From Saccharothrix obliqua (GTDB lineage: Bacteria; Actinomycetota; Actinomycetes; Mycobacteriales; Pseudonocardiaceae), in assembly GCF_019375475.1 (NCBI RefSeq), contig NZ_JAHXGQ010000001.1, forward strand, positions 930,001 to 994,000: a stretch of DNA of 64,000 nt, in the 5' to 3' direction. Position numbers and translations under genes: made by a program. Under the pieces are notes generated by a model that worked only from the letters and a program-made list of their open reading frames with translations, ran no database searches and was not told where the DNA came from. This document shows, piece after piece, positions 1-64,000 of this stretch; positions within the stretch are counted from its first letter, which is position 1, and each line of letters begins with the position of its first letter.

Positions 1-1
1 C

Positions 2-598
2 GCCAACCTGCCCGCCACCACGATCACGCTCAACGGCGAGGAGTTCGCCCGCGCCGACGCCACGTCGGTGGACATCCGGCCGATGCTGTTGACCGGGGCC
101 ACCAGCGAGCACGTCGTCACGATCAGGCTCGACGGCGAGCCGTTCGACCCCCGGGAGCACGGCTGGAGCGTCACCGCGGTCGTCCAGGGCCTGCCCCGCG
201 CCATGTGGGGAGCCCCGCTGGCCAGGCCGGGTGACGCGCTCACCGAGGACCCGCAGGTGCCGAACTGCCTGACCGGGCTGCGGTTCGCCGTGCCGCCGCC
301 CGACCTCGCACCCGCGCTCGGGCCGATCGACGCCGAGGCGTTCGACGTGGACGCGCTGGAACCCTCCCGGCTGCCCGGCCAGGACCCCGAGCCGAGGGGA
401 CCCGCCCCGGTGGAGGACCCGGACAGCATCACCGAGATCACCCGGATCGCCGGGACGGCGACCCGGCGGACCGCCGTCCACGAGGCGTTGACGGCGATGG
501 GGCTCGGCCCGGACGCCGACGGCCCGCTCACCCGCTACGCCGAGCTGGCGGCCACCGCCTTCACCGACCGCCCGCTGACCACTACCGCCCCGAGGTGA
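2..598 (+). CDS. Unrecognised protein, C-terminal part only (5' end outside window)
   Basis: The reading frame is open from the first base of the window, so the gene begins upstream; 198 residues are visible, and a GTG at 68 is probably only an internal valine. The visible part starts with a beta-rich stretch (ATTITLNGEEF, then VVTIRLDGEPFD) and ends with an Ala/Thr/Pro-rich helical tail. There is no signal peptide, membrane segment or catalytic motif that I can name. It ends 6 bp before the next gene and leads a run of coupled genes reaching 8.4 kb, so it probably works with them. I do not recognise the family. That it is a real gene is well supported by frame, codon bias and spacing; its function is unknown. 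Confidence 0.7.
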   Translation, partial: ANLPATTITLNGEEFARADATSVDIRPMLLTGATSEHVVTIRLDGEPFDPREHGWSVTAVVQGLPRAMWGAPLARPGDALTEDPQVPNCLTGLRFAVPPPDLAPALGPIDAEAFDVDALEPSRLPGQDPEPRGPAPVEDPDSITEITRIAGTATRRTAVHEALTAMGLGPDADGPLTRYAELAATAFTDRPLTTTAPR

Positions 599-604
599 GC
601 CGCG

Positions 605-2767
605 TTGCCGACCCAGCCCGACCTGAGCATCAGCTTCCACGATTACTACCAACCCCGCGCCACCGCCGGTGTCTACGCGGTGGAAACCGCCCAGGTGCTC
701 AAGAAGGGCGAGGACCCGGTGCCCACCCCGGGCCACGAACTGCCCGAGGTGGTCGAGCGGTTCGAGGTCAGGGCGGCGCGCTTCGTGCTGGACGAGTCCT
801 CGGTGCACGCGCTCTACCCGGCGGAGGGCGCCGAGGGGGACTACCGGCTGACCCTGCCGCACATCACGCTCGACCGGGCGGTCCTGCCGTGGGAGCGGGA
901 GACCGACGGGCACGCCCTGGAGGACGTGCCCGTCCGCGAACCGTGGCTGGCGTTGCTGGTGTTCCACGCGGGGGAGCTGCCGGACGACCCGGACGCCCGC
1001 GGTGACGCGGTGCCCAGGACCGTGGAAGAACTGCGGCACCCCGCCGAAGATGACGTGCTCGGGCCGACGCTCGCCGACGAGGGCATCGACGCCGCCGTGT
1101 CCGCGAGCACCACGAAGACCATCGACGTGCCGAGGGAGGTCTTCTCGGCGGTCGTGCCGCGCCTGGACGAACTGCGTCACCTCGCCCACGTGCGTGACGT
1201 GACCACCGCGCCCGCGTTGCTCGACGACGGCGAGGTGCTGACCGAGGGCCGCTACGCGGTGGTCGCCGCCAACCGGTTCGCCCGCACGACCGGCGCGTAC
1301 GCCGTGCACCTGGTGTCGTTGGAGGGCTGGAAGGAACTGCTCGGCGACGACGCGGTGCCCGACGAGTACCGGGCGGTCCGGCTGTGCTCGTTGCGGTCGT
1401 GGTCGTTCCGGTCCGACGCCGCCGCCGTCCTCGACGCGCGGAGCCTGCTCGACGCGCTGGCCGACCCGGGGCGGGACGACCCCGAGAACCTGGCACCGCG
1501 GTTGCGGCCCGGCGGCGGGGTGAGCGGCGACGCGGCCGAGTACGCCGCCCGGCGGCTGTGGCTGGGGTACGTGCCCGTGCCGTACCGGGTCGGTTCGGGC
1601 GAGCTGACCTTCGGCTGGTACCGCGGCCCCTGCGCACCCGCCGCCGTGCCGCGCGTCCCGGTGGTGGGCCGGAGCACCCCGCACCCGACCGCCGACCACG
1701 CGTTGATCTTCGAGCCGGAGAACGGCCTGTTCGACGTCTCCTACGCCGCGGCGTGGACGCTCGGCCGCGTGCTGGCCCTCAGCGATCCCGCCTACGCGGC
1801 CGAACTCGCCCGCGCCCGCCGGGAACTGGCCAACGAGGTGGTCCGCATCCTCGCCGTGGCCGGGGACCCGCACCTGGAGGGCGCCACCACGCCGGGCGGG
1901 CTCGGGCGCGTGCTGGTCGACGCGTTCGCCGCACCGCAGCGCCCCGAGCCCGACGTGCCCGCGACCCCCGGCGTCCGGACCCGGCGGACCAGGGCGGGTG
2001 TCGGCGCGTTGACCGGCGAACGGCTGCGTCCGCTGCACCACGTCGCCCGCGAGCGCGGCGGGACGATGTCCGCCTGGCTGGACGGGTTGGCATTGCTGCG
2101 TGGCGTGCCGTTCCGCCACCTCGTCCCGCACCAGGACCTGCTGCCACCGGAATCGCTGCGGTTCTTCGTGGTGGACCGGCAGTGGGTGGAGTCGCTGGTC
2201 GCCGGCGCCCGCGACGTCGGCGTGCACACCGCGGTGGACGTGGTCGCCGACGCCGCCCTCACCGCCGAGGTGGACGCCACGAGCACCGGCCCGCGGGCTG
2301 CCGCCGGGGTGTTGATCCGCTCCGAGCTGGTCCGGGCCTGGCCGGTGTTCGACCTGTCGGCCACCGCGTCGGGCAGGCCCGTCACCGAGCTGCGCCGTGA
2401 CCACCCGGCGCCCGACGTCCTGCTGTGCTTGTTCGACGCGATCCCGGACGAGGTGGTGATCCGGGAACCCGGCCAGGGCATCCACTTCGGGATCGACCAC
2501 GGCGAGGTGATCTCGCTGCGCGGCCTCGACCCCGGCCCCGACCTCGGCTACCCGCTGGAGCGCTCGTTCCCGGACGGGGGCTCCGTCTTCGAGGACCACC
2601 TGCGCGACGCCCCGGGCGACCCTGACGTGCTGGACCTGCTGGGGTTGGTGCCCGCGCTGGCGGGAGCCCTCGACCGCGCCGACCTGACGCCGGCCGAGTT
2701 CGCCCTGCAACTGGTCAACGCGCCCGTCGAGGTCCGGATCAGGGCCACCACCGAGGAGACCCCGTGA
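605..2767 (+). CDS. Large conserved-type hypothetical protein, 720 aa, second gene of the coupled cluster
   Basis: I chose the TTG at 605, eight bases after a GAGGTGA ribosome site. The protein is soluble, with no signal peptide or membrane helix. A distinctive block near residues 504-522 reads LVPHQDLLPPESLRFF, followed by a region around residues 575-640 containing GVLIRSELVRAWPVFD and PDVLLCLFDAIPDEV. From memory, unverified, such blocks occur in large hypothetical proteins of myxobacteria, cyanobacteria and actinobacteria that are encoded next to proteins like the following gene. No catalytic motif is evident. The stop codon overlaps the next start (GTGA at 2764), so the two are translationally coupled. 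A structural or surface role is a guess. Confidence 0.75.
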   Translation: MPTQPDLSISFHDYYQPRATAGVYAVETAQVLKKGEDPVPTPGHELPEVVERFEVRAARFVLDESSVHALYPAEGAEGDYRLTLPHITLDRAVLPWERETDGHALEDVPVREPWLALLVFHAGELPDDPDARGDAVPRTVEELRHPAEDDVLGPTLADEGIDAAVSASTTKTIDVPREVFSAVVPRLDELRHLAHVRDVTTAPALLDDGEVLTEGRYAVVAANRFARTTGAYAVHLVSLEGWKELLGDDAVPDEYRAVRLCSLRSWSFRSDAAAVLDARSLLDALADPGRDDPENLAPRLRPGGGVSGDAAEYAARRLWLGYVPVPYRVGSGELTFGWYRGPCAPAAVPRVPVVGRSTPHPTADHALIFEPENGLFDVSYAAAWTLGRVLALSDPAYAAELARARRELANEVVRILAVAGDPHLEGATTPGGLGRVLVDAFAAPQRPEPDVPATPGVRTRRTRAGVGALTGERLRPLHHVARERGGTMSAWLDGLALLRGVPFRHLVPHQDLLPPESLRFFVVDRQWVESLVAGARDVGVHTAVDVVADAALTAEVDATSTGPRAAAGVLIRSELVRAWPVFDLSATASGRPVTELRRDHPAPDVLLCLFDAIPDEVVIREPGQGIHFGIDHGEVISLRGLDPGPDLGYPLERSFPDGGSVFEDHLRDAPGDPDVLDLLGLVPALAGALDRADLTPAEFALQLVNAPVEVRIRATTEETP

Positions 2768-5700
2768 CCGACACCGAACTGGTCGTGCCCGTCCGGGTGC
2801 ACGCGCTCATGGTCAACAAGGACGTCCGCGCGCAGGACTTCCTGCGGTGGCAGCCGCGGTTCCGGATGACACTCGACCCGCGCTTCAAGCTCGGCGCGGA
2901 ACCGGGGCCGTACGAGGACGGCGACATCTTCGACGTGCCGGACTCCGAAGGTGTCCACGTGCAGTGGCAGCTCCCCGAGGCGTTGACCGCCGGGCACGTC
3001 GACCCGGTGACCGGGGAGTCGGTGTTCCCCCTGGTGCCCAACCGGTGGCTCGTCGTGCGGTACGCGCGGGTGGGCGGTGAGCGGAAGGTCGCCGGGTGGC
3101 TCGTGCAGAGCGACTACCTGGAGAAGCACGACGACCTCGGGATCGAGGCGTTCACCCAGTACCTCGACCCGTTCGCGCCCGCCGGCGAACCGCGGCGGGA
3201 CTACATCGGGCGTGCTCACGCGTTGGCCGACGGCCCGTGGGAGGAACCGCCCGCGCGCCCGTTGTTCCTCACCGCGATCGGCCCCGGCCTCCCGGCGTTC
3301 GCCGCGTTCGCGCCGTACCACGGCAACGTGTTCCTGTTCCACGACACCCTCGCGGACCTGACACCGCCGGACGAGGACCACCCGCCGGAAGCCACGCTCA
3401 GCTACCAGGTCGTCGGCTGGTACAGCGACGACGACGCCGACGTCCTGCGCCGCGCCCGGGACGTCCCCGAGCTGCTCCCGCCCGACACCGACCCCGACGA
3501 CGTCCGCGCGGTGGCCGCGGCGCTCGGCTGGGCCGTGCCCGACGACCTGCCCGCGACCGTCCGGCACACCCGGTACGCGGGCACCGCGCTCGGCATCCAC
3601 TGGCAGCAGCGCGGTTACCAGCCACCGCCGACCAAGCCCGCGCCCGAGGCGGTGAAGGTCGCGATCGGCCACTCCACCGCCGACGCCGCCACCGCGCTCG
3701 CGGCGCACCAGACGCGGTCGGCGCGGGTGGGCGACCTGGTCAACGCGCTCTACCACGGCAACCCGGACGACCTGGACACCGCCGACGGCGAGATCGACCT
3801 GGCCGAGCTGACCCACGCCTCGTGGTTCGCCGCACGGGACGGCGGCCAGGTCTGGGAGGTCACCACCCGACCGCCGGACGGGGCGGAGACCCCGCCACCG
3901 CCACCCGACCAGCCCGCCTGGGTCGCCGAGCTGAACGCCGACCAGGCCGCCCACGACCTGATCCCGCCGCGGCTGGAGGCGGCGCGGTGGCGGCTGTGGA
4001 GCCTGCGGTGGCTGCGGGACCTGCCGGAGGAGGGATACCGCCCGCCCGGTTACGTCGTGGACCCGGAGGAGTGGGACGCGCGCATCGCGGCGGCACACGC
4101 CGAGGTCGAGACGCAACTGGCCGCGTTGACCGCCGCACGGGCACGCATCCCGCACGCCGACAACCCGGACGACCTGCCCGCCGCCATCGCGGACTTCGCC
4201 GCCCGCAAGGGTTTGACGTCCGAGTACGAGCTGCGCAGGAGGACGTTGGGCGGGTTCCACCGGCCTGCCGACCCGGTCGTCCTGCTCAGCGACTGCGGCC
4301 CGGTCGACCCGCTCGCCCGCGCCGAGGACGACCCGCTGCCGTGCCGGTTGCCGTCCGCGTTGCTCACCGAGGTGAAGATCGGCGGGACCTGGGCCGAGAC
4401 GGACCCCGCCGCACCGATGCCGCCGCACAGCGACGGACTGCCCCCGGCGTGCGCGGCGCTGGTCGTGGAGTTCGAGTTGCTGGAACGCGCGGCCACCACC
4501 GATGTGGACGGGGAGACCGCGTTGCACGCGATCACCGCCGACCCCGCGGGTTCCTCGGAGGGCCCGTGGCCGGAGTACCTGGCGGTGTGGTCGCAACCGT
4601 GGCTGCCGATGTACGTGCAGTGGCGGATCATCCACTGCGCCACCCCGTACGCCGGGGACGGCGGTGAGCACTGGGAGTTCGACGGCGAGCGTTACCGCTG
4701 GCTCGGCACCGGGGCCGAGCCCGCTCCCGACTCCGACTCGGAAGGCGGCCTGCGTTGGACCGACTTCACCGGCCGGGCGTTCCTCACGCCGTCGCTCTCC
4801 TACGTGCTGCGCGGCCAGGCCGACCGGCAGGCCGGGAACGCACCGCCGGAGCAGGTTTCGGCGTTGCACGAGCTGCGTGCCGACGTGTCCGAGCTGAAGG
4901 TCCTGTCGCAGCGCCTGGACGGCTTCACCGAGTGGCTGCTCCAGCGTGACGGTCAGACCCAGGTCACCACCGCGGTCGCGCTGGCCGGCGACGACGACCT
5001 GGTCGAGCTGGTCGGGGACACCGACTACGTACCCGACGGCGCGGGAGACCGGCGAGACCAGCGGTTCCAACCCGTGCGCGGCGGCCAGTTCTACTTCCGC
5101 GAGCTGCACGTGGTCGACCGGTTCGGCCAGACCCTGCGCAAGGTCGCCGCGCAGGGTTCCCAGCCGATCCAGTTCGCACCGATCCGCGCCGCGAGCGTGC
5201 TGCCGGACCGGCCCATCTTCCCCGACGCGCCCGGCCCGCAGCGCTTCCTCCAGCTCCCGCCGAGGCTGCTGCACGACACCAGGGTCCGGTTCGAGCCGGT
5301 CGAGACCGCGGTGGTGGGCTGGTTGCTGGTCAACCACCTCGACCGGACCGTCCTCGTGCACGCGCCCGACGGCCTGCCGCTGGGTGAGCTGCGCGTGGTG
5401 GTCGTGTCGGGGAACCGCGAGATCACCTGGACGCCGTTGCCGCACGCCCCGTTGCGTCACCCCTCGGACGAGGAGTTCGCCAGGACCTACCCGCACGTGG
5501 CCGGCTTCGCCCTCGGGTTGCTCGGCCGAGGACCCGACGCGTTCGCCGCGTTGATGGCCACGATCAACACCAGCCTGGAGCGGATCAGTGATCTCACGCC
5601 GAGCGAGGACACCTCCCCGCTGCGGCTCGTCGGCCGACCGGTCGCCCTCGTCCGCGCCGCGCTCGGCCTGGAGCTGCGTGGCCCGCTGCTCACCGACCCC

Positions 5701-6297
5701 GCGTGGGACCGGGTGCTCGACCCGCCGGCGGAGCCGTACCCGGACTGGCGGTGGACGGTCCGGCTCGGCGACGCCGAACGGCTCAAGGACGGCCTGATCG
5801 GTTACTACCAGGCCGCGCGGCCGGGCGCGCCCGTCGAGTACGAGGCGTTGCACGCGGTGACCCCCGACGGGACGGGCGGCTACGTCGAGCCGATCGGCAC
5901 CGGGGCGGGCATCCGGTTGCGGGCCAGGCTTTCCGGCGAACCGGAACCACTGGACCTGACCCTGCTGATGTGCCCGCACAGCGCCGTGCACGCCACCACC
6001 GACATCCTCCCGGTCGCCGCGTTGCGCGTGGACACCGAGGTGGTCGGCGCGGCGTTGCGGCGCATCCGGGCGGCGTTCCGGCTCAACCCGCTGCTCGCGG
6101 TCGGCGCGCCGGACGGCGTGGTGATGCCGAAACCCGCCCGGTGGCACGGCGAGTGGACCTGGGCCGAACCCGTCGACGAGGGCACGTGGGCCGAACTGCC
6201 GATCCTGGCCTCCGACGACTCCGCCCGCGTCGACGAGCCCGTGCCGACCGCCCGCGCGGGCTACCTGCTGCTGCGGCCGACCGAGGAGGGCGCGTGA
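2764..6297 (+). CDS. Very large conserved-type hypothetical protein, 1177 aa, third gene of the coupled cluster
   Basis: It starts at a GTG overlapping the previous stop. The N-terminal third has recognisable signature blocks: VPVRVHALMVN near residue 8, FPLVPNRWLVVRY near 87, FLTAIGPG near 170 and LSYQVVGWYSD near 212. The middle (about residues 380-480) is charged and helical and may form coiled coil. The C-terminal half is mixed beta and Pro-rich. There is no signal peptide, membrane segment or nucleotide-binding motif. Proteins with these N-terminal blocks are, as I recall without verification, scattered across several bacterial phyla as uncharacterised large proteins. It is coupled by a 4-bp overlap to the 145-residue gene that follows. 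Function unknown; assembly into a large extracellular or phage-derived structure is only a hypothesis. Confidence 0.75.
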   Translation: MTDTELVVPVRVHALMVNKDVRAQDFLRWQPRFRMTLDPRFKLGAEPGPYEDGDIFDVPDSEGVHVQWQLPEALTAGHVDPVTGESVFPLVPNRWLVVRYARVGGERKVAGWLVQSDYLEKHDDLGIEAFTQYLDPFAPAGEPRRDYIGRAHALADGPWEEPPARPLFLTAIGPGLPAFAAFAPYHGNVFLFHDTLADLTPPDEDHPPEATLSYQVVGWYSDDDADVLRRARDVPELLPPDTDPDDVRAVAAALGWAVPDDLPATVRHTRYAGTALGIHWQQRGYQPPPTKPAPEAVKVAIGHSTADAATALAAHQTRSARVGDLVNALYHGNPDDLDTADGEIDLAELTHASWFAARDGGQVWEVTTRPPDGAETPPPPPDQPAWVAELNADQAAHDLIPPRLEAARWRLWSLRWLRDLPEEGYRPPGYVVDPEEWDARIAAAHAEVETQLAALTAARARIPHADNPDDLPAAIADFAARKGLTSEYELRRRTLGGFHRPADPVVLLSDCGPVDPLARAEDDPLPCRLPSALLTEVKIGGTWAETDPAAPMPPHSDGLPPACAALVVEFELLERAATTDVDGETALHAITADPAGSSEGPWPEYLAVWSQPWLPMYVQWRIIHCATPYAGDGGEHWEFDGERYRWLGTGAEPAPDSDSEGGLRWTDFTGRAFLTPSLSYVLRGQADRQAGNAPPEQVSALHELRADVSELKVLSQRLDGFTEWLLQRDGQTQVTTAVALAGDDDLVELVGDTDYVPDGAGDRRDQRFQPVRGGQFYFRELHVVDRFGQTLRKVAAQGSQPIQFAPIRAASVLPDRPIFPDAPGPQRFLQLPPRLLHDTRVRFEPVETAVVGWLLVNHLDRTVLVHAPDGLPLGELRVVVVSGNREITWTPLPHAPLRHPSDEEFARTYPHVAGFALGLLGRGPDAFAALMATINTSLERISDLTPSEDTSPLRLVGRPVALVRAALGLELRGPLLTDPAWDRVLDPPAEPYPDWRWTVRLGDAERLKDGLIGYYQAARPGAPVEYEALHAVTPDGTGGYVEPIGTGAGIRLRARLSGEPEPLDLTLLMCPHSAVHATTDILPVAALRVDTEVVGAALRRIRAAFRLNPLLAVGAPDGVVMPKPARWHGEWTWAEPVDEGTWAELPILASDDSARVDEPVPTARAGYLLLRPTEEGA

Positions 6298-6731
6298 ACG
6301 ACCGACCGCTGCTGCCGTACCGGGTGGAGGGCCACGCGGGGTCGCGGGCCGCCGCCGACGCCACCGCGCCCGGCACGCGGCTCCGGCTCACCGTGGGCGG
6401 TCCCGCCCCCGAACAGGTCCGCTGTGACGGCTTCGTGCTGACCGTGCCCGTCGATCCTGCGGTGCGGCACGCACCGCACCTGAGCGTCACCCCGGTGCGC
6501 GGCCGTGCGCAGGGCAGGCACTGGTGGATCGCCGCGGACCGGACCGACCCGGCCGTGCTGAGGCTGGAGTGCGTCCCGGACGAGCCCGCCACGTTCAACG
6601 GCACCTGGTCGGTGGTGTTCGAGATCGACCTCGCCGCCCCGGTGGGCGCGGCGGTGGTCGGGATCAGCGAGCACGCCGCCGCCGGGACCGCCGCCCTGAC
6701 CAGCCGCACCGCTCAAGTCCCGATCACCTAG
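6294..6731 (+). CDS. Small beta-domain protein, paralogue of the N-terminus of the next protein
   Basis: The GTG start at 6294 overlaps the preceding stop (GTGA). The 145-residue protein is soluble and beta-rich. Its C-terminal half (IAADRTDP, then ATFNGTWSVVFEI, then PVGAAVVGI) matches the equivalent part of the following 561-residue protein (IARDSTDP, ATFDGTWQLDVKL, GAVGPVSIV) in sequence order and spacing. The two genes therefore encode the same domain, once alone and once as the N-terminal module of a longer protein. A free copy of a module can act as a cap or adaptor in a multimer, but nothing here proves that. The frame also extends far upstream, antiparallel to nothing useful; the coupled GTG is the convincing start. 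Confidence 0.75.
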   Translation: MNDRPLLPYRVEGHAGSRAAADATAPGTRLRLTVGGPAPEQVRCDGFVLTVPVDPAVRHAPHLSVTPVRGRAQGRHWWIAADRTDPAVLRLECVPDEPATFNGTWSVVFEIDLAAPVGAAVVGISEHAAAGTAALTSRTAQVPIT

Positions 6732-6741
6732 GAGCGTTCCG

Positions 6742-8427
6742 TTGGCAGACAACAACTTGATCAAGCCCGTCCTGGCGACCGACCCGAACCCCGTGATGGT
6801 GAGCACCTTCGCGGAGCCCTCCTACGCCACGCTGACCCTCGTCTACGGCAAGGAGAAGGACCCCGCCGCCAGTTGGCCGATCGACTGTTCGGAGCTGCGG
6901 ATCTCGATACCCACCGGCCGGCAGGCCACCGCGTTGACCGGTGATCCGCAGCGGATCAACCCGTCCACGGGTGTGGTCATCGACGGCACCGGGAAGAAGT
7001 GGAACATCGCCCGGGATTCCACCGACCCGAACCGGACCGAGTACACGCTCGTCCCGGACGACGACGCGACGTTCGACGGCACGTGGCAGTTGGACGTCAA
7101 GCTGTCCGGCATCGAGGTCAACGGCGCGGTGGGTCCGGTGTCGATCGTCGTGGGCGAGCGGACCAAGACCGCCGGTGGGGACTGGACCGAGCGCGAGGGG
7201 CGCGTCGAGGTGGTCAAGCGCGACGACGTGTTCTTCCTGCACTCGTTGCGGCCCGAAAAAACCATCATTGCCCGCGGTGAAAAGGTCAAACTCCACTGGG
7301 AGGGGTCCACGAACGCCGAGTACACGATGTACTACCGGGACCAGGAGGGTGACCAGTGCCCGAAGCTGACCAACCCCGGCGGCACCTGGACCTCACCACC
7401 GCTGGTGGAGGCCACGAACTTCACCCTCAAGGCCACTCTGGGGGAAAAGGACCTCTACCAGACCACCCACGTGCGGGTCGCCGAACCGGACATCCGCGTC
7501 CATACGCTCGGGGTGGCGGACAAGGTGGTCAGCAACCTGGTCGTGGACACCGCCAAGGCGCTGACCATCCGCACCCTGTCCGGCGCCGGGTCCCCGATCA
7601 AGGTCACCAACAGCCTCGACCAGTCGGACACCAGCGCTTCGATCATCACCGGAACCGGTGGGCTGACGGCGAAGGGGAACGTGTCCGCGGTCGGCGACGG
7701 GAAGGTCGTGCGCATCAGGGAGCTGCAAGGGCCGTCGGGCGAGGAGTTGGTGATCAAGAACGGCCTCCAGACCGATGGCGTCACCGTGCAGGGCGACCTG
7801 ACCGCGATTGCGAGCGGCAAGAAGGTGCGCATCAGGGACTTGCGCGGGCCGTCGCGGCAGCCGTTGGTGATCAACAGCCACACCGAACTGCGCGACAACA
7901 CCGACCTGACGGTCACCGGCACCGGGAAGCTCAAGGCGATCAAAGCCGAGTTCACCGGCGGGGTCACGGTCACCAAGGACGGGTCGCTCTCCGTCGCCGG
8001 CCTGCTCTCCGCCACGGGTAAGACCAGCATGGTGGGCGACGTGCAGTCGTTCGGGCTGACCTGGAACACCACGAAGAAGTTCACCGCGCCCACCTCCGGT
8101 CTCGCGATCGGCGTCGTGCAGTGCACCGGCGCGTCCCGCAACCCCATGGTGAAGCTCGTGAGCGGCGGGAAATCGGTCGAGGCGACCGCGCGGAAGCACA
8201 ACAGCCCCGCGGCCACCGCCTTCGCGACCACCGTTCTCCCGGTAAAAAAGGGTGCCGCCTGTTACGTGGACTTCGTCGACAGCGGCGGTGACGACGACTC
8301 CGATTACAAGTACGCCTGGCTGATGTGGATTCCGTTCGGCGCGGGGAGCATCAGTCTCGCGCCGGCGTTGGCCGATGAGGGCGTTGCCGACGAGCACGAC
8401 GCGGTAGAGGTCGAACCGGCCGACTGA
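6742..8427 (+). CDS. Tail-fibre-like modular protein, 561 aa, last gene of the coupled cluster
   Basis: The TTG at 6742 follows a GGAG site by seven bases. Residues 1-150 form the beta domain shared with the preceding 145-residue protein. A second module lies around residues 165-250. Residues 255-430 are a run of short repeats such as VRIRELQGPSGEELVIKN and VRIRDLRGPSRQPLVINS, with many VTG/VSG-type turns, as in beta-helical phage tail fibres or receptor-binding proteins. The C-terminal domain (about 440-535) contains KFTAPTSGLAIGVVQCTG and ends in an acidic tail. There is no signal peptide. The module pattern suggests a fibre or adhesin-like component, but I cannot assign a family. It is followed by a 126-bp gap that ends the coupled cluster. 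Confidence 0.7.
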   Translation: MADNNLIKPVLATDPNPVMVSTFAEPSYATLTLVYGKEKDPAASWPIDCSELRISIPTGRQATALTGDPQRINPSTGVVIDGTGKKWNIARDSTDPNRTEYTLVPDDDATFDGTWQLDVKLSGIEVNGAVGPVSIVVGERTKTAGGDWTEREGRVEVVKRDDVFFLHSLRPEKTIIARGEKVKLHWEGSTNAEYTMYYRDQEGDQCPKLTNPGGTWTSPPLVEATNFTLKATLGEKDLYQTTHVRVAEPDIRVHTLGVADKVVSNLVVDTAKALTIRTLSGAGSPIKVTNSLDQSDTSASIITGTGGLTAKGNVSAVGDGKVVRIRELQGPSGEELVIKNGLQTDGVTVQGDLTAIASGKKVRIRDLRGPSRQPLVINSHTELRDNTDLTVTGTGKLKAIKAEFTGGVTVTKDGSLSVAGLLSATGKTSMVGDVQSFGLTWNTTKKFTAPTSGLAIGVVQCTGASRNPMVKLVSGGKSVEATARKHNSPAATAFATTVLPVKKGAACYVDFVDSGGDDDSDYKYAWLMWIPFGAGSISLAPALADEGVADEHDAVEVEPAD

Positions 8428-8553
8428 CCTCGGCTGCCGTCGCCCGGTCGTGGCTGTTTTCACCTGTGCGGTCGGTTTCCCTTGTCGGCGGCGGCGAATG
8501 CGGTGTCGGCTGCCTACGGTCGGGTGTCATCGGTGTTGGAAGGGGAGGTCGGC

Positions 8554-8991
8554 ATGGTCGTCGGGTGGTTGGGCAGGGCAGCGGTGGTCGCGGCGGCGGG
8601 GTTGTTGGGGTTGACCGGCACGGCCGGGGCTGCGCCGCAGACGCGGGTGGTGTTCTCGATCGAGTTCGCCAACCCCGGCGAGTCCGGTGACCCCGAGCCG
8701 TACGGGGCGGTCGTCCTGCGGTTGGCCGACCAGGACAGGCTGCTGTGGCACCAGGGCCGCACCGAGCAGATCCCGTCCCGTTGGCGTTACCCCACGACGG
8801 GTGCGGCTCAAGAGGAGGTGTCGTTCACCGAGGACGCGGTCCTGGAGGTGTGTGCTTACGTCTCCGAGCGCGACGCCGACTCCGACGACCAGCTGGCCGA
8901 CGGTTGCCTGCCCTACCGCGGGCACTACGAGCCCTACGTGATCAACGGCGAGGACGGTCACGTGACCGTCAACATCTACGGCATCGGTTGA
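8554..8991 (+). CDS. Small secreted protein, unknown function
   Basis: I chose the ATG at 8554 because it is preceded at the right distance by a strong AGGGGAGG ribosome site and opens directly into a signal peptide (MVVGWLGRAAVVAAAG, cleavage probably after TAGA near residue 25). The mature part is about 120 residues, acidic and predicted beta-rich, with two cysteines that could form a disulfide. No known domain is visible. It lies 47 bp upstream of a second small secreted protein with similar leader composition, so the two are probably co-transcribed. Longer versions of the frame starting near 8482 lack a ribosome site and would bury the signal peptide. Confidence 0.7.
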   Translation: MVVGWLGRAAVVAAAGLLGLTGTAGAAPQTRVVFSIEFANPGESGDPEPYGAVVLRLADQDRLLWHQGRTEQIPSRWRYPTTGAAQEEVSFTEDAVLEVCAYVSERDADSDDQLADGCLPYRGHYEPYVINGEDGHVTVNIYGIG

Positions 8992-9038
8992 CCGGTCCTC
9001 CACCACCGTCCGCGTTCGACACCTGTTGGGAGACTTCA

Positions 9039-9320
9039 GTGTTCGTGAGCGTGTCCAAGACCTTGGTCACCGCCTTCCTCGTCGGGACCGCCGTTCTGGC
9101 ACCGGGAACGGCCACGGCCGCGCCCGAGGCGCGGTCCTTCGGCGACTGCATGGACATCGCCGTGGGGCAGCACGACGCCGACCCGCGGATCGCCCATGAC
9201 GCCTGCGAGGCAGCCGAACTGACCACGTGCTACCGGAAGTTCCGCGAAGCCTACGGCCGGCAGCGCTGGGCGCTGGAAGCCTGTCAGGCCCGAACCGACT
9301 CGGCGGACGACGAGGCGTAG
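9039..9320 (+). CDS. Small secreted four-cysteine protein
   Basis: A 93-residue protein from the GTG at 9039, six bases after GGGAG. The N-terminus (VSKTLVTAFLVGTAVLAPG) is a signal peptide with probable cleavage after ATA near residue 27. The mature part is helical and carries four cysteines (GDCMD, DACEAAELTTCYR, EACQAR), enough for two disulfides, and ends in an acidic tail. Such small Cys-containing exported proteins are common in actinomycetes and usually uncharacterised. It follows the 145-residue secreted protein closely and precedes the TY-Chap-like gene by about 100 bp. No function can be assigned. Confidence 0.65.
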   Translation: MFVSVSKTLVTAFLVGTAVLAPGTATAAPEARSFGDCMDIAVGQHDADPRIAHDACEAAELTTCYRKFREAYGRQRWALEACQARTDSADDEA

Positions 9321-9424
9321 GACCACGAGGTCACTGGCATGATTCCGAGCGAGGACGACTCGCGTCAGGGTCGTCCCGCGGTGGCGGGCGATGACCGCGG
9401 CCTACCGGATGGAGGAATGCCGAA

Positions 9425-9904
9425 GTGCCTGAGTGGTCGGATTTCAGCGGTGGTCTCACCCGGACGTTGCGGGATGTCGGTGATCGCGTTTTCGTCGTCA
9501 TCTACTGGCAGGCCAATCCCCACAAGTACGTGCAGTTCGCCGGCGGGAAACAGGAGTTGCACGCCCAGGCGGCGGGGCCCGATGTGGTTTCCCAGGAGGA
9601 CTCCGGTGGTATGACCGCGGCGGGCTGGGAGCCGCCGTCGGAGTTCGACCCGCCGAACTGGTCGTTCTCGTTGCCGCTGCCCGCGGTGGCCGCGGAGTAT
9701 TCCGCGTTGGCCGAGCGCTGCGTGGTCGCGTTGCGGGACGCCTGCCGGCTGCCGGGCCCCGATGGGTTGGTGTACAAGGCATGGCGCAATGGCGAGTGGC
9801 CGTTGGCGGGTGAGACGTGGTCACCCGAGCGGATCGCGGCCCGGGACCGGGGCGAGAGTTCCCTGGACCTGCCCTGGCTGGGAATTCCGCCGGTTCGCGA
9901 GTGA
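9425..9904 (+). CDS. TY-Chap / YbjN-like domain protein
   Basis: The start is the GTG at 9425, nine bases after GGAGG; an out-of-frame ATG at 9418 is not used. The 159-residue cytoplasmic protein has the layout I associate with the TY-Chap superfamily of putative type III secretion/YbjN-like chaperones: an N-terminal W..F...L helix, RVFVVIYW and KYVQFAGGKQELHAQ beta strands, GWEPPSEFDPPNW in the middle, and a C-terminal helix with a short Pro-rich tail. Proteins of this type often sit next to secretion or conflict-system genes, and here it lies between small secreted proteins and a patatin gene. The assignment rests on motif recognition only. Confidence 0.55.
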   Translation: MPEWSDFSGGLTRTLRDVGDRVFVVIYWQANPHKYVQFAGGKQELHAQAAGPDVVSQEDSGGMTAAGWEPPSEFDPPNWSFSLPLPAVAAEYSALAERCVVALRDACRLPGPDGLVYKAWRNGEWPLAGETWSPERIAARDRGESSLDLPWLGIPPVRE

Positions 9905-10006
9905 TGCACTGATTCGCCTTCACTTGGAATTGGGTGAACCGGGACTCGTCGGCGCGGTGATCGGCTAAGGTCGCCGCGTTGGCGTTTCTTCCGGAGGCGT
10001 TGTCGC

Positions 10007-11059
10007 ATGGCGTGGCCGAGTGGTGGGCGTGGCGGGAAAACGAGCGCGACTCACGCGTATTGGTCGGTGGACCACCCGGTGCGTGAAGTCCTGCACCGCC
10101 GGCGGGCGAGTGGCAGTGCGCCCGGGGCGCGCACCGACGGGTACAAGGTCGGGCTCGCGGTCGAGGGTGGCGGGCTGCGGGGCGTGGTTTCCGGCGCGAT
10201 GTTGAGCGCCTTGGAGGACATGGGGTTCGCCGACTGCTTCGACGACGTGTACGCGTGCTCGTCGGGCGCGGTGAACGGGGCGTACTTCATCACCCGGCGC
10301 ACCTGGTACCCCCTGTCCATCTACTTCGACGACCTCACCACCGGCGTGTTCCTGGACTTCCGGCGCGTCCTGCGCGGCGTCGGCCCGATGAACCTGGAGT
10401 ACGTGTTCGAAGAGGTGCTGGCGCACCGCAAGCCCCTGGACTACGCGGCGATCATCGCGGCGGCGCAGCGGTTGCACGTCATGGTCACCAACGTCGACGA
10501 GCTGAGCACCCTGGACGTCGCCGACTTCGACTCGCCCGCGGACCTGCGGTCGGCGTTGCGCGCCAGCACCTGGCTGCCGCTGGCGATCCGGGGCACCGCC
10601 GACTTCCGCGGCCAACGCGCGGTCGACGGCGGTGTGCTGCGGTTCCACCCCTTCCGCGCCGCGGTGCTGGACGGGTGCACGCACGTGTTGTCGTTGAGCA
10701 CCCGGCCGATCGCTCCGCCGCGCTCCGGCACGCCGCTGATCAACCGGGTCGTCGCCCGGCACCTGGAGAAGGTCAAACCCGGGCTGGGCAGCGGTTTCCT
10801 CGCCGGGATGGACGAGTACCGGCTGCACGACCGGCCGCACCTGGCCCGCAGCAGGCACCACCCCGGTGAACCCGCGATCCTCGACCTCGCGCCGCTGCCC
10901 GACACCCCCGAGGTCAAGCGGCACGAGGTCGACCGGGGGAAGCTGCTCGACGGCGCGCGTTCGGCCTACCGGGTGGCGTACGAGGTGCTGGAGGGCGAGG
11001 AGGTCGTCGTGGTGCCCCGGATGACCGTCTACCGGCCGGAGCCGGAGGGACCGCGGTGA
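10007..11059 (+). CDS. Patatin-like phospholipase
   Basis: Predicted serine acyl hydrolase acting on membrane lipids, 350 residues, ATG start with GGAGG upstream. The oxyanion loop is GGGLRG (residues 54-59). The nucleophile elbow reads A83-C84-S85-S86-G87, so the first glycine of the usual GxSxG is alanine, while the catalytic Asp is present in VDGG (D207). Residues 1-45 are a polar extension and the C-terminus (about 250-350) is charged. There is no signal peptide. The stop overlaps the start of the following kinase-like membrane protein by 4 bp, so the two are made together. This pairing suggests a regulated lipase effector, analogous in logic to patatin effectors of bacterial immune systems, but no nucleotide cyclase or other known defence partner is present. 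Confidence 0.85.
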   Translation: MAWPSGGRGGKTSATHAYWSVDHPVREVLHRRRASGSAPGARTDGYKVGLAVEGGGLRGVVSGAMLSALEDMGFADCFDDVYACSSGAVNGAYFITRRTWYPLSIYFDDLTTGVFLDFRRVLRGVGPMNLEYVFEEVLAHRKPLDYAAIIAAAQRLHVMVTNVDELSTLDVADFDSPADLRSALRASTWLPLAIRGTADFRGQRAVDGGVLRFHPFRAAVLDGCTHVLSLSTRPIAPPRSGTPLINRVVARHLEKVKPGLGSGFLAGMDEYRLHDRPHLARSRHHPGEPAILDLAPLPDTPEVKRHEVDRGKLLDGARSAYRVAYEVLEGEEVVVVPRMTVYRPEPEGPR

Positions 11060-13452
11060 CCGTCGAGGCGCCGAGCACCGAGGTCCTGCGCCAGGTGCTC
11101 CGGCACGCCCTGCGGTTGGGCGACCGGGAAACGGAAGTCAAGGCCCTGCGCGACATCCACGAGCTGTGCGCGAACGGCGCCGACTGGCGGCGGGTGCTGG
11201 CGCGGGTGCCGCTGGACAAGCTGTCGTTCCAGCTCGAAGCGGGTGTCGAGCGCGCGGTGGCCATCTCCGCGTTGACGACCTGGTGCCAGGGCTTCAAGAC
11301 CGGTCGCGCGGGTGGCCACCAACGACGTGAGTCCGCCGTGTTCGGCTACCTCTCGGTCCTGCTGATCACGCTGATCACCATGGAACCCGCCGACGCGGGT
11401 GAGGAGCGGCGCGAGCACGACTGCCGGGGCGTGTGCCAGGCCCTCGTCCGGGACGCCTCGGTGCGGCAGGCGTTGGTGGAGCTGTACTCGCCGGCGCGGG
11501 ACGCCCAACGGCACGTCGGCACCGAGTGGGAGAACGTGCGGGGCGCGCGGTTCGAGTTCCACCGGCACGGGTCGACCTCGTTCCTGCTGCACGGCAAGCC
11601 CGAGCGGGTCACCGCGCGGCGCACCGAGTTCGCCCTCAAGTGCGTGTTGTTCCCCTACGCCGACATCCCGGTCATCGCGGCGAAAACCCGGTCCTATGAA
11701 CTGGACCACAACGCGCTCGACGAGCACGGGCGGCCGGTCGGCCACATGGTGCGGGTCTGGGCGAGCACGGACAACTGGATCCTCATGGACTTCGCCGAGG
11801 GGCGCACCCTCGCGGAAGAGATCGAGGAGCTGAAGCGGGAGAACGAGTTACCCGTGGTCGGGCGGTTCCGGCTGCGCACGCCGTCACCGGCCGGGAACGT
11901 GCGGCTGGACCTGATCCGCCGCATCGGCCTGCCGCTGCTGGCCGCGCTCGCCGAGCTGCACCGCACCGGCAAGCGGCACGAGGACCTGTCGCCCACCAAC
12001 GTCATCGTGCGCCGCCGCGTCCCCGACCGCGACGGCCGCGCCTACGACCTGACGTTCGTGGACTTCGGCCGCAACTACCTCTACAGCGGTGCGTTCGGCG
12101 GCACGCACACCGCGCAGAGCGTGTACGTCGCGCCCGAGGTGCGCGCCAACTCCGAGGACGTCACCAAGGCCGACCTGTACTCGCTGGGCCGCATCCTGAT
12201 CGCGCTCGGCGACGTCGGGGAGAACCGCGACGACACCATCCCGGACCGCTTCTACGGGCAGGCGCCGCTGATCGCCCGGGTCATCGAGGACCTGATCGAC
12301 GTGCGCCCCGACCGCCGGCTGCTGGTCTTCCCGGTGCCGATCGAGGACGCCGACGTCTACCACTACCTGCGTCAGGTGCTGGAGCAGGAACTCGACGTCA
12401 CCCAGGCCGCGTTGGTGGACGACCCCGACCTGCGCCCGCGTGCCGTCCCCTACGACCGGTTCACCGTGTTCGAGACCGTGCGGACGTTGTTCCCGGCGTC
12501 ACGCGAACCCAAGCGGCGTCGTCGCGTGTACCGGATGCGCAAGCAGCAGGGCGTGCTGAACGACCCGCGGCGGTCGATGCACGCGCGGTGGCTGCTGTTC
12601 TTCTCGGTCGTCTCGTCGTTGAGCTACTTCCTCAGCTTCACGGTGTGCGTGTTGTGGTACCTGCGCGACCTGGGCATCGACGTGCTCGGTCCGCCGATCC
12701 AGTTGCTGTTGCGCCCGTGGGACGTGCCGCCCGGGGTGATCCCGTTCGTCGACGACCTGCGCGTGCCGGGGTACCAGCTGGGCGGGGAATCCGTGCGGGC
12801 CAACCTGCCCGCGCGCATCATCGGCTTGAGCTTCGCGCTGGCGTCGGTCCGCTACTACCAGAACATCCTCGGCGGCGTGACGACGTTGGTGGCGCGCTCG
12901 CCCGCGTTGCCGGGCGCGCCGTTGCGGATCGCGGCGGAGGTCGCGATCCGGCTCATGGCGCCGTGGGCGGTGTGGTTGATCCTGTGGGTGAACCTGGTCG
13001 ACGCGAGCGCTTGGCCGTGGGGCACCGCGATCGGCTACTCCGGTGTCGTGTTCTCCAACCTGCTGTGCGCGGCGTTCGCGACCCGTTACCTCGCGCTGGC
13101 GCGGAAGAACCGGCTCAGCACCGTGCCGCCGGAGCACCAGAAGCTCATCGGCCTCGACGGTTTCCGGCAGTGGGGGCCGACGATCACGTTGTACAGCGTC
13201 ACGGTGTGGATCTTCGCGTACCTGATCGTGAACGGGACGCTGCACGACACCTACGTGTACGCGTTGTCCGTGGCGCTGGTGAACGTCGGCGTGTTCTACG
13301 TGTTGAAGACGGGGATCAACGCGATGGACGTGCGCACCGGCCTCAACCGCTGCTTCCTGGCCGCCGAACGCCTCCGCTACGAGGCCGAGGCGGGTTACCG
13401 CCCCAAACCCCGGCCCGTGGCGGTGCGGCCGGTGCCGGTGAACCCGGACTGA
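11056..13452 (+). CDS. Kinase-like domain fused to a multi-span membrane domain, 798 aa
   Basis: It starts at a GTG overlapping the patatin stop. Residues 1-160 are helical without a clear family. Residues about 165-430 resemble a protein-kinase fold: a candidate ATP-binding lysine in FALKCVLFPY, a catalytic loop H308-E-D310-L-S-P-T-N315, the metal-binding D336-F-G and VAPEV further on. No good glycine-rich loop is visible, so nucleotide binding is uncertain. From residue 512 the protein is membrane-embedded, with about five or six hydrophobic helices (WLLFFSVVSSLSYFLSF first), and ends in a Pro/Arg-rich cytoplasmic tail. Coupling to the lipase suggests that it senses, anchors or controls the lipase at the membrane. 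I know no named family with this architecture. Confidence 0.7.
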   Translation: MTVEAPSTEVLRQVLRHALRLGDRETEVKALRDIHELCANGADWRRVLARVPLDKLSFQLEAGVERAVAISALTTWCQGFKTGRAGGHQRRESAVFGYLSVLLITLITMEPADAGEERREHDCRGVCQALVRDASVRQALVELYSPARDAQRHVGTEWENVRGARFEFHRHGSTSFLLHGKPERVTARRTEFALKCVLFPYADIPVIAAKTRSYELDHNALDEHGRPVGHMVRVWASTDNWILMDFAEGRTLAEEIEELKRENELPVVGRFRLRTPSPAGNVRLDLIRRIGLPLLAALAELHRTGKRHEDLSPTNVIVRRRVPDRDGRAYDLTFVDFGRNYLYSGAFGGTHTAQSVYVAPEVRANSEDVTKADLYSLGRILIALGDVGENRDDTIPDRFYGQAPLIARVIEDLIDVRPDRRLLVFPVPIEDADVYHYLRQVLEQELDVTQAALVDDPDLRPRAVPYDRFTVFETVRTLFPASREPKRRRRVYRMRKQQGVLNDPRRSMHARWLLFFSVVSSLSYFLSFTVCVLWYLRDLGIDVLGPPIQLLLRPWDVPPGVIPFVDDLRVPGYQLGGESVRANLPARIIGLSFALASVRYYQNILGGVTTLVARSPALPGAPLRIAAEVAIRLMAPWAVWLILWVNLVDASAWPWGTAIGYSGVVFSNLLCAAFATRYLALARKNRLSTVPPEHQKLIGLDGFRQWGPTITLYSVTVWIFAYLIVNGTLHDTYVYALSVALVNVGVFYVLKTGINAMDVRTGLNRCFLAAERLRYEAEAGYRPKPRPVAVRPVPVNPD

Positions 13453-13470
13453 TCCCGGCCGACGTGCCGG

Positions 13471-14337
13471 TCAGCGGGGCTTGGCGAACTCCTGGATCAA
13501 CACGGGGTACTGCTCGCCGCCGTGCCCGGCGGCGATCGCGCGGTCGGCCATCGCCTTGAGCAGTTCGGGCAGCTCGGCGTTGACACCCAGCGCCAGGCAC
13601 TCCTCGACCAGGTGGGCCATCGCCCGCGCGTCCGTCTCCAGGGTCGCCACCTCGGCCGGGAAGGAGCCGCGGTCGACCTGCGTGGCGTACCCGGGCAGCC
13701 ACCCGGCCACGCCGACGGCCAACCGCTGGGCGAACGGCGTGTACGTGGCGGCGTCGACACCGGCGGCGCGGAGCATGGCGGCGCCCTGGAGCCAGGCGCT
13801 CAGGATGCTCCACATCATCGCCAGACCGGCCACGTCGTACAGCGACGCGAGTCCGTGGTCCGCGCCGAGGTGGGTGGCGGTGCCCAGCGCTTCGAGCGTC
13901 GACCGATGCGCGTCGAAGTCCGCTCGCGGCCCGCTGTGCAGGATCACCGCGTCGGTGGTGCCGATCGCGGTCGGGATGGCCATGATCGCGCCGTCCAGGT
14001 AACGCGCGCCGCGCTGCTCGGCCCACCGCGCGGCCTCCCGGGCCTGGGCCGAGCTGCCCGACGTCAGGTTGACCAACGTCCTGCCGGCCATCCCGCTCCC
14101 GTCGAGCAGGTCGTGCACGGCTTGGTAGTCGGTAAGGCAGATGACCGCCAACGGCCCGGCCGCGAGCGCGTCGTCCACCGAGGGAGCGAGGCGCGCGCCG
14201 TCGGCCACCAGCCGGTCGGCTTTGGCGGCGGTGCGGTTCCACACGGTCGTGGGGTGGCCGGCCCTGAGGAACGCGGCGGCGAGCGCCTGTCCCATCAGTC
14301 CCAGCCCGATGATCGTCACGGGTGCGTTGTTCTCCAT
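13471..14337 (-). CDS. NAD(P)-binding imine reductase / beta-hydroxyacid dehydrogenase-like protein
   Basis: A 288-residue Rossmann oxidoreductase. The dinucleotide-binding motif GLGLMG follows a short N-terminal strand (VTIIGLGLMGQALA) and NRT occupies the NADPH-selecting position (VWNRTAAK). The all-helical C-terminal domain (about 165-288) resembles imine reductases and 3-hydroxyisobutyrate dehydrogenases. The substrate residues differ from classical hydroxyacid dehydrogenases (no SGP..G and catalytic Lys pair that I can see), which favours the imine-reductase group. I placed the start at the ATG at 14337; the frame continues upstream through the MerR-type promoter, which would not be translated. 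It diverges from a MerR regulator gene that probably controls it. Confidence 0.8.
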   Translation of the reverse strand: MENNAPVTIIGLGLMGQALAAAFLRAGHPTTVWNRTAAKADRLVADGARLAPSVDDALAAGPLAVICLTDYQAVHDLLDGSGMAGRTLVNLTSGSSAQAREAARWAEQRGARYLDGAIMAIPTAIGTTDAVILHSGPRADFDAHRSTLEALGTATHLGADHGLASLYDVAGLAMMWSILSAWLQGAAMLRAAGVDAATYTPFAQRLAVGVAGWLPGYATQVDRGSFPAEVATLETDARAMAHLVEECLALGVNAELPELLKAMADRAIAAGHGGEQYPVLIQEFAKPR

Positions 14338-14343
14338 GGCAGC

Positions 14344-14375
14344 ATCGTCAACGTTGATACCGGTGTGAAGGTCAA
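14344..14375 (-). promoter_or_regulatory. MerR-type promoter of the imine reductase gene, probably leaderless
   Basis: On the minus strand a TTGACC -35 box (14375-14370) is separated by about 20 bp from a GACGAT -10-like box (14349-14344). An imperfect dyad centred on ACCGGT fills the spacer, the over-long-spacer layout typical of MerR-activated promoters. The reductase ATG begins only six bases after the -10 box, so the transcript would have no leader. Confidence 0.45.
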
Positions 14376-14386
14376 GCGAGGTTTCG

Positions 14387-14785
14387 ATGCGGATCGGGGA
14401 ACTGGCGCGGCGGACGGGCGTCAACGCCCACCAGTTGCGGTACTACGAGGCCCAGGGGCTGCTGGAGGCGGAGCGCGGTCCGAACGGCTACCGCGAGTAC
14501 GGCGCGGACGCCGTGCTGCGGGTGAAGCAGGTCCGGCACCTGCTCGGGGCCGGGCTGTCCACGGAGGACATCGCTTACCTGCTGCCGTGCGCGGTCGGGG
14601 AGGCGCCCGAGTTGTTCGGGTGCCCCGACCTGCTGGCCGCCATGCGGTCGCGGCTGCACCGGCTGGACGAGCAGATGACGCGGCTCGCGCGGTCACGTGA
14701 CGCCCTCACCGGCTACATCGACGCCGCCGAGCGGATGGGTGGCGACGGGTACCCGCCGTTCGACGCCGAGACCGTGCCCGCCTGA
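14387..14785 (+). CDS. MerR family transcriptional regulator
   Basis: A 132-residue DNA-binding regulator with the classical N-terminal winged helix (MRIGELARRTGVNAHQLRYYE, GLLEAERGPNGYREY), a dimerisation helix near residues 80-115 and a short effector region with two cysteines (LLPCAV, FGCPDL) that could sense thiol-reactive compounds or a small ligand. It is divergent from the NAD(P)-dependent reductase, with 49 bp between their starts. This matches the usual arrangement of a MerR protein controlling both itself and its target. The ATG at 14387 is the only sensible start, because the helix-turn-helix begins at once. Confidence 0.9.
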   Translation: MRIGELARRTGVNAHQLRYYEAQGLLEAERGPNGYREYGADAVLRVKQVRHLLGAGLSTEDIAYLLPCAVGEAPELFGCPDLLAAMRSRLHRLDEQMTRLARSRDALTGYIDAAERMGGDGYPPFDAETVPA

Positions 14786-14791
14786 GCGGGG

Positions 14792-15457
14792 TCACCGCTG
14801 CCGGCGCACCACCTCGGCGATCCAGGTGGGCGCGAACGGTGACGTGCAGTTCGGCGGGGTCGGGTAGTCCTTGAGCACCTCCAGGCGCTCACCGATGTCG
14901 ACGGCGCGGGCGCGGTGCTCGGCGTGGGTGATGCCGATCTGCGCCAGGCAGGTGTTCATGGCCCACTGCAAGCGATCCGGGGCGTCCTTCAGCTCGGCCT
15001 CGATGACGTCGAGCAACGCCGCGAGGTCAAGCCCCTCGGGCTTCTTCACGACGCGCTCCGCGGTCAGCGCCCAACCGGCGCTCGCGACCACGGGGTCCGG
15101 GTCGGCGGACCAGGCCAGGCGCAGTTCCTCGGCGTGAGAACCCTTCTTCACCACGTAGTTCACCAGCCAGTCGTGCACCTTGGGCGTGCGCGCCTCGCGC
15201 AGCATGGCGTCCAACTCGTCACGCCCGAACGCCTTGGGGCGGCAGATGAGGAGCGCCAGCAGCCGCGCTGCGGTGTCCCCCGTGGCCCAGAGCCGTCGCG
15301 CCAACTCCTGCTGCGTCTTCAGCCGCTTCGCGAGGGCACGCAGCCTGCCGAGGTTCACGCCGTGGTCGTCGCCGTGCTTCTCGTTGACCTCGCGCATCTT
15401 CGGGTCCTCCAGCGCGGCCAACTCGGCCATCACCTCGGCCACCGTCGTCTCCGTCAC
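14792..15457 (-). CDS. AlkD-type DNA alkylation repair protein (HEAT-like repeats)
   Basis: A 221-residue all-helical protein resembling the DNA alkylation repair family (AlkC/AlkD), which remove N3- and N7-alkylpurines using a curved stack of HEAT-like repeats. Recognisable parts are KMREVNEKHGDDHGVNLGRLR near residue 20, ELARRLWATGDTAARLLALL near 50, and the aromatic/charged strip with VHDWLVNYVVKKG near 95. It ends 6 bp from the convergent end of the MerR gene. The upstream gene (serine hydrolase) runs in the same direction 42 bp away, so co-transcription is possible. Identification is from overall pattern. Confidence 0.75.
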   Translation of the reverse strand: MTETTVAEVMAELAALEDPKMREVNEKHGDDHGVNLGRLRALAKRLKTQQELARRLWATGDTAARLLALLICRPKAFGRDELDAMLREARTPKVHDWLVNYVVKKGSHAEELRLAWSADPDPVVASAGWALTAERVVKKPEGLDLAALLDVIEAELKDAPDRLQWAMNTCLAQIGITHAEHRARAVDIGERLEVLKDYPTPPNCTSPFAPTWIAEVVRRQR

Positions 15458-15499
15458 CGCGTCCTCCTGCCCTTCGGGTGGGTGCAGCCTATGACGGCG

Positions 15500-16489
15500 T
15501 CAACCGGTGGCGAGGGCGTGGAGGGCTTCGTACGCGCGTTGGACGAACCTGTTGCGCAGCCCCGGAGCCGTGTTCGTCAGGGCCACCAGGGCGGTGCGGG
15601 ATTCGGGGCTGTAGCCGGCGAAGGAGGTGAAACCGCGGGTCGCCCCGCCGTGGAAGATCATGGTCCGGCCGGGGCGGTGGCGGCGGTTCCAGAACAGGCA
15701 CAGGTGGTCGTCCTCCTTGCCCGGCAGGGGAACGCGGGGACGGGTGCTGTCGGCCAGGGACGTCGCCAGCGGGGTGCTGGTCGGGGTCAGGTAAGCCGTC
15801 AGGTGGCGCAGCAGGTCCGGCGCGGTCGAGCGCAGGGCGCCCGCGGCGGGCATCCCGGGCATCCGCCAGGGCGGGGTGGGGCGGTGGTGGTAGTGGCCGG
15901 TGGCCTGGTCGGTGGGCGAGCAGTCGGTATCCGCCAGGCCAAGGGGGGTGAGGACCCGGTCCGCCAGCAGGGTTTCGTACCGCGTCGTGGTCGCCGCGGA
16001 CAGGGCGTGGCCGAGGAGCCCGACGCCGAAGTTCGAGTAGCGGACCTTGCCGTCGGGCGGGCGGGAATCCGTGTGGCGCAAGGCGTTCAGGACCTGGGCG
16101 GCGCTGAAGGACTGGTACGGGTTGAGCGGGGACGGCACCGCCGTGCGCAGCAGACCCGGTGGCAGGCGGGGCAGTCCCGAGGTGTGCGTGGCCAGCCGCT
16201 CCAGGGTGATGCCGCGCGCCGGGACCGGCAGGTAGCGGTCCACCGGGTCGTCGGGCCGGACCTCGCCGCGGGCGACCAGCTCCGCCAGCAGCAGACCGGT
16301 GAAAACCTTGGTCAGCGAACCGATCTCGAACCGGGTGTCCAGCCGGACCGGCCGCTTGCCGCCGCGCTCGGTGACGCCGCCGACGAGGACGAGTTCCTGG
16401 TCACCGTGCCGGGCGGCGGTCGCCACGCCCGGTCCGGCGGACAGCAGCGGGGTGAGGACGTCGGCCAGGTGCCCGCCGGCCACCGTCAT
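15500..16489 (-). CDS. Serine hydrolase of the class C beta-lactamase / D,D-peptidase fold
   Basis: A 329-residue penicillin-recognising-fold hydrolase. All three motifs are present: S-x-x-K as SLTK near residue 58, Y-x-N as YSN near 150, and HGG near 278, plus the GSLTKVFTGLLLAELV helix. It lacks a signal peptide, so it acts in the cytoplasm or is unconventionally placed; most relatives are exported esterases, peptidases or beta-lactamases. Its ATG overlaps the stop of the preceding gene by 4 bp (16486-16489), making it the last member of a tightly coupled operon that begins with a 61-residue peptide. A peptidase or esterase acting on a peptide product is a reasonable inference from this context. 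Confidence 0.85.
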   Translation of the reverse strand: MTVAGGHLADVLTPLLSAGPGVATAARHGDQELVLVGGVTERGGKRPVRLDTRFEIGSLTKVFTGLLLAELVARGEVRPDDPVDRYLPVPARGITLERLATHTSGLPRLPPGLLRTAVPSPLNPYQSFSAAQVLNALRHTDSRPPDGKVRYSNFGVGLLGHALSAATTTRYETLLADRVLTPLGLADTDCSPTDQATGHYHHRPTPPWRMPGMPAAGALRSTAPDLLRHLTAYLTPTSTPLATSLADSTRPRVPLPGKEDDHLCLFWNRRHRPGRTMIFHGGATRGFTSFAGYSPESRTALVALTNTAPGLRNRFVQRAYEALHALATG

Positions 16490-17391
16490 GCGCGGTCCAG
16501 CAGGCGGGAGACGGCGAGGGTACCGGCGATCACGGCCACGACGGCGGTGTGCTGGTTGTCGTCGAACCGGCGTGCGCGGTCCTCCGGCACCGGGTCACCG
16601 TCCCGCGGCACGAGGCCGTCGGCGTGCTGCTCGGTGGCCAGGCGTTCCCACTCCCGCGGGTCGCAGTGCGGCTCGGGCAGGCACAGCCCGACGATCAGCA
16701 GCTCGCCGACCAGGTCCCACTGCCGCACCTCGGCCCACACCTCGATCCACACCGGCAGCCAGGTCGCCAGGTACTCGGCGACGTCCGCGGGCAGCAGCTC
16801 CGGGCGCGCGCCCCAGTCGGTGTGGTGGAACACCGTGTGCGTCGCGTGGTAGGCGGTCATCCAGTCGATCGCCCACGGCGGCGGTGTCCCGCCCAGCCAG
16901 GTCGCGCGGAGCAACGCCGACCAGTCGGCGTCCGGGCCCACGCCCACCACGCGACGCGCGTTGGCCACGGCCATCCGCCGGTTCGGCACCATCTCGGTGG
17001 TGGTGTTCACCGCGGCGTTGTGCGTCAGCAGTTCGTCCAACGCCTCGTGCCGGTAGCCGCTGCGCGAGAAGTGCGCGTAGGTCTCCAGCGGGTCGGTGAT
17101 CAGCGAGTGCCGGAGCTGCCGCTCGTACAGCAGGTTCCCCTCGTACATCTGGCGCCAGGCGAACTCCAGCAGCTCCCGCGCGACGGCGAGCCGGGTCCGA
17201 CCCGCCACGCCCTCGCGCAGCACCATCGACGCCGCGAGCGCCACCTCGCCCAGCGGCTTGTACACCTTGTCCGCGTCCGGCAGGTCCGCCGTGGGATCGC
17301 TCGGGAACGCGCCGAGTTCGTGGTGCGCGAACAGCCAGTCCAGTGCCCGGCTGGAGAGTTCGTGCGCGGTGCGGACGACTTGCGCGGTCAT
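16486..17391 (-). CDS. Helical hypothetical protein, 301 aa (DUF6895-like by recollection)
   Basis: I chose the ATG at 17391, which overlaps the previous stop (ATGA); a longer frame upstream runs through the preceding gene. The protein is all-helical and soluble, with conserved-looking His/Trp blocks: YHATHTVFHHTDWG near residue 195, WDLVGELLIVG near 240 and EPHCDPREW after it, then NQHTAVVAVIAG near the C-terminus. This resembles an alpha/alpha-toroid enzyme or scaffold. My recollection, unverified, is that such proteins are catalogued as DUF6895 in streptomycetes. No known catalytic motif is evident. Position between a small peptide gene and a serine hydrolase suggests a role in producing or handling the peptide. 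Confidence 0.7.
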   Translation of the reverse strand: MTAQVVRTAHELSSRALDWLFAHHELGAFPSDPTADLPDADKVYKPLGEVALAASMVLREGVAGRTRLAVARELLEFAWRQMYEGNLLYERQLRHSLITDPLETYAHFSRSGYRHEALDELLTHNAAVNTTTEMVPNRRMAVANARRVVGVGPDADWSALLRATWLGGTPPPWAIDWMTAYHATHTVFHHTDWGARPELLPADVAEYLATWLPVWIEVWAEVRQWDLVGELLIVGLCLPEPHCDPREWERLATEQHADGLVPRDGDPVPEDRARRFDDNQHTAVVAVIAGTLAVSRLLDRA

Positions 17392-18101
17392 GCGGCCCTC
17401 GGTCCCAGCACGTGGCGGGCGATGGCCAGGTCGAGCAGCATTCGCGGCCCCGCACCGCCGTGCAGCCGGATGTGCTCCAGCAGCAGCGCCAGGTCCAACG
17501 GCACCTCGACGCCCGTACCGGCGAGCAACGCGGCCCACCGCGCGAGCCGGGCGGCCGTCACGTGGTCGCGCCGCAGCAGGGCCCTGGTGACGCCGCGGGC
17601 CAGCGCCTGCCGCCCGCAGCGCACGGCCTCCACCACCGGTCCGCCCACACCGGGCAGCGCCAGCGAGGACAGCTGCGCGGCGCGGACCGACCAGCGCGGC
17701 CAGTCGTCGTGCGCGTCCAGCGGCGTGTTGTCCACCGGCACGGCCGGTTCGGCGGTGCCGACCAGCCGCGCCAGCAGCCTCGCCGTGGCCCAGTCCCGCC
17801 AGGCCCGCACCCGCTGTTCCGGCGTGACGGGCTCGATGACGGGCGGGAACACGGCGAACGAGTCGATGACGGACTCGGCGTCCCGCGGGTCCAGGGCGCG
17901 GCCGAGCAGGACCTGTGGCGCGAACAGGTCCGCGCCGATCAGCCGGGCCGCGCCGAGGACCGCGGTGGCGTCGGAGCGGGAGTCCACGCAGTCGGCCAGG
18001 CCGACTTCGCCGACCCCGTCCAGGGCGTCGAGGACGTGTCGTGCCAACGCGGTGGCCGCGTCAGCCAGCGACGTCCGCACCAGAGAACCGTCCGACTGCA
18101 C
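17388..18101 (-). CDS. Helical hypothetical protein, 237 aa, second gene of the peptide operon
   Basis: The GTG start at 18101 follows a GGGAGGGG ribosome site. The protein is Ala/Leu/Arg-rich and all-helical, without signal peptide, membrane segment or recognised motif. It has a Trp-rich middle (RVRAWRDWATARLLARLVG, then DWPRWSVRAAQLSSLALPG). It begins 30 bp after the 61-residue peptide gene and overlaps the next gene by 4 bp, so it is obligatorily co-expressed with both. The C-terminal half (about 140-237) has helix lengths like those of the following 301-residue protein, but I cannot demonstrate homology. Function unknown. Confidence 0.65.
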   Translation of the reverse strand: MQSDGSLVRTSLADAATALARHVLDALDGVGEVGLADCVDSRSDATAVLGAARLIGADLFAPQVLLGRALDPRDAESVIDSFAVFPPVIEPVTPEQRVRAWRDWATARLLARLVGTAEPAVPVDNTPLDAHDDWPRWSVRAAQLSSLALPGVGGPVVEAVRCGRQALARGVTRALLRRDHVTAARLARWAALLAGTGVEVPLDLALLLEHIRLHGGAGPRMLLDLAIARHVLGPRAA

Positions 18102-18131
18102 CGGACTCCCCTCCCGAATCGCCGGTCCGAC

Positions 18132-18317
18132 TCACTTGCCCTTCGGCTCCTCGGGGACCTTCGGCGAGGCGAGCAGGCCGAGCAGCAGCGCACCGACCGC
18201 CTGTGGCGAGTAGAGCGTCGCGTCGCTGACGACTTCCTCCGGCTCCGCCATCAGGGCGTCCAGGGCGGACGTCAGTTCCGGTGCCGCGGCCGGGCGGAGG
18301 GTGATCTGGCGGGACAT
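18132..18317 (-). CDS. Small peptide, 61 aa, candidate precursor peptide heading a four-gene operon
   Basis: The ATG at 18317 is preceded at ideal distance by a perfect GAGGAGG ribosome site. The peptide begins MSRQITLRP, has an acidic helical middle (ELTSALDALMAEPEEVV), then SDATLYSPQAVGALLLGLLAS and a charged tail PKVPEEPKGK. It has no signal peptide and no cysteine. A leader-like acidic N-terminal half, a Ser/Thr/hydrophobic patch and very strong translation signals at the head of an operon with two unknown proteins and a serine hydrolase are typical of ribosomally made, modified peptides. No known modifying enzyme (lanthionine synthetase, YcaO, radical SAM) is present, so this is an inference; it may simply be a small regulatory or structural protein. 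Confidence 0.65.
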   Translation of the reverse strand: MSRQITLRPAAAPELTSALDALMAEPEEVVSDATLYSPQAVGALLLGLLASPKVPEEPKGK

Positions 18318-18584
18318 GGGGCCTCCTCGAAATCGATGGTGATTCCCGGATCGGTTTGCTCTCCGGGCGCTGTGCGTGTTCTGGGGTTCGAGCCTGCACA
18401 ACGGTCCGATCATCCGTCGAAATTCGGTGGAATGCAGCACCCTTCACACTGACGAGTGAATTGCAGATCGCGTATTCCGATCTTCCCGGAGATCCGCATT
18501 TGCTGCGGTAAAGGAAGTTTTAGAAAGCGGCTGGGCGATCTATTCGTCTGCCGTAAGCGCAGGTGGGGAAGGGTGTGGGCGCTG

Positions 18585-18628
18585 GTGATCGAATTCGCGC
18601 CGAGTGGCGTTCGTGATCGAATTCGCGC
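18585..18628. repeat. Direct repeat of 16 bp, 28-bp period
   Basis: GTGATCGAATTCGCGC occurs exactly twice, at 18585-18600 and 18613-18628. Each unit contains the palindrome GAATTC. The 28-bp period is close to but not exactly two and a half helical turns. It may be a paired regulator site for the peptide operon. Confidence 0.6.
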
Positions 18629-18667
18629 GCTGGTGAACAGTACGTGCGAGGGCCCGGGAGACGCAGC

Positions 18668-18698
18668 AGCTCGGGAGCGCGGAGTGCGCTCCCGAGCT
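18668..18698 (-). terminator. Intrinsic-type terminator of the His-rich secreted protein gene
   Basis: A perfect 13-bp stem (AGCTCGGGAGCGC with its complement) and a 5-nt loop lie 20 bp beyond the stop codon at 18719. No long U tract follows, which is usual in high-GC actinomycetes. Confidence 0.7.
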
Positions 18699-18718
18699 TG
18701 ATCTCGTTTGCTCTGCGA

Positions 18719-19105
18719 TCACCCGTGGGAATGGCTCGACGTGTCGCTGTGGTACGCGCCCTGAGCGCCGGCGGCGTTCTGCGACTGGCCGAAGTGCGCG
18801 CCACTGCCGTGGTGGTGGTCGTCGCCGTCAGCGTGGTGGTGACCCCAACTGCCGTCGTGCGCCCACGAAGCTGTGTGGCTGCTTGCGGCACCGTTCGGGC
18901 CCGCGACGGAGATCAGTTCCTGGTAGGCCGAGCCACCGTGGCCGGAGCCCGCCGCGACCTCGAACAGCAGCGCGCCGTCAGGGCCCGCGGCCGTCGTGGA
19001 GTGCTGGAAGGCCGCGCCTTCACCGGCGGACGCGATGCCCGCGATACCGAGGGCGAGTGGCAACGACAGGGCACCGGCGGCAATCAGGCGAACGATCGTA
19101 CGCAT
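18719..19105 (-). CDS. Small secreted protein with a histidine-rich C-terminus
   Basis: The ATG at 19105 has a near-perfect AAGGAGG site five bases upstream and opens a classical signal peptide (MRTIVRLIAAGALSLPLALG, cleavage after ASA near residue 27). The mature protein is about 100 residues. It contains two similar Ala/Gly/His segments (AAGPDGALLFEVAAGSG and SVAGPNGAASSHTASW) and then a His/Asp cluster (HHHADGDDHHHGSGAH) and further His, Gly and Ser residues. The His-rich tail could bind zinc, copper or nickel. There are no cysteines. It is transcribed alone, with its own terminator. The family is not known to me. Confidence 0.75.
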   Translation of the reverse strand: MRTIVRLIAAGALSLPLALGIAGIASAGEGAAFQHSTTAAGPDGALLFEVAAGSGHGGSAYQELISVAGPNGAASSHTASWAHDGSWGHHHADGDDHHHGSGAHFGQSQNAAGAQGAYHSDTSSHSHG

Positions 19106-19346
19106 TGAACCTCCTTGGTAGTGGTTTGCCTTGCCGGGAGCCATGGTTAGTCGACCGACCCGGGCGACGCAGCAGGTGACGCCGTATCGGGTGAACCGTG
19201 TTTGACCAGGCGTTTTCGCCTGCCACCAGCGGAAACTACGGCGTGTGCCGAGGAAGCCCTGCGTGTGAGTGACGTGTTTCCCCTTCTGCACCAACGGTTT
19301 GCCGAAGGGCTTTCAGCTCGTGCCCTGGCAGGGGGCCCGCCGGTCT

Positions 19347-20333
19347 TCAGTGGACGGTCGCCTGGCGCAGCGCGGTTTCCACCAGCGCGTCGACCAGCGC
19401 CGGGTAGTCCAGCCCCGCCGCCCGCCACATCCTCGGGTACTGCGACGCGGTGGTGAAGCCCGGCATCGTGTTCACCTCGTTGACCACCGGCTCGTCGCCG
19501 TCGCCCAGCAGGAAGTCCACCCGCAGCAGGCCGCGGCAGCCCAGCACGCGGAACGCCCGCACGGCCAGGTCGCGCAGGTGCGCGGCGACGTGGTCGGGCA
19601 GCACGGCGGGCACGGTGAACACCGCGGCCCGGTCGGTGTACTTCGCCGCGAAGTCGAAAAAGCCCCGCCCTTCGACCCCGATTTCCAGCGGTGGGCCGGC
19701 GACCAGCTCACCGCTCGGCAGCTCCAACACCCCGACGTCGATCTCCCGACCCGGAACGGCCCGTTCCACCAGCACTTTGCCGTCCGCCTGCCGGGCGCGG
19801 CGCACCGCGGCGCCCAACTCGCCCCACGAATCCACTTTGGACACGCCCACGCTCGAACCGGCGCGGGCCGGTTTGACGAACACCGGCAAACCCAGGACCG
19901 CGCGCCGGTGCGCCGGCACGGAATCGTCCGGCGCGTGCAGCACTTCGCCGTCCGCCACCGCCATTCCGTTGGCGGAGAGAAGCTTCTTGGTGTACTCCTT
20001 GTCCATGCCGACGGCGCTTGCCAGGACGCCGTTGCCGACGAACGGGATGCCCGCCGACTGAAGGGCCGCCTGCACCGTCCCGTCCTCGCCGTACGGGCCG
20101 TGCAGCACCGGGAACGCCACGTCGACCGCGCGAAGCGCCTCCAGGGCGGCGAAAACACCCAACGAGCGGTCGCCGACGCGCCAGCGGCCGTCCCGGTCTA
20201 TCTCGACGGGGACGGCGTCGTAGCGCGCGGGGTCGAGGGCGGCCAGCACGCTCTCCGCCGACCGGCGGGACACCTCGTGCTCGCCGCTGCGACCACCGAA
20301 CAGGACCGCGATCGTCACGCGCGGGTCAGCCAC
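19347..20333 (-). CDS. ddl: D-alanine--D-alanine ligase family enzyme
   Basis: ATP-grasp ligase joining two D-amino acids for peptidoglycan precursors. Visible motifs: [12 protein letters not shown] at the N-terminus, [11 protein letters not shown], the ATP-grasp [14 protein letters not shown], the omega loop FFDFAAKY and the metal site [10 protein letters not shown]. The omega loop is of the D-Ala:D-Ala type (xAKY) and lacks the His of D-Ala:D-Lac ligases; a Phe replaces the tyrosine often found in FYDYxAKY. I chose the GTG at 20333, overlapping the racemase stop by 8 bp; a GTG at 20318 is an alternative. Being paired with a racemase and a VanRS-like regulator, it is probably a second, inducible ligase for antibiotic resistance rather than the housekeeping copy. 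Confidence 0.9.
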
Positions 20334-21462
20334 GGGCCACGCCCCGGTAGCGGCGGGGCACGCGGGCACCGATGCGGGTCAGCACCTCGTGCGGGTTCGT
20401 GCGTGCCCACCGGGCCCAGTCGAGGACCGTGGGCTCGCCGCGGTCGCCGGGACCGAACAGGACCACCTCGTCGCCGATGTCGGCCCGGCCGTCGCCGACG
20501 TCGACCACGAACTGGTCCATGCTGACCGAACCGGCCACCGGGTGGCGTGCCCCGTTCACCCACACCTCGGCGCCGACGGCCGCGCGTGGCACGCCGTCCG
20601 CGAAGCCCAGCGGCACCAGGGCGAGCGTGCCCGCCACGCGGGTCGCGTAGCGGTGGCCGTAGGAGACGCCGGTGCCCGCCGGCACCTGCTTCGCGTTGAC
20701 GACCTCGGCGCGCAACGTCATGGCCGGGCGCAGGCCGAACGACCGGTCGGGCAGCGGTTCGACGCCGTAGCTCGCGATACCCGCGCGCACGAGGTCGTAG
20801 TGGGTGTCGGGGCGGTCCAGCGCCGCCGCCGAGTTCGCCAGGTGCCGCAGCTCCGGGTCGAGCCCCGCGGCGCGGGCCACGCGCACCAGGCGGTCGAACA
20901 GGCGGGCCTGGTCGGCCACCGCCGGGTGGCCGGGCTGGTCGGCGTGCGACAGGTGCGACCAGACGCCCCGCACCCGCACCTGCCCGAGCAGTTCACGCCG
21001 GCGTGCCTCCGCGACCAGCTCGTCCCAGTCGCGGGGCGTCGCCCCGTTGCGTGACAGGCCGGTGTCCGCCTTGAGGTGCACCGCGGCCCGCGTCGCGAGC
21101 CGGGCGGCGTCCTCGGCGACGGAGCGCAGGTGCGGCACCGACGACACCGCGACGTCCACGTCGGCCGCGATCACCGCGCGGAAGTCGTGGCCCGGTCCGG
21201 TGAGCCAGCACAGGACGGGGGTGGTGAGCCCGGCGTCACGCATCTCCAACGCCTCCGCGCACGACGTGACGCCCAGCCACGTCGCACCGGCGGTCACGGC
21301 GGCGCGTGCCACCCGCACGCCGCCGTGGCCGAAGCCGTCGGCCTTCACCACGGCCATCACGTGCGCGTCGGTGTGGCGGCCGATCAACGCCACGTTGCCC
21401 GACACGGCGGTCAGGTCGACGTGCGCCTCCGCCACCGCGGTGACGGCGTGCTCCACGTACAA
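20326..21462 (-). CDS. alr: Alanine racemase family protein (PLP)
   Basis: A fold-III PLP racemase of 378 residues. The PLP lysine lies in [12 protein letters not shown] (usually AYGHG; here Phe), and the second-domain catalytic tyrosine region is VSYGHRY followed by [12 protein letters not shown] and [10 protein letters not shown]. It supplies D-alanine (or, in some resistance clusters, D-serine) to the ligase encoded immediately downstream with an 8-bp overlap. The TTG at 21462 is five bases from AGGAGG; a GTG at 21456 is also possible. A hairpin overlaps the ribosome site region and an operator-like repeat lies about 70 bp upstream. It lacks the membrane domain of VanT-type serine racemases, so the true substrate is open. 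Confidence 0.88.
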
Positions 21463-21470
21463 GTGATCCT

Positions 21471-21502
21471 CCTCGGTGGGACGGTCGATCGCCCCACCGA
21501 GG
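21471..21502 (-). promoter_or_regulatory. Leader hairpin touching the racemase ribosome binding site
   Basis: On the minus strand CCTCGGTGGG pairs perfectly with CCCACCGAGG across a 12-nt loop. The 3' arm runs into the AGGAGG ribosome site of the racemase gene. It could mask translation initiation, or act as an attenuator between the sensor kinase and racemase genes. Confidence 0.5.
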
Positions 21503-21527
21503 CTGCCCCGGCGATGTGCGCGGGTGG

Positions 21528-21542
21528 TGACAGGTCTGTGAC
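21528..21542. promoter_or_regulatory. Operator-like direct repeat upstream of alr-ddl
   Basis: TGACAG-N3-TGTGAC, that is, two TGAC half-sites 11 bp apart as expected for an OmpR-type regulator dimer. It lies 66-80 bp upstream of the racemase start. The same motif with the same spacing and orientation occurs upstream of the M15 peptidase gene (24265). Confidence 0.5.
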
Positions 21543-21544
21543 GG

Positions 21545-22954
21545 TCACCCGACTTCGCCGCGCGGCACGGTCAGCGTGAACACCGCGCCGCCGTCGTGGG
21601 CGACCTCCAGCCGGCCGCCGTGCAGCCGGGTGTTCTCCCGCGCGATGGCCAGCCCGAGCCCGCTGCCGCCGGTCTGGCTGCGGGCGTGGTCGCCACGCAC
21701 GAAGCGGTCGAAGACGTGCGGCGCCAGCTCGGCGGGCAGGCCGGGCCCGGAGTCGGCGACGACCACCCGCACCCGCGCCGGGTCCGTGCCGTCGACGGTC
21801 ACGGTGATCGGGAACGCGCCGTGCCGCACGGCGTTGCTCACCAGGTTGCGGACGACGGTGTGCAGGCGGCGCGGGTCGCCGACCACCACGGGGTCGCCGA
21901 GGTGGCGCACCGGGAGGTCCGCGCCCGGCGCGCTCAGCTCGACGGCGTCCGCCGCCAGCGCCGCCAGGTCCACGACCTCGGGCCGGAACTCGGCCGCGCC
22001 CGCGTCGAACCGCGACATCTCCAGCAGGTCCTCGACCAGCGCGCTCAACCGCCGCGCCTGGGCGCCGAGCAGTTCCGCCGACCGCGCCCGGTCCGCGGCC
22101 TCCGGGCTGTGCAGGCCGTCCGCGGCGGCGATCATGGACGCCACCGGGGTGCGCAGGTCGTGCGCCACGTCGGCGACGAAGCGCCGCTGCTGCTGGTCCT
22201 TCTGGCGCAACTGCTCGATGGACTCACCGAGGCGGTGCGCCATCGCGTTGAACGAGTCCGCGAGGTCGGCCAGCTCGTCGCGGCCACGCACGGGCAGCCT
22301 GGTGGTGAGGTCGCCGCCGCCGAGCCGGCGCGCGGCGAGGGCGGCCGTGCGCACCCGGCGCTGGACGCCCCGTGCCGCCAGCACGCCCAGCGCGCCGCCG
22401 AGCAACGAGATCAGCACGGCCACGACGGCGAGCCGGGAGCGCAGCGTCGCGAGTTCGTCGTCGATGCCGCGCGTGCTGTAGAACTCGGCCAGCAGCAGGC
22501 CCGGCTCCACCTCGCCGACGATGGCGAGCTGCCGCCCGTTCGGCGTGTCGATCTCGTAGGACGGCACGCGCCGCGCGAGTGCTTCGTCCACTGTGGACAC
22601 CGGGATCGGGCCGGGCGCGGTGCCGGCGACCGGGACGTACGCACCGTCCCGCGCGGTCGACACCGGGCCGGACGTGGGCGTGAGGTTGACCAGCGCCCAG
22701 GTGAGGCCGAGCCGGGCGCTCATGTACTCGGCCACCCCCGACACGTGCGTGTCGAACTCCGCCGAGCGCACGAGGAACTGGTGCGCCTGCTGGACGTCCG
22801 AGTCGAACCCGGCGCGGGCGGAGGCGGCGAACCGGTCCCTGGTCGTGCTCTCCTGGAGGTGGTAGGTGGTCAGCGCCATGGCGACGGTGGTGACCACGGT
22901 GACCAGCGCCACGGTCAGCACGACGGCCGCCCGCAGGCCGGGCTGCCAGGTCAC
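21545..22954 (-). CDS. Sensor histidine kinase (VanS-like position)
   Basis: A 469-residue membrane sensor kinase. A first membrane helix (about residues 8-30) and a second (about 170-195) enclose a roughly 140-residue extracellular sensor domain. Then follow a HAMP linker (RRLGGGDLTTRLPV), a dimerisation/phosphoacceptor helix with VAHDLRTPVASM and an ATPase domain with NLVSNAVRHG, DSGPGLP and GGSGLGLAI. The GTG start overlaps the regulator stop by 4 bp. It is probably the partner of that regulator, detecting a cell-wall antibiotic or wall damage. The sensor domain shows no signature that identifies a ligand. Confidence 0.9.
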   Translation of the reverse strand: MTWQPGLRAAVVLTVALVTVVTTVAMALTTYHLQESTTRDRFAASARAGFDSDVQQAHQFLVRSAEFDTHVSGVAEYMSARLGLTWALVNLTPTSGPVSTARDGAYVPVAGTAPGPIPVSTVDEALARRVPSYEIDTPNGRQLAIVGEVEPGLLLAEFYSTRGIDDELATLRSRLAVVAVLISLLGGALGVLAARGVQRRVRTAALAARRLGGGDLTTRLPVRGRDELADLADSFNAMAHRLGESIEQLRQKDQQQRRFVADVAHDLRTPVASMIAAADGLHSPEAADRARSAELLGAQARRLSALVEDLLEMSRFDAGAAEFRPEVVDLAALAADAVELSAPGADLPVRHLGDPVVVGDPRRLHTVVRNLVSNAVRHGAFPITVTVDGTDPARVRVVVADSGPGLPAELAPHVFDRFVRGDHARSQTGGSGLGLAIARENTRLHGGRLEVAHDGGAVFTLTVPRGEVG

Positions 22955-23640
22955 GGCTTGACCAGGCGGTACCCGAAGCCGCGGACGGTGCGCAGCAGCG
23001 TCGGGTTGGCGGGCTCCGGCTCGATCTTCGCCCGCAGCCGGGCCACCGCCGCGTCCACCAGGCGCGAGTCGCCGGCGTACCCGTAGTCCCAGACCCGCCG
23101 CAGCAGCGCCTGCCGGCTCAGCACCTGGCCCGCGTGCTCGACGAACTCGATCAGCAGCCGGATCTCCGTGGAGGTGAGGCTCAGCTCCCGCCCGGCCCTG
23201 GTCACCGTCATGGCGACGGTGTCCAGCTCCAGGTCGCCGACCACGTGCACGTCGTGGCGCGGCGGCAGCGCGGGCACGGCGCGCCGCAGGATCGCCTTGA
23301 CCCGCGCGTCGAGCACGCGTGGCTCGACCGGCTTCACCACGTAGTCGTCGGCGCCGCACTCCAGGCCCACGACCACGTCCACCGCGTCACCGCGGGCGGT
23401 CAGCAGGATCAGCGGGACGGCCTCGCTCGCGCGGACCCGGCGGCACACCTCGAAGCCGTCCACGCCGGGCAGCATCACGTCCAGCAGCACCAGGTCGGTC
23501 GGCACCCGCCGGTCGAGCAGGTGCTCCAGCGCCTGCTCACCGGTCGCCGCCACCGCGACCTCGTGCCCCAGCCCGCGCAACGCGCGGGACAGCGCCTCGG
23601 CCAGCACCGAGTCGTCCTCGACGAGCAGCAACCGCGACAC
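22951..23640 (-). CDS. OmpR/PhoB-family response regulator (VanR-like position)
   Basis: A 229-residue two-domain regulator. The receiver domain has the acidic pocket VEDD, the phosphoacceptor in LLDVMLPGVDG, the conserved Thr in LLTARG and Lys in VVKPVE. The winged-helix output domain has LTSTEIRLLIEFVEHAGQ, SRLVDAAVARLRAKIE and LRTVRGFGYRL. The start is the GTG at 23640, with GAGGAG upstream. It lies 53 bp downstream of the M15 peptidase and overlaps the sensor kinase by 4 bp. Direct repeats of the type used by OmpR-like regulators occur upstream of both the peptidase and racemase genes and are good candidates for its targets. Confidence 0.93.
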   Translation of the reverse strand: MSRLLLVEDDSVLAEALSRALRGLGHEVAVAATGEQALEHLLDRRVPTDLVLLDVMLPGVDGFEVCRRVRASEAVPLILLTARGDAVDVVVGLECGADDYVVKPVEPRVLDARVKAILRRAVPALPPRHDVHVVGDLELDTVAMTVTRAGRELSLTSTEIRLLIEFVEHAGQVLSRQALLRRVWDYGYAGDSRLVDAAVARLRAKIEPEPANPTLLRTVRGFGYRLVKP

Positions 23641-23693
23641 TGGTAGGGCTCCTCGTTCGTAGCACGGCCGTCCGGACAACGGTATACCAGCGG

Positions 23694-24218
23694 TTACGCC
23701 GATCGGCGCATGGCGGGGTGCGGCAGCCGCGGCCGGTCACCCGGCTCCGGCAGGTGCTCGAAGTGCCACCACTCGTTGTCGTAGACGCGGAACAACCCGT
23801 AACGCGCCCCGTGCCGCTCCAGCCAGCGAGCGCCCTCGACCGGCCGGACGTCCAAGGCCGTGCCCAGCACGTGACTCGACTCCTCCGGCGGCAGCACCCA
23901 GCGGCGGGCCTCCGCCTCCGACCCGAGCCGCCGCACCTCGGCGAGGAACAGCCGCTGCTGCTCCTCGGCGTCCCGGTGGCCGGAGGTCAGCCCGATCAGC
24001 ACGCCGTCACCCCACAGCGCGTCCGTGCGTGCTTCGGTGAAACGGGCACGCGTGGTGGCGTCCAGGCCGGTCAGGTCCTCGTGCGGGAAGCGTGCCGCCA
24101 ACGCCCACTGGGCTGCGGTCCGCCGGGCGTCGCGGGGTGAGCGGAGGAACGCGACGGGCAGCAGGGTGCGGGCGAGCAGTCGGGTGGCGTGGTGGAGGAC
24201 GCGATCGCGGGTGTTCAT
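23694..24218 (-). CDS. M15-family D,D-peptidase (VanY/VanX-like)
   Basis: A 174-residue zinc peptidase. The metal motif SSHVLGTALD fits SxHxxGxxxD, and NEWWHFE supplies the catalytic Glu and third ligand. The E-W-W-H order is as I recall for VanX-type dipeptidases, while the overall layout (LTSGHRDAEEQQRLF, then GARYGLFRV) is more VanY-like. There is no clear signal peptide or membrane anchor, which favours a cytoplasmic VanX/VanXY-like role. It would hydrolyse D-Ala-D-Ala in dipeptides or stem peptides. It is the first gene of the leftward regulator-kinase unit. The ATG at 24218 is preceded by the operator-like repeats; the frame extends upstream without a ribosome site. Confidence 0.85.
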   Translation of the reverse strand: MNTRDRVLHHATRLLARTLLPVAFLRSPRDARRTAAQWALAARFPHEDLTGLDATTRARFTEARTDALWGDGVLIGLTSGHRDAEEQQRLFLAEVRRLGSEAEARRWVLPPEESSHVLGTALDVRPVEGARWLERHGARYGLFRVYDNEWWHFEHLPEPGDRPRLPHPAMRRSA

Positions 24219-24264
24219 GGACCCCACGTTCGACGGCGACTGTGCGCCCGCGTTCGCAGGTCGA

Positions 24265-24289
24265 TGACAGCCGTGTGACCAACTGTGAC
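24265..24289. promoter_or_regulatory. Operator-like direct repeats upstream of the peptidase-regulator-kinase operon
   Basis: TGACAG-N3-TGTGAC followed four bases later by a third TGTGAC. It lies 47-71 bp upstream of the peptidase ATG. It is identical in consensus, spacing and orientation to the element before the racemase gene, consistent with both units being controlled by the same response regulator. Confidence 0.5.
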
Positions 24290-24328
24290 CGGTGCGCACG
24301 CGTTCGGGCTCGTGAGCGGCATACGTGC

Positions 24329-24349
24329 TGTTCGGGACAGTTCCGAACA
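24329..24349. promoter_or_regulatory. Perfect spaced palindrome in a divergent intergenic region
   Basis: TGTTCGG-N7-CCGAACA, between the leftward peptidase gene and the rightward Val/Pro/Glu-rich protein gene. It has the size and symmetry of a homodimeric repressor site. The regulator is unknown. Confidence 0.4.
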
Positions 24350-24463
24350 CCGCGATCACGCCCCACGCCGGCGGCGGAAGCGGTTGCCTTCTCGGCGACC
24401 CCACCGCCACTTCCCAGGGTGGTTCGTGCCCGGTGGCGGTGTGGGGGGAAGGATGTCGGACTG

Positions 24464-25261
24464 ATGCCAAGGAAGTCGATACCGGCAGCCCGGCGGGAGA
24501 CCGCCACGCCGCCGGACGGCTCGGTGCGGGCCCGGTGGTTGGGTGTCGCGCTGATGTTCGCTTCGGCGGTGGCCGTGGGGGCTGTCGCGTACGCCATCGG
24601 GACGGCGTACGGGGCCGATGAGGCCGCTCGTGCGATCGTCGCCCAGCAGGCCGCGGCGGCGCCGCCGGTCGAGGAGTACCCGGAGATCAGCGCGGAGGAC
24701 CTGGCGCGGCTGGAGGCCACCACGCCGGCCGAGGAGTCGGCCGCGCCGGTGGTCGAGGTGCCGGTCGAGGTGCCCGTGGAGGTGCCGGTGCCGGTTGAGG
24801 TGCCGGTGCCCGTCGAGGTGCCGGTGCCGGTCGTGTCGTCCGGGTCGGTCGAGCCTGTTGAGGTGCCGGACGTGTCCGCGATCGTCGCGGAGACGGTGGC
24901 GGCCACCGTGGCCGAGTTGGGTGTGGTGGAGCCCGTCGTGGACGTGGTCGAGCCGGTTGTGGAGCCGGTGGTGTCGGAACCGGTGGTGTTGGCCGCGGCG
25001 GAACCCGTGGTGGAAACGGCTGCCGCGGGGGTGCGGGAGTGGCGCGTGCCGGAGCCGGAGATCGCCGAGCCGGAGATCGCGGCACCGGCGGTCGTCGAGC
25101 CGCACCGGGCTCCCGAGCGGGAGTCGTTCGAGTCCGGAGTGGGCGATTTCTCCCACTTCTACGTGGGTGACGGCGAGGTTGCCCCCGCGGTGCCGGACGA
25201 GCGGCTCGGCGGTCACGTCGACGTCGTCACCGCGGAACCGGTCTCGCACGTCGGGTGGTGA
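24464..25261 (+). CDS. Val/Pro/Glu-rich single-span membrane protein, 265 aa
   Basis: The ATG at 24464 follows a GGAAGGA site; the longer upstream frame crosses the divergent regulatory region. After a basic N-terminus there is one membrane helix (about residues 27-47, WLGVALMFASAVAVGAVAY). The outside part is low complexity: repeated PVEVPVEVPVPVEVP near residues 98-125 and VVEPVVDVVEPVVEPVV near 165-180. It has many acidic residues, as in wall-spanning stalks. The C-terminal 60 residues are acidic and more complex. The stop overlaps the start of the secreted repeat protein by 4 bp, so the two act together. I suggest a stalk or anchor crossing the cell wall; no family is recognised. Confidence 0.7.
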   Translation: MPRKSIPAARRETATPPDGSVRARWLGVALMFASAVAVGAVAYAIGTAYGADEAARAIVAQQAAAAPPVEEYPEISAEDLARLEATTPAEESAAPVVEVPVEVPVEVPVPVEVPVPVEVPVPVVSSGSVEPVEVPDVSAIVAETVAATVAELGVVEPVVDVVEPVVEPVVSEPVVLAAAEPVVETAAAGVREWRVPEPEIAEPEIAAPAVVEPHRAPERESFESGVGDFSHFYVGDGEVAPAVPDERLGGHVDVVTAEPVSHVGW

Positions 25262-27081
25262 GCCGCGTGGACGACGTCCAGGAATCGCCGTGGCGGCGGG
25301 GGTTGCGCCGGCTGTTGCCGGTCGTGGTCGCGGTGGGCGTGGCGCTCACCGCGCCGGCGATCGCGTCGGCCGACCAGACCCCGCCGCCCGGTGACGGGCA
25401 GAGTTCGGGTCACCGCCGGGAGGGGTCGTACGAGGGGCAGCACCGCGACCCCGACTCGCGCCGGTTGTGGCCGTTCGGCAGTGCCGGGAAGCACCGCGAC
25501 GCGGGCATCTTCAAGGAGCCGTACCGGGGCAAGCACGTCAAACGCGGTGTGGTGGTGAAGTTCCGGGACAAGGCGACCGGGGAGGTGCTCAAGCGCTGGG
25601 TGCCGTTCGACTCGTCCATGTCGGACAAGGAGATCAACCAGGTCATCCGGTGCATGGTCAAGTGCCTGGGCAAGAAGCTCCTGGACAGCAAGACGCTGGA
25701 CCCCGCGCAGGGCGTGAAGGCCAGCACGATCGCCCAGTGGCTCTACGAGTGCGGTCTGTCCTGTTACGAGGAACACCGCCAGCGCAAGGCCAAGGGCGAT
25801 GGCGACGATGACGGCGACACCGGCGGCACGCCCGCCAAGAGCGGTCCCAAGGGGCCGAAGTCGCCGTCGACGGGCACGGCCGTGACGCCCAAGCACGCCA
25901 AGCCGTCGAAGGGTGCGAAGACGAAGAACGTCGTGCCCGGCGTGAAGACGGTGCCGCCCGGGACCAAGGCGGTCAAGCCCGAGACCGGTGCCAAGGCGGT
26001 CGTTCCGAAGACCGGGACGACGGCCGTGGTGCCCAAGACCGGGGCGAAGACCGGCACTACGGCGGTCGCGCCGAAGGTCGGGCGGGTGGCTCCGTTCGTC
26101 GGACCGAAGTCGCCGGTGCCGCTCGGTGTTCGTGGCGGGCGGAGCGGGCTTACTTCTGCCGTCGTGGGGGAGAACAGCTCGCTGCTCGTCCGGGGCTACC
26201 TGGATGCGAAGCACCAGGAGTGGTACCGGAAAGCCCTCCAGGACGAGAAGTTGCGCAAGCGGATCATCGCGGACTACCAGGACCTGAAGGACAACAACCA
26301 CTTCGAGGACTGGAAGCGGGCGTTCGACGGGTCGAAGGAGTTCGCCTCCGGCACCACCCGGGCCATCGCGCCGGACCTGATCAAGTACCAGAAGTCCCTG
26401 GACGAGGCGCGGAAGGTAGCGAAGAAGTCCAACGCTGATCCGTTGTACCAGCAGGCGCGGCGGGAGTGCGGTGGTTACGACACCTGTGTGCAGGACCGGG
26501 TGAAGAAGCTGCGGGACAAGAGTGCGAAGGGTGTTGCGAAGGCGGAGCGGAACGCGAAGAAGTCGAACGCTGATCCGTTGTACCAGCAGGCGCGGCGGGA
26601 GTGCGGCGGTTACGACACCTGTGTGCAGGACCGGGTGAAGAAGCTGCGGGACAAGAGTGCGAAGGGTGTTGCGAAGGCGGAGCGGAACGCGAAGAAGTCG
26701 AACGCTGATCCGTTGTACCAGCAGGCGCGGCGCGAGTGCGGTGGTTACGACACCTGTGTGCAGGACCGGGTGAAGAAGCTGCGGCAGCAGGCTGCGGCTC
26801 CGAAGAAGACCACCACGGGTGCCAAGAACGCCACACCGAAGAAGACCACGCCGAAGAAGACCACCACGAAGCCGAAGCAGACCACGGCGAAGGTGGACCC
26901 GGCCGTGGCGAAGAAGCAGTACGAGGAGGCGAACCGGGTCTGCGGCGGGTACGACACGTGTGTCAAGGACCGGCTCGCGAAGGTGCGCGGCACCGGCGCG
27001 AAGGCCACCACCCCCGCGAAGAAGACCGAGACCAAGAAGACCGGGAAGACCAAGACCAAGACCACGAAGACCAAGAAGTGA
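25258..27081 (+). CDS. Secreted lysine-rich protein with tandem CGGYDTC repeats, 607 aa
   Basis: The GTG at 25258 overlaps the previous stop (GTGA). An Arg-rich start and hydrophobic core (LRRLLPVVVAVGVALTAPA) form a signal peptide ending at ASA near residue 37. Residues 60-180 are a charged domain with four cysteines (IRCMVKC and YECGLSCYEE). Residues 180-290 are Lys/Thr/Pro-rich low complexity. A helical segment (290-385) precedes three near-identical 45-residue repeats from residue 388, each with ECGGYDTCVQDRV. A diverged fourth copy (RVCGGYDTCVKDRL) is followed by a Lys/Thr tail. The paired cysteines probably form one disulfide per repeat. The basic tail could bind wall polymers or DNA. 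Family unknown; a surface-associated or toxin-like role is speculative. Confidence 0.75.
   Translation: MSRVDDVQESPWRRGLRRLLPVVVAVGVALTAPAIASADQTPPPGDGQSSGHRREGSYEGQHRDPDSRRLWPFGSAGKHRDAGIFKEPYRGKHVKRGVVVKFRDKATGEVLKRWVPFDSSMSDKEINQVIRCMVKCLGKKLLDSKTLDPAQGVKASTIAQWLYECGLSCYEEHRQRKAKGDGDDDGDTGGTPAKSGPKGPKSPSTGTAVTPKHAKPSKGAKTKNVVPGVKTVPPGTKAVKPETGAKAVVPKTGTTAVVPKTGAKTGTTAVAPKVGRVAPFVGPKSPVPLGVRGGRSGLTSAVVGENSSLLVRGYLDAKHQEWYRKALQDEKLRKRIIADYQDLKDNNHFEDWKRAFDGSKEFASGTTRAIAPDLIKYQKSLDEARKVAKKSNADPLYQQARRECGGYDTCVQDRVKKLRDKSAKGVAKAERNAKKSNADPLYQQARRECGGYDTCVQDRVKKLRDKSAKGVAKAERNAKKSNADPLYQQARRECGGYDTCVQDRVKKLRQQAAAPKKTTTGAKNATPKKTTPKKTTTKPKQTTAKVDPAVAKKQYEEANRVCGGYDTCVKDRLAKVRGTGAKATTPAKKTETKKTGKTKTKTTKTKK
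26419..26784 (+). repeat. Three in-frame tandem repeats of 135 bp
   Basis: Units start at 26419, 26554 and 26689 and are almost identical at the DNA level, the third being cut short at about 26784. Each encodes 45 residues beginning AKKSNADPLYQQARRE. Such low divergence implies recent duplication or ongoing homogenisation, so copy number may vary between strains. Confidence 0.95.
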
Positions 27082-27094
27082 CCGGGTGAGCGGG

Positions 27095-27120
27095 CGGGTC
27101 GGGAGGCGCCTCCCGACCCG
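27095..27120. terminator. Bidirectional terminator between convergent genes
   Basis: A perfect 26-bp palindrome (CGGGTCGGGAGGC and its complement) lies 14 bp after the repeat-protein stop. A second hairpin (GCGGCCGGT / ACCGGCCGC) lies at about 27137-27173, on the side of the leftward methyltransferase gene. Confidence 0.75.
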
Positions 27121-27199
27121 CGTGCCCGGCACTACGGCGGCCGGTTCCGGGGCGAGTGCCCGGGACCGGCCGCCGCGTGTGCCGGGAAGGCGCAACGGG

Positions 27200-28231
27200 T
27201 CATCGGCGCACGGTGATCACCTCCGGGTGCTGTCCGGCGAGGCTCACCCGACGGCGGTCGGTGATGGGGAGGGTGGGTGGCGGGGCGGATTCCGGTAGGA
27301 GCAGCACGGCTCGGCCGGACGGGGTGAGGACCCGCGCCAGCTCGCGCCAGAAGCGGTCCGGGGTGGTGGCCAGCGCGCCTGCCGCCCGGACCTGCCGGTT
27401 CCACGGCGGGTTGGTCACCACGACGTCGACCGAGCCCGAGGCGAGCGGCAGCCGTCCCGCGTCGGCCACCAGCCAGGTGGCGCCGGGACCTCCGGGCCGG
27501 GCGGCCTCGTTGACGCGGGCGGCGGCGATGGCGGTCGGGTCGGCGTCCGCGCCGATGGCCGCCACGCCCGCCTCCAGGGGGATGGTCCCGGTGCCGCAGA
27601 ACGGGTCCAGCAACACCTCACCGGGCCGCACGTCGGCCAGCCGCAGCATCGCGGCGGCCAGCGGCGGGTGCAGCGCGCCCGGCCGGGACGCCCGCCGGTA
27701 GGCCCGGCGGTGCAGCGGCGTGGCGGCCACGCGCAGCGCCAGCACGGCCCGGTCGTCGGCGACGGTCAGCCGCCACGACAGGCTGCCCGGCGGCGCGGGC
27801 GCGCCGTGGCGGCGGCGGTGCAGGGGCAGGCCGAGCGCGGCGGCCAGCGGTTCGCCCGCCGCGTCCTCCAGGTCGAACCGGTTGTAGTTGCGGCGACCCA
27901 GGTACGACGCCGAGACGTCCACCGCGGGCGGCCGGTCGTGGTTGCCGAAGCGGGCCCGCCGGGCGACCACGGCGGCGACGTCCAACGCCGCCACCGCCTC
28001 GGTCAGCCGGCCCAGGTCGGCTCGCGCGCGGCCGATCCCGGACACCGCGGCAGCGGGCAGGAACAGGTCGTCCGCGCACCGCAGCCCGAGCACGTGCGGA
28101 CCCGGTTCGGGGCACGTCCACCACACCTCGCGAGGCGCGATGCGCCGCACCACACCGAATTCGGCGACCTCCGCCGCGGCGAGCGCTTCCACGCCCAGCA
28201 CCGTGCGCGCCAGCAGGCGCACGGCCTTCAC
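27200..28231 (-). CDS. RNA methyltransferase, THUMP/TrmN-like class I SAM enzyme
   Basis: A 343-residue protein of the COG0116-like group that methylates guanine N2 in tRNA or rRNA. The N-terminal half starts LLARTVLGVEALAAAEV and contains the RNA-binding region ending SASYLGRRNYNRFDLED. The C-terminal catalytic domain has the SAM site DPFCGTGTIPLEA, the acidic tip GADADP and the catalytic NPPW (TNPPWNRQV), as in N2-guanine methyltransferases. Before motif I comes HRRAYRRASRPGALHPPLAAAML, typical of this group. It starts at the ATG at 28231. Which RNA position is modified cannot be read from the sequence. Confidence 0.8.
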   Translation of the reverse strand: MKAVRLLARTVLGVEALAAAEVAEFGVVRRIAPREVWWTCPEPGPHVLGLRCADDLFLPAAAVSGIGRARADLGRLTEAVAALDVAAVVARRARFGNHDRPPAVDVSASYLGRRNYNRFDLEDAAGEPLAAALGLPLHRRRHGAPAPPGSLSWRLTVADDRAVLALRVAATPLHRRAYRRASRPGALHPPLAAAMLRLADVRPGEVLLDPFCGTGTIPLEAGVAAIGADADPTAIAAARVNEAARPGGPGATWLVADAGRLPLASGSVDVVVTNPPWNRQVRAAGALATTPDRFWRELARVLTPSGRAVLLLPESAPPPTLPITDRRRVSLAGQHPEVITVRR

Positions 28232-28387
28232 GTCCGGACAACGGGGCCCGGACGCGGTTCACCGCCGGCGCGCACGCACGCCGGAATGGGAGAGATCATG
28301 GATCTTCTTCCGCGTCGCGACCGGGACGGCGCACCGCCGTCCCGCATCGCCGGCGAGGGGGATGCCCGTAGCCCGCCGACGGTCGCG

Positions 28388-28414
28388 TCAGAGTCGGAAG
28401 AAGAAGAACTTCAC
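28388..28414 (-). CDS. Possible Phe-rich leader peptide (VKFFFFRL)
   Basis: A nine-codon frame on the minus strand, GTG AAG, four TTC codons, then CGA CTC TGA, about 157 bp upstream of the RNA methyltransferase start. A TAAAGT box lies eight bases before the GTG, so it could be a leaderless reading frame. There is no proof of translation; it may be chance. Confidence 0.2.
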   Translation of the reverse strand: MKFFFFRL

Positions 28415-28435
28415 GCGGCCGACTTTAGCGCAGCG

Positions 28436-29203
28436 TCAACGCGCGTAGCCGGCAGGCTCGTTCAGCGACTTGGTGGTGGTGAACAACGTCCACAGCATCG
28501 CCCCGACGACCACACCGCTGATCACGAACACCGGGAACACCAGGTTGAACACGTCGGTGCCCTGCGGCGCGGGCACGGACACGTCGGGCGTCACGCTGAC
28601 CGCGGCCATCCCGGTGTAGTGCATACCCGTCACCGCGACGGCCATGGCCAGTCCCGCGGCGACGCTCGCGCCCGGCGTCTTCACGACCAGCGTGAACCAG
28701 AACGCCGCCGTCGCGGCGGCGATGGCGATCACCACGGACAACGTCACCAGCGACGGGTCGTAGTTGAGGTGGCCCTTGAAGCGGATGGCCGACATGCCGA
28801 GGTAGTGCATCCCCGCGACGCCGGTGCCGGCCAGCACGCCCGCGATCACCAGCCGCGTCCGGGTGAACCCGGACCACGCGACCAGCGCCAGGCCGATGCC
28901 CACCACGACCACGGCGACCAGCGCGGACAGGGCGGTGAGCCCGGTGGAGAACTTGATCGCCGCGCCGGGGATGTCGAAGCCGAGCATGGCGATGAAGTGC
29001 ATCAGCCAGATGGCGACGCCGCCGATGGCGACGGCGCCGAACGTGATCCACCGGAACCGCGCGGCGCGGCTGGTCTCGCCCCGGGCCCGCCGCGTGCAGG
29101 ACAGCCCGATCAACGAGCCGATCACCGACACGGCGAAGGCCAGGACGAGCGTCCACGCGCCGGACGCGAAGTGCTGCATGGAGTCGTGGTGCACGGAAGC
29201 CAC
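28436..29203 (-). CDS. MHYT-domain integral membrane sensor protein
   Basis: A 255-residue protein with seven predicted membrane helices. It carries the three repeated MHYT signatures on the outer side of the membrane: LMHFIAMLGF near residue 65, GMHYLGMSA near 130 and GMHYTGMAA near 195. MHYT domains are proposed to bind copper and sense oxygen, CO or NO; usually they are fused to GGDEF/EAL or kinase domains. Here the domain stands alone, but a GGDEF-EAL protein is encoded just upstream on the same strand (start 31575, end 29467), which may be its functional partner. The GTG at 29203 is used; GTG 29194 or ATG 29180 are alternatives, since no strong ribosome site is visible. Confidence 0.88.
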   Translation of the reverse strand: MASVHHDSMQHFASGAWTLVLAFAVSVIGSLIGLSCTRRARGETSRAARFRWITFGAVAIGGVAIWLMHFIAMLGFDIPGAAIKFSTGLTALSALVAVVVVGIGLALVAWSGFTRTRLVIAGVLAGTGVAGMHYLGMSAIRFKGHLNYDPSLVTLSVVIAIAAATAAFWFTLVVKTPGASVAAGLAMAVAVTGMHYTGMAAVSVTPDVSVPAPQGTDVFNLVFPVFVISGVVVGAMLWTLFTTTKSLNEPAGYAR

Positions 29204-29356
29204 CGATCTGGGAGGTGGGCAGCAGAGGACGCCCGATCACCCACACTGTGATCGCCACGGGGCGGCCGAACCACCGCAACTAACCCGGATGAGGCATGTT
29301 TTCCACAACACACTCACGCATGGTGATCACATTGCGACGGTTTGCCCCGCATTCGG

Positions 29357-29378
29357 GCCGTGAAATCGGTTTCACGGC
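29357..29378 (-). terminator. Hairpin after the GGDEF-EAL gene
   Basis: GCCGTGAAA and TTTCACGGC form a perfect 9-bp stem with a TCGG loop. It lies about 90 bp beyond the stop at 29467 and 150 bp before the MHYT gene start. It may be a terminator; an operator for the MHYT gene is the alternative. Confidence 0.45.
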
Positions 29379-29466
29379 TCCGGTGCACGTCAGAGCGTTG
29401 CCGTGGGCCTGATCACGCCGCGGCGGGCGCATTTCGGTAATTGTTCGGACCCGCCGCGCCCCGCGT

Positions 29467-31575
29467 TCACCCGAAGTGCGCCACCACGTCGCCCGGCGGG
29501 CACGGCGCGCCGAAGTGCTCACCGGAACCGGCGTCCGCGCCGGCCTCCCGCCACCACGCGGCCTGCTCCTCGGTCCGCACGCCGTCCACGACCACCGCCA
29601 CGCCGCTGTCCCGCGCCGCCGACACCAGCGCCGGGACGTACGGCGCCCGGTGGTCCACCAGCCGCGCCGCCACCCGGACGGTGCGCACCGGCAGGTCGGC
29701 CAGCGCCGCCAGGTCCGCCGGGCCGAGCCCGAAGTCGTGCAGCGCCGTGCCCACGCCCATGTCCGCCAGCACGGTCAGGTTGTCCACGGCCTCGGCGACC
29801 GGCAGCACGCCCACCGGCATCCCGACCACCAACCGCTCCGGGCGCAACCCGGTCTCCTCCAACGCCCGCACCACGCGTGACACCAGGTCCGCGTCACCCG
29901 ACTGCACCGGCGTCAGGTGCACGACCAGCGGCGCGGTGAAACCACCGCGCTGCGCCCACCACCGGGCCTGACCGCCCGCCACGCGCAGCACCCACGCGCC
30001 CAGCGGCAGCACCAGACCGGTCTCCTCGGCCAGCGCCACGCACTCGGCGTGCGGCACCACCCGTTCCGGGTGGTCCCAGTGCAGCACCGCCTCGACGCCC
30101 ACCACCCCGCCCGCGAACGCCGTCACCGGTCGGTACCGGACACCGATCTCGCCGTTCTCCCACGCGCCGGGCATCCCGACCGCCATCGCCTGCTCGCGCC
30201 GGTCCGCCGCGTCCTGCCGCGGGTGGAACAGCTCCCACTGGCCGCGCCGCCCGGCCTTCGCCCGGCGCAGCGCCTGGTCCGCGGCACGCAGCAGCTCGGC
30301 GGGCTCCTGGTCGCGCGGTGGGCGGCGGACCACGCCGATGCTCGCCGACACGGCGAGCCCGTGCCCGTCCACGAAGGTCGGCTCGGCCAGCTCCTCGTTG
30401 ATCGCGGCCACCATCCGCGCGACGTCCGGCGTGTGCTCGGTGTTCTCCACGAGGACGCCGAACCCGTCGCCCTCGAACCGGGCGACCATGGCCTTCTCCG
30501 CCGAGAGCGCCGCCTTCAACCGCTGTGCCACGTGCACCAGCAGCCGTTCGCCCGCGCGGCTGCCGAGGCTGTTGCACACCATGCCGAACGCGTCGATGTC
30601 CAGGTGCAGCAACGTCACGCCGTGCACGGGGTCGGCCCGCCGCAGCGCGCTCTCCAGGTAGGTGCTGAAGAACTGGCGGTTGGGCAGGCCGGTGAGCACG
30701 TCGTGCAGCGCCTGCCGGTTCAACTCGCCCTGGAGCAGCATCAGCTCGGTGCCGTCCTCCACGACGGTCACGAAGTGCGCGGGCTTGTCGTCGGCGTCGC
30801 GCAGCAACGACGTGGTGAGCGTGATGCGGGCGACGTCGCCGTCGCTGCGCAGCAGCCGCTGCGACTGGCGAATCCGCTCGTGGCCGCCCTCCAGCAGCAG
30901 CTTCATCGCCTCGCGCAACGCGGTCACCGAGTCCGGGTGCACCAGGTCGAACAGGGTGCGCTCGGTCAGCTCGGCCGCCGACCGGCCGAGGATCTCGCTG
31001 ATCGCGGCGTTGGCGCGGACCACGTTGCCCGCGAGGTCCACGATCAGCACGCCGCTCGCCGACGAGGTGACGACTTGGTCGAACCGCGCCTCGCTCTCCT
31101 GGAGCCGCCACTTGGCGTCCCGCACCGCCTTGAGCAGGGTGAGCTGCATGCTCTCCTGCTGCTCGAACACGGCCCGCCGGTTCGCGGCGAGGAAGCCCGC
31201 GGCCAACGCGCCGAGCCCGGTCGCGATCCGTTCCGCGTGGTCCGGGACGGGCTGGAACTCGCTGAGCCCGAGCAGGCCGCGGCCGAGCACGTCGGTGGTG
31301 CGGCGCAGGCCGTGCTCGCCGACGTAGCCCATGCCCACCAGTTCTTCGCCGAGGCGTTCCAGCGCGTCGGCCGCGAGCGGTTCGGCGTGCAACGCGTCGC
31401 ACAACGCGTCCAGCCGTCCGCGCAATTCGCAGTCGAGCTGCTCCCTGGTGTGCGGCACGACGATCGCGCCGCCCATCCGGTACGCCCACTTGCGCGCGAG
31501 CAATTCCCGCTCCCGGGCGGGGTCCGGGACGGGTGCGGACGGCTCGGTGTCCGGTCGGTGGAGTGGGTCAGCCAT
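29467..31575 (-). CDS. PAS-GGDEF-EAL protein with degenerate catalytic motifs
   Basis: A 702-residue cytoplasmic protein. Residues 1-155 are a helical N-terminal region, about 160-285 a PAS domain (FDQVVTSSASGVLIVD), about 290-445 a diguanylate-cyclase fold (HDVLTGLPNRQFF, LHLDIDAFG) and about 460-700 a phosphodiesterase fold. The GGDEF signature is replaced by EGDGF (RFEGDGFGVL), losing the catalytic Glu, and the inhibitory RxxD site is absent. The EAL signature reads EAV (GVEAVLHW) and the DDFG motif is HDFG. Both enzymes are therefore probably inactive, leaving a possible c-di-GMP or GTP receptor. It shares strand and neighbourhood with the MHYT protein and could receive its signal. Confidence 0.88.
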   Translation of the reverse strand: MADPLHRPDTEPSAPVPDPARERELLARKWAYRMGGAIVVPHTREQLDCELRGRLDALCDALHAEPLAADALERLGEELVGMGYVGEHGLRRTTDVLGRGLLGLSEFQPVPDHAERIATGLGALAAGFLAANRRAVFEQQESMQLTLLKAVRDAKWRLQESEARFDQVVTSSASGVLIVDLAGNVVRANAAISEILGRSAAELTERTLFDLVHPDSVTALREAMKLLLEGGHERIRQSQRLLRSDGDVARITLTTSLLRDADDKPAHFVTVVEDGTELMLLQGELNRQALHDVLTGLPNRQFFSTYLESALRRADPVHGVTLLHLDIDAFGMVCNSLGSRAGERLLVHVAQRLKAALSAEKAMVARFEGDGFGVLVENTEHTPDVARMVAAINEELAEPTFVDGHGLAVSASIGVVRRPPRDQEPAELLRAADQALRRAKAGRRGQWELFHPRQDAADRREQAMAVGMPGAWENGEIGVRYRPVTAFAGGVVGVEAVLHWDHPERVVPHAECVALAEETGLVLPLGAWVLRVAGGQARWWAQRGGFTAPLVVHLTPVQSGDADLVSRVVRALEETGLRPERLVVGMPVGVLPVAEAVDNLTVLADMGVGTALHDFGLGPADLAALADLPVRTVRVAARLVDHRAPYVPALVSAARDSGVAVVVDGVRTEEQAAWWREAGADAGSGEHFGAPCPPGDVVAHFG

Positions 31576-31758
31576 TCCCGTCGCCCTGCTCTGATTCCAG
31601 GATGCGCGGCAGTTTACCTACCCGATGTCGGCATTCGCTCGACCATCGGGGTGAATGGACGCACCCCGGTGGTTTCGGCGATGTGATTCGGATGACGTCG
31701 AGTGCTCGTGTTTTCCGCAATGAGCGGGTTACGGCGGCTGATCCGGCTAATGGGGGGA

Positions 31759-32577
31759 TCACCGGATCACGCGACCCACACCCGCATAGAGCAGCATGTT
31801 CATCAGCGGCACGTCGGAGACGTCGCCGGGGCCGCCCGGCCGCCACTCGGCGCACCCGACCAGTCCCGGCTCGACGAGTTCGAAGCCGTCGAACAACGCC
31901 AGGACCTCGGCGTGCGACCGCACCGTCATCTGGTCGCGGCTGCCGCTGTCCTTGATCATCTCGGCGGCCCGGTGCATGGACCGGCCCGCGTGGTCGGCGC
32001 TGACGTGGCTCGCGGCGAAGTAGCTGCCCGCCGGCAGCGCGTCCCGGTACGCGGCGACCAGCGCGCCCGGGTCCCACTCGTCCGGGATCCAGTGCAGCAT
32101 CAGCATCATCAGCAGGCCGACGGGCTGGTCCAGGTCCAGCAGGCGGCGGGCCTGCGGGCTGTCCAGGATGCCCGCCACGTCACGCATGTCGGCCCGCACG
32201 ATGGCCGCCCGGTCGTTGTCGGCGAGCATCAGCTCGCTGTGCGCGACCGCGATGGGGTCGCGGTCCACGTAGACCACCCGGCACTCCGGGTCGATGCCCT
32301 GGGCCACCTCGTGCACGTTGGACACGGTCGGGATGCCGGAGCCGATGTCCAGGAACTGCCGGACGCCCTGGTCGACCATGAACCGCACCGCCCGGCCGAG
32401 GAACGCCCGGTTCACCCGCGCGCCCGCCCGCAGGCCCGGCATCATCCGGTCGATCTTCAGCGCGATCTCCCGGTCGACCGCGAAATTGTGCGCGCCGCCC
32501 AGCATGAAGTCGTAAGCACGCGCGATGCTCGGCACGGACACGTCGACAGTCTGCGGAACCCAGTCCGATCGGACCAC
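31759..32577 (-). CDS. SAM-dependent methyltransferase, actinobacterial PF04672-type
   Basis: A 272-residue methyltransferase of the type abundant in actinomycetes. Visible parts are SIARAYDFMLGGAHNFAVDRE at the N-terminus, the SAM-binding FLDIGSGIPT, VVYVDRDPIAVAH and the later ADMRDVAGIL. Substrates of this group are mostly unknown. I prefer the GTG at 32577, which is preceded by a GAAGAAGG site; a GTG at 32607 would add ten residues. It is divergent from the P450 gene (165 bp between starts), so the two could be jointly regulated, though nothing proves a shared pathway. Confidence 0.85.
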   Translation of the reverse strand: MVRSDWVPQTVDVSVPSIARAYDFMLGGAHNFAVDREIALKIDRMMPGLRAGARVNRAFLGRAVRFMVDQGVRQFLDIGSGIPTVSNVHEVAQGIDPECRVVYVDRDPIAVAHSELMLADNDRAAIVRADMRDVAGILDSPQARRLLDLDQPVGLLMMLMLHWIPDEWDPGALVAAYRDALPAGSYFAASHVSADHAGRSMHRAAEMIKDSGSRDQMTVRSHAEVLALFDGFELVEPGLVGCAEWRPGGPGDVSDVPLMNMLLYAGVGRVIR

Positions 32578-32742
32578 GCGTACACCTTCTTCGACTCGGA
32601 GGAGCACCAGAGTTTAACGATCCGCGGTCTTCGCCAGTTGGGCCATCAGCGTGACCCGTGTATCACCCGATCGGTCACTCCACGCTCGACTGAACGACGC
32701 CTACGGTAGTTGTTTCTCGGATCATGCACACAAGGGGTTACG

Positions 32743-34098
32743 ATGTCCGTCCCGATTGCGCCCGGTCGGCTTCCCTTACTCGGCCACACCGTGTCACTGC
32801 TGCGGCGGCGCGCGGAATTCACCTCGTCCCTGCGCGAGCGCGGGGAGATCGTGAAAGTGCACCTGGGTCCCGTGCCGACTTATTTCGTCACCAGCCCGCG
32901 GTTCACGCACCAGGTCCTGGTCACCGACGGCGCGCGGTTCCGGAAGGGAATCATGTTCGAGCGGTTCCGGCCGTTCCTGGGCAACGGGCTGGTGCTCTCC
33001 GAGGGCGCCTACCACCGCCGGCAGCGGCGGATGGTGCAGCCCGCGTTCCACCGCGACCGCATCACCCGCTACGCCGAGACCATGGTGCGTGCCGCCACCG
33101 ACCTCGTGACGAGCTGGCGGCCGGGGGAGGTTCGCGTCGTGGAGCACGACATGCAGGCGTTGGCCGTGACCATCGTCGGCGAGGTGCTGTTCTCCACCGA
33201 GCTGGGGCAGCGGGCCATCGCCGAGCTGCGCCGGTCGGTGTTCGACATCACCAACAACGGCATGGTGCGCGGCCTGTCCCCGGGCTTCGTCTCCCGGCTG
33301 CCGCTGCCGGTCAACCGCCGGTTCGACCGCGCCACCGAGCGGATGCGGGCCATCGTGCTGGAGGTCGTCGCCGGCTGGCGCGCCGACCGCGTCGACCGGG
33401 GCGACCTGCTGTCCACGTTGCTGCTCGCCCAGGACGAGGAGACCGGCGAGGGCATGACCGACGAGCAGGTCTACGACGAGGTGGTGACCATGCTCGCGGC
33501 GGGCATCGAGACCTCCGCCGTCGCGCTGGGCTGGGTGTTCCACGAGCTGGCGCGCAACCCCGACGTGGAGCGCCGGGTGCACAGCGAGGTGGACGAGGTG
33601 CTGTCCGGGCGCCCGGTGACGGCGGCGGACGTGCCGAAGCTCGGTTACCTGCGCCAGGTGGTCAACGAGGTGCTGCGCAAGTACCCGATCTGGTTGCTCA
33701 TGCGCCGGGCCCTGGAGCCCGTCGACCTCGCGGGCACCGTGCTGCCGACGGGTGCCGAGGTGATCATCAGCCCGCACGCCGTGCACCACGACCCGGCGAA
33801 CTACCCGGACCCGGAACGCTTCGACCCCGACCGCTGGACGTCGGATCGGGCGGCGGCGCTGCCCAAGGGCGCGTTCGTGCCGTTCGGCGGCGGTATCCGC
33901 CAGTGCCTCGGCAACGTCTTCGCGCAGACCGAGATCGTCATCGCGCTGGCCACGGTCGCCGCGCGCTGGCGGCTGGTGCCCGCGCCCGGCAGCCGGCCGC
34001 GGCAGAAGTTCACCAGCGCCGCCTACCCGGTGGACCTGCTGATGACGCCCGTGCCCCGAGAGCCGCGGCCCGCGGGAACTATCAGGGAGGCTCCCTGA
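32743..34098 (+). CDS. Cytochrome P450
   Basis: A 451-residue soluble haem monooxygenase. The start is the ATG at 32743 after AAGGGG. Motifs: oxygen-binding helix A253-G-x-x-T257 (AGIETS), E-x-x-R in NEVLRKYP, PERF in the meander and the haem loop FGGGIRQCLG with the ligand Cys388. It resembles bacterial P450s of the pentalenene-oxygenase/fatty-acid-like group more than CYP105-type enzymes (no BGC partners here). No ferredoxin or reductase gene is nearby, so redox partners come from elsewhere. The stop codon at 34096-34098 lies inside the first of five palindromic repeats, so the last few codons are repeat-derived sequence. Confidence 0.93.
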   Translation: MSVPIAPGRLPLLGHTVSLLRRRAEFTSSLRERGEIVKVHLGPVPTYFVTSPRFTHQVLVTDGARFRKGIMFERFRPFLGNGLVLSEGAYHRRQRRMVQPAFHRDRITRYAETMVRAATDLVTSWRPGEVRVVEHDMQALAVTIVGEVLFSTELGQRAIAELRRSVFDITNNGMVRGLSPGFVSRLPLPVNRRFDRATERMRAIVLEVVAGWRADRVDRGDLLSTLLLAQDEETGEGMTDEQVYDEVVTMLAAGIETSAVALGWVFHELARNPDVERRVHSEVDEVLSGRPVTAADVPKLGYLRQVVNEVLRKYPIWLLMRRALEPVDLAGTVLPTGAEVIISPHAVHHDPANYPDPERFDPDRWTSDRAAALPKGAFVPFGGGIRQCLGNVFAQTEIVIALATVAARWRLVPAPGSRPRQKFTSAAYPVDLLMTPVPREPRPAGTIREAP

Positions 34099-34399
34099 AA
34101 GTTTCGGCCCGCGGGATCTTTCAGGCAGGCTTCCTGAAAGTTTCGCCCGGCGGCCCGGCGACCAGGCAGCCCGGCGGTGCCGGCCAAAGTGTCCTGGCGG
34201 CGGCCAAGTGCGGCGACGCGGTGGCCAGGTGCGGCGACGGTGGCCAAGTGCAGCGGCGGTGGCGGCTCGGCGGCCCGGTGCACCCGCCGGGATCTATCAG
34301 GGAGGCTTCCTGAAAGTTTCGCCCGCGGGATCTATCAGGGAGGCTTCCTGAAAGTTTCGGCCCGCGGGATCTTTCAGGCAGGCTTCCTGAAAGTTTCCG
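34074..34399. repeat. Five palindromic repeats in two clusters between convergent genes
   Basis: Units begin at 34074, 34113, 34289, 34327 and 34366, with a 38-39-bp period within clusters. The consensus core is ATC(T/A)NTCAGG(G/C)AGGCTT followed by CCTGAAAGTTTCG; in two copies CTTTCAGG pairs perfectly with CCTGAAAG. The 143-bp spacer holds three copies of GGCCAAGTGCGGCG-like sequence. The units could be transcribed as a hairpin array, a terminator or dimer-binding sites. Confidence 0.9.
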
Positions 34400-34408
34400 C
34401 CCCGGCGG

Positions 34409-35095
34409 CTAGGGCAGGGGAGCGGCGCCGCGTTCGGCTATGAGCTGCTTCATGTACTCGCTCTCGCTCGACTGCGACTTGAGCATGTTCTCGGCGAGCG
34501 TGCGGACCACCGGGACCCCGGCGTGCGTGGCGCCGTACTGGGCCATCGGCGCGCCGCCCTGGTGGTGGCGGAGCATCAGTTGCAGGAAGTACACGTCGAA
34601 CTGGTCGCCGGACAGCGAGCGCAGTCGCGCCAGCTCCTCCGACGTGGCCATGCCGGGCATCAGCCCGGTCTGGCCGGTGGCCGTGCCCGAGCTGCCGTGC
34701 GCGTGCGAGGACGACGCCATCCACTTCATGTGGGTGTCGTCGGGCGACTGCTCCGGCATACCCCACAGGGTGAGCCAGCCCTTCATCCGGCCGACCTGCT
34801 CCAACTGCGTCGACTCGATGTCGAACGCGAGCTGGCGGATCGCCGGGTTCTCCGTCTTGTCCCGCGCGGTGTTGGCCATGGTGATGCCCTGGAGGTGGTG
34901 CACCGACATGTCCTGCGCGAAGCCGACGTCCACCGAGTCCTTGGCGGGCGCGGCGGACGTGTCGGAACCGGGCAGCTTGATCAGCAGGCCGACCGCCGCG
35001 CCGAGCAGCAGGACGGCGACCACCGCCACCGTGACCACTACGGCCCTGGTGGCGGTGGCGCCGCGCGTCGGCTGCCCGGTGTCCGGAGAGGCCAA
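34409..35095 (-). CDS. DUF305 exported protein
   Basis: A 228-residue membrane-anchored protein: one N-terminal membrane helix (AVVVTVAVVAVLLLGAAVGLL, near residues 17-37) followed by a ferritin-like-type DUF305 domain. It holds the His/Met clusters typical of the family: DMSVHHLQGITMA, MKGWLTLWGM, and MLRHHQGGAPMA near the C-terminus. The family occurs with copper-handling and DUF3105 proteins and may bind metal. I placed the start at the TTG at 35095, three bases after the DUF3105 stop, because no better in-frame start exists before the membrane helix. Probably co-translated with the DUF3105 gene. Its own stop lies 10 bp from the last palindromic repeat. Confidence 0.85.
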   Translation of the reverse strand: MASPDTGQPTRGATATRAVVVTVAVVAVLLLGAAVGLLIKLPGSDTSAAPAKDSVDVGFAQDMSVHHLQGITMANTARDKTENPAIRQLAFDIESTQLEQVGRMKGWLTLWGMPEQSPDDTHMKWMASSSHAHGSSGTATGQTGLMPGMATSEELARLRSLSGDQFDVYFLQLMLRHHQGGAPMAQYGATHAGVPVVRTLAENMLKSQSSESEYMKQLIAERGAAPLP

Positions 35096-35097
35096 GG

Positions 35098-35916
35098 TCA
35101 GCTGCTCGGCTGGGTCGTGGGCGCGACGGGCATGTCGCTCGGCGTGCCGCCGGTCTCGGCCTGGTCGGTCGTGCCGCCCTCCATCGGGACCGCGTCGGCA
35201 CCCGGCTTCTCGGCCACGAACGGCGGCGGGTTGTCCACGTCGAACGTGGTGGAGTCGCAGGCCGCGCCGATCTCCGGGTAGGTGTACTGGTTGCGGCGCA
35301 GCGACTGGATGAACTGGTCGATCCGCTCGTCGTCGGCGCTCTCCACCTTGAGCTGGTGGCCCCACGCCTGGAGGGAGATCGGCTTGTCCAGGCCGGGGTA
35401 CGGCGACAGCATCGTGTACTGCTTGCCGTCCGCGCGCCGCTTGAGCTTGTCCAGCGCCTCGCCCGTCACCTGGTCCGGGTTGTACGCGATCCAGACCGCG
35501 CCGTGTTCCAGCGAGTGGACCATGTTCTCGGTGCGCACGGCCTTCGTGTACACGATGCCGGTGCAGTTCGCCCACGCGCCGTCGTGCGGACCACCGAAGG
35601 GCGGGGACTGGTCGTAGGCCACCCGCTGCGTCGGCTGCACGTGCTTGCCGGCCGCGTACTCCTTCTTGGTGACGCCCTGGATCTGGTCCGAGGGGTCCTT
35701 GTTGTCCTCGGAGGGGTTCCACTTGGCCAGGGCGGCCTCGTTGGCGTTCTTCTCCGAGATCTGCGCGTACGCGTAGCCGAACACCGTGCCCGCCAGCGCC
35801 AACACGGCGATGACCGCGATGATTGTGCCCCAGGGCTTCGGCTTCTTCGCCACCACCGAGGACCGCGCCGCCGCCACGCTGGAGCGCGCGGCCTTAGTCT
35901 TCTTGCCGCTGGTCAT
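35098..35916 (-). CDS. DUF3105 membrane-anchored protein
   Basis: A 272-residue protein with a Lys-rich cytoplasmic start, one membrane helix (about residues 31-51, GTIIAVIAVLALAGTVFGYA) and an extracellular DUF3105 domain. Typical family segments are PPFGGPHDGAWANCTGIV near residue 105, MVHSLEHGAVWIAYNP near 130 and ALQAWG-type sequence near 180. The two cysteines (ANCTG and AACDS) may pair. The C-terminal 40 residues are a Pro/Thr/Gly linker. The DUF3105-DUF305 pair is a recurrent actinobacterial arrangement next to argS, as here. Function unknown. Confidence 0.88.
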   Translation of the reverse strand: MTSGKKTKAARSSVAAARSSVVAKKPKPWGTIIAVIAVLALAGTVFGYAYAQISEKNANEAALAKWNPSEDNKDPSDQIQGVTKKEYAAGKHVQPTQRVAYDQSPPFGGPHDGAWANCTGIVYTKAVRTENMVHSLEHGAVWIAYNPDQVTGEALDKLKRRADGKQYTMLSPYPGLDKPISLQAWGHQLKVESADDERIDQFIQSLRRNQYTYPEIGAACDSTTFDVDNPPPFVAEKPGADAVPMEGGTTDQAETGGTPSDMPVAPTTQPSS

Positions 35917-36087
35917 GTCCGCCTCAGGTCAGTCGTCATACGCCCATGCCGCGGGCCAGTGTAGGGACAACGTGTCGGATCGCCGTCAACTGCCGCTCAC
36001 GTGGTGTGGCCGTTAACACTTACCCGGTCCGACCGGTTCCCACACCTCGGGACGCCATCCCCGTCGAGACCAGCGGGAACACTTCCC

Positions 36088-36093
36088 TAGACT
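36088..36093 (+). promoter_or_regulatory. -10 box of a leaderless argS promoter
   Basis: TAGACT ends six bases before the argS GTG, and no ribosome site precedes the GTG. A transcript starting seven bases after the box would begin exactly at the start codon. Confidence 0.6.
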
Positions 36094-36099
36094 TAACGG

Positions 36100-37749
36100 G
36101 TGACTCCCGCTGCGCTCGCTGAACTGGTCCGCGCGACGGCCGTGGACGTGTTGTCCGCCCGCGGCCTCGACCCCGCCGCCCTCCCCACCGCGGTGACCAT
36201 CGAGCGACCCCGCAACCCCGAGCACGGCGACTACGCCACGAACCTCGCGCTCCAGGTCGCGAAGAAGGTCGGCGTCGTGCCGCGCGACCTGGCGACGTGG
36301 CTCGCGGAGGCGCTCGCCGGCACCGCCGCGATCGCGTCCGCCGACGTGGCGGGTCCCGGCTTCCTGAACATCCGCCTGGCCGCCGACGCGCAGGGCGAGA
36401 TCATCAGCGAGGTGCTGCGCGCGGGCGACGCCTACGGCCGCGGCGACCAGCTCGCCGGCGTCAAGATCAACCTGGAGTTCGTGTCCGCGAACCCCACCGG
36501 CCCGGTCCACCTCGGCGGCACCCGCTGGGCCGCGGTCGGCGACGCGCTCGGCCGCGTGCTGGCCGCGAGCGGCGGCGACGTGACCCGCGAGTATTACTTC
36601 AACGACGCCGGCGCGCAGATCGACCGCTTCGTGCGGTCCCTGATCGCCGCCGCCAAGGGCGAGCCCGCGCCCGAGGACGGCTACGCGGGCGGCTACATCG
36701 GCGACATCGCGGCCGAGGTGCTCAAGCGCGAGCCCGGCGCGCTCACCGCCGAGGACAGCCACGAGGTGTTCCGCCGGATCGGCGTGAACCTCATGTTCGA
36801 GGAGATCAAGCGGGACCTGCACGACTTCGGCACCGACTTCGACGTCTACTTCCACGAGAACTCGCTGCACGAGTCGGGCGCGGTGGGCAAGGCCATCGAG
36901 CAGCTCAAGGCGTCCGGCGGGCTGTACTTCGAGAACGGCGCGTGGTGGCTGCGGTCCACCGAGTACGGCGACGACAAGGACCGCGTGGTCGTCAAGAGCG
37001 ACGGCGACCCGGCGTACATCGCGGGTGACATCGCCTACTTCCTGGACAAGCGGTCGCGCGGCTTCGACCTGTGCATCTACATGCTCGGTGCGGACCACCA
37101 CGGCTACATCGGCAGGCTCAAGGCCGCCGCCGCGGCGCTCGGCGACGACCCGCGGACCGTCGAGGTGCTGATCGGCCAGATGGTGAACCTGGTCAGCGAC
37201 GGCAAGCCGGTCCGGATGAGCAAGCGCGCGGGCACCGTCATCACCATGCAGGACCTGGTGGACGCGGTCGGCGTGGACGCGGCCCGCTACGCGATGACCC
37301 GGTCGTCGGTCGACTCCACCCTGGACATCGACCTCGACCTGCTGCGCAAGCGCAGCAACGAGAACCCCGTCTTCTACGTCCAGTACGCCCACTCGCGGAT
37401 CAGCTCGGTGCTGCGCAACGCGGCCGACCTGGGCATGACGCCGAACGAGTCGTTCGAGCTGCTGACCCACGACCGGGAGGGCGACCTGATCCGCACCGTC
37501 GGCGAGTTCCCGCGCGTCGTGGCCACGGCCGCCGAGCTGCGTGAACCGCACCGCGTCGCCCGCTACCTGGAGGAGCTGGCCGGCACCCTGCACCGGTTCT
37601 ACGACACGCCGGAGTGCCGCGTGCTGCCGCGTGGCGACGACGAGGCGACCGAAGTGCAGCGCGCGCGGCTCCAGCTGTGCGTCGCCGCCAAGCAGGTGTT
37701 CGCCAACGGCCTCGGCCTGCTCGGCGTGACCGCCCCGGAGCGGATGTGA
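36100..37749 (+). CDS. argS: Arginyl-tRNA synthetase
   Basis: Class I aminoacyl-tRNA synthetase of 549 residues, charging tRNA-Arg. The N-terminal tRNA D-loop-binding domain (residues 1-100) leads to [13 protein letters not shown], where HLGG is the HIGH signature. The KMSKS-equivalent [11 protein letters not shown] is near residue 372. The anticodon-binding helical domain ends the protein with PERM. It is the first gene of the lysine-threonine block and ends overlapping lysA (TGATG). This linkage of argS to lysA is the classical actinobacterial arrangement. The GTG start is supported by the -10 box directly in front. Confidence 0.97.
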
Positions 37750-39173
37750 TGCGCGCGCACCCGGCCGGTCCCCGGCACGCCGACGTCCTGGTGCCCGCCA
37801 ACACCGCGGGCAACCGACCGTCCACCGCGGAGGAGCTGGACCACCTGCACCCGCAGGTATGGCCGCGCAACGCGGCCCGCCGCGACGACGGCGCGGTGGC
37901 GTTCGCCGGCGTGGACGTGCGCGCCCTCGCCGAGGAGCACGGCACGCCGCTGTTCGTGATGGACGAGGCCGACTTCCGGTCCCGCTGCCGCGACCACGCC
38001 GAGGCGTTCGGCGACCCGGCGCAGGTGCACTACGCGTCCAAGGCGTTCCTCTCCGTCGCGGTGGCCCGGTGGGTCGCCGAGGAGGGGCTGAGCATCGACG
38101 TGTGCAGCGGTGGCGAGCTGGCCATCGCGCTGCGCGCCGAGTTCCCGCCGGAGCGGATCGCGCTGCACGGCAACAACAAGTCGATCGCCGAGCTGACCGC
38201 CGCCGTGGAGGCGGGTGTCGGCGCGGTGGTGCTCGACTCGTTCTTCGAGATCGCGCGGCTGGACCAGCTCGCCCGCGAGCGCGGGCGCGTGCAGCCGGTG
38301 ATGATCCGGGTGACGGTCGGCGTGGAGGCGCACACCCACGAGTTCATCGCCACCGCGCACGAGGACCAGAAGTTCGGCTTCTCGCTGTCCTCCGGCGACG
38401 CCGCCGAGGCGGCCCGGCGGGTGCTGAAGTCCGAGGGCCTGCGCCTGATCGGCCTGCACAGCCACATCGGCTCGCAGATCTTCGACGCGAGCGGTTTCGA
38501 GGTGGCGGCCCGCCGGGTGGTCGGCCTGCTCGCCGAGATCCGCGACGAGCACGGCGACGACGTCCTGGAGCACGTGGCGACCGTCGACCTCGGCGGCGGC
38601 CTCGGCATCGCCTACACGCCGGACGAGGACCCGCCGCCGCCCGCCGAGCTGGCGCGGCAGCTGCACAACATCGTGTCCAAGGAGTGCGAGCACGCCGGGC
38701 TGCCGATGCCGAAGATCGCGGTCGAACCGGGCCGGGCCGTCGTCGGTCCGGGCACGGTCACCGTGTACGAGGTGGGCACCATCAAGGACGTGCAGCTCGA
38801 CGCGGGCGCGGTGCGCCGTTACGTCAGCGTCGACGGCGGCATGAGCGACAACATCCGCACGGCCCTGTACGACGCCGTCTACGACTGCAAGCTGGTGTCC
38901 CGCAAGGCGACGCCGGACGTGCCCGCCGTGCTGTGCCGCGTGGTCGGCAAGCACTGCGAGTCCGGCGACGTCGTGGTGCGCGACTGCTGGCTGCCCGGCG
39001 ACCTCGCGCCCGGCGACCTGATCGCGGTCGCCGCCACGGGCGCGTACTGCTACTCGATGGCGAGCGGCTACAACCGGCTGCCGCGGCCGGCGCTCGCCGC
39101 CGTCGCGGCCGGCCAGTCCCGGTTGCTGCTGCGCCGGGAGACCGAGGAAGACCTGTTCCGCCTGGAGGTATGA
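37749..39173 (+). CDS. lysA: Diaminopimelate decarboxylase
   Basis: PLP fold-III enzyme making L-lysine from meso-diaminopimelate, 474 residues. The PLP lysine lies in [10 protein letters not shown]; other motifs are [45 protein letters not shown] and the catalytic Cys region [11 protein letters not shown]. The start ATG at 37749 shares one base with the argS stop. The first 50 residues precede the barrel, as usual in the mycobacterial enzymes. It is followed 3 bp later by hom. Confidence 0.97.
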
Positions 39174-39176
39174 GAC

Positions 39177-40475
39177 GTGCCTGCCCCTGCCCCGATCAAA
39201 GTCGCGCTGCTCGGCTGCGGCACGGTCGGCACCGAGGTGGTCCGCCTGCTGACCGACCAGGCGCCGGACCTCACCGCGCGCGTCGGCGCGCCCGTCGAGC
39301 TGGCCGGCATCGCGGTGCGCAAGCCCAACAAGCACCGCGAGGTGCCCGCCGAACTGCTGACCACCGACGTCGACGCGCTGCTGGAGTCCGACGTCGACGT
39401 GGTGGTGGAGGTCATCGGCGGCATCGAGCCGGTGCGCACCTGGCTGCTCAAGGCGCTCAACGCGGGCAAGTCGGTGGTCACCGCCAACAAGGCGCTGCTC
39501 GCCGAGCACTCGGCCGAGCTGTTCGAGGCGGCCGACCGGTCCGGCGCGGACCTGTACTTCGAGGCGGCCGTGGCGGGTGCGATCCCGCTGCTCCGGCCGC
39601 TGCGCGAGTCGTTGGCGGGTGACCGCATCACGCGGGTGATGGGCATCGTCAACGGCACCACCAACTTCATCCTCTCCGGCATGGACGCCACCGGCGCGGG
39701 TTACGGGGAGGCGCTGGAGGAGGCCACCCGCCTCGGCTACGCGGAGGCCGACCCGACCGCCGACGTGGACGGGTTCGACGCCGCGTCGAAGGCCGCGATC
39801 CTGGCGTCGCTGGCCTTCCACAGCCGCGTGACGGCCGCCGAGGTGCACCGCGAGGGCATCGCGTCGGTCAGCGCCGCCGACATCGCCGCCGCGAAGGGCC
39901 TCGGCCGGACCGTGAAGCTGCTCGCCATCTGCGAGCGCGTCACCCAGGGCGGCGCGGAGTCGGTGTCCGTGCGCGTGCACCCGGCGATGATCCCCCGGAC
40001 GCACCCGCTCGCGGGCGTGCACGGCGCGTTCAACGCGGTGTTCGTGGAAGCCGACGCGGCGGGCGAGATGATGTTCTACGGCAAGGGCGCGGGTGGCGCG
40101 CCCACGGCCAGCGCGGTGCTCGGCGACCTGGTCGCCGTGGCCCGCAACCGGGTGCAGGGCGGGCGCGGCCCGCGGGAGTCGGCGTACGCCGCGCTGCCCG
40201 CGCGGCCGATGGGCCAGACGCCCACCCGGTACCACATCAGCCTCGACGTGGCCGACAAGCCGGGTGTGCTGTCGCAGGTCGCGGCGGTGTTCGCGGAGCA
40301 CGACGTGAGCATCGCCGCGGTCCGGCAGGAGGGACGGGTGGACGACGCCGGACTGGTGATCGTCACCCACGCCGCGACCGACGCGGCACTGCGGTCGACC
40401 GTGGACAAAATCGGCGGACTGCCCGTGGTTCGGGAAGTGGTCAGCGTGATGCGGGTGGAAGGCGAAGAGACATGA
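39177..40475 (+). CDS. hom: Homoserine dehydrogenase
   Basis: A 432-residue NAD(P)-dependent enzyme reducing aspartate semialdehyde to homoserine. The Rossmann motif GCGTVGTEV is at the N-terminus; the catalytic domain has [38 protein letters not shown] and [15 protein letters not shown]-terminal ACT domain (from about residue 350, [18 protein letters not shown]) gives feedback inhibition by threonine. The GTG start is 3 bp after lysA and the end overlaps thrC (ATGA), so lysA, hom, thrC and thrB form one transcription unit. Confidence 0.97.
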
Positions 40476-41548
40476 CGATCCAAACGGGTGTGCGGCCGGG
40501 CTGGCCCGGCATCATCCACGCCTACGCGGACCGGATCGAACTCCCGGAGGGCGCGCGGGTCGTCACCCTCCACGAGGGCGGCACGCCGCTCGTGGCCTCG
40601 GACTACCTGTCCGACGTCACCGGGTGCCGGGTCCACGTCAAGGTGGAGGGCGCGAACCCGACCGGCTCGTTCAAGGACCGCGGCATGACGGTGGCCATGA
40701 CGCACGCGCTGGCCAGCGGCATCAAGGCGGTGATCTGCGCGTCCACCGGCAACACGTCGGCGTCGGCCGCCGCGTACGCGGCCAAGGCGGGCCTCACCGC
40801 GGCCGTGCTGGTGCCGCGCGGCAAGATCGCGCTCGGCAAGCTCGCGCAGGCCGTGGCGCACGGCGCGCGCATCCTCCAGATCGACGGCAACTTCGACGAC
40901 TGCCTCGAACTGGCCCGCAAGACCTCCGCCGAGTACCCGGTGACGCTGGTGAACTCGGTGAACCCGGTCCGGCTGATCGGCCAGAAGACGGCGGCGTGGG
41001 AGATCTGCGACGTCCTGGGCCGCGCGCCGGACGTGCACTGCCTGCCGGTCGGCAACGCGGGCAACATCACGGCGTACTGGCGTGGTTACTCCGATTACCG
41101 CGCCGAGGGGATCACCGACTCCGCGCCGCGCATGTTCGGCTTCCAGGCCGCGGGCGCCGCGCCGCTGGTGCTCGGCGAGCCGGTGGCGAACCCGGAGACC
41201 GTGGCGACCGCGATCCGCGTGGGCAGCCCCGCGTCGTGGGCGGGCGCGGTCACCGCGAAGGAGGAGTCGGGCGGGCTGTTCGAGGCCGTCACCGACGAGC
41301 GCATCCTGGAGGCGTACCGGCTGCTGGCCGCGCACGACGGCATCTTCGTGGAGCCCGCCTCCGCGACCAGCGTGGCGGGCCTGCTCGCCACCGCCGCCGA
41401 CGGCCGGCTGCCGAAGGGCTCCACGGTCGTCTGCACGGTGACCGGCCACGGGTTGAAGGACCCGGACACGGCGCTGCTCGGCATGGCCGAGGTCGAGCCC
41501 GTCCCGGTCGACCCCGGCGCGGTCGCCACCGCGCTGGAACTGGCATGA
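40472..41548 (+). CDS. thrC: Threonine synthase
   Basis: PLP-dependent enzyme converting O-phosphohomoserine to threonine, 358 residues, the short actinobacterial type. The PLP lysine is in [12 protein letters not shown] near residue 69; [14 protein letters not shown] binds substrate phosphate; [14 protein letters not shown] binds the cofactor phosphate. The start overlaps hom and the end overlaps thrB, both by ATGA. Regulation follows the operon; no separate promoter is visible. Confidence 0.97.
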
Positions 41549-42420
41549 CCGGCGTCCGGGTCACCGTCCCGGCGTCCACCGCGAACCTCGGCTCCGGCTT
41601 CGACGCCCTCGGCATGGCCCTGGGCCTGCACGACGAGCTGGAGTTCGAGGTCACGGCGGGCGGCTTGGCCATCGAGGTCGAGGGCCAGGGCGCGGACGGC
41701 GTGCCGGACGACGAGGGTCACCTCGTGGTGCGCGCCTTCCGCGCCGCGTGCGCGCGGTTCGCGCTCGACGTGCCGGGGTTGCGCCTGCGTTGCCACAACA
41801 CCATCCCGCACGCCCGCGGCCTCGGCTCCTCGTCGGCGGCCGTGGTGGCGGGTGTGGCGGCCGGATACGCGTTGGCCGGGCACGAGTTGGACACGAGCGC
41901 GTTGCAACTCGCCGCGGAGTTCGAGGGGCACGCCGACAACGCCGCGGCGGCGATGCTGGGCGGCGTCGTGATCGCCTGGTCGGAGGGTGACCGCTTCCAC
42001 GCGGCGCGGCTCGACCCGCACCCGGACCTCGCGCCCGTGGCGCTGGTCCCGAACCACCGATCGGAGACGAGCACGACCCGCGGGCTGCTGCCGGCGGCCG
42101 TGCCGCACGGGGACGCCGCGTTCGCCGCCGGCCGGGCCGCGCTGGCCGTGCACGCGTTGACCACCGACCCGGCCCTGCTGCACACCGCCCTGGACGACCG
42201 CTTGCACGAGACGTATCGGGAGGCGGCTTGGCCGGCGACGTTCGCGCTGGTCAAGACGCTACGGGAAGCCGGAGTGCCGGCTGCCGTCTCGGGTGCCGGA
42301 CCCACGGTCCTGGCACTACCCGAGGACGGCAAGCTCCCCGAAGGGGTGGACGTGAGCGGTTTCACACCCCACCACGTTCCGGTTGATGTGACGGGAGTGC
42401 GCGTTGCGCCACTCGGCTGA
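41545..42420 (+). CDS. thrB: Homoserine kinase
   Basis: GHMP-family kinase phosphorylating homoserine, 291 residues. Motifs: [19 protein letters not shown] at the N-terminus, the ATP-binding loop [16 protein letters not shown] near residue 90 and the C-terminal [13 protein letters not shown]. It starts at the ATG within the thrC stop and ends the lysine-threonine unit, 344 bp before rho. Confidence 0.97.
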
Positions 42421-42764
42421 GTGACACGACGCGCCGCGCCCCGGTTGTTGCACGTGGCCGGACCGCCGTCTACCCTCGGGGCCATCAGTCACCGCGCGCA
42501 CGGGCGCCGGTGTGGTGCCCGGACACTCGCTCCGGATCGCATTCCTCCAGTGACTTGGCCCTGTGCCGTATGGACGGGGTTGGCGCTGGAAGGCACCCGC
42601 TCGCCGTGTGACCGAGAACGTCTCGTGCCGGTGGACTCCGTTTTCGCGCGTGTTTCCGCACGCCGAGGTCCTCTGGAGCAGGCGAAAACTGCCAGTCCGC
42701 ATTCCGTCGGACGGCAGGTCCGCTGGGCCGCGTAGGAGGCGCGGTCCGGTCAGGAAGGACATGT
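42421..42764 (+). promoter_or_regulatory. Intergenic leader region of rho (344 bp)
   Basis: No gene is visible. The region must hold the rho promoter and a long 5' untranslated leader ending in AGGAAGGACAT before the GTG at 42765. In several bacteria rho is autoregulated through its leader, so an attenuation element is plausible here, but no clear terminator hairpin is seen. Confidence 0.4.
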
Positions 42765-44969
42765 GTGAGCAACACTGATGTGCTGAGCAGCGAAGCTCCA
42801 GCTGCTCCCAACGCCGCTGCCAGTTCCGGAGCCGAGGAGAACGCTCTGTCCACCCCTTCGAACGGCAGCGCCCCGCCGCGCAAGCGCGCCGGCCTCTCCG
42901 GCATGGTGCTCGCCGAACTTCGTGAACTCGCAGGTCAGCTCGGCATCACCGGCACCGCCGGACTCCGCAAGGGCGACCTCATCGCGGCCATCAAGGAGCG
43001 TCAGGGCGGCACCTCCGGTCGGGGCAGTGCCGCGACGCCGCCGAAGAAGGACAAGGCCGCCGCCGAAGCGACCGCCGAGGCGCCCGCCCCCACCAGGGCG
43101 ACCGCTTCGTCGCGCTCGGCAGCGGACCGCGCCGCAACCGGCGCCCAGTCCACCGGCGGCACCCAGGACGGCCAGTCCCAGTCCGGCGCACCCGCCGGCC
43201 AGGCGACGACCACCACGCCCGGCCGGCCCGCGGACACCCAGGCAACCGCGCCCACGACCGGCTCCACCACCGGCAGCGACAAGCCGGTGGACAAGCCGAC
43301 CCAGCAGCAGCTGGACGTGGCCGACCGCCCGGCAGGCGAGGAGGAGGGCAGCCGCCGCAACAGCCGCCGCCGCCGTTCCGCCAACCGCCCGGCCGGCACC
43401 CCGGAAACCCAGCCCGCGACGGCCGACACCCAGGCGCAGCCCCAGCAGGACCGCGCCGACCAGCGCACGGACCGCTCGGACCGAGGCGACCGCTCCGACC
43501 GTTCGGAACGGGGCGACCGCTCGGACCGCTCCGACCGCGGCGAGCGCTCCGACCGAGGCGAGCGCGGCAGCCGGGACCGCAACCGCAACCGCGACGACCG
43601 CTCCGAGAGGGGCGACCGCTCGGACCGTTCCGACAGGTCCGATCGCTCCGACAGGTCCGACAGGTCGGACCGCTCGGACCGCTCGGATCGCAATCGGCAG
43701 CACAGCCAGCCGGATGACGACGGTGACGAGGACGGTGGCCGCAGGGGTCGTCGGTTCCGCGACCGGCGGCGTCGTGGTGGTCGTGGCGACGGCACGGGTG
43801 GCGGCGCGGACACCGAGGTGCGCGAGGACGACGTCCTGCTGCCCGTCGCGGGCATCCTGGACGTGCTGGAGAACTACGCGTTCGTGCGGACTTCCGGCTA
43901 CCTCGCCGGGCCGAACGACGTCTACGTCTCCCTCTCCCTCGTCCGCAAGTACGGCCTGCGCCGCGGTGACGCCATCATCGGCGCCGTCCGGCAGCCGCGC
44001 GAGGGCGAGCAGCAGCGGCAGAAGTTCAACCCGCTGGTCCGCGTCGACAAGATCAACGGCCTGGACCCGGAGGAGTCGAAGAACCGCCCCGACTTCACCA
44101 AGCTGACGCCGCTCTACCCGAACGAGCGCCTGCGCTTGGAGACCGAGCCGCACATCCTGACGACGCGCGTCATCGACCTGGTGATGCCGATCGGCAAGGG
44201 GCAGCGCGCGCTCATCGTCTCCCCGCCGAAGGCCGGCAAGACGTCCGTTCTCCAGTCGATCGCGAACGCGATCACGAAGAACAACCCGGAGTGCCACCTG
44301 ATGGTGGTCCTGGTGGACGAGCGCCCGGAAGAGGTCACCGACATGCAGCGCTCGGTGAAGGGCGAGGTCATCGCCTCGACCTTCGACCGGCCGCCGTCGG
44401 ACCACACCACGATCTCCGAGCTGGCCATCGAGCGGGCGAAGCGCCTGGTCGAGATGGGTCACGACGTGGTCGTGCTGCTCGACTCGATCACCCGCCTCGG
44501 CCGCGCCTACAACCTGGCGGCCCCGGCGAGCGGCCGGATCCTGTCCGGTGGTGTCGACTCGACCGCCCTGTACCCGCCGAAGCGCTTCCTCGGCGCGGCG
44601 CGCAACATCGAGGGTGGCGGCAGCCTCACGGTGATCGCGACCGCCCTGGTCGAGACGGGTTCCGCCGGTGACAGCGTGATCTTCGAGGAGTTCAAGGGCA
44701 CCGGCAACGCCGAGCTGAAGCTCGACCGCAAGATCGCGGACAAGCGCACCTTCCCGGCCGTGGACGTCGACTCGTCCGGTACGCGCAAGGAAGACCTGCT
44801 CCTGTCGCCCGATGAGCTGGCGGTCATGCACAAGCTCCGCCGCGTCCTGCACGCGCTGGACAGCCAGCAGGCGATCGACCTCCTGCTGGACCGTCTCCGC
44901 AAGAGCCGGACCAACATCGAGTTCCTGATGCAGGTGGCGAAGACGACCCCGGGCGCGGACAACGACTGA
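42765..44969 (+). CDS. rho: Transcription termination factor Rho with a large Arg/Asp/Ser-repeat insertion
   Basis: Hexameric RNA-dependent ATPase that ends transcription, 734 residues compared with about 420 in E. coli. Residues 40-80 form the Rho N-terminal helical domain (LAELRELAGQLGITGTAGLRKG). Residues about 85-345 are a low-complexity insertion, first Ala/Thr/Gln-rich and then, from about residue 236, long runs of RSDRSD and RGDRSDRSER. The RNA-binding cold-shock-like domain follows (GILDVLENYAFVRTSGYLAGPNDVYVS, in parts). The ATPase has the P-loop SPPKAGKTSVLQ and VVLVDERPEEVTDM, with the Q/R loops after it. Such insertions are known in actinobacterial Rho and add RNA binding. The GTG start follows AGGAAGG. 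Confidence 0.96.
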   Translation: MSNTDVLSSEAPAAPNAAASSGAEENALSTPSNGSAPPRKRAGLSGMVLAELRELAGQLGITGTAGLRKGDLIAAIKERQGGTSGRGSAATPPKKDKAAAEATAEAPAPTRATASSRSAADRAATGAQSTGGTQDGQSQSGAPAGQATTTTPGRPADTQATAPTTGSTTGSDKPVDKPTQQQLDVADRPAGEEEGSRRNSRRRRSANRPAGTPETQPATADTQAQPQQDRADQRTDRSDRGDRSDRSERGDRSDRSDRGERSDRGERGSRDRNRNRDDRSERGDRSDRSDRSDRSDRSDRSDRSDRSDRNRQHSQPDDDGDEDGGRRGRRFRDRRRRGGRGDGTGGGADTEVREDDVLLPVAGILDVLENYAFVRTSGYLAGPNDVYVSLSLVRKYGLRRGDAIIGAVRQPREGEQQRQKFNPLVRVDKINGLDPEESKNRPDFTKLTPLYPNERLRLETEPHILTTRVIDLVMPIGKGQRALIVSPPKAGKTSVLQSIANAITKNNPECHLMVVLVDERPEEVTDMQRSVKGEVIASTFDRPPSDHTTISELAIERAKRLVEMGHDVVVLLDSITRLGRAYNLAAPASGRILSGGVDSTALYPPKRFLGAARNIEGGGSLTVIATALVETGSAGDSVIFEEFKGTGNAELKLDRKIADKRTFPAVDVDSSGTRKEDLLLSPDELAVMHKLRRVLHALDSQQAIDLLLDRLRKSRTNIEFLMQVAKTTPGADND

Positions 44970-45020
44970 CGCGCCGGACGGGGCACGGTCGCGCCGTGCC
45001 CCGCGCAACGCCAGTAAGAG

Positions 45021-45053
45021 GAGAGAGCCCCGCCGGCCCGGCGGGGCTCTCTC
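45021..45053 (+). terminator. Terminator after rho
   Basis: A perfect 16-bp stem (GAGAGAGCCCCGCCGG and complement) with a single-base formal loop lies 51 bp after the rho stop and is followed by CGCATTTG. It is among the strongest hairpins in the window. Confidence 0.85.
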
Positions 45054-45092
45054 GCATTTGCGGGTGACGAGGTGGGGGCCGGTGCGGCACGG

Positions 45093-45282
45093 GAGATGCG
45101 GGGCCGGCTGGTTGGTGGTGGTGCGGCGAAGTGAGGGAGTGGCGGTGGGTCGGGCCGGCTGGCCGGCGGTGGTGCGGCAGGCAGGGTGAGATGCGGCGGG
45201 GCTGGCCGGCTGGTTGGTGGTGGCGAGGTGGGGCGGGGAGTGGCGGTGGGGCCGGGCTGGGCGGTGGTGCGGTAGGGCGGAT
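45093..45282 (+). repeat. Degenerate G-rich tandem duplication, 95-bp period
   Basis: Segments GAGATGCGG, GGCCGGCTGGTTGGTGGTGG and GGAGTGGCGGTGGG recur in the same order about 95 bp apart. The region is strongly G-skewed on the plus strand and non-coding. With the flanking bases it fills most of the gap between the rho terminator and the palindromic element. Confidence 0.7.
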
Positions 45283-45349
45283 AACCGCTCGGGGGCGAGG
45301 CGAGGTTGCCGGCAAGTCGTTCCGCGGCTTCGCCGCGCACTCCGGCTCG

Positions 45350-45533
45350 CTGCGTGTCATCCCCGTATGGCCTGCGCGCCAGCGAACCGCGCTTGGTCAG
45401 GGAGGGCAAGCACGCTTTTCGCTTGCCCTCCCTGACCAAGGGTGGTTGTCTTGACCAGGCCATACGGGGATGACACGCAGCCCGCCCTTGATGTCATCCT
45501 TGGCGGCCTGCCAAGCGGCGAGCGTCGCTCTTA
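45350..45533 (-). repeat. Palindromic 184-bp element, copy 1 (hypervariable-stem hairpin)
   Basis: Outer perfect 25-bp inverted repeats (45350-45374 and 45456-45480, beginning CTGCGTGTCATCCCC) enclose 17-nt and 15-nt spacers and a perfect 20-bp stem, CTTGGTCAGGGAGGGCAAGC (45392-45411) with its complement at 45421-45440. The 9-nt loop is ACGCTTTTC. A 53-bp tail (45481-45533) with a small CTTGGC/GCCAAG hairpin completes it. In the leftward orientation the order is tail, then hairpin. It lies between the convergent rho gene and a membrane-protein gene whose stop is inside the tail. Copy 2 is at 62701-62884. Confidence 0.95.
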
Positions 45534-45919
45534 TCTTGTTCGCACCCGGCCTCAGCCGTCCGTCTCCGCTCCGCTATGCACTGCCCCACCAGCAGCAACA
45601 CCACCGGCACACCCACCGCGACCGCGAGGACGACCGGCACCTTCACACCGTCCACCGCGATCCCGAGCAGCAGCCACCCGCCGAGCCAACCCCACCGCAG
45701 CCACACCCGCTGCCACGTGCCACGCCAGGCGACCAGTCCGCTGCCACCGATCCCCACCGCGACCGAAGCGCCGAACAGCGAACTCGACAACCCGATGTCC
45801 CGCGGGGCGCCGACGAACAACCCGGCGAGCCCAGTGAGTCCCAGCACAGCGCTGGCGAACAGGAACGGCACAGCCAGCCACGCCACCAACCGCAGCGGGC
45901 GTCCGGATACGCACAGCAC
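45494..45919 (-). CDS. Small integral membrane protein, 141 aa
   Basis: Four hydrophobic helices are evident (LVAWLAVPFLFASAVLGLTG, LFGASVAVGIGGSGLVAW, GWLGGWLLLGIAV and VPVVLAVAVGVPVVLLLVG), linked by short loops with Trp and Arg. There is no catalytic motif. The start is the GTG at 45919; no clear ribosome site is visible, so it is uncertain. The last dozen codons and the stop come from the tail of palindromic element copy 1, so the original C-terminus has probably been replaced by the element. The gene runs against rho and away from rpmE. It is not part of the usual rho-rpmE-prfA order, so it is probably an insertion. Confidence 0.6.
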   Translation of the reverse strand: MLCVSGRPLRLVAWLAVPFLFASAVLGLTGLAGLFVGAPRDIGLSSSLFGASVAVGIGGSGLVAWRGTWQRVWLRWGWLGGWLLLGIAVDGVKVPVVLAVAVGVPVVLLLVGQCIAERRRTAEAGCEQDKSDARRLAGRQG

Positions 45920-46025
45920 GGGGGCCAGTTTTCCGGGGCGGGGCCTCCCGTGACCGCTCTCAGTAGTCCAACGGCTACTTCATGCGCCAAATGGTCGATC
46001 CGCTACGACAAGCGGCACCACTCTC

Positions 46026-46138
46026 CGCGCTCCGGGATGTCGCTCCGCGCTCCGGGGCCGCGCTCTGGGGCCGCGCTCCGGCACCGCGCTTCGGGGGTCG
46101 TGCTCCGGCACCGTGCTCCGGCACCGCGCTCCGGCACC
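46026..46138 (+). repeat. 13-bp minisatellite, about eight copies, upstream of rpmE
   Basis: The unit CGCGCTCCGGCAC, with variants, starts at 46026, 46046, 46059, 46072, 46085, 46099, 46112 and 46125. A 13-bp period does not keep a reading frame, so it is non-coding. It fills the middle of the 367-bp gap between the membrane-protein gene and rpmE, whose promoter must lie in or after it. Confidence 0.85.
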
Positions 46139-46286
46139 ACACGCCACCCCCCGGGGAACATCCCAGGCGGGTAGTGCGTTTTCACCCATGCAGACCACAT
46201 CTGGCACACTGTCAGGTCGAGTCCGGCTCCGGTTCACCTCAGGGAACACCGAGGACCCGGCGGCCACCGAAGAGAGGGACAAGACG

Positions 46287-46502
46287 TTGAAGACCGGCAT
46301 TCACCCCGAGTACGTGACGACCGAGGTCACCTGCGGCTGTGGGAACACGTTCACCACGCACAGCACGAAGACCTCCGGCTCCATCCACGTCGAGGTCTGC
46401 TCGAACTGCCACCCGTTCTACACCGGTAAGCAGAAGATCCTCGACACCGGTGGCCGGGTCGCGCGCTTCGAGGCCCGTTACGGCAAGCGCAAGGGCAAGT
46501 AG
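46287..46502 (+). CDS. rpmE: 50S ribosomal protein L31, zinc-binding type
   Basis: A 71-residue ribosomal protein with the start [19 protein letters not shown]. The cysteines of the zinc-containing C+ form are present (TCGCG and [10 protein letters not shown]). The start is the TTG at 46287, with GAGAGGG upstream; no ATG or GTG fits the family N-terminus. The protein ends GKRKGK. It lies between rho and prfA as in other actinobacteria, followed by its own terminator. Under zinc limitation this form is usually replaced by a Cys-free paralogue under Zur control, which is not encoded here. Confidence 0.96.
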
Positions 46503-46512
46503 CTCCACGCAC

Positions 46513-46549
46513 GGCGTCCACCTCCTCCCCGGAGGGGTGGACGCCTTTG
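46513..46549 (+). terminator. Terminator between rpmE and prfA
   Basis: GGCGTCCACC pairs with GGTGGACGCC, extended by CCTCC/GGAGG after a one-base bulge, then TTTGT. It lies 10 bp after the rpmE stop. Confidence 0.85.
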
Positions 46550-46590
46550 TCGTCTTCTCACCCCTTCCGCACCACAGCCGGAGCGCCGCC

Positions 46591-47646
46591 GTGACACTGG
46601 AATCCCTGCTAGCCGAGCACGCCGAGCTGGAGACCAAGCTCGCCGACCCCTCGGTGCACGCCGACCAGGCGGGTGCGCGCAAGCTGGGCAAGCGGTACGC
46701 CGAGCTGACCCCGATCGTCCGCACGGCACGCGAGCTGGAGGGCGCGCGCAGCGACCTGGAGGCGGCACGCGAGCTGGCCGCGGAGGACTCGGCGTTCGCG
46801 GACGAGGTGGCGGAGCTGACCGAGCGCATCCCGAAGATCGAGGCGCGGCTGACCGAACTCCTCCTCCCGCGCGACCCGCACGACGGGGCGGACGTGGTGC
46901 TGGAGATCAAGTCCGGTGAGGGCGGCGAGGAGTCGGCGTTGTTCGCGGGCGACCTGCTGCGCATGTACCTGCGGTACGCGGAGCGCCAGGGCTGGAAGGC
47001 CGAGGTGCTGGACGGCACCGACTCCGACCTGGGCGGCTTCAAGGACGTCACGGTGGCGATCAAGTCCCGCGCCGACGGCCCGGACGGCGTCTGGTCGCGG
47101 TTGAAGTACGAGGGCGGCGTGCACCGGGTCCAGCGCGTGCCGGTGACCGAGAGCCAGGGGCGCATCCACACCAGCGCGGCCGGTGTCCTGGTCTTCCCGG
47201 AGACCGAGGACGTCGAGATCGAGATCGACGAGAACGACCTCCGGGTGGACGTGTTCCGGTCGTCCGGCAAGGGCGGGCAGAGCGTCAACACCACCGACTC
47301 GGCGGTGCGCATCACGCACCTGCCGACGGGCATCGTCGTGTCGTGCCAGAACGAGCGCAGCCAGCTCCAGAACAAGGCCCGCGCGATGCAGGTCCTCCAG
47401 GCGCGGCTCCAGGCGCTGGCCGAGGAGCGGGCGCAGCAGGAGGCGTCGGACGCCCGCCGCACGCAGATCCGCACGGTGGACCGGTCCGAGCGGGTGCGGA
47501 CCTACAACTTCCCGGAATCCCGCATCTCCGACCACCGGGTCGGGTACAAAGCGCATAACCTGGATCAGGTCCTGGACGGCGACCTGGACTCCGTGCTCGA
47601 CGCCCTCGCCGCGGCAGACCGGGCGGAGCGCCTCGCGGGGGGCTGA
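46591..47646 (+). CDS. prfA: Peptide chain release factor 1
   Basis: Class I release factor for UAA and UAG, 351 residues. The N-terminal helical domain starts [13 protein letters not shown]. The codon-recognition region and the catalytic GGQ ([17 protein letters not shown], near residue 228) are present, and [16 protein letters not shown] follows. I chose the GTG at 46591 because family members begin at this point. The GGQ glutamine is the substrate of PrmC, encoded 2.7 kb downstream in the same block. Confidence 0.96.
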
Positions 47647-47658
47647 GCGGAGGGCAGC

Positions 47659-48966
47659 GTGGCGGAAATCGCAGTCGCTCAACGTGCTCCGCTGGACGCC
47701 ACGCTGGACGTCCGCGTGCTGGGCTTGCCCGCCGACTCCGAGGCAAGGATCAGGGTCTCCTCCAGGGCTCCAGTCCAGGGGAGCCGAACCGAGGTTCCAG
47801 TCCACGGAAGCCGAACCAAAGCTCCAGGCCACAGAAGCCGAACCAAAGCTCCGGACCAAACCGAGGCCCCGGTCCAGGCGAGCCATGCCGAGGCGGTGTT
47901 CCGAGCCGACGAGCGCGGCGTGGTGGACCTCGCCAGGCACGCGCCGATCAGCGGCGACTACTCGGGCGTGGACCCGATGGGGTTGTTCTGGTCGATGCGT
48001 CCCGGCGAAGCAACCCCGCACCACATCACCATCGAAGTCACCACGAGCACCACCCACCTCCGAACCGAGGTGGAACGCCTCCACATCCCGGACGGCATAA
48101 CGAGGACCGAGATCCCAGCGCTCTCGGCCACCAAGTTCACCCGATCCGGCGCAAACGCCCCGGGCGTGATCGTCCTGGGGAACCGCGACCGCCCGGAACT
48201 GGACGCGGCACTGCTCGCCGGCCACGGCTTCACCACCCTCGCCCTGACGTACTACGGCGACGAGAACACCCCCGAAGACCTCGTGGACGTCCCCCTGGAG
48301 CACGTAGCCGCGGCGATCGACCACCTGACCCCCGAAACGACCTCCATCGGCGTCCTGGGCAGCTCAAGGGGCGGCGAACTGGCACTCCTGGCCGCCGCGA
48401 CCTTCCCCGCCCTCAAAGCCGCCGTGAGCGTCGCGGGCTCGGGCGTGGTCACCCAGTGCATCGGGCCGGGCAAGCGCCTCCTCCAGAAGCTGGACCACGA
48501 AGCGGCGGCGTGGACCTACCGCGGTGATCCATTGCCGTACTTGCCATACACGATCCAGGGAAACCTCCGCCACCGCGTGGTGAACGGCGAGCCGATCCCG
48601 CTGCGCCTGGCGTACGACCTGTCGGACGGCATCCCGGAGGCGGCCGAGATCCCGGTGGAGCGCATCGCCGGCGGTGTGTTGCTGCTCTCACCCGGTGCGG
48701 ACGAAACAGCGCCGTCCGCGGCGTTGAGCGAGGTCGCGGAACGCCGCTTGACCGCGCACGCGCACCCGTTCCGGCACGAGCACGTGGTGTACCCGGAGGC
48801 AGGGCACCTGATCGCCGGCCCGCCGCACCGGCCGACCACGGCCACCACCGTCCCGGGCCCCGGCGTGCGGCTCCTGACGGGCGGCACGCCCGCCGCGACG
48901 GCCGCCGCGCGCGTGGACGCGTGGCGTCGGACCATCGAGTTCTTGTCGGACCAACTGGGCACCTAG
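47659..48966 (+). CDS. Acyl-CoA thioesterase / BAAT-like alpha/beta hydrolase
   Basis: A 435-residue protein with an N-terminal beta-sandwich of the acyl-CoA thioester hydrolase/BAAT type (residues 1-140) and a C-terminal alpha/beta-hydrolase domain. The nucleophile elbow is GSSRGGE (near residue 236), so a Ser-type thioesterase; the catalytic His is in EAGHL (near 375). LATT-like [16 protein letters not shown] precedes the elbow, as in the family. The N-terminal domain is interrupted at about residues 33-70 by 9-residue repeats ([18 protein letters not shown]) not expected in the fold. It sits 12 bp after prfA, between prfA and lpd, which is not part of the usual gene order; probably a local insertion. 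The substrate is unknown. Confidence 0.82.
47755..47862 (+). repeat. 27-bp in-frame repeats inside the thioesterase gene
   Basis: AGCCGAACC recurs at 47782, 47809 and 47836, marking 27-bp (nine-codon) units. The units encode SRTxxPxxx repeats within the N-terminal beta-sandwich, probably in a surface loop. Confidence 0.85.
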
Positions 48967-48976
48967 TGTGTCGTTC

Positions 48977-50362
48977 ATGAGCGCACACTTTGACGTCGTG
49001 GTCCTCGGTGCGGGGCCAGGCGGGTACGTCGCCGCTATCCGGGCGGCCCAGCTCGGGCTGAAGACGGCGGTCATCGAGGAGCGTTACTGGGGCGGGGTCT
49101 GCCTGAACGTGGGCTGCATCCCGTCGAAGGCGCTGCTGCGCAACGCCGAGCTGGCCCACCTGTTCCAGCACGAGCAGAAGACCTTCGGCATCCAGGTCGA
49201 CGGCACCGTCAAGTTCGACTACGGCGCGGCGTTCGACCGCAGCCGCAAGGTGGCGGACGGGCGCGTCAAGGGCGTGCACTTCCTGATGAAGAAGAACGGC
49301 ATCACGGAGTACAACGGCCGCGGGACGTTCGTGGACGCCAACACCATCCAGGTGGGCGACGAGCGGGTCACGTTCGACAACGTCATCATCGCCGCCGGTG
49401 CGACCACCCGCTTGCTGCCGGGCACCAAGCTGTCCGAGCGCGTGGTGACCTACGAGGAGCAGATCCTCTCCTCCGAGCTGCCGGAGAGCATCGTCATCGC
49501 CGGTGCGGGCGCGATCGGCGTCGAGTTCGCCTACGTGCTGCACAACTACGGCGTCAAGGTCACGATCGTGGAATTCCTCGACCGCGTGGTGCCGCTGGAG
49601 GACGTGGAGGTGTCCACGGAGCTGGCGAAGCGGTACAAGCGGCTGGGCATCGACGTCCGCACCGGCACGCGCGTGGAGTCCATCGACGACAGTGGCCCGA
49701 AGGTCCGGGTGACCGTCTCCAAGAACGGCGCCGAGGAAGTCCTCGAAGCGGACAAGGTGTTGCAGGCCATCGGTTTCCAGCCGCGGGTGGAGGGCTACGG
49801 CCTGGAGAACACCGGTGTCCGGTTGACCGAGCGCGGCGCGATCGCGGTGGACGGTCGCGGGCGGACGAACGTGCCGCACATCTACGCCATCGGCGACGTG
49901 ACGGCGAAGCTGATGCTGGCGCACGCCGCCGAGTCCATGGGCATCGTCGCGGCGGAGACCATCGCCGGCGCGGAGACCATGGAGCTGGACTTCGTGATGA
50001 TCCCGCGCGCCACGTACTGCCAGCCGCAGATCGCGAGCTTCGGCTACACCGAGGCGCAGGCGCGGGAGCAGGGCTTCGACGTCAAGGTCGCGAAGTTCCC
50101 GTTCACCGCCAACGGCAAGGCGCACGGCATCGGCGACTCGGCCGGTTTCGTGAAGCTGATCAGCGACGCCAAGTACGGCGAGCTGCTGGGCGGTCACCTG
50201 ATCGGGCCCGACGTGACGGAACTGCTGCCCGAGCTGACCCTGGCGCAGCAGTGGGACCTGACGGTGCACGAGGTGGCCCGCAACGTCCACGCCCACCCGA
50301 CGCTCGGCGAAGCGGTGAAGGAAGCGGTGCACGGCCTCGCCGGTCACATGATCAACTTCTGA
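48977..50362 (+). CDS. lpd: Dihydrolipoyl dehydrogenase
   Basis: Flavoprotein disulfide reductase, 461 residues, reoxidising dihydrolipoamide in 2-oxoacid dehydrogenase complexes. The FAD motif [13 protein letters not shown] opens the protein, the redox disulfide is CLNVGC, the NAD-binding motif is [10 protein letters not shown], and the C-terminal catalytic pair is HAHPTLGE. I prefer the ATG at 48977, which aligns with family N-termini; a GTG nine bases earlier is the alternative. No E1 or E2 gene is adjacent, as is usual for the stand-alone actinobacterial lpd. Confidence 0.93.
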
Positions 50363-50371
50363 GGGGCGGGC

Positions 50372-50377
50372 TAGGCT
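50372..50377 (+). promoter_or_regulatory. -10 box of a leaderless prmC promoter
   Basis: TAGGCT lies six bases before the prmC ATG with no ribosome site between them. This indicates a separate promoter within the block and a transcript beginning at the ATG. Confidence 0.55.
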
Positions 50378-50383
50378 CACCCC

Positions 50384-51247
50384 ATGACCCGACACCCGCT
50401 GCGGCTGGCCGTGCTGGAAGCCGAGCGAATGCTCGCCGCAGCGGGCGTCGAGAGCCCCCGCGTCGACGCCGAACTCCTCGCCGCGCACGTGCTGGGCGTG
50501 GAGCGGTCGAGGCTGCCGCTGATCCCGCTGGTGGACCCGCCGGTGGTGGACGCGCTGCACCGGATCGTGCGGGAGCGCGTCACGCGCATCCCGCTGCAAC
50601 ACCTCACCGGCACCGCGCACCTGGCGGGCGTCGACCTCGCCGTCGGGCCCGGTGTGTTCGTCCCGCGCCCGGAAACCGAGCTGCTGGTCGAGTGGGGACT
50701 GTCCACGTTGGCCGGTGCGGACCGCCCGGTGGTGGTGGACCTGTGCACGGGCTCCGGCGCGATCGCCCTCGCCGTCGCCCACCGGCTGCCGCGCGCCACC
50801 GTGCACGCCGTCGAACGCGACACCGTGGCCCTCGCGTGGGCCCGGCGCAACGCCGATGCACGTGCCGCCGCGGGTGACACGCCGGTCCGGCTGCACGCCG
50901 GCGACGTCACCGCGCCGGACGTGCTGCCCGACCTGGAGGGCTCGGTGGACCTCGTCCTGTGCAACCCGCCGTACGTCCCCGAGGGCACACCCGTGCCGCC
51001 CGAGGTGGCCGACCACGACCCGCACGCGGCCGTGTTCAGCGGCGCGGACGGCTTGGACGTCATCCGCTCGGTGGTGGGGCTCGCCGCGCGGTTGCTCAAG
51101 CCCGGGGGGCACGTCGGCATCGAGCACGACGACACGCACGGCGAGGCGGTCCCGGCCCTGCTCTCCGCTCGGCGGGTGTTGACCGGGGTCCGCGACCACG
51201 CCGACCTCGCGGGCCGGCCGCGGTTCGCCACGGCGCGGCGCTCGTAG
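50384..51247 (+). CDS. prmC: Release factor glutamine methyltransferase
   Basis: SAM-dependent N5-glutamine methyltransferase acting on the GGQ of RF1/RF2, 287 residues. It has the N-terminal helical domain, PLQHLTGTAHLAGV, VFVPRPETELLVEW, the SAM motif VVDLCTGSGAIALAVA and the catalytic NPPYVPEG. It starts at the ATG after a -10 box. In the conserved order it lies between prfA and tsaC. The C-terminus (RPRFATARRS) is complete and directly abuts a 25-bp minisatellite. Confidence 0.95.
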   Translation: MTRHPLRLAVLEAERMLAAAGVESPRVDAELLAAHVLGVERSRLPLIPLVDPPVVDALHRIVRERVTRIPLQHLTGTAHLAGVDLAVGPGVFVPRPETELLVEWGLSTLAGADRPVVVDLCTGSGAIALAVAHRLPRATVHAVERDTVALAWARRNADARAAAGDTPVRLHAGDVTAPDVLPDLEGSVDLVLCNPPYVPEGTPVPPEVADHDPHAAVFSGADGLDVIRSVVGLAARLLKPGGHVGIEHDDTHGEAVPALLSARRVLTGVRDHADLAGRPRFATARRS

Positions 51248-51380
51248 GCGCCGGCTACCAAGCCGCTCCGAGGCGCCCGGCTACCAAGCCGCTCTGCGGC
51301 GCCGGCTACCAAGCCGCTCCGAGGTGCCGGCTACCGAGAGGCTCTGCGGTGCCGGCTGCCCTCCGAGATTGCCGGCGACC
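51248..51380 (+). repeat. 25-bp minisatellite between prmC and tsaC
   Basis: CCGGCTACCAAGCCGCTC-like units begin at 51251, 51277, 51302, 51327, 51352 and 51372. The array starts right after the prmC stop and ends about 25 bp before the tsaC -10 box. The first three units are nearly identical, the others diverged. Confidence 0.88.
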
Positions 51381-51404
51381 AGGAGGCCCCGAGACCCGGT
51401 GTGC

Positions 51405-51410
51405 CAGGAT
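51405..51410 (+). promoter_or_regulatory. -10-like box in front of tsaC
   Basis: CAGGAT seven bases before the GTG at 51418, with no ribosome site. It gives the same leaderless geometry as argS and prmC. Confidence 0.4.
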
Positions 51411-51417
51411 CACTACC

Positions 51418-52068
51418 GTGAGCACCCTCTACGACTGCGCCGTCCCCGCCGACCGGACAGCCGGTCTCGCCGCCGCCGCCGGAGCGGTGCGGTCGGGGCG
51501 CCTGGTGGTCCTGCCCACCGACACCGTGTACGGCATCGGCTGCGACGCGTTCGACGCCAAGGCCGTCCGCTACCTGCTGGAGGCGAAGGGCCGCGGCCCC
51601 GACATGCCGGTGCCGGTGCTGGTCGGCTCCTGGTCCACGGTGGACGGCCTCGTGCTGTCCGTGCCGGGGCAGGCACGCGCCCTGATCGAGGCGTTCTGGC
51701 CGGGCGGGCTGTCCCTGGTCCTCCAGCACGCGCCGTCGCTGGTCTGGGACCTCGGGCACACCAGGGGCACGGTGATGCTGCGGATGCCGCTGCACCCGGT
51801 CGCCCTGGAGCTGCTGCGCGACGTGGGCCCGATGGCCGTGTCCAGCGCGAACAAGTCGGGTTTCCCGCCCGCGTCGACCGCGCAGGAGGCGTGGGACCAG
51901 CTCGGCGAGAACGTCGGCGTGTACCTGGACGGCGGGCCGTCGGAGGAGAACGTCGCGTCCACGATCGTCGACCTCACCGGCCCCGAGCCGCTGGTGCTGC
52001 GCGAGGGCGCGGTGCCGTTGGCGGACATCCGCGAGGTGCTGGGCGGCGAAGTGGAGGTCGCCCGCTAG
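51418..52068 (+). CDS. tsaC: L-threonylcarbamoyladenylate synthase
   Basis: Sua5/YrdC-family enzyme, 216 residues, making threonylcarbamoyl-AMP from threonine, bicarbonate and ATP for the t6A modification of ANN-decoding tRNAs. Motifs are VVLPTDTVYGIGCDA, AKGRGPDMPVPVLVG (KxR active site), WPGGLSLVL and MAVSSANKSGFPP. The C-terminal Sua5 domain is absent, so it is the short TsaC/YrdC type. GTG start. It is followed 70 bp later by the WecA-type transferase. Confidence 0.93.
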   Translation: MSTLYDCAVPADRTAGLAAAAGAVRSGRLVVLPTDTVYGIGCDAFDAKAVRYLLEAKGRGPDMPVPVLVGSWSTVDGLVLSVPGQARALIEAFWPGGLSLVLQHAPSLVWDLGHTRGTVMLRMPLHPVALELLRDVGPMAVSSANKSGFPPASTAQEAWDQLGENVGVYLDGGPSEENVASTIVDLTGPEPLVLREGAVPLADIREVLGGEVEVAR

Positions 52069-52138
52069 TGGATCTTCCCGATCGGAGTAGCGTGGTGCCC
52101 GAAGCGTCCGAAACCCCATCCCCGAGGGGCTAGCACCT

Positions 52139-53317
52139 GTGGGCCCGTTGCCCGAGACCTCGAACGTCCTCCCGGTGCGGGAGTACCTGCTCGTCGCGTT
52201 GACCGCCGCCGTCGTCACGTTCCTCCTCGTCGGCCTGGTGCGCGTGCTCGCCTTCCGGATCGGCGCGGTGGCCTACCCGCGCCAACGGGACGTGCACGTC
52301 AAACCCATGCCGCGCATGGGCGGCCTCGCCATGTACGGCGGTGTGCTCGGCGGGATGCTGCTGGCGCACCAGCTCCCGGTGCTGCGCGCCGCGTTCGACT
52401 TCTCCGACGACCCGTGGGCGGTCATCGCGGGCGGCGGCGTGATCGTGCTGGTCGGCGTGCTCGACGACCGGTTCGAACTGGACTCGCTGACGAAGCTCGC
52501 GGGCCAGGTCACCTCGGCGGGCATCCTCGTCCTGTTCGGCCTCCAGTGGTTGTTCTTCTGGGTGCCGTGGGGTGACGGCGACGGCCGCGGCTCGTTGCTC
52601 GTGCTGGACCAGAACCAGGGCGCGCTGCTGACCGTCCTGCTCGCGGTCACCATGGTGAACGCGATGAACTTCGTGGACGGCCTGGACGGCCTGGCCGCCG
52701 GCATCGGCCTGATCGCCGCGACCGCCACGTGCGCGTTCTGCATCGGCGTGCTGGCGAAGAACGGCGGCGACGTCGGCTCGTACCCGGCCGCGCTGATCGC
52801 GGCGACGCTGGCCGGCGCGTGCCTGGGCTTCCTGCCGCACAACTTCAACCCGGCCCGGATCTTCATGGGCGACTCGGGCTCGATGCTGATCGGCCTCATG
52901 CTGGCCGCCGCCGTCACGTCGGCGTCGGGCAAGCTGAACTACCGGTCCATCGACGGTTCCGGCCAGTCCATCGAGACCGCCGACCTGCTCGGCCTGCTGT
53001 CGCCGCTGCTGGTGGTCGCGGCGGTGTTGTTCGTGCCGATGCTGGACCTGCTGATGGCGGTGGTGCGGCGAACACGGCGCGGTGAGAGCCCGTTCTCCGC
53101 GGACAAGATGCACCTGCACCACCGGCTGCTGGAGATCGGCCACTCGCAGCGCCGCGCCGTGCTGCTGATCTACTTGTGGGCCGGTGTGCTGGCGTTCGGC
53201 GCGGTGGCGCTGACGTTGTTCGACGCGGCCGTGGTCGGGTGGTGCCTGGCGATCGGGTTGCTGCTCGCGCTGCTGGTGTCGGCGATCCCGAGGTTGCGCG
53301 AGGCGCGGCGGTCCTGA
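52139..53317 (+). CDS. wecA: Undecaprenyl/decaprenyl-phosphate GlcNAc-1-phosphate transferase (WecA-type)
   Basis: Polytopic enzyme of 392 residues and about 11 membrane helices. It starts arabinogalactan/teichoic-type wall polymers by transferring GlcNAc-1-phosphate to a polyprenyl phosphate. Family motifs: DVHVKPMPRMGGLAMY, DDRFELDS, the catalytic NFVDGLDGLAAG, FNPARIFMGDSGS and the cytoplasmic HHRLLEIGHS. The GTG start lies 70 bp after tsaC. It precedes atpI as in mycobacteria (Rv1302 then Rv1303), separated by a 290-bp region that should contain the ATP synthase promoter. Confidence 0.93.
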   Translation: MGPLPETSNVLPVREYLLVALTAAVVTFLLVGLVRVLAFRIGAVAYPRQRDVHVKPMPRMGGLAMYGGVLGGMLLAHQLPVLRAAFDFSDDPWAVIAGGGVIVLVGVLDDRFELDSLTKLAGQVTSAGILVLFGLQWLFFWVPWGDGDGRGSLLVLDQNQGALLTVLLAVTMVNAMNFVDGLDGLAAGIGLIAATATCAFCIGVLAKNGGDVGSYPAALIAATLAGACLGFLPHNFNPARIFMGDSGSMLIGLMLAAAVTSASGKLNYRSIDGSGQSIETADLLGLLSPLLVVAAVLFVPMLDLLMAVVRRTRRGESPFSADKMHLHHRLLEIGHSQRRAVLLIYLWAGVLAFGAVALTLFDAAVVGWCLAIGLLLALLVSAIPRLREARRS

Positions 53318-53607
53318 TCGGTGGGCTCCGCCACCCCGCTGAACCCACCGAGTGAATTAAGACGCACCGCTGCTCGCTCGTGGCGAACATCAAGAGAACA
53401 CTCGACAACGCACGGTGATCAGGACATAACGCCCATTCGGGGGTGCACGGGACGGGCCCGGATGAGCCGCACGGGCGTCGTCGCTGCCCCGATCACCCCA
53501 TCCCCGCACCTCCCGGACTTCGCGAAGTAGCGCTCACCCCACCCCCGAGCGTCAGGCCGGACATGAGCGCCGCATACACTCGGTTGCGACCGGTGGGAAG
53601 GGGTGAC

Positions 53608-54045
53608 ATGAGTCAGGAGTGGACGCACGAGAAGGTCGTCCAGCGGCTGGCGGGTGAGATGTTCCGCAGCCTCATCTGGGTGGCGCTCGGCACCGTAGCC
53701 GTCGCCGCGGTGATCTGGACCGTGGTGGCCGGGACCGACGGGTTGATCGGCGCCCTCATCGGCGGTGCGCTGGCCATCTCCTGTTCGCTCATCACGGTCT
53801 GGCTGATGCACCGCACCGCCTCGCTGCCCGTGCAGGTCATCATGGTCGCCGCGCTCGCCGGCTTCCTGGCGAAGCTCATCCTGCTCGTGGTGGTGATGGT
53901 GCTGCTGAGGAAGTTCCCGGTCCTGCACGTCAACGCGCTGGCGCTGACAATGGCCGCGACCATCGTCGTGGCGACCTTCATGGAGGTCCGCGCTTCCAAG
54001 CGGAGCCGCAGTCAGGTGATCATCCCCGCTCCGGGGAACTCCTGA
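53608..54045 (+). CDS. atpI: ATP synthase protein I-like membrane protein
   Basis: A 145-residue protein with four membrane helices, assisting assembly of the c-ring in other bacteria. The ATG at 53608 follows GAAGGGG; an ATG at 53563 would add 15 residues. Helices include IWVALGTVAVAAVIWTVVAG and VIMVAALAGFLAKLILLVVV. Sequence conservation in the family is low, so the call depends on position immediately upstream of atpB, as in other actinobacteria. Confidence 0.85.
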   Translation: MSQEWTHEKVVQRLAGEMFRSLIWVALGTVAVAAVIWTVVAGTDGLIGALIGGALAISCSLITVWLMHRTASLPVQVIMVAALAGFLAKLILLVVVMVLLRKFPVLHVNALALTMAATIVVATFMEVRASKRSRSQVIIPAPGNS

Positions 54046-54194
54046 TCCAGGCTGGTACGGTGCGCGCGCACGGGACGTCCCTGCTGGATGGGGTGCCTCT
54101 CGCGGGCGCGCGCGGTGCGTAAGGTACGTTTGCCCCGATCGTGACGATTCCCCCGGCGGAGTGAACGCCGGCCGGGAGAACCGGAAGGAACACA

Positions 54195-54974
54195 GTGACC
54201 ACGTTGGTGCTGGCCGCGGGTGACGAGTTCGTCGCGCCCGGTGTGAAGGACTTCTTTCCCCCACCGATCTTCGGCGAGGTCACCAAGCCGATGGTGCTGG
54301 CGGTCTTCTCGATCGTCATCATCGGTGCGTTCTTCCTGCTGGGCTCGCGGAACCTCAAGCTCGTGCCCGGCAAGTTCCAGTTCGTGGCCGAGTCGGTCTA
54401 CGACGTCGGCCGGAACTCGATCGCCCGCGAGCAGATCGGCGCCAAGGACTTCAAGCCCTTCGTGCCCCTCCTGCTGACCGTGTTCATGTTCGTCCTGGTG
54501 AACAACCTGTTCGGCATCGTCCCGTTCATCCAGTTCCCGACGATGTCGCACATCGGTTTCCCGCTGGCGGTCTCGGTCCTGGTCATCTACCCGGTATACC
54601 ACTTCGTCGGCATCAAGCGGCACGGGTTCCTGCGCTACCTCAAGCACCAGACCGTGCCGGCCGGCGCGCCGTGGTTCGTGCTGATCCTGCTGACGCCGAT
54701 CGAGTTCTTCCAGAAGTTCTTCCTGAACCCGCTCACGCTGGCGATCCGGGTGTTCGCCGCCATGTTCGCGGGTCACCTGCTGCTGATGGTCTTCACCATC
54801 GCCGGCGAGTTCCTGCTGCTCAACGGCGGCATCACCGTTGTGGTCGCACCCGTTGCCTTCGCCTTCGCCATTGCGCTGACCTTCCTGGAGGCGCTGATCA
54901 TGGTGCTCCAGGCGTACATCTTCGCCCTGCTGTCCGCCAACTACATCGGCGCGGCGCTGGCCGAGGACCACTGA
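54195..54974 (+). CDS. atpB: F1Fo ATP synthase subunit a
   Basis: Proton-channel subunit, 259 residues with about six membrane helices. The essential arginine is in LTLAIRVFAAMFAGHLLL, and VNNLFGIVPF is typical. It starts at a GTG after GGAAGGA. The N-terminus is outside the membrane. It is the first core structural gene of the operon, 61 bp before atpE. Confidence 0.96.
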   Translation: MTTLVLAAGDEFVAPGVKDFFPPPIFGEVTKPMVLAVFSIVIIGAFFLLGSRNLKLVPGKFQFVAESVYDVGRNSIAREQIGAKDFKPFVPLLLTVFMFVLVNNLFGIVPFIQFPTMSHIGFPLAVSVLVIYPVYHFVGIKRHGFLRYLKHQTVPAGAPWFVLILLTPIEFFQKFFLNPLTLAIRVFAAMFAGHLLLMVFTIAGEFLLLNGGITVVVAPVAFAFAIALTFLEALIMVLQAYIFALLSANYIGAALAEDH

Positions 54975-55035
54975 AAAACACAAAGCCTCCGATCCGCGAG
55001 CACTCGCGGACCGAGTTGGAAAGGGAACAGCACAA

Positions 55036-55287
55036 GTGAGCGCTATCGTTCTTGCTCAGGAAGCCGCCAAGGGCGTGACGGACGCCGGTCTGGCCGCGAT
55101 CGGCTACGGCCTCGCCGCCATCGGTCCGGCCCTCGGCGTCGGCATGATCTTCTCCTCGGTCATCAACGGCACGGCTCGCCAGCCTGAGGCCCGGGGCGTT
55201 CTGCTCAGCCTCGCGTGGACCACCTTCGCCCTCGTCGAGGTGCTCGCCCTGCTCGGCTTCGTCGTCTACTTCCTCGCCACCGGCTGA
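55036..55287 (+). CDS. atpE: F1Fo ATP synthase subunit c
   Basis: A two-helix proteolipid of 83 residues forming the rotor ring. The ion-binding carboxylate is the Glu in FALVEVLALLG, so the enzyme is proton-driven. The first helix has the small-residue packing IGPALGVGM. The GTG start follows GGAAAGG. This is the target of diarylquinoline drugs in mycobacteria. Confidence 0.97.
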   Translation: MSAIVLAQEAAKGVTDAGLAAIGYGLAAIGPALGVGMIFSSVINGTARQPEARGVLLSLAWTTFALVEVLALLGFVVYFLATG

Positions 55288-55319
55288 CCGTCCGTCCGAC
55301 GTGTGAGGAGGAAGTTGTG

Positions 55320-55865
55320 GTGAATTCACTCGTCGTGGCCGCAGAGGGTGGGCAAAACCCTGTCCTGCCGCACACGTCCGAGATCATCATCGGCCTGGTC
55401 GCCTTCCTGCTGCTCTTCTTCATCATCAAGAAGTTCGTGTCGCCCAAGTTCGAGGCGCTGTACGCCGAGCGTGCCGCCAAGATCGAGGGCGGGATCGAGA
55501 AGGCGGAGCAGGCGCAGGCCCAGGCCCAGGAGACGCTGGAGCAGTACAAGGCGCAGCTGGCCGAGGCCCGTGCCGAGGCGGCCCGCATCCGCGACGACGC
55601 GCGCATCGAGGGTGAGCAGATCATCAGCGAGCTGCGGGCCAAGGCGCAGGAGGAGTCCGCGCGGATCGTCGCGCAGGGCCAGACCCAGCTGGAGACCCAG
55701 CGTGCGCAGATCGTCGCGGAGCTGCGCGGCGAGCTGGGCAGGCTGGCGATCGACCTGGCCGACCGGGTCGTGGGCGAGTCGCTGGAGGACGAGGTGCGCC
55801 GCAAGGGCACCGTCGACCGCTTCCTCGCCGACCTGGACGACACGTCGGCTCCGGCCGCCAAGTGA
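55320..55865 (+). CDS. atpF: F1Fo ATP synthase subunit b
   Basis: Stator stalk subunit, 181 residues: one membrane helix (about residues 22-42, [18 protein letters not shown]) followed by a long coiled coil rich in Ala, Glu and Gln ([20 protein letters not shown]). Of the two adjacent GTG codons (55317, 55320) the second is better spaced from GAGGAGG. It lies 10 bp before atpH. Confidence 0.95.
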
Positions 55866-55875
55866 GGGAACGTCG

Positions 55876-56703
55876 ATGACGCTGCACGCCGCAAGTCGGG
55901 ACGCGCTGGCCGCCGCTGAACTGCGGTTGCTGGAGGTCCTGGATGGCGCCGGGAACAGCGCCGCCCCGGCCGAGCTGGGTCAGGAGCTGTTCTCGGTGGT
56001 CGGGCTGCTGAGCAGGCAGCCCGCACTGCGCCGGGCCCTGGCCGACGCCTCCACCGAGGCGGCCGGTCGCGAGCAGCTGCTCCGCGGCCTGCTCGACGGC
56101 AGGGTCTCCGACGGGGCGCTCCAGGTGCTGGCCACGGTCGTCACGGCCCGTTGGTCCAGCCCGCGTGAGCTGGTCGACGGCGTCGAGTCGCTCGCCCGCA
56201 CCACGCTGCTGGTGCGGGCCGAGCGGGACGGCAAGCTCGACTCCGTGGAGGACGAGCTGTTCCGCCTCGGGCGGATCATCGCCGGCAACCACGAGCTGGA
56301 GCTGGCGCTGACCGACCCGGCGGCGCCCGCGGACGGCAAGGTGGCGCTGCTGGACGGCCTCGTCGCGGGCAAGGTGGACGAGACCACCAAGGTCCTGGTC
56401 GACCAGCTGGTGCGCGAACCGCGTGGTCAGGGCGTCGTCGGCGGGTTGGCCGACCTCGCGGCGCTGGCGGCCAAGCGGCGCGAGCGCTCCGTGGCCCACG
56501 TCCGCTCGGCGGTCGAGCTGGACGCGGGGCAGCGCGAACGCCTCGAAGCCACGCTCACCCGCATCTACTCGCGGCCGATCGCGCTGCACGTCGAGGTGGA
56601 CCCCGCGCTGCGCGGCGGTCTGGTGATCAAGATCGGCGACGAAGTGATCGACGGGAGCGTGGCCGGTCGGCTGTCGGCCCTGCGCCGCGACCTCGCCGGC
56701 TGA
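55876..56703 (+). CDS. atpH: F1Fo ATP synthase subunit delta
   Basis: Stator connector on top of F1, 275 residues, about 100 longer than in E. coli and typical of non-mycobacterial actinomycetes. It is not the b-delta fusion of mycobacteria. The C-terminal segment [31 protein letters not shown], in parts, is the family signature. The start is the ATG at 55876. Confidence 0.94.
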
Positions 56704-56764
56704 ACCACCCGGAACCGCGGCCCTCGAAGCCCCTTTCCTTTAACGAAGTGAGAGCAGGAACGAC

Positions 56765-58411
56765 ATGGCGGAGCTGACGATCTCGTCGGACGAGATCCGC
56801 AGTGCGATCGAGAAGTACGTCTCGACCTACTCCCCGGAAGTCAGCCGGGAAGAGGTCGGCGTCGTCGCGGAGACCTACGACGGCATCGCCATCGTCGAGG
56901 GTCTGCCCGGCACCATGACCAACGAGCTGCTGGAGTTCCCCGGCGGCGTGCTCGGCGTGGCCCTGAACCTGGAAGTGCGCGAGATCGGCGCGGTCATCCT
57001 GGGCGACTTCGACAAGATCGAAGAGGGCCAGGAGGTCCGGCGGACCGGCCAGGTGCTCTCCGTCCCGGTCGGCGACGGCTTCCTCGGCCGGGTGGTCAAC
57101 CCCCTCGGCCAGCCCATCGACGGCCTCGGCGACATCGTGGCCGACGACAACCGCGCCCTGGAACTCCAGGCGGCGACCGTCCTGGAGCGCCAGCCGGTGG
57201 GCGAGCCGATGCAGACCGGCATCAAGGCCATCGACTCGATGACCCCGATCGGCCGCGGCCAGCGCCAGCTGATCATCGGCGACCGCAAGACCGGCAAGAC
57301 CGCGGTCTGCATCGACACGATCATCAACCAGAAGAAGGCGTGGGACTCGGGCGACCCGAACCAGCAGGTCCGCTGCGTCTACGTCGCCGTCGGCCAGAAG
57401 GGCTCCACCATCGCGGGCGTCAAGGCCGCGCTGGAGGAGGCGGGCGCGCTGGAGTACACCACGATCGTGGCGGCGCCGGCGTCCGACTCCGCGGGCTTCA
57501 AGTGGCTCGCCCCGTACACCGGCTCGGCCATCGGCCAGCACTGGATGTACCAGGGCAAGCACGTCCTGATCATCTTCGACGACCTGACCAAGCAGGCCGA
57601 GGCGTACCGCGCCATCTCCCTGCTGCTGCGCCGCCCGCCGGGCCGCGAGGCGTACCCGGGCGACGTCTTCTACTTGCACTCGCGCCTGCTGGAGCGCTGC
57701 GCGAAGCTGTCCGACGCCATGGGCGGCGGCTCGATGACCGGTCTGCCGATCATCGAGACCAAGGCGAACGACGTGTCGGCCTACATCCCGACCAACGTCA
57801 TCTCGATCACCGACGGCCAGTGCTTCCTGGAGTCGGACCTGTTCAACGCCGGTGTCCGCCCGGCCGTCAACGTGGGTATCTCGGTGTCCCGCGTCGGTGG
57901 CGCCGCGCAGATCAAGGCCATGAAGCAGGTTTCCGGCTCGCTGCGCCTCGACCTGTCGCAGTTCCGCGAGCTGGAGGCGTTCTCCGCGTTCGCCTCCGAC
58001 CTGGACGCGGCCTCCCGCGCCCAGCTGGACCGCGGCGCGCGCCTGGTCGAGCTGCTCAAGCAGGGCCAATACTCGCCGGTGCCGGTCGAGGAGCAGGTCG
58101 TCTCGATCTACCTCGGCACCAAGGGCCACCTCGACTCCGTGCCGGTGGCGGACGTCCGCCGGTTCGAGGGTGAGTTCCTGGACTACGTGCGCCGCAACCA
58201 CGACGTCATCCTCTCCGGCATCCGCGAGGCGAAGACGTTGTCCGACGACGCCGAGAAGCGCATCGTGGATGCGGTCAACGCGTTCAAGCAGCAGTTCACC
58301 GCCTCCGGCGGCGCCAACGTGGTCAACGAGGCGCCCGCGGACGCGATGGACGCCGACAAGGTCGGACACGAGTCGGTGAAGGTCAACCGACCCGCTCCGG
58401 CCGAGAAGTGA
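56765..58411 (+). CDS. atpA: F1Fo ATP synthase subunit alpha
   Basis: Regulatory nucleotide-binding subunit, 548 residues. P-loop [10 protein letters not shown] near residue 175, [20 protein letters not shown] near 295 and the alpha signature ending in [14 protein letters not shown]. The start ATG follows GAGAGCAGGAA. The C-terminal extension ([15 protein letters not shown]) is longer than in E. coli, as in other actinobacteria, where such extensions suppress ATP hydrolysis. Confidence 0.97.
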
Positions 58412-58418
58412 CGTAGGC

Positions 58419-60759
<2,341 letters not shown>

Positions 60760-60786
60760 GTTCTGCGCGGGTCTGAGCAACCGCGG

Positions 60787-60822
60787 AAGCCCGTCCGGTC
60801 CCTCGTGGGGTCGGGCGGGCTT
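60787..60822 (+). terminator. Terminator after atpD
   Basis: AAGCCCG and CGGGCTT enclose a GC-rich inner part and are followed by TTTGCG, 28 bp after the atpD stop. It would stop transcription before atpC and separate the operon from the convergent IclR gene. Confidence 0.7.
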
Positions 60823-60830
60823 TGCGTTGC

Positions 60831-60874
60831 GGTGGCTGGGTTGCTGTGGTGGCTGGGTTGCTGTGGTGGCTGGG
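60831..60874. repeat. Short tandem repeat, 17-bp period, three copies
   Basis: GGTGGCTGGGTTGCTGT units start at 60831, 60848 and 60865, between the atpD terminator and the stop of the IclR-family gene. Confidence 0.85.
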
Positions 60875-60882
60875 CCGGCGAG

Positions 60883-61623
60883 TCAGCGCCACCCCAGAGA
60901 GCGAGAGATCGCCCTGCCGCACGCCCGGACCGCGGGGACGACGGTGTCGGTCCGGGTTTCCACGGGGACGACGACGGACACGGCGGCCACGACGTCCCCG
61001 CGCCGGCCGCGCACGGGAGCCGCGACGGAGTACGTGATCGGCTCGATCTGCCGGTCGGCGACGGCGTAACCGTCGCGGCGCACGGCGGCGAGGACCTCCC
61101 GGAGCTTGCCCGCGCTGACGACGGTGTGCCGGGTGTACTGCTTGAGAGGAGCCGCCAGGGCGTCCTCCTGGACCTCGTGCGGCGCGTGGGCGAGCAGGAC
61201 CAGGCCGACGCCGGTGGCGTGCAGCGGCATCCGCGAGCCCATCCTGGTGAGCACGCTGACGGCGTCCTTGGCCGCCAGGCGCTCCACGTAGACCACCTCC
61301 AGGCCGTCCCGGATCGCCAGTTGCACGTTGTGCCGCGTCACGTCGAAGAGGTCTTCCAGGTAGGGCAGCGCGCGGTCGCGGAGGTCGAGGGAGCCGGGGG
61401 AGAGCACGCCCAGCTCCCACAGGCGCAGGCCGATCGTGAAGCGGCCCGTCTCGTCGCGGTCCAGCGCGCGCCACGCCACCAGCTCGCGGACCAGGCGGTG
61501 CGTGGTGCTCAGCGGCAGCCCGGAGTGGCGGCTCAACTCGGACAGCGTCGCCGTGGGCCGGTCCGCGGTGAACACGGAGAGCAAGGTGAACGCGCGACCG
61601 AGGAGCGACTTCGGAACGGGCAC
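60883..61623 (-). CDS. IclR family transcriptional regulator inserted between atpD and atpC
   Basis: A 246-residue regulator. N-terminal winged helix: LLGRAFTLLSVFTADRPTAT, then LSELSRHSGLPLSTTHRLVREL. The C-terminal ligand-binding domain (about 80-246) has the IclR pattern VYVERLAAKDAVSVL, LHATGVGLVLLAHAP and GYAVADRQIEPITYSVAAPV. The GTG at 61623 gives the normal family length; the frame runs further upstream without a ribosome site. Opposite orientation to the ATP synthase genes and lack of such a gene at this place in related conserved clusters mark it as an insertion. Its ligand and targets are unknown. Confidence 0.9.
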   Translation of the reverse strand: MPVPKSLLGRAFTLLSVFTADRPTATLSELSRHSGLPLSTTHRLVRELVAWRALDRDETGRFTIGLRLWELGVLSPGSLDLRDRALPYLEDLFDVTRHNVQLAIRDGLEVVYVERLAAKDAVSVLTRMGSRMPLHATGVGLVLLAHAPHEVQEDALAAPLKQYTRHTVVSAGKLREVLAAVRRDGYAVADRQIEPITYSVAAPVRGRRGDVVAAVSVVVPVETRTDTVVPAVRACGRAISRSLGWR

Positions 61624-61813
61624 GTCGTGGAGTCTCCCACTCGTCGGTGCGGGGTCCACTCGCGACTGCGTGTGGGGCTGAACTGGCCTTAAGGGGTGGG
61701 AGGAAGGGCTTGAGCGTGACTCGGCTACCGTTGGAGCGACCACCAGGAGGGTGGTACCGAACGTAGCCGACCGCTGAGGGTGGCTGGTGCGGCGCTCGCT
61801 TCGGGTGACCGTT

Positions 61814-61819
61814 TAGACT
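61814..61819 (+). promoter_or_regulatory. Candidate -10 box for a separate atpC promoter
   Basis: TAGACT, 38 bp before the atpC start, in the 233-bp region between the divergent IclR gene and atpC. A private promoter is required because atpC is cut off from atpD. No clear -35 box is seen. Confidence 0.35.
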
Positions 61820-61856
61820 GGCGGTGACTACAGCGCCGGGACATAGGGAGATGCGC

Positions 61857-62222
61857 GTGGCCGAGATGACCGTCCAGCTGGTCGCCGTGGAACGACTCCT
61901 GTGGTCCGGGACGGCCACCTCAGTGGTCGCGCAGACGACCGAGGGCGAGATCGGCATCCTCTCCGGTCACGAACCGGTGCTCGGCCAGCTCGTCGAAGGT
62001 GGCGTCGTGCGCATCCGCACCGCCGGTGGAGAGCTGGTGACCGCGGCCGTGCACGGCGGGTTCCTGTCGGTGACCGGTGACGGCGTGAGCGTCCTCGCCG
62101 AGGCCGCCGAGCTGGCCCACGAGATCGACGTGGAGGAGGCCCGCTCGGCGTTGGCCGACGCGGACGAGGTGGAACGCGCCAGGGCCATCGCGCGGCTGCG
62201 CGCCGCGGGTCACTCGGCCTGA
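61857..62222 (+). CDS. atpC: F1Fo ATP synthase subunit epsilon
   Basis: Regulatory subunit of the rotor, 121 residues. The beta-sandwich is represented by [38 protein letters not shown] (in parts) and by [18 protein letters not shown]; a shortened C-terminal helical hairpin follows. The GTG at 61857 is six bases from AGGGAG; an ATG at 61851 would leave no spacing. It is separated from atpD by the IclR gene but keeps its place before DUF2550. Confidence 0.92.
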
Positions 62223-62244
62223 CGCGGACGAGCGGACAAGCGCC

Positions 62245-62679
62245 GTGGGGATCGCCGAAGTCGTCGGGGTGGTCCTGTTCGTCGCGGTGGTGGTCCTCGC
62301 CTACTTCGCGTGGCGCCGGATCCGCCTGCTTCGCGCCGGTGGTGTGCACGTCGCCCTGCGGACGCGGATCGACGTCAACGGTCGGGGGTGGCACCTCGGT
62401 GTCGGCCACTACCGGGGGGACGCGTTCGTGTGGTCCCGGGTGCTCAGCCTGCGCACCGGCCCGGACCGCGTGATCGACCGGGACGGCTTCGAGATCGACG
62501 ACCGGCGGGAGCCCACGGCTTCGGAGGCGTACGCCATGCCCACGGGTGCGGTGGTGTTGCGCTGTCGTGGAGCGGGTGGGGAGACCGTGGAGATCGCCAT
62601 GGGGCCGGACGCGTTGACCGGCTTCCTGTCGTGGCTGGAGTCCGCGCCTCCGGGGCGGTCTATTCCCTGGGCGTCTTGA
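62245..62679 (+). CDS. DUF2550 single-span membrane protein
   Basis: A 144-residue protein conserved after atpC in actinobacteria. One N-terminal membrane helix (about residues 4-23, VVGVVLFVAVVVLAYFAWRR) precedes a cytoplasmic beta domain with GWHLGVGHYRGDAFVWSRV and EAYAMPTGAVVLRCRGAG. The function is not known. GTG start, 22 bp after atpC. Its stop is followed 21 bp later by palindromic element copy 2. Confidence 0.9.
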   Translation: MGIAEVVGVVLFVAVVVLAYFAWRRIRLLRAGGVHVALRTRIDVNGRGWHLGVGHYRGDAFVWSRVLSLRTGPDRVIDRDGFEIDDRREPTASEAYAMPTGAVVLRCRGAGGETVEIAMGPDALTGFLSWLESAPPGRSIPWAS

Positions 62680-62700
62680 GGACGCGACCGGTTGAAAGCT

Positions 62701-62884
62701 TAAAAGCGACGCTCGCCGCTTGGCAGGCCGCCAAGGATGACGTGAAGTGCGGGCTGCGTGTCATCCCCGTATGGCCTGGTCAAGACAACCACCCTCGTTC
62801 CCAGGGCGCAAACGAAGTGCGTGTTTGCGCCCTGGGAACGAGCGCGGTTCGCTGGCGCGCAGGCCATACGGGGATGACACGCAG
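62701..62884 (+). repeat. Palindromic 184-bp element, copy 2 (hypervariable-stem hairpin)
   Basis: Same architecture as copy 1, inverted. The 53-bp tail is at 62701-62753, the outer 25-bp inverted repeats at 62754-62778 and 62860-62884, the spacers at 62779-62793 and 62843-62859, and the perfect stem CTCGTTCCCAGGGCGCAAAC at 62794-62813 with its complement at 62823-62842. The loop is 9 nt. Outer repeats and spacers are identical to copy 1; the tail matches at 49 of 53 positions; the stem at only 12 of 20. The tail faces the DUF2550 3' end. The rest of the gap, to 63071, holds no gene. Confidence 0.95.
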
Positions 62885-62905
62885 CGGGGTGGGGCGTGCG
62901 GCGTG

Positions 62906-62939
62906 GCCGCACACATAGGGGTCGCCGCACACATAGGGG
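62906..62939. repeat. Direct repeat of 16 bp, 18-bp period
   Basis: GCCGCACACATAGGGG at 62906 and 62924, separated by TC, beside the outer end of palindromic element copy 2. Confidence 0.85.
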
Positions 62940-63071
62940 CTGAAGAGGCCGCAGCTGTGCCTTGCCGGGTGCGCGGCCCTGGGTGCACCTCCTCGGGTCC
63001 CGTTCGGCCCACCCGGCGGCGACCGGCGGGCTTGCCGAGTGCGTGGGTTGGGGACCTGCGCGTGCGGGTAG

Positions 63072-63653
63072 TCAGGCGTCGGCGTTGTTGCCGCCGGGTT
63101 GCCACAGTACGTCGCCGTCCGGGTTGGCCACTCGCGCGAGGATGAACAGCAAGTCCGACAAGCGGTTCAGGTATTTGGCTGGGAGTGTGCCCGTTTGGTC
63201 CGGTTCTGCTTCCACCAAGGACCACGTGCTGCGTTCCGCGCGTCGGGCGATGGTGCGGGCCTGGTGGAGCAGTGCCGCGCCGGGGGTGCCGCCGTTGAGG
63301 ATGAACGAGTCGAGCTTGCCCAGTCGGGTGTTGAAGTCGTCACACCAGGCTTCGAGGCGGTCGATGTAGGGCTGCGTGACGCGCAGCGGCGGGTACTTGG
63401 GGTCCGGTGTGACCGGGGTGCAGAGGTCCGCGCCGACGTCGAACAGGTCGTTCTGCACCTTGCGCACGACCTCGGCGACGTCGTCCGCCAAGTCGCCCAG
63501 TGCCAGGGCCACGCCGAGCGCGGCGTTCGTCTCGTCCACGTCCGCGTAAGCCGAAATCCTCGGGGACGTCTTCGGCACGCGGCTGAAGTCGCCGAGGCCC
63601 GTGGTGCCGTCGTCGCCCACGCGCGTGTAGATCCTGGTTAGGTGAACCGCCAT
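63072..63653 (-). CDS. Cob(I)yrinic acid a,c-diamide adenosyltransferase, PduO type
   Basis: A 193-residue trimeric enzyme transferring adenosyl from ATP to cob(I)alamin, making coenzyme B12. N-terminal ATP site: RIYTRVGDDGTTGLGD. Later come YADVDETNAALG, QNDLFDVGADLCTP, FILNGGTPGAALLHQARTIARRAER and LNRLSDLLFILAR, all PduO-family signatures. A TACAGT box seven bases before the ATG at 63653 suggests a leaderless transcript. It is divergent from murA, as in mycobacteria. Confidence 0.95.
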   Translation of the reverse strand: MAVHLTRIYTRVGDDGTTGLGDFSRVPKTSPRISAYADVDETNAALGVALALGDLADDVAEVVRKVQNDLFDVGADLCTPVTPDPKYPPLRVTQPYIDRLEAWCDDFNTRLGKLDSFILNGGTPGAALLHQARTIARRAERSTWSLVEAEPDQTGTLPAKYLNRLSDLLFILARVANPDGDVLWQPGGNNADA

Positions 63654-63740
63654 ATCAAGCACTGTAAGGGGCTCCGGGCACTGGCTTGATTCAGTGCGTC
63701 CGTACGATTGCGCCCAGTCCCGACAAGAGGAGTTTCCTTG

Positions 63741-64000
63741 GTGAGCGAGCACTTCCGGGTTCAAGGCGGTGCGCGGCTGGTCGGCGAGGTCGAGGTCGTC
63801 GGTGCCAAGAACAGCGTGTTGAAGCTGATGGCCGCCGCGTTGCTGGCGGAGGGCACGACCACCATCACCAACTGCCCGGAGATCTTGGACGTGCCGCTCA
63901 TGGCCGACGTCCTGCGGAGCCTCGGCTGCGAGGTCGAGCTGGTCGGTGACGTGGTGACCATCACGACCCCCGCCACGTTGAACCACCGGGCCGACTCCGA
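63741..64000 (+). CDS. murA: UDP-N-acetylglucosamine 1-carboxyvinyltransferase, N-terminal part
   Basis: First committed enzyme of peptidoglycan synthesis. The first 86 residues are visible; the gene continues beyond the window. [29 protein letters not shown] (in parts) contains the KN pair that binds UDP-GlcNAc, followed by [23 protein letters not shown]. The GTG at 63741 follows AGAGGAG; a TACGAT -10 box lies at 63703-63708. Its place after the B12 adenosyltransferase matches mycobacterial order. Confidence 0.95.

Follow-up and report, generated by a model that had tools for sequence, protein, structure and literature searches.

A four-way-junction element of pSAM2-type AICEs and Saccharothrix chromosomes: a candidate single-strand origin with REP-like dispersal

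Rolling-circle replicons use a single-strand origin (sso), a region of the displaced strand at which host enzymes start the second strand, as set out in the available parts of three accounts (PMC4170104, PMC5714925, PMC3583192). The sso sequences are described as host-specific in the accessible text of a fourth (PMC5037232), which suits an element limited to one family, and the portion of an account of AICE replication that was available names no such module (PMC3218068). Among dispersed chromosomal repeats, the REPs are reported, in the available part of PMC3733652, to have a gene-end location and a bias towards heterodimers. The element described here has likenesses to both of these classes. 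It was noticed in a window, meaning the whole stretch of DNA that was analysed, of 64,000 nucleotides of Saccharothrix obliqua (contig NZ_JAHXGQ010000001.1, positions 930,001 to 994,000 of the forward strand), from a genome of 8.04 Mb in 49 contigs (G000; genus Saccharothrix). Coordinates given without a locus name are those of the window.

Both palindromic copies were present where the initial annotation, made from the letters alone, had located them, and in opposite orientations, with copy 1 (locus L031) on the plus strand and copy 2 (L045) on the minus strand, which is its canonical strand. When the two were aligned in a single orientation they matched the earlier description, and the 25-bp outer repeats, the 17- and 15-nt spacers and the eight paired differences in the 20-bp inner stems were all borne out. 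The outer stem (P1) is 26 bp long instead of 25; its left and right arms lie at 45349-45374 and 45456-45481 in copy 1, and at 62860-62885 and 62753-62778 in copy 2. The spacers had been read as an asymmetric internal loop, but they are not open: they hold the mini-hairpins CGC-GCCA-GCG (P2; 45375-45384 in copy 1, 62850-62859 in copy 2) and GTC-TT-GAC (P4; 45448-45455 and 62779-62786), so that the fold becomes a four-way junction. The inner stem of 20 bp stood, but AACC/GGTT pairs lengthen it to 27 positions (P3), one of which is a G.G mismatch in both copies. In copy 1, the P3 left arm (45385-45411, of which the inner 20 nt at 45392-45411 form the variable stem) is joined by the apical loop ACGCTTTTC (45412-45420) to the right arm (45421-45447); the corresponding parts of copy 2 are the left arm (62823-62849), the loop ACGCACTTC (62814-62822) and the right arm (62787-62813).

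A further mini-hairpin, P0, lies on the 5' side (CGCGGC-TTC-GCCGCG at 45323-45337 in copy 1; 62896-62912 in copy 2). On the 3' side of copy 1, P1 is followed by a linker with GTCATCC, a third and partial copy of the P1 left arm (45482-45499), and by a tail with a TTGGCGG.CTGCC motif, a GGCGAG hairpin and a T-rich end (45500-45534); the linker and tail of copy 2, which end in ..GTCGCTTTTAA, occupy 62700-62752. These assignments were based on stem statistics over 145 copies for P0, on genome repeat matches for P1 (with alignment and covariation in copy 1), on a shuffling test for P2 and P4, on covariation for the P3 arms of copy 1 and the parsed copies for those of copy 2, on the parsed copies for both loops (with the sequence itself in copy 1), and on alignment for linker and tail, to which a terminator scan was added for the tail of copy 1. 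Altogether the element is a non-coding module of about 220 nt, in which a four-way junction (P1-P4, a core of about 133 nt) is accompanied by extra 5' and 3' hairpins. An ordinary L31-Actinobacteria ribosomal protein leader (RF03158, E 1.1e-07) was also present in locus L031, at 46223-46265 (2374-2416 of the locus).

The element is a repeat of high copy number. In the genome of the window, blastn scored 40 of 85 candidates and all 40 were near-full-length, which gives at least 40 copies where the initial annotation had seen two. The outer 25-mer, with up to three mismatches, occurred 29+26 times in this genome and 0 times as a reversed control, which speaks against chance as its source. Recognisable copies were found by pattern in nine of the 25 Saccharothrix genomes and in two genomes of genus g22, with 90 forward pattern matches in one Saccharothrix genome (G001); pattern matches outside Saccharothrix and these two g22 genomes look like chance or an unrelated repeat. 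A covariance model of the alignment A1 described below had hits with E <= 0.001 in 22 of the 25 Saccharothrix genomes, a count in which a single copy may score on both strands. Weak hits of the model in ten genomes (23 stretches) were relatives with other arm sequences and an unchanged plan, and many of them have an 18-mer of the tail in common with G000. This 18-mer was present in 124 of 390 Pseudonocardiaceae genomes, representing 25 of 46 genera, while its reversed control gave 0 in every genome; single matches in some genomes may be chance. Both P1 arms accompanied 23 of the 29 tail matches checked and were not found at six, three of which (L369, L378, L401) resemble variants by eye. The same architecture was seen in other genera of the family, so that a search of this genome and its relatives returned a large family with many copies in Saccharothrix and relatives across the Pseudonocardiaceae. 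No description of the element was found in the open-access literature that was searched.

Several variations were observed among the loci. The A-type linker of G003 (L145:1700-2300 and other loci) carries extra nested palindromes made of AAGCTTTTCAAGCTTCGAAGAAGCTTGAAAAGCTT-like units. In L065, L083 and L128 the 3' side enters short tandem GCTTTT-like repeats, as if the end slips or extends. A near-identical inverted-repeat sequence of the CCGGTATGGCCTGCG.. type, present in several genera of the family (L314, L316-L318, L320), seems unrelated to the element. A longer, autonomous copy was considered and rejected, as the unpartnered left arms were explained by a contig edge (L030), a divergent right arm (L025) and a truncation (L165), with no inserted gene.

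The fold was assessed on 145 canonical copies parsed from nine genomes, 125 of which were distinct. These were obtained from 153 raw detections, of which nine were put aside as reversed or spurious and one of the nine was restored. Alignment A1 comprised the 108 of the 125 distinct copies that are 125-140 nt long, from five genomes. In A1, 97.2% of the cells of P1 (26 pairs) and P3 (27 pairs) were paired, compared with just 37-45% in slid-register controls. Cells changed on both sides numbered 738 against 203.9 after shuffling, and double changes occurred at 32 of the 53 pairs; the correlated stem changes that had been proposed from two copies are therefore a property of the whole alignment. 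Neither of the outcomes that the initial annotation had named as refuting, a total of just two copies or changes without correlation, was observed. P2 had at least 3 bp in 123 of the 125 distinct copies (shuffling expectation 67.9), with the stem versions CGC/GCG, CCC/GGG, GCCC/GGGC and GGC/GCC and, among these 123, a GNA loop in 85 and a GCCA loop in 36. P4 had at least 3 bp in 116 of the 125 (expectation 23.4), as GTC/GAC, GCC/GGC or GGC/GCC. P0, the stem sequence of which varies from copy to copy, had at least 4 bp in 95 of 145 copies, against 33.2 when shuffled; in a control window at a distance, 24 of 145 had such a stem. The partial P1 left arm in the tail is GTCATCC or GTTCTCC, tracking the two arm types A and B.

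The pairs that depart from Watson-Crick pairing were distributed unequally. In A1 (Saccharothrix), 143 cells were G.T and 12 were A.C; the A.C cells were found in one copy each, or in two at a single column, and G.T states in up to 61 copies, as at column 45/100 (61 G.U, 38 A-U, 9 G-C and no A.C). Scored once per genome, column and type over the outer stem and the 20-bp stem, the counts were 27 G.T and 10 A.C, and by columns the excess was weak (G.T alone at 12 columns, A.C alone at 4 and both at 7; p = 0.08). A slight bias towards G.T is built into these counts, as the outer arms were delimited with G.T permitted. A further 23 copies, which come from six genera and are not part of A1, had 43 G.T and 3 A.C, counted with a script that penalised G.T less than A.C and so leaned slightly the same way. 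A double-stranded cruciform gives no reason for this asymmetry, and therefore one particular strand, as RNA or as single-stranded DNA, is likely the selected folded form. The earlier suggestion that the folded single strand is what matters is well served by these data, with nearly all pair cells standard, G.T spread on one strand and A.C rare.

A link to mobile elements was found at the loci with tail hits. Twenty-five loci of up to 20 kb around such hits were selected manually, most of them in genomes with few hits, although G007, which is rich in other copies, was included. The RepSA of L384 or a homologue (41-87% identity, tblastn) was present in 11 of the 25, and among these an FtsK-like match was found in seven, GntR in seven and an integrase in eight. 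RepSA loci with more than one of these genes had them in largely the same order, with the matched integrase of L383 on the other side of the element. Ten of the 11 loci have the element on the RepSA strand, about 1.7 to 8.4 kb upstream of RepSA; in the remaining one (L391) it is on the opposite strand, 0.2 kb away. The Pfam domains of L384 included RepSA (PF20199, E 2.5e-152), GntR/UTRA and phage integrase, those of L383 GntR/UTRA and integrase, and those of L385 FtsK. No RepSA homologue was present in the other 14 fetched loci: two (L385, L387) had other AICE genes and no RepSA within the fetched stretch, three (L393, L396, L398) had GntR or integrase matches only, and in nine nothing AICE-like was found. 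The element is thus co-located with pSAM2-type RepSA AICEs, a link that lies beyond what could be seen from the letters of the window. The AICEs of G005 (L364:2037-2975) and G019 (L384:17206-18381) were observed to be 86-93% identical in GntR, p460, p280 and RepSA and 26% identical in their integrases. A subfamily with a longer variable apical part (L025:1500-1720, L068, L077, L373) is nearer to the AICE-borne form.

The best explanation, to which we would assign a probability of about 0.5, is that the element is a non-coding AICE module, most likely an sso, that was amplified in Saccharothrix chromosomes to a REP-like repeat. The module would belong to the pSAM2-type AICEs of Pseudonocardiaceae, upstream of the regulator, transfer and replication genes and nearly always on the RepSA strand. 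RepSA would displace one strand by rolling circle, and the displaced strand, as single-stranded DNA and not as RNA, would fold at the module and recruit host enzymes to initiate the second strand, as at a minus-strand origin. In part of Saccharothrix the module would have spread from AICEs over the chromosome, to reach tens of copies. These would be tolerated chiefly where genes end, in most cases between two convergent genes, and would tend to keep their place and orientation while being overwritten by one another, with stems changing on both sides at once. For a folded module that is non-coding, nearly strand-fixed, family-limited and located in RepSA AICEs, an sso fits best. Several observations count against the sso reading. 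The gene-end copies on the chromosome have no obvious use for an sso, and more than half of the loci (14 of a hand-chosen 25) were without a RepSA homologue. Three RepSA plasmid records, two from Streptomyces and one listed under Kutzneria but described as Streptomyces sp., were without the element, the sole match of the model there having E 0.34. The element was likewise not found in plasmids and phages by blastn or in viral contigs by exact-pattern scans, and the opposite strand in L391 weighs on the same side.

A structured non-coding RNA of the AICEs, with a role in copy control, incompatibility or transfer for instance, would account for several of the same observations, and we hold it to be a possible, if tentative, explanation. 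Its chromosomal copies would be transcribed as parts of 3' UTRs or as stand-alone units, with the 3' hairpin and T run as terminator. For the G.U pattern and the terminator-like tail, transcription into RNA is at least as good an explanation as single-stranded DNA: on one strand the G.U pairs have been retained and have become widespread, for example at column 45/100, the excess of G.T over A.C holds across genera, the copies lie at 3' ends, and copy 1 has a terminator-like site at 45514-45529, a GC hairpin followed by a T run (one found; 0.4 expected from shuffles). The orientation of the copies argues the other way, as 29 copies at tandem sites were sense and 26 antisense to the genes, with no preferred orientation. 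In addition, over the element Rfam gave no hit above threshold, the best sub-threshold hit of a search that included L358 (mir-5881, E 5.7e-4) lying in L358 away from the element, and a sigma-70 consensus scan of 45000-46300, the sole promoter scan, returned 0 promoters.

The position of the chromosomal copies relative to genes was examined with a simple codon-usage gene finder, and none of the 145 copies overlapped a called gene. At 114 distinct sites, the flanking genes were convergent at 60, tandem at 46 and divergent at 8, compared with 12, 41 and 53, respectively, for background gaps of at least 100 bp (n=106; from the window and the same loci); the difference in orientation was highly significant (Fisher p = 3e-11 and 4e-13). 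In G021 and G003 the copies often form tail-to-tail pairs with homologous spacers, and 24 of the 26 pairs listed for these two genomes combine the unlike types A and B. The arrangement is different in G017 and G004 (L371, L363), where two elements stand head to head and their tails point outward. Among the matches listed, none of 32 G007 copies lay beyond 0.75 of the half-length from dnaA (KS p = 2.6e-4), and none of 24 G003 copies beyond 0.67 (KS p = 1.8e-3). Origin-proximal clustering as a rule was rejected, being contradicted by G001, in which dnaA lies at 3.33 of 6.88 Mb and the copies at 0.12-0.31 Mb, near the far point.

The convergent bias, the avoidance of called genes and the pairing of unlike types are also what would be expected if the element were primarily a REP/BIME-like extragenic palindromic family, acting at gene ends as a barrier to transcription or topology or in mRNA 3' protection, with the AICE copies as hitch-hikers. 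This is a rather doubtful explanation, since a REP, at 20-40 bp, is several-fold shorter than the element, AICE genes adjoin it in 11 of the 25 loci, and Y1_Tnp was missing in seven of the 11 genomes with blastn matches, being present in the window's own genome, G005, G016 and G024.

Flanking-gene orthology indicated that the same gene gaps are occupied by elements in different species. Where one element faced one element, orientation was kept in 20 of 23 site pairs and opposite in 3, and among the 15 with both flanking genes matched it was the same in 13 and opposite in 2. Members of the same type agreed in orientation 9 times and disagreed once at pair-versus-pair sites, and at one-versus-pair sites they were the same in 8 cases and opposite in 4; as the site pairs have loci in common, these counts are not fully independent. 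The sequences followed the genome and not the site. The 32 orthologous pairs in which both type and orientation agree had a median identity of 0.781, and 31 of the 32 fell below the within-genome medians of both genomes. Orthologues were no closer than other cross-genome comparisons (18 higher, 3 equal, 11 lower). In a quick tree of 131 cores the genome label changed 12 times, whereas 200 shuffles gave 63 changes or more. Sampling from the other genomes had taken the copies closest to the G000 query, a choice that works against the result. As orthologous sites mostly keep orientation and sequences are genome-specific, this points to concerted evolution, which, like the AICE link, is beyond the reach of the initial annotation. 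A homogenised core between locus-specific edges was ruled out, the 5' edge and the tail being likewise genome-specific. An alternative to concerted evolution, that elements have inserted repeatedly in a favoured orientation, keeps some plausibility here: flanks are saturated beyond about 35 nt, genome-specific sequence extends over the 5' edge, the core and the tail alike, and the orientations at one-versus-pair sites are mixed.

Recurrent insertion would be expected of a non-autonomous transposon (MITE) driven by a transposase into preferred gene-end sites, the orthologous sites being hotspots that were hit repeatedly. A high copy number in some species and near-identity of the copies within a genome would agree with such an origin, as would the comparison of the copy-2 site, the gap after a DUF2550 gene, in 25 species (printed stretches of at most 560 nt each). 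At this site G000 and G007 have the element in the same orientation, G003 a tail remnant, G001 a copy in the opposite orientation and G023 a pair; in the remaining species no element was seen in the printed stretches. The MITE explanation appears unlikely given the orientation kept in 20 of the 23 one-copy site pairs. Moreover, neither a target duplication nor an autonomous copy came to light, in a comparison without a clean empty site, and Y1_Tnp and RVT_1, the only transposase and reverse transcriptase families searched, do not track the element. Mobilisation by IS200/RAYT was rejected, Y1_Tnp (PF01797) occurring in five of the 25 genomes, including the window's own (one match), and being absent from the carriers G001, G003, G007, G018, G020, G021 and G023. 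A retron or other reverse transcription was also rejected, RVT_1 being absent in the carriers G001, G003, G007, G020 and G024 and present in the other six of 11.

How stems change is recorded by those variable stems within a genome that are alike except at a single pair. Such differences were two-sided in 33 cases (20 double transitions and 13 double transversions) and one-sided in 7, and among 1380 pair cells of variable stems there were 11 G.T and 6 other mismatches. The paired changes fit fold-back correction, template switching or gene conversion by other copies, together with selection for pairing, and the self-correcting palindrome proposed in the initial annotation is therefore plausible; overall, its interpretation was partly supported. 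That template switching, as described in the available part of PMC8794818, or hairpin-directed repair produced the perfect stems by itself, with no selected function, is very improbable, for the predominance of two-sided changes and the double transversions would follow from it, but neither the tolerance of G.T and not A.C on one strand in many genera nor the retention of P2 and P4 would.

The element provides a clean natural record of a fold that stays fixed while both arms of its stems change freely, and it does so in dozens of copies per genome, at positions that are orthologous in several species. With it, the persistence of perfect palindromes and the concerted evolution of dispersed repeats become open to test. 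A possible location for the sso in the pSAM2-type AICEs of antibiotic-producing Pseudonocardiaceae is suggested as well, and the element shows that parts of AICEs can become, or derive from, abundant chromosomal repeats. A more speculative and on balance unlikely extension is that a captured ICE origin module was amplified to punctuate convergent gene pairs throughout the genome. Its copies would stay uniform through repeated overwriting, either by single-stranded DNA that active AICEs supply or by the element folding back on itself, and the repeat family would thereby track the AICE version of its lineage. The chromosomal copies might then act as decoys affecting AICE maintenance.

Compared with known systems, the element resembles the sso of rolling-circle plasmids (such as sti of pIJ101), and AICEs such as pSAM2, in being non-coding, strongly folded as a single strand, limited in host range and, at part of its loci, carried by a rolling-circle replicon. 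It also resembles them in lying nearly always on the rep strand (10 of 11 AICE loci), a likeness of orientation and not of function. Described sso classes carry motifs such as RSB and CS-6. A rolling-circle initiator belongs to the carrier replicon of an sso; RepSA was found in 11 of the 25 loci, and the chromosomal copies of the window are without one. Unlike an sso, the element varies in its distance from RepSA, from about 0.2 to 8.4 kb, and is amplified to tens of chromosomal copies, of which no report for an sso was found in the open-access literature. ERIC, MITEs and other small bacterial intergenic palindromes are dispersed and have an inverted-repeat structure, as does the element, but its stems covary freely in a fixed frame, and no terminal repeats or target duplication were seen. 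Covariation and one-strand G.U pairs are shared with the structured RNAs of Rfam, from which the element differs in matching no family above threshold and in its unusual copy number and concerted evolution. An intrinsic terminator would resemble the predicted GC hairpin and T run of copy 1, but 26 of 55 copies at tandem sites are antisense to the genes. REPs and REPINs have an unpaired GTAG or CGTC tag at one end; in the element, CGTC occurs within the stem of the tail hairpin in one of its forms. With REP/PU, BIME and REPIN sequences it shares an extragenic location at gene 3' ends, the convergent bias and inverted pairs of unlike units, whereas it is a four-way junction of about 220 nt and not a hairpin of 20-40 bp (as given in the available part of PMC3733652), is not tracked by a Y1 transposase and occurs in AICEs. 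A proven member of neither class, the element is REP-type-like on the chromosome and a candidate sso in the AICEs.
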